Positions 1-11,117 of a stretch of 11,117 nt of DNA are shown one piece after another (position 1 is the stretch's first letter; each line of letters begins with the position of its first letter). Origin of the DNA: Oscillospiraceae bacterium (lineage in GTDB: Bacteria > Bacillota > Clostridia > Oscillospirales > Oscillospiraceae); assembly GCA_017936205.1 (NCBI GenBank), contig JAGBGB010000117.1, forward strand, positions 1 to 11,117, read 5' to 3'. The notes beneath the pieces are model-generated. The model did no database searches. It was not told where the DNA came from and was given only the letters and a program-made list of their open reading frames with translations. The translations under genes and the position numbers were made by a program.

Positions 1-44
1 ACCAATTTTTGGTGGTTGTCGGACGCGCAATGCGCGCCCCTACG
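1..44 (+). repeat. REP-like palindromic repeat, copy 1
   Basis: This copy has the core CGCGCAATGCGCG (an odd palindrome centred on A) followed by CCCCTACG, and is preceded by TTGGTGGTTGT, the right arm of a hairpin whose left arm is cut by the window edge. The 44 bases match the reverse complement of 4713-4756 with one mismatch at position 8. The core occurs again at 4837-4863. It looks like the end of a dispersed palindromic element of the REP/MITE kind. No transposase is visible nearby. Confidence 0.75.
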
Positions 45-92
45 CATGGAGCATCAAATGATGATTTTTACATTGAACCTGCGAAGGCGGAT

Positions 93-124
93 GATACTCG
101 CCCCTACATTAGGGGCGTTGTATC
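93..124. repeat. Hairpin downstream of the surface protein gene
   Basis: GATAC (93-97) pairs with GTATC (120-124), and CGCCCCT (99-105) pairs with AGGGGCG (111-117) around the loop ACATT. Only a 1x2 internal mismatch interrupts the 12 base pairs. It lies 17 bases past the stop codon of the minus-strand gene, so it may end or stabilise that transcript. On the minus strand it is not followed by a U-tract, so it is not a classical intrinsic terminator. The stem reuses the CGCCCCTAC string of the neighbouring repeat and may be a decayed repeat copy. Confidence 0.6.
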
Positions 125-140
125 AGCAGGGAGATGGGCT

Positions 141-3100
141 TTAGCTTGCGAAGTAAGCCTTTGCACTGTCGCTGTAGGCAAAGAGGGCTCTGCACAGGGT
201 CAGCAGAATGCCGGTCCGTCCGTTGCCGTAGGTGTCGGCACTGTAGCGGAGGGTGGCAGAAACAGGGCTGCTGCCCTCATATACCGTAGCCTCCACAACG
301 GTGCGGAGCTCCGCTGCCTGCAAGCCGTCGAAGGTGAAGGCATACAAGCCGTCCTTGCCGTAGTCTTCGATCTGAGTTACCACAGCCTCTTGAGGCTGCC
401 CCTCTCCATCTGTGTAACGGATATGGAGGCTCAGTGCATCGGGAGCTCCCGTATAGCTGCTGAGATCCACGATGTACTTCAGACCGACCTTAGAGGTCAG
501 ATTCAGGGACTTGCCTGCAAAGCTAACCGTAGGTTGGGCTGCAGCAGGGATGGTCTCATTGATGTTTTGGAAGCTAACGGTTCCCAGATCGCTCATGAGC
601 ATCAGCTCTAAGAGGCTCATCTGTGCATCTGCAGGGGCATCTGTACGGTAGCCCTTGAAGGTCTGTGCCGCTGCACCGTATTGGAGCAGGTCTGCGCAGA
701 GGGTCTTCAGTGCCTGAGAGCTGCCCTCCTTGCGGAGCTGGGAATAGGCATAGGTAGCCACGCTGTAGGAATCTGTGACGGACAGGAACTGCTCCTCTCC
801 CTTGGTCATGTGCAGCTGTGCAAGAACGGTATCGTTCATCTGCACCGCAGTCATGCCGTCTAAGACGAAGTAGTACATACTGCCCTTGAGAACAGGCTCC
901 AGAACAAGGGTTTGTTCCCCTACATAGCTGTTGCCCTCGTACACAGGGATCCTGCACTCCATTCGGAAGCTGTCATAGTTCGCCAGCAGATCGGCGGCAA
1001 CCACATAGTTCACAGAAATATCTCCTGCCAGATTCAGGGTGTGACGGATCACCACTGCCTCGTCTACGGTAGGCTCAGGCTGTTCTGTGCTGCCGCAGAG
1101 GCAGCTGCCCTCTGTATAGCTGTGGGGCTCGGTCTTGGTCTTGCTGCAGCGGTCGCAGCGGACAAGGTGCTCTTCGCCCTGGTCCTCATAAATGGTGAAG
1201 CTGTGTCCCAGACGTGCTACAGGGATCTGCTCCTTCAGGATCTCACCGCACAGGCTGCACTGCTCTCCGTCGCTGAGTCCGGAGTTCAGGCAGGTGGCAG
1301 GAGTGCCGGGAACCACAACAGGAGTATGACCGCCCAGGGGCAGCTGGGTCTGCTCCTTCAGGATCTTACCGCAGACGCTGCATGCCTCTCCGTCGCTGAG
1401 ACCGTGGTTCATGCAATCAGAGGCCTTGCCGGGGATGGTCACGGGGCTGTGGGGGATCATGGGGATGTCCTGCTGTGCCGTAATGACCTCCTTACAAATA
1501 CTGCAGTGGGAGCCGTCGGTCTTACCCACAGCGGTACAGGTGGCAGCATAGCCCTTGTCAATGACGATGCTGTGCTCTGTCTTGGGAAGGGTCTCGCCCT
1601 TCTTGGTTACGGTGCCACAGTCCTTACAGACATAGTCCCCACTGTAACCCTCCTTGGAGCAGGTGGGGGCAACTGCGTTTTTCAGCTCTGTTCTGTGATC
1701 GGTCTTGGGCAGGGTCTCGGTATAGCTCCATCCGCAGGCGCAGGAGTAGGTCTCGATGCCGGTTGCGGAGCAGGTGGGCTCTTTGGTGACCTGGATCGTG
1801 AAGTCGTGGTATCCTGTCTTAAAGGCTGCGTAGACCTTCACATCGGAGCGGATGTTCTTCAGGTCGGCGGCATTACCTGCCTCATCTACCCAGCCGGTGA
1901 AGGTGTAATGTTTCTGCTGGTCGGAGGCCTTGGTGGGAGCCTCGCCGCTGTAAGATACCTCCTCACCCTCGGAGACGGTGAGGGTCTGCAGGACCTTTCC
2001 ATCCTCATCACAGAATGTGACGGTATAAATAGAGGCAGGAGCTTGATCCTTGGGCCCCATGTAGATGTAGTCTACCTCGAAGGTGCCGGACAGGGCATCG
2101 TTGGCCCCATTGGAAAGGGGATCCAAGCGGATACCGTTAACGGTCTGCCCTGCGAAGCTGTCGGGAATGGTCATGCGGATGGTCTGGTAGGTGTTGTCCT
2201 GCATGAAGATCTCGGTCAGATAGCCGCTTGCACCGTAGGTGGGCTTCTCCAGAGTCACGAAGAAGAATTCCATCTGATTATTGGACTTGCCGCCGGTTAC
2301 ATTGCTCTTCATGCGGATCTCCACCACATCCCCCTTCTGGATGCTGTAGAGGAAGCTGCCACGGGACTCTGCATAGGGGTCGCCGCCCTTGTAGGTTCCC
2401 TTGAGGATTCCTGCGGCAGTGTCACCTGTGACCGTACAGCTGTTGGTTACCCAGTTGCCGGTCTCGCACAGGGGGGCTTCCTTGTCGAAGTCTGCCAAGA
2501 GGAAGCGGCCACCACCCATGTGCTCCAGCTTGTTCTTGGGGGAATTGTTGGGTCTGCCTGCGTAGATATAGTCGATGGTATAGCCGCCCTTGAGGGGCTC
2601 ATTGCCACCTGCGGTAACGGGATCGATACGGATATTGGTCAAGGTATGTCCCACCATATTGGCAGGGAACTTCACATATGCCACCTGATACTCGCCTGTG
2701 GCATAGATGGGGAAAGCGAAGATCCTTTCGCCGCTGTAGCCGGGAGCCTTGTCTGTTGCGTAGAAGATCTCCAAGTGCCCTGCATTGCCGGAGGTAATGG
2801 TGGTCTTCATCCGAACCTCAAGAATATCGTCGCTCTTGATCTTCATACCGGGCATTCCCTCGGTGCACAGGAAGGGATCGCCGCCGAAGATATCCCCGTT
2901 CAGAGTGCCGTTGCTGTGGTTGACCAGAGCAGTGATGCTGTTGCCGCTCCAATTGTTGTTGGCACTCATGGGGCTGGAGGGAACGAAGTCCATGTAGACG
3001 AAGTCTCCGTTGCCCAGATAGTCCAGCTTGTTCTGGGGAGCGTTCTGAGGCTGACCGATGTAAATATAGTCAATGGCATATTTCGCCTTGAAATCATTGG

Positions 3101-4553
3101 AGCCGCCGTCGAAGAGGTCGATTCGGAATTGGCTGATGAACTCTCCCACCGCAGTAGCGGAGGAGGTGCTGAGGGCGAACTGCAGCACATTCCTGCCATT
3201 ATGGAACTGATGGGGAGTTCCCGCAAACATACGGTCTCCTGTAAAGTATCCTACGGTGTTGGTGGTGAAGAAGACCGCCGCAGTATTGGAGGCTGTGCCG
3301 GAGATGTGCTCATAGTCGAAGGCGATCTCCATAATGTCTCCTGCCTTGATCTTATACAGCACATCGAAGGCGGTCATGCGAACATAGGAGTCCGTGCTGG
3401 TCATGCCCTCAGAAGTCAGTGCGCCTAAGGTGCCGCTGAGATAGCCGTTGCCGGCAGAGGGATTGGGGCTGATGCTGGCACCGGAGGTGGCAATATAATG
3501 TCTCCAATTCCAGTTGGTCTCACGGCTGCCGGATTCGAATTCCAGAAGCATGCCGTTGGGATCTGTGTCATAGAGGTGATTGAAACAGCCTACGAAGTCC
3601 TCATTATTATAGTATCCGCCGCTGCTGCCTGCGTTAGCGATGAAGTACATTCTGCCGTTCACCGCATCCACACTCTCCACCTCGAGGAAGTACCAATAAT
3701 AGTTGGAGGTCAGGTAGATGGTATCTGACTGAAGGTTTTGCCGCAGATTTCCGTCTGCAAGATTGCTCAGATCATAGGCAATGATAAAGTTCTTGTTGCG
3801 GTAATCGAAATTGTTCGTCATAACGAAGTACAGACGACCATTGTTATAGGTCATGCCCTGAACTCCGTAAGAACCGGTGCCGCCGTAGCCGGGAGCCCCT
3901 GTGGGAACGGTGATACTATTATAATTCAGGGGACAGATGTACTTACAGGTCACACTGCCGCTGCCCTGATTGATCCCAATATCCATATAGAATACCATGG
4001 TGTTGATCGCACCCAGAAGTCTGACTGTGCCGTTTTGGAAGCTGTGAACAGTCAAAGCAACGAAGTTAATGGGGTTTGCACCGTCATTGATATCGTAGTA
4101 TGCTACACGGCGAACGGTGTTGCCGCTGACCTCTAACTTCCAGATGGTATGGGCGGAATACTCCGCATGACCCACATGGTACATGGTGGTCACATAGAGG
4201 TAGGTCTTGCCGTTGTAGGTCACAGCTGCCATATCGTTGCCGTGTCCCAGACCGTTGAGGACGCAGGTAGAGGTGTTGTCTGCGTTCACAAGAGCCACGG
4301 TTTGCCCTGTGTGGATGGAGGTGCGGTAAATGATTGCACTGTTGTAGCCGCCGGAAGGGGTCTTCAGAGAATAGACATAGTTCTCGTCCGCTGCCATGCC
4401 TTGAGTTGCTACATAGTCATTGGGCAAATAGCCGATCCTGGTGTAGCCCCCGTCGTTCAGATTATAGCCTGCTGCAGAGGCGACGACAGGGAGCAGCGTA
4501 CACAGCATGGCTATGATCAGTAGTCGGGAAAGTAATCTGTGCCATTGGTTCAT
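141..4553 (-). CDS. Large secreted multi-repeat surface protein
   Basis: A 1470-residue exported protein. Residues 1-27 are a signal peptide (basic N-terminus, LLIIAMLCTLLPVV core, AxA cleavage site ASA-AG). About 29-330 is beta-rich and propeller-like, with recurring strands such as VYSLKT, YLYVTTMYH and GRLYFVMTNN. About 334-840 holds three tandem modules, each closing with DYIYxG. Residues 843-913 resemble an InlB-type B-repeat (YTVTF, YTFTGW, YAAF). Residues 915-1154 are Cys/His repeats. From about 1165 a domain is present twice. No LPxTG or C-terminal membrane anchor is visible, so the anchoring mode is unknown. The start is fixed by GGAGG seven bases upstream and by the signal peptide. 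It is transcribed divergently from the operon. A binding or adhesive role at the cell surface is inferred; no catalytic motif was recognised. Confidence 0.93.
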   Translation of the reverse strand: MNQWHRLLSRLLIIAMLCTLLPVVASAAGYNLNDGGYTRIGYLPNDYVATQGMAADENYVYSLKTPSGGYNSAIIYRTSIHTGQTVALVNADNTSTCVLNGLGHGNDMAAVTYNGKTYLYVTTMYHVGHAEYSAHTIWKLEVSGNTVRRVAYYDINDGANPINFVALTVHSFQNGTVRLLGAINTMVFYMDIGINQGSGSVTCKYICPLNYNSITVPTGAPGYGGTGSYGVQGMTYNNGRLYFVMTNNFDYRNKNFIIAYDLSNLADGNLRQNLQSDTIYLTSNYYWYFLEVESVDAVNGRMYFIANAGSSGGYYNNEDFVGCFNHLYDTDPNGMLLEFESGSRETNWNWRHYIATSGASISPNPSAGNGYLSGTLGALTSEGMTSTDSYVRMTAFDVLYKIKAGDIMEIAFDYEHISGTASNTAAVFFTTNTVGYFTGDRMFAGTPHQFHNGRNVLQFALSTSSATAVGEFISQFRIDLFDGGSNDFKAKYAIDYIYIGQPQNAPQNKLDYLGNGDFVYMDFVPSSPMSANNNWSGNSITALVNHSNGTLNGDIFGGDPFLCTEGMPGMKIKSDDILEVRMKTTITSGNAGHLEIFYATDKAPGYSGERIFAFPIYATGEYQVAYVKFPANMVGHTLTNIRIDPVTAGGNEPLKGGYTIDYIYAGRPNNSPKNKLEHMGGGRFLLADFDKEAPLCETGNWVTNSCTVTGDTAAGILKGTYKGGDPYAESRGSFLYSIQKGDVVEIRMKSNVTGGKSNNQMEFFFVTLEKPTYGASGYLTEIFMQDNTYQTIRMTIPDSFAGQTVNGIRLDPLSNGANDALSGTFEVDYIYMGPKDQAPASIYTVTFCDEDGKVLQTLTVSEGEEVSYSGEAPTKASDQQKHYTFTGWVDEAGNAADLKNIRSDVKVYAAFKTGYHDFTIQVTKEPTCSATGIETYSCACGWSYTETLPKTDHRTELKNAVAPTCSKEGYSGDYVCKDCGTVTKKGETLPKTEHSIVIDKGYAATCTAVGKTDGSHCSICKEVITAQQDIPMIPHSPVTIPGKASDCMNHGLSDGEACSVCGKILKEQTQLPLGGHTPVVVPGTPATCLNSGLSDGEQCSLCGEILKEQIPVARLGHSFTIYEDQGEEHLVRCDRCSKTKTEPHSYTEGSCLCGSTEQPEPTVDEAVVIRHTLNLAGDISVNYVVAADLLANYDSFRMECRIPVYEGNSYVGEQTLVLEPVLKGSMYYFVLDGMTAVQMNDTVLAQLHMTKGEEQFLSVTDSYSVATYAYSQLRKEGSSQALKTLCADLLQYGAAAQTFKGYRTDAPADAQMSLLELMLMSDLGTVSFQNINETIPAAAQPTVSFAGKSLNLTSKVGLKYIVDLSSYTGAPDALSLHIRYTDGEGQPQEAVVTQIEDYGKDGLYAFTFDGLQAAELRTVVEATVYEGSSPVSATLRYSADTYGNGRTGILLTLCRALFAYSDSAKAYFAS
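190..1060 (-). repeat. Duplicated C-terminal domain of the surface protein
   Basis: Residues from about 1165 and from about 1340 to 1470 look like two copies of one domain. Copy A has TLNLAGDISVNYVV and later SVATYAYSQL followed by LKTLCADLLQYGAAAQTF. Copy B has SLNLTSKVGLKYIV and later SADTYGNG followed by LLTLCRALFAYSDSAKAYF. Each thus has a beta part followed by a helical Leu-Cys-Ala segment. I recall similar C-terminal pairs in large secreted clostridial proteins but cannot name the family. A cell-surface attachment role would fit the missing sortase signal, as an inference. Confidence 0.6.
1092..1811 (-). repeat. Cys/His-rich tandem repeats within the surface protein
   Basis: Residues 915-1154 contain about five full and one or two partial repeats. 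Each has a leading Cys (PTCS, ATCT, SDCM, ATCL), a CxxC pair about 12-16 residues later (CKDC, CSIC, CSVC, CSLC; the first is CAC), and a His at the repeat boundary. Two units are recent copies at DNA level: the string CTGCTCCTTCAGGATC starts at 1227 and at 1350, a period of 123 bp or 41 residues. The Cys/His pattern could bind metal or form disulphides; which one cannot be told from sequence. Confidence 0.8.
2049..3554 (-). repeat. Three tandem ligand-binding-like modules of the surface protein
   Basis: Residues about 334-840 contain three modules spaced by about 166 residues. Each starts near a G-x-hydrophobic-DF/EF strand (MLLEF, FVYMDF, FLLADF), passes a stretch like KAGDIMEI, SDDILEV or KGDVVEI, and ends with (I/V)DYIYxG. 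Modules 1 and 2 are followed by the linker P-x-NKL. The spacing and beta-strand pattern suggest a jelly-roll or galactose-binding-like fold of the carbohydrate-binding kind. The fold and ligand are inferred, and the copies have diverged strongly. Confidence 0.7.
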
Positions 4554-4560
4554 ATGAATT

Positions 4561-4565
4561 CCTCC
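4561..4565 (-). promoter_or_regulatory. Ribosome binding site of the surface protein gene
   Basis: On the minus strand GGAGG lies 7 bases before the ATG at 4551-4553, an ideal distance. It supports this start and the signal peptide that follows. Confidence 0.88.
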
Positions 4566-4588
4566 TATTATAAAATAAATCTATTATT

Positions 4589-4616
4589 ATTATACATATT
4601 TTACACACTAAAGCAA
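4589..4616 (-). promoter_or_regulatory. Sigma-A promoter of the surface protein gene
   Basis: On the minus strand TTGCTT (4611-4616) and a perfect TATAAT (4589-4594) are separated by 16 bp. The expected transcription start near 4582 gives a leader of about 29 bases, which contains the GGAGG site. No other clear promoter was seen for this gene. Confidence 0.75.
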
Positions 4617-4692
4617 GAAAAACTTTACATTTTCTTCAAAAATCGTTCCGCATCAAAGCCACAGCACGCCCTTCTCCCCAAAACACCCGAAC

Positions 4693-4894
4693 TTCCGATT
4701 TATCGTACCATTCGTAGGGGCGCGCATTGCGCGTCCGACAACCACCAAGAATTGGTGGTTGTGAAAAATGTTTCGTTTTTTGGAGAAATTACATCATTTT
4801 CGGAGGTTTTTGTGTTCATGGCGTTACGCCATGAACCGGACGCGCAATGCGCGCCCCTACGAAGGGGTAAATCAAACTGTTCGACAAATCGGAA
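4693..4894. repeat. Compound palindromic (MITE/REP-like) element
   Basis: Two perfect 27-bp inverted arms (4711-4737 and 4837-4863) each contain the CGCGCAATGCGCG-type core. Just inside the left arm is a perfect 11-bp hairpin with arms 4738-4748 and 4752-4762. Just inside the right arm is another (GTTCATGGC at 4814-4822, GCCATGAAC at 4828-4836). The region between them, 4763-4813, folds only weakly. A second outer inverted pair, TTCCGATTTATCG (4693-4705) against 4882-4894 with one mismatch, extends the symmetry. There is no coding content, so it resembles a non-autonomous element mobilised in trans, or a BIME-type repeat. Confidence 0.75.
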
Positions 4895-4908
4895 TTTGAT
4901 TTTGGGTC

Positions 4909-4945
4909 GTGGGCAATTCCTGGGATTGATTGTGGGCAATTCCTG
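4909..4945 (+). repeat. 14-bp direct repeats upstream of the operon promoter
   Basis: GTGGGCAATTCCTG occurs exactly at 4909-4922 and 4932-4945, a period of 23 bp. The second copy ends 9 bp before the -35 box. The place and period of about two helical turns suggest a site for an activator or other regulator of the operon. This is inference; a small local duplication is the alternative. Confidence 0.5.
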
Positions 4946-4954
4946 TGCTGGTTC

Positions 4955-4983
4955 TTGACTTTTAATTTACTGAATTGTATAAT
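4955..4983 (+). promoter_or_regulatory. Strong sigma-A promoter of the five-gene operon
   Basis: TTGACT (4955-4960) and a perfect TATAAT (4978-4983) are separated by 17 bp, close to full consensus. The expected transcription start is about 4990-4992, which coincides with the first in-frame ATG of the next gene (4992). It is the only promoter seen for the operon, whose genes overlap or nearly touch. Confidence 0.85.
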
Positions 4984-4991
4984 GAAAAGAA

Positions 4992-6536
4992 ATGCGGTTT
5001 TTAGCGGAAAGGCTGAGAGATAGCTTGGAAAGAACGGTATTGGAGTATTTGGAACAGACTGCCCGAAGGCTCCCGGAGGGGATCGCCTTTGCGGATGAGG
5101 AACGGGAGCTTTCCTTCCGAGAGCTGGTGCTGCGTGCGAAGGGCATCGGCTCTGCCTTGCTTTGCAAAAATGGGCTTACCACTCGTCCTGTGGCAGTGCT
5201 GACAGGGCGAACCGTGTACAGTGTAGAGGGCTACATGGGTGCGCTCTATGCAGGCTGCTGCTATGTGCCTGTGGATGCTGCTATGCCTCCACAGAGAATG
5301 ATGGATATTCTGGAACAGATCCAACCGGCGGCACTTCTCTACGGTCCCAAGGAGGAGAAGGTGCTGGGCAAGATCACAGTCAACTGCCCTGTCTTAGAGA
5401 TCGGGGAAGCTGCAGCCCATCCACTTGTTACAGATTTGCTGGATACCGTCCGAAGCCGCTGCCTGGATGTGGATCCTGCCTATATGATCTTCACCTCCGG
5501 TTCCACCGGGAAGCCGAAGGGGATCCTGATCTCCCACCGCAGTGTTATGGACTTTGCTCAGTGGTATGAGGACATTACCGGTGTGACCCATGAGGATCGG
5601 CTGGGCAATCAGGCACCCTTCTTCTTTGATTTGTCGGTGAAGGATCTGTATCTGACCCTGAAGACCGGGGCAACAACCTATATTTTGCCGAAAAAATGCT
5701 TCCTCTTCCCGAAGCTACTGGTGGAGCTGCTCAACGAGAAGAAGATCACCACCCTGTCTTGGGCAACGGCTGCCTTCCATATGACAGCCAATTCCGGGGT
5801 TCTGGAAAAGTATCAGCCTTTATATTTGAAACGAGTTTTGCTTGGGGGCGAGGCTCTGCAAGCTAAGCAGCTGAATATCTGGCGCCGTGCTCTTCCCGAT
5901 GTACAGTATACCAACTTGTACGGTCCTACGGAGGTGACCGTGGATTGCACATGGTACCCCATTAAGAGAGAATTTACGGATCAGGAGCCCATTCCCATTG
6001 GGAAGGCTTGTGCCAATAAGGAGGTTATGATCCTCAATGAGGAGGATCGGCTCTGCACCGTTGGGGAGCCGGGGGAGATCTGTGTCCGTGGCTCCGGTCT
6101 TGCCATTGGCTATTATGGAGATGGGGAGAAGACGGCGCGTGCTTTCGTGCAGAACCCCCTGAACCCCCTGTATCCCGATCGGATGTACCGCACAGGGGAT
6201 ATCGGAATGCTGACGGAAACGGGAGATATTCTGTTCTTATCAAGGAAGGACAGCCAAATCAAGCACATGGGCTACCGCATCGAGCTGGGGGAGATCGAAA
6301 CTGCTCTCAATGCTCTCCCCGGCATCCGAGCTGCAGTATGCTTGTTCCATAAGGAGCAGGATAAGATCTTAGCTGTGTATGAGGGGGAGATGGCCGCTGC
6401 CGAGCTGGCAAAGGGGCTTATGACTGCGCTGCCCAAGTATATGCTGCCCTCTGACTATCATGCTGTGAAGGCCCTGCCCCGACTGCCCAACGGCAAGCTG
6501 GATCGCAGCCGCTTGAAAGAGGAATACCTATGCTGA
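4992..6536 (+). CDS. AMP-forming amino acid:carrier protein ligase (DltA/NRPS adenylation type)
   Basis: A 514-residue cytoplasmic adenylating enzyme, predicted to activate a carboxylic acid with ATP and load it onto the phosphopantetheine of the carrier protein encoded two genes downstream. Motifs in order: P-loop FTSGSTGKPKG (167-177), NQAPFFFDLSV with the amino-group-binding Asp213, LLGGEAL (283-289), NLYGPTE (308-314), YRTGD (399-403), GYRIELGEIE (427-436) and PNGKLDR with catalytic Lys502. Asp213 points to an amino acid substrate. Where DltA has FCGE, with the Cys linked to D-alanine selectivity, this protein has LGGE, as in many NRPS domains, so D-alanine is not certain. The ATG at 4992 sits at the predicted transcript start; TTG at 5025 (residue 12) is an alternative that fits the DltA N-terminus better. 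The gene overlaps the next by 7 bases. Confidence 0.9.
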   Translation: MRFLAERLRDSLERTVLEYLEQTARRLPEGIAFADEERELSFRELVLRAKGIGSALLCKNGLTTRPVAVLTGRTVYSVEGYMGALYAGCCYVPVDAAMPPQRMMDILEQIQPAALLYGPKEEKVLGKITVNCPVLEIGEAAAHPLVTDLLDTVRSRCLDVDPAYMIFTSGSTGKPKGILISHRSVMDFAQWYEDITGVTHEDRLGNQAPFFFDLSVKDLYLTLKTGATTYILPKKCFLFPKLLVELLNEKKITTLSWATAAFHMTANSGVLEKYQPLYLKRVLLGGEALQAKQLNIWRRALPDVQYTNLYGPTEVTVDCTWYPIKREFTDQEPIPIGKACANKEVMILNEEDRLCTVGEPGEICVRGSGLAIGYYGDGEKTARAFVQNPLNPLYPDRMYRTGDIGMLTETGDILFLSRKDSQIKHMGYRIELGEIETALNALPGIRAAVCLFHKEQDKILAVYEGEMAAAELAKGLMTALPKYMLPSDYHAVKALPRLPNGKLDRSRLKEEYLC

Positions 6537-7318
6537 GCCCTGTTACGAGCTATGAGGAGCTTTCTAAGGCACTCAATACCCTCCTGCTCCAAGGGGTCGT
6601 TATCAATGCACTGCCTAATCGGGAGGCATTGGAGCAGGAGATCCGCAGAGGGAGCCTGTACCAACAGCAGATCTCTGAGGGGCTGTTGCTGATCCGTAGA
6701 AGGGAAACCTTGGATCGTCTGACCTTCTTGATCAAGAAGGGACAGAGCCTGCCCCTATGGGAGCCGGAGAGGAATACAGTGGTGGAATTGCCCTTCCGCA
6801 ATGCCTTGGGAGCCATGGAGGAGATTGAAGCTGCTTTTTTGGCGACAGGCTTCCGTGAGATTCTAAGCAGACTTCGCCTGAGTCGAAAGGGAACGGAAGA
6901 CGTCAGCTTCCCTCAGGGGGCGGTCCGTCTGTGTGAGGACGCTCAAGCTGCCTGCAGGCTGCTTTGTGAGAGCTTTTCTCCCATTACAGGCTGTCTGCCT
7001 GAGGAGGGAGAGCTTGCAGAGCTGGCGAAACAGGGGAAGCTCCTGAGCCTGCCCGGTGGGATCCTCCACTACGAAAGCAGCGGAAAGACCACGGAGCTCC
7101 GCCATCTGGCAGTGGCTCCGACTCACCGCCGACAGGGTCTTGGGGCTCTGCTGGTGGGCGCATATTTAAATCAACAGGGAGAGAAGCTCTCCCGTGTATG
7201 GACAGCAGTGGAGAACCTGCCTGCCCGAAGGCTCTACGAGCATTTCGGCTATGCTGCGGATGGTTGGCAGTCTCATGTGCTGTATTATTCTAAAGAAAGC
7301 AAGGAAGAAAGACCATGA
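6530..7318 (+). CDS. GNAT-family N-acetyltransferase
   Basis: A 262-residue soluble protein. The C-terminal half is a GNAT domain: ELRHLAVAPTHRRQGLGALL (189-208) contains the acetyl-CoA pyrophosphate loop RRQGLG (200-205), followed by ENLPARRLYEHFGYA (228-242), the usual GNAT end motif. Residues 1-125 match nothing I recognise; they could be a degenerate GNAT half or a substrate-binding domain. Typical single GNATs are about 150-180 residues, so the protein is long for the family. AAAGAGGA lies six bases before the ATG, and the gene overlaps both neighbours (7 and 4 bases), which implies coupled translation. A place between ligase and carrier suggests that it acetylates the amino group of the activated acid or of the aminoacyl carrier, but its substrate is not shown. 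Canonical dlt operons have no such gene. Confidence 0.82.
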   Translation: MLSPVTSYEELSKALNTLLLQGVVINALPNREALEQEIRRGSLYQQQISEGLLLIRRRETLDRLTFLIKKGQSLPLWEPERNTVVELPFRNALGAMEEIEAAFLATGFREILSRLRLSRKGTEDVSFPQGAVRLCEDAQAACRLLCESFSPITGCLPEEGELAELAKQGKLLSLPGGILHYESSGKTTELRHLAVAPTHRRQGLGALLVGAYLNQQGEKLSRVWTAVENLPARRLYEHFGYAADGWQSHVLYYSKESKEERP

Positions 7319-7542
7319 AAGAAAAGCTTTTGGCAATTTTATCCGAAGCCTGCCCTGAGGTAGATTTCGAAACCGAGACAGCCCTGATCGATGACGGTCT
7401 GCTGGAATCTCTGGATATTGTGATGATCGTTACGGAGATCATGCAGGAATTCGGCGTGGAGCTGACTGTAGATGATCTGCTGCCGGAGAACTTCAACTCC
7501 GTAGATGTTCTTCTGGCTCTTATTGAAAGCAGAACGGCATGA
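7315..7542 (+). CDS. Acyl/aminoacyl carrier protein (DltC-like)
   Basis: A 75-residue acidic helical protein, the usual length of DltC and free carrier proteins. DDGLLESLDIV (26-36) carries the phosphopantetheine attachment Ser32 at the start of helix 2; DltC proteins have a closely similar DSLD or DSMD motif. Helix 2 continues to EFGVEL, and LLPENFNSVDVLLALIE forms the C-terminal part. AAGGAAG lies seven bases before the ATG. The start overlaps the GNAT stop (ATGA) and the stop overlaps the MBOAT start (ATGA). The protein would be loaded by the ligase and deliver its thioester to the MBOAT at the inner face of the membrane. A phosphopantetheinyl transferase must be encoded elsewhere. Confidence 0.92.
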   Translation: MKEKLLAILSEACPEVDFETETALIDDGLLESLDIVMIVTEIMQEFGVELTVDDLLPENFNSVDVLLALIESRTA

Positions 7543-9095
7543 ATTTCTTTTCTCTATCCTTCCTGCTGATGCTGGCGGGAAGTCTGCTGCTGTACTATGT
7601 GGTGCCGTTGAGGCTGCGCTGGTATGTGCTGCTGGGGGTCAGCCTTGGCTTCTACCTCTTAGGCGGTGTCAGTGCAGGGCTGTTCCTCTTGTTCACAGCG
7701 GGGACCAATTATGCAGGGGGGCTGGTGCTGAGCCGCTTGAATGCCAAACGGGCGAGCATCCCTGCAGAACGAAAAAAAGAAGAGGAGCAGAGGATCAAAA
7801 GCCATAAAAGATGGGTTTTGATCCTGGATCTGCTTCTCAACTTCGGTCTGCTTTTTATGGTGAAGTATTGGAACTTTACCGTGCAGAGTCTGAGTGGTCT
7901 GGTAGGAGCCCTGCCGACTGTGGATTGGATCATGCCTGTGGGCTTGAGCTTCTATATGTTCCAGAGTGTGGGCTATGTGGTGGACTGTTACCGTGGCAAG
8001 TATGCTGCGGAGAAGAATTTCCTGAAATTCAGCCTCTTCGTGTCCTTCTTCCCTCAGATGGTGCAGGGCCCCATTAGCCGCTTCGACCAGCTACAGCCTC
8101 AGCTGATCCAAGGGCACAAATGGAATGCTGACCATGTGAAGTACGGCATTCAGCTTGCTCTCTGGGGCTATCTGAAGCGGATGCTGTTGGCGGATCGTGC
8201 AGCGGTGGTGGTCAATGCCATCTTCGATGCGCCGGAGCAGTACGGTGGCTTCTTCTATGCCTTCGGGGTGCTGTTCTATTGTATCCAGCTTTACTGTGAC
8301 TTTAGCGGCGGCATCGACATTACCCGTGGTGTGGCACAGATGTTCGGCATTGACTTGGCGGAGAATTTCCGCAGACCCTTCTATGCTACCAGTCTGGCAG
8401 ATTACTGGCGAAGATGGCATATTACGCTGGGCTCTTGGATGCGGGATTATGTGTTCTATCCGCTGTCTTTTTCGAAGCCCTTTGCAAAGCTGGGACGTTG
8501 GGCACGGAAGCACTTTAAGGGCAAGGTGGGTAAGGTAATTCCTACCGCTGCCGCTACCTTTGTGGTGTACCTGATCATCGGTATATGGCATGGAGCCAAT
8601 TTCCGTTACATTGCCTACGGTTTCTACAACGGTATTATTTTGACTTCCTCCGTGCTTCTGGCAGGGACTTACGCCAAGTGGAAGAAGGCTCTGCATATTC
8701 GAGATAAGAGTCCCTTCTTCACCCTGTTCTGCATACTGCGGACTACGGCAATTGTATTCGTGGGCCGCTATATTACCCGTGCCCCCAGACTGCTTCTGGG
8801 ACTGCAAATGCTGAGGAAGACCCTGACCTCTCCCTGCCTGTATCAGCTTGGGGACGGAACCATTTGGAATCTTGGGCTGAGCCTGACAGATTATCTGGTG
8901 GTTGCACTGGGCTTCCTTGCCATGCTCTGTTTGGAATGGAAGCAGGAGAAGGGGACGGAGATCCGAAAAACCCTGGAACGGAAGCACCCCTTTGTCCAGT
9001 GGCTCTGGCTATTCCTGCCCCTGGTGCTGCTGTGCATCTTCGGGATCTTCCGAGACAGCGGCATTCAGGTGGAGTTTATTTATCAACAGTTTTAA
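7539..9095 (+). CDS. MBOAT-family membrane acyltransferase (AlgI/DltB type)
   Basis: A 518-residue multi-pass membrane protein. Family signatures in order: FFPQMVQGPISRFDQLQPQL (170-189), YCDFSGGIDI (252-261), RRPFYATSLADYWRRWHITLG (278-298) with His294, and IIGIWHGANFRYIAYGFYNG (346-365) with the expected catalytic His351. The length fits AlgI/PatA (about 500) better than DltB (about 400). The extreme C-terminus is VEFIYQQF, which resembles the C-terminal motif of the DltX microprotein proposed to relay D-alanine on a Tyr; here that would be Tyr515. Predicted role: transfer the carrier-bound group through the membrane to the extracellular partner encoded next. The start overlaps the carrier stop (ATGA) without a strong ribosome site, so translation is probably coupled. 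Confidence 0.93.
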   Translation: MNFFSLSFLLMLAGSLLLYYVVPLRLRWYVLLGVSLGFYLLGGVSAGLFLLFTAGTNYAGGLVLSRLNAKRASIPAERKKEEEQRIKSHKRWVLILDLLLNFGLLFMVKYWNFTVQSLSGLVGALPTVDWIMPVGLSFYMFQSVGYVVDCYRGKYAAEKNFLKFSLFVSFFPQMVQGPISRFDQLQPQLIQGHKWNADHVKYGIQLALWGYLKRMLLADRAAVVVNAIFDAPEQYGGFFYAFGVLFYCIQLYCDFSGGIDITRGVAQMFGIDLAENFRRPFYATSLADYWRRWHITLGSWMRDYVFYPLSFSKPFAKLGRWARKHFKGKVGKVIPTAAATFVVYLIIGIWHGANFRYIAYGFYNGIILTSSVLLAGTYAKWKKALHIRDKSPFFTLFCILRTTAIVFVGRYITRAPRLLLGLQMLRKTLTSPCLYQLGDGTIWNLGLSLTDYLVVALGFLAMLCLEWKQEKGTEIRKTLERKHPFVQWLWLFLPLVLLCIFGIFRDSGIQVEFIYQQF

Positions 9096-9096
9096 C

Positions 9097-9102
9097 AGGA
9101 GG
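9097..9102 (+). promoter_or_regulatory. Ribosome binding site of the SGNH-deacetylase fusion gene
   Basis: AGGAGG ends 5 bases before the ATG at 9108. It is the only perfect site inside the operon and marks this ATG as the start rather than Met7. The last gene may therefore be translated independently and more strongly than the coupled upstream genes. Confidence 0.85.
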
Positions 9103-9107
9103 TACCC

Positions 9108-10955
9108 ATGGAAGGGAATGCTCGTATGTCCTCTGCTCGTTGGCTCCGGATGCTGCTGGGGACGGTGCTGCTCATTGCACTGCTCATAGCCCTGTTTAAC
9201 TATCTGACCGATCCCTATGGGGTCTTCGGAGATCGGGTTTTTCAGTGGTGGAGCTATAATGAGACCTTGAATCCCCGAGCTGCCAAAATGGCATACCTGA
9301 AGCAGCATCATGGGGAATATGATTCCTATATTGTGGGCTCCTCCGGTTCCAGCTCCTATCCGGTGGAGGAGCTAAACGAGTATTTGGATGCTCGCTTCTA
9401 TAACTGCTTCTTCTATGGCACGGATATGGCAGATTTTGAGAAGATCAGCAACTATCTGATCGAGAACTATGAGGTCAAGAACCTGCTGCTGAACCTGTCC
9501 CTCAAGATCGCCTGTGCCTATGATACGGAGCAGGAGGAACGGACCACCTATCACTACTACGAGGTGGACGGAGCCAACCCACTGCTTCGCAGTATGCCAT
9601 ACCTGTTCAATACCCCCGCTGACGGTTGGAAGAAGCTGCAGAGCTACTACTCCGACGGCTATTTGCAGGTTCCCTACAGGGTTTTTGATGAGACCACCGG
9701 CTCCTATGATAAGAGCCGAAGGGATGCAGAGCCCATTGGGGATCGTGCATCCTATGTGGCAAGGGATGCCTATTCCGTCTTCACCAAGTATCCTGTCCGC
9801 AGTGCCTCTATGCCGTCTCTGGAGCAGGCGATGGAGAGCGTAGCTCGGATCAAGGCGCTGTGTGAGGAGAAGGGGATTCGGCTCATCGTTGCCTGTCAGC
9901 CTGCTTACTGGGAGGCACAGGATGATTTCAGCGTAGAGGATCAGGCTCGCTTCCGTAATGCTCTGGCGCAAGTGACGGAGTATTGGGATTTCACCATGAG
10001 CTCTGTCAGCTATGAGCCCCGATATTTTTACGACGATACTCACTTCCGCAACAGCGTAGGCTCTATGGCTCTGGCACGGATCTTCGGCAATGAGGAGCTG
10101 TATGTGCCGGAGGACTTCGGGGAATTCGTTCCCTTAGGCTCTATGCCAGGAGCTCCTGTGGCAGAGCCTGTGGGGGAGGAGGTACTGAACCGTCAGATCC
10201 CCATCCTTATGTACCATCACCTGACGGAGGATCCTGCCAAGGTAAATAACGATACGGTTCAGGTCAAAACCTTCCGTGCCCATATGGAGGCTCTGAAAAA
10301 TGCAGGCTATGAGCCTGTGAGCTTCTTGGATCTGAGAGACTTCGTAGAGAAGGGGACTGCTCTGCCGGAGAAGCCTGTGGTCATTACCTTTGACGATGGC
10401 TATACCAGCAACTATGAGCTTGCCTTCCCCATTCTGAAGGAATACGGCTTCAAGGCTACGATCTTTGCCATCGGTGTTTCTATCGGTAAGGATAGCTATA
10501 AGGATACAGGGGTCCCCATGAATCCCCACTTTACCTTGGAGCAGGCTGCGGAGCTGGAAGCCTCCGGACTCATTACCGTTGCCAGCCACGGCTATAACAT
10601 TCATGAGGTAGAGGGACGGGATCCGGCTCCTGTCCGCATCGGTGTACTGCAGAAGGAGGGAGAGTCTGAGGAGGACTATGTAGCCTTCCTGCAGGAGGAT
10701 CACAGAACCATGCAGGGCCTCTTGGGGGACTCTGCCAATATTGTATCTTACCCCTACGGAGCTCACACGGAGCTCAGCGAGGTGGTGCTGTCCCAAATGG
10801 GTGCCTATGCCACCGTGACCACTCAGCCTAAGCTGAACACCATAGTCAAGGGTCTGCCCCAATCCCTCCGACAGCTTGGTCGCTTCCGTGTTACCGATGA
10901 CCAGAGTGCGGAGCAGCTCCTGTCCATGATCGCCATAGAGGCGGTAACGGAATAA
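9108..10955 (+). CDS. Membrane-anchored SGNH/AlgJ-like domain fused to a PgaB/IcaB-type polysaccharide deacetylase
   Basis: A 615-residue protein, predicted extracellular apart from one N-terminal membrane segment (about 14-32, after a basic start). Residues 33-335 resemble DltD/AlgJ/AlgX-type SGNH proteins: NYLTDPYGVF after the membrane, YIVGSSGSSS (74-83) as the nucleophile block with Ser78 or Ser79, and YDDTHF (308-313) as the DxxH block (Asp309, His312). About 362-615 is a carbohydrate esterase family 4 domain: IPILMYHHL entry, TFDDGY (427-432) with Asp429 and Asp430, ASHGYNIH (492-499) with His494 and His499, and SYPYG (547-551). The His-to-His spacing of five matches PgaB/IcaB poly-N-acetylglucosamine deacetylases rather than the HxxxH of peptidoglycan deacetylases. 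Predicted to accept the group from the MBOAT and to deacetylate an extracellular glycan. The partner polymer is unknown. Confidence 0.88.
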   Translation: MEGNARMSSARWLRMLLGTVLLIALLIALFNYLTDPYGVFGDRVFQWWSYNETLNPRAAKMAYLKQHHGEYDSYIVGSSGSSSYPVEELNEYLDARFYNCFFYGTDMADFEKISNYLIENYEVKNLLLNLSLKIACAYDTEQEERTTYHYYEVDGANPLLRSMPYLFNTPADGWKKLQSYYSDGYLQVPYRVFDETTGSYDKSRRDAEPIGDRASYVARDAYSVFTKYPVRSASMPSLEQAMESVARIKALCEEKGIRLIVACQPAYWEAQDDFSVEDQARFRNALAQVTEYWDFTMSSVSYEPRYFYDDTHFRNSVGSMALARIFGNEELYVPEDFGEFVPLGSMPGAPVAEPVGEEVLNRQIPILMYHHLTEDPAKVNNDTVQVKTFRAHMEALKNAGYEPVSFLDLRDFVEKGTALPEKPVVITFDDGYTSNYELAFPILKEYGFKATIFAIGVSIGKDSYKDTGVPMNPHFTLEQAAELEASGLITVASHGYNIHEVEGRDPAPVRIGVLQKEGESEEDYVAFLQEDHRTMQGLLGDSANIVSYPYGAHTELSEVVLSQMGAYATVTTQPKLNTIVKGLPQSLRQLGRFRVTDDQSAEQLLSMIAIEAVTE

Positions 10956-11040
10956 TACTGTTTCTTGATAAAATGTTTTGAAAACCATTTTATTGCAGGA
11001 TGAATATCCTGCACCGCCTATGGCGGCAAGAACAGTATTA
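10953..11040. repeat. Cloverleaf-like structured element, complete
   Basis: An outer stem pairs TAATACTGTT (10953-10962) with AACAGTATTA (11031-11040) and CTTG (10964-10967) with CAAG (11027-11030), with one bulged T. It encloses three adjoining hairpins: ATAAAATG/CATTTTAT (10968-10993), TGCAGGAT/ATCCTGCA (10994-11013) and CCGCC/GGCGG (11014-11026). No base between the stems is unpaired, giving a compact four-way junction. The outer stem begins within the TAA stop of the preceding gene. It may be a structured 3' end, a processing or stability element, or a mobile palindromic repeat. It has no tRNA sequence signatures. Confidence 0.8.
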
Positions 11041-11117
11041 CAGGTTATTTCTTGGCGGCTTTGCCGCCATGCCGCTTACCAGCGGCATAATAAAACGGTT
11101 AATCCGTTTTATTAGAA
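11041..11117. repeat. Second cloverleaf-like element, inverted and cut by the window edge
   Basis: A presumed outer arm CAGGTTATTTCTT (11041-11053) is followed by three adjoining hairpins: GGCGGC/GCCGCC (11054-11068), TGCCGCT/AGCGGCA (11070-11087) and TAATAAAACGG/CCGTTTTATTA (11088-11114). The window ends at GAA, which could begin the return arm. The order (GC-rich, medium, AT-rich) is the mirror of the preceding element, and the AT-rich hairpin matches the reverse complement of the first element's with a paired T-to-C and A-to-G change. It is probably a related copy in the opposite orientation. Confidence 0.65.

Follow-up and report, generated by a model that had tools for sequence, protein, structure and literature searches.

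Teichoic acid D-alanylation by the Dlt pathway (DltA, DltB, DltC, DltD and DltX) uses an adenylating ligase, a small carrier protein, an MBOAT acyltransferase and an SGNH transferase of the DltD fold. PMC12148441 describes two schemes for extracytoplasmic MBOATs: a carrier-fed Dlt scheme with a separate shuttle microprotein, and an acyl-CoA-fed scheme with a built-in shuttle, in which PatA-type pairs use an acyl-CoA donor and no carrier protein. The same paper gives FXYXXF as a C-terminal MBOAT shuttle motif, and a shuttle-bearing MBOAT with an SGNH partner as a signature of envelope polymer acylation. CcsH/CcsI is a clostridial MBOAT-SGNH pair, according to PMC7710045.

The window analysed here, an 11,117-nt stretch of DNA from an Oscillospiraceae bacterium, contains an intact operon of five genes in the order ligase, GNAT, carrier, MBOAT and SGNH-CE4 fusion. 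We consider it probable (roughly 0.65) that the operon forms a self-contained pathway for decorating an extracytoplasmic glycan, in five steps of carrier-fed acylation and deacetylation. Five co-directional ORFs, from a list of ORFs of at least 60 aa, encode the set, and the features are as follows.

4955..4983, + strand: sigma-70-like promoter, TTGACT-17-TATAAT, 11/12 matches
4992..6536, + strand: aminoacyl ligase (adenylation enzyme, DltA-like), TIGR01733
6530..7318, + strand: tandem GNAT, PF00583 over cut-off; second half with R200xxG203 and conserved Y236
7315..7542, + strand: carrier protein, 75 aa, PF00550 (PP-binding) over cut-off; Ser32 in DDGLLESL
7539..9095, + strand: MBOAT acyltransferase, 518 aa, PF03062; His351 in WHG
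9075..9092, + strand: predicted acyl-shuttle hexapeptide FIYQQF at the MBOAT C-terminus, Tyr515; fits FXYXXF
9108..10955, + strand: membrane-anchored SGNH (DltD-fold)-CE4 fusion, 615 aa; PF01522 for the CE4 half, predicted fold
9273..10142, + strand: SGNH/DltD-fold domain, residues ~56-345; Ser79, Asp309, His312
10176..10943, + strand: CE4 (PgaB/IcaB/PplD-fold) domain, residues ~357-612; His370, Asp429, Asp430, His494, His499

The first-pass annotation had placed these genes in one operon, and the ORFs, the family models and the recurrence of the set confirm this. Its overlaps of 4-7 bases were found at the first three junctions (7, 4 and 4 nt) but not at the fourth, where a 12-nt gap separates the MBOAT and fusion genes. 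The promoter was the top of six sites in 4540-11117, against a chance expectation of 5.2. For the ligase, the TTG at 5025 is probably the true start codon rather than the ATG at 4992, because the promoter lies very close to the latter; from this TTG, LERTVLEYL aligns with the MQTNVLEYL-type starts of its relatives. The annotation had suggested looking for genomes that hold all five genes together, and the same genes were found in the same order in dozens of other genomes, among them many gut and anaerobic Firmicutes, which argues that the arrangement is not due to chance. It had also not recognised this exact set as a described system, and our search of open-licence PMC papers, a collection outside which most subscription papers and all preprints fall, found no description of the gene set or the fusion. 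The operon is a real variant of the Dlt-type machinery for surface decoration in bacteria, apparently one not described before.

The ligase scored 349 bits against the amino-acid adenylation model TIGR01733 (cut-off, 317). Its pocket residues read as DLKSLGLVDK, the nearest code to which is presumably the glutamate code DAKDLGVVDK; the attempt to derive the substrate in this way was abandoned and no substrate is named, since the lysine of the code occurs in most sister ligases. The phosphopantetheine site of the carrier, Ser32, is intact. The MBOAT (55.4 bits against PF03062; cut-off, 27) has both the conserved histidine and the C-terminal FXYXXF of MBOAT-SGNH pairs, and by this predicted motif it is not a plain DltB-like protein but bears its own PatA/AlgI-type shuttle. 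No Pfam family matched the N-terminal SGNH part of the fusion at E<=0.01. The fold predicted for this part nevertheless aligns with DltD structures, profile comparison shows it to be homologous to stand-alone SGNH-like proteins, and this extracytoplasmic domain carries the Ser/Asp/His set (S79, D309 and H312). The CE4 domain exceeds the PF01522 cut-off and has the predicted fold and the catalytic residues of PgaB/IcaB deacetylases, which supports the deacetylase domain named in the annotation. The annotation's proposal of a carrier-activated acyl group is likewise supported, in that the parts fit export by an MBOAT/DltD-type pair.

To place the fusion among its relatives, we surveyed 80 named loci, the best 80 of 486, and the counts that follow refer to these. 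A ligase adjoins the fusion in 53 loci; in 14 others it is replaced by FkbH, which loads glyceryl groups onto carriers, and the two never occur together. GNAT accompanies the ligase in 46 of the 53 (that of L178 was identified by ORF reading, not by search), and 78 of the 79 fusions that were aligned, the one in the window included, keep the catalytic CE4 residues; both features of the annotated set thus recur, and the near-universal absence that the annotation had named as speaking against its proposal was not observed. By comparison, GNAT is rare in fusion-less ligase cassettes (2/19). Where donor genes are present, the SGNH serine is always retained (67/67 loci); of the 12 loci without them, 5 have lost it. 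Loci were counted as lacking donor genes if no ligase, FkbH or GNAT was seen from ~5.5 kb upstream to ~2.5 kb downstream; an MBOAT or a carrier does occur in some of these 12. The 79 aligned rows represent 78 of the 80 loci plus the window, with L141 (cut by a contig end) and L155 (whose fusion reading stops after 46 residues) left out. In the quick-type tree, 21 of the 76 inner branches had support below 80%.

FkbH-type sister loci encode FkbH, their own carrier and their own MBOAT beside the fusion; two FkbH proteins from such loci scored 281 and 277 bits (cut-off, 147). Since the fusion also adjoins FkbH, the acyl donor seems to be exchangeable. A phosphopantetheinyl transferase was found in six FkbH loci and one ligase locus, and a GT2-GtrA gene near 6 of the 14 FkbH loci. 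The FkbH pair itself belongs to the sister loci and not to the window. Around the ligase-type operons, including ten flanking proteins sampled from four cultured strains, no conserved neighbour that names the glycan was found. Genes of cysteine synthase, an aminotransferase and the ornithine-cyclodeaminase family adjoin the carrier and fusion of L051 and L182; diaminopropionate, the substrate at which they hint, was dropped because the locus is decayed (carrier Ser replaced by Pro, Ser79 and His312 lost, and neither ligase nor MBOAT seen).

The analysis establishes the parts with their order and recurrence, and also the catalytic residues and the folds as predicted; the chemistry is our proposal. 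By the logic of its family, the ligase would adenylate an amino acid and load it onto the Ser32-phosphopantetheine of the carrier. The tandem GNAT would then acylate, most simply acetylate, the amine of the amino acid, whether this is already carrier-bound or about to be loaded; the product would be a neutral and more stable acyl group. In the GNAT second half, R200xxG203 is presumably the acetyl-CoA loop, and Y236 is conserved. From its motif and the work on PatA and Dlt, the MBOAT would move the acyl group from the carrier to its own Tyr515 in FIYQQF, from which it would pass to Ser79 of the DltD-fold domain and finally to a surface glycan, at one of its hydroxyls (or amines). Independently of this transfer, the CE4 half may strip N-acetyl groups from HexNAc residues of the same glycan. 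The terminal module is reused in other species, seemingly with a glyceryl donor supplied by FkbH and with its own carrier and MBOAT.

We infer N-acetylation of the carried amino acid. Alternatively, GNAT might act before loading on a free amino acid or sugar precursor and never on the carrier. This is unlikely, as the gene lies between those of the ligase and carrier in 45 of the 46 loci with a GNAT match (the 46th is cut), and in three sister cassettes the same slot is occupied by a different amino-acid-editing enzyme.

The operon might instead be the Dlt system of these bacteria, D-alanylating (lipo)teichoic acid, with GNAT and the fused deacetylase incidental. DltA, DltC and DltB models are indeed among the best NCBIfam matches of the ligase, carrier and MBOAT, and the predicted fold of the transferase domain aligns with DltD structures. 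However, all three proteins fall far below the Dlt cut-offs: the ligase against TIGR01734 (279.2 of 559.85) and PRK04813 (288.9 of 476), the carrier against TIGR01688 (17.9 of 52.35) and PRK05087 (29.1 of 68), and the MBOAT against TIGR04091 (152.7 of 375). A canonical DltB above its cut-off was present in 6 of the 200 family genomes; two of these, G097 and G185, also hold a ligase-type fusion operon, so canonical DltB and the fusion operon coexist. Three canonical loci of the same family (L184-L186) also differ in order and architecture, with a ligase, a DltB of 377-381 aa lacking a shuttle, a carrier-sized gap and a ~400-aa protein that is presumably DltD. On family scores, gene order and coexistence, we rejected a canonical Dlt identity, which we regard as quite improbable.

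Also quite improbable is the idea that the fusion is an acyl-exchange enzyme, its CE4 half freeing a GlcNAc amine that the DltD half would re-acylate with a carrier-derived group, N-acetyl-aminoacyl in one branch and glyceryl in another. Heparan-sulfate N-deacetylase/N-sulfotransferase is a counterpart in logic. If true, the cell would swap surface-glycan N-acetyls for acyl groups of its choice. Some loci have lost the SGNH serine and kept CE4, and a single one, L128, has GNAT and SGNH with the deacetylase residues lost; this argues against obligatory coupling in general, although fusions with both halves intact may still couple the two, and the activities look separable from these residue patterns. 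A scheme in which GNAT would protect the amino acid with a cap during export and CE4 would take the cap off outside, as an acetyl-adding and an acetyl-removing enzyme in one operon might suggest, was rejected as very improbable, because CE4 residues are intact in 14 FkbH and 7 GNAT-less ligase loci where no cap is expected, and L128 has GNAT yet lost them; neither GNAT nor CE4 depends on the other. A small secreted metabolite, for which adenylation enzyme, carrier and GNAT would also serve and to which the ligase's best PDB matches, which are NRPS domains, might point, is equally remote, given the MBOAT-shuttle and SGNH signature of polymer acylation (PMC12148441) and given that the window showed neither a condensation nor a thioesterase gene.

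As for the acceptor in the glycan decoration that we favour, PNAG (poly-GlcNAc) was set aside as unlikely, because the cut-off of the PgaC/IcaA synthase model TIGR03937 was exceeded in 0 of 200 family genomes; weaker matches (E<=1e-30) occurred in 10, and genome G000, only 72.5% complete, had none. If our reading is correct, envelope polymers of common gut Firmicutes bear acyl groups so far not sought, and cultured strains such as Agathobaculum butyriciproducens and Ruminiclostridium hungatei make the reading testable.

Individual parts depart from their described counterparts. Mycothiol synthase MshD is also a tandem GNAT, but the window GNAT shares 13% identity with it and scores 26.6 bits against its model (cut-off, 163). 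Compared with the PgaB/IcaB/PplD de-N-acetylases, the CE4 domain is fused to an acyltransferase and falls below the cut-offs of the PNAG-deacetylase models (PgaB TIGR03938, 122.1 of 321.9; TIGR03933, 56.3 of 248.35). FkbH with a stand-alone ACP has been proposed to make glyceryl-ACP in the glycerate-utilisation operons of tetronate antibiotics (PMC7489565); the sister loci have the same pair, but tetronate FkbH/ACP feeds polyketides, whereas here FkbH adjoins the MBOAT and the DltD-CE4 fusion.

As in PatA/PatB, AlgI/AlgJ/AlgX and CcsH/CcsI, the MBOAT has a C-terminal FXYXXF and an extracytoplasmic SGNH partner; unlike the PatA type, the operon includes a carrier gene and encodes a ligase and a carrier with an intact serine to supply the acyl group. 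It differs from Dlt in its order (ligase-GNAT-carrier-MBOAT-transferase), in the added GNAT and in a transferase fused to a CE4 deacetylase. The shuttle is part of the MBOAT, whereas in Dlt it lies on DltX, for which the junctions inside the operon are too tight (the ORF list covered those of at least 60 aa). The joining of three logics that the annotation had inferred is partly supported: the carrier-activated acyl group, GNAT and the deacetylase domain are upheld, and the MBOAT is not a plain DltB-like protein. The operon unites the carrier of the Dlt scheme with the built-in shuttle of the acyl-CoA-fed scheme and joins transferase to deacetylase, while the carried acyl group would be edited or replaced by added enzymes: GNAT, a PLP decarboxylase in sister cassettes, or FkbH (glyceryl).

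The window is the whole of contig C219 in a fragmented genome (2.46 Mb, 72.5% complete). Its features are as follows:

141-4553, minus strand: gene for a 1470-aa protein with a signal-like N-terminus, divergent from the operon; its sole match, to the List-Bact repeat, is sub-threshold
4708-4866: inverted repeat of MITE-like type, its two 30-nt arms 99 nt apart and 97% complementary
4955-4983: promoter (11 of 12 consensus bases matched)
4992-10955, plus strand: five co-directional genes encoding an adenylation enzyme (the ligase; TIGR01733, 349 bits, cut-off 317), a GNAT, a 75-aa carrier, an MBOAT and a 615-aa fusion protein

Domain searching placed a CE4 deacetylase domain at the C-terminus of the fusion, behind its SGNH part. 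The overlaps of 4-7 bases previously described for this operon apply to the first three junctions (7, 4 and 4 nt), but the fourth is a 12-nt gap. A TTG codon at 5025 is the probable start of the ligase, since it fits both the distance from the promoter and the starts of relatives. With up to 2 mismatches allowed, the arm motif of the inverted repeat has 114 and 116 copies genome-wide, against 0 for the reversed control, and the repeat is therefore a very high-copy small element.

As a single full-length stretch, the fusion was found in 21 of 200 genomes of the same family, including that of the window. Among the other 20 family loci, 11 carried a ligase, 6 an FkbH-type gene and 3 neither (L047, L051 and L053); GNAT accompanied the ligase in 8 of the 11, the exceptions being L036, L037 and L052. 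At least 486 fusion relatives were confirmed by scanning named genome contigs, and the best 80 of these were all annotated. Ligase-GNAT-carrier-MBOAT-fusion was the arrangement in 44 of the 80, and 8 others had the same genes with GNAT undetected by search, although a divergent GNAT was recognized on reading one of these (L178). MBOAT-fusion-carrier-FkbH occurred at 13 loci, and L151 had FkbH and MBOAT. The remainder had MBOAT only (5 loci), none of the partner genes (5 loci), ligase-GNAT-carrier (L155), carrier-MBOAT (L153), carrier only (L182) or GNAT-carrier-MBOAT cut by a contig end (L113). The first-pass annotation would have been undermined by the absence of GNAT from nearly all related operons; in these best 80 of 486, GNAT was present in 46 of 53 ligase-linked loci (L178 included), and the order ligase-GNAT-carrier matched in 45 of the 46 loci where GNAT was detected by search, a set that includes L113, whose ligase is cut off. 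The titles of these 80 place the hosts in the Bacillota, L132 being titled merely 'uncultured bacterium'; named strains belong to Ruminiclostridium hungatei, Agathobaculum butyriciproducens, Peptoniphilus stercorisuis and Anaerosphaera multitolerans.

Ligase and FkbH, a glyceryl-carrier loader, were found together near the fusion at none of these best 80 of 486 loci. The two FkbH-type proteins searched scored 281 and 277 bits (cut-off 147), and the FkbH loci have their own carrier and their own MBOAT branch, about one-third identical to the window MBOAT; two donor chemistries therefore seem to serve one terminal fusion. In a tree of 79 fusions (78 of the 80 loci plus the window), the ligase/FkbH label required two changes and GNAT presence among ligase loci three. 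Near FkbH-type loci such as L164 and L176, a GT2-GtrA gene (6/14), a 638-686-aa protein without assignment (7/14) and a phosphopantetheinyl transferase (6/14, and also ligase-type L144) were noted, with domain searches covering one or two examples of each; these neighbours may point to the acceptor glycan.

Ser79, the SGNH nucleophile, is kept in 74 of the 79 aligned fusions, and the five losses (L108, L132, L159, L166 and L182) all fall among the 12 in which no ligase, FkbH or GNAT was seen, against 0 of 67 with such genes (Fisher p 3.5e-5, kinship uncorrected). A contig end is close by in two of the five, and untruncated loci alone gave 3/6 against 0/67 (p 3e-4, kinship uncorrected). L132 also lacks Asp309, and His312 is missing from both L132 and L182. 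Of the CE4 residues, Asp429 is invariant, and His370, Asp430, His494 and His499 are each kept in 78 of 79. All four are lost in the same fusion, that of L128, a locus with a GNAT and with its SGNH triad intact. The transferase thus tracks the donor genes and the deacetylase persists in their absence, so the SGNH and CE4 halves look separable. Retention of CE4 without donor genes, and its loss in GNAT-bearing L128, also speak against a cycle in which GNAT adds a cap and CE4 removes it. In the L128 fusion (L128:3892-5709) all tested CE4 residues except Asp429 and Pro549 are changed, which makes it a putative natural deacetylase knock-out. L182 (the same locus as L051) is decayed, with the carrier Ser changed to Pro, Ser79 and His312 lost and CE4 intact; it adjoins cysteine-synthase-, aminotransferase- and ornithine-cyclodeaminase-family genes.

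The operon is probably neither a Dlt nor a poly-N-acetylglucosamine system. Its ligase, carrier and MBOAT all score under the Dlt cut-offs. Canonical DltB exceeded its cut-off in 6 of the 200 family genomes, and none was seen in the window's own genome at 72.5% completeness. The first-pass annotation had raised the co-occurrence of canonical dlt genes, and DltB does coexist with the ligase-type fusion operon in two genomes (G097 and G185) and with an FkbH-type fusion in a third (G138). For the poly-N-acetylglucosamine synthase PgaC/IcaA, none of the 200 genomes gave a match above the cut-off, and 10 gave weaker ones. No conserved glycan gene was found beside the ligase-type operon in the neighbourhoods of the best 80 of 486 loci; one acceptor candidate is a GlcNAc of a wall-polymer linkage unit, through PplD-like action.

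Nineteen ligase-MBOAT loci without the fusion (L084-L102), from the same bacterial family, served as a sister set. A carrier was detected in 18 (not in L085), and a separate 315-380-aa protein follows the MBOAT in 17 (not in L090 and L091). The profile of 12 such proteins matched the N-terminal part of the fusion (hhalign probability 97.8, E 9e-13), with the nucleophile and Asp/His motifs in register. GNAT occurs in two sister cassettes (L090 and L091), and in three others a PLP decarboxylase lies between ligase and carrier, the position of GNAT in the window:

L096:1650-2891, PLP decarboxylase
L097:8482-9660, PLP decarboxylase
L098:8415-9599, PLP decarboxylase

Because GNAT and the decarboxylase share this position, the ligase-carrier slot seems to accommodate enzymes modifying the carried amino acid. 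The two decarboxylases searched (L096 and L097) are of the LysA/TIGR03099 kind, below those cut-offs. A decarboxylase in this slot suggests a decarboxylated (beta- or gamma-amino) acyl cargo in L096-L098. Seven of the 12 aligned SGNH-like proteins (L084, L087-L089, L092, L094 and L095) have GDC in place of the GDS nucleophile motif, making a cysteine nucleophile possible. On the minus strand of L100 (L100:2439-5810), one MBOAT is followed by three genes in a row, whose products of 366-374 aa look alike by eye in size and N-terminus; this MBOAT perhaps serves several SGNH-like transferases.

The component parts are of known kinds. Searches of open-licence PMC papers listed no description of their combination, of a layout with carrier plus built-in shuttle, of an exchangeable donor or of a DltD-CE4 fusion. 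According to PMC12148441, Dlt systems combine a carrier with a separate shuttle protein, DltX, whereas non-Dlt MBOAT-SGNH pathways are without a carrier and have a hexapeptide at the C-terminus of the MBOAT itself. The window MBOAT ends in FIYQQF and a carrier is encoded alongside, so the operon shares the carrier with Dlt and the hexapeptide with the other pathways, and differs from each by having both. Tyr occupies the shuttle position in 69 of 70 complete fusion-adjoining MBOATs (the exception, L151, was read out of frame); F.Y..[FY] fits 59 of the 70 and strict FXYXXF 43. The strict motif also occurs in 13 of the 19 sister cassettes, and the hybrid layout is therefore wider than the fusion operon. 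Three canonical DltB genes of this family served as a control; they encode 377-381 aa without the hexapeptide, and two come from the genus of the window.

The ligase pocket reads DLKSLGLVDK and varies among relatives. Dlt adds positive charge. If the end product of the operon is neutral, whether N-acyl-aminoacyl or glyceryl, its inferred chemistry would differ from that of Dlt, and free amines would be supplied by the CE4 half.
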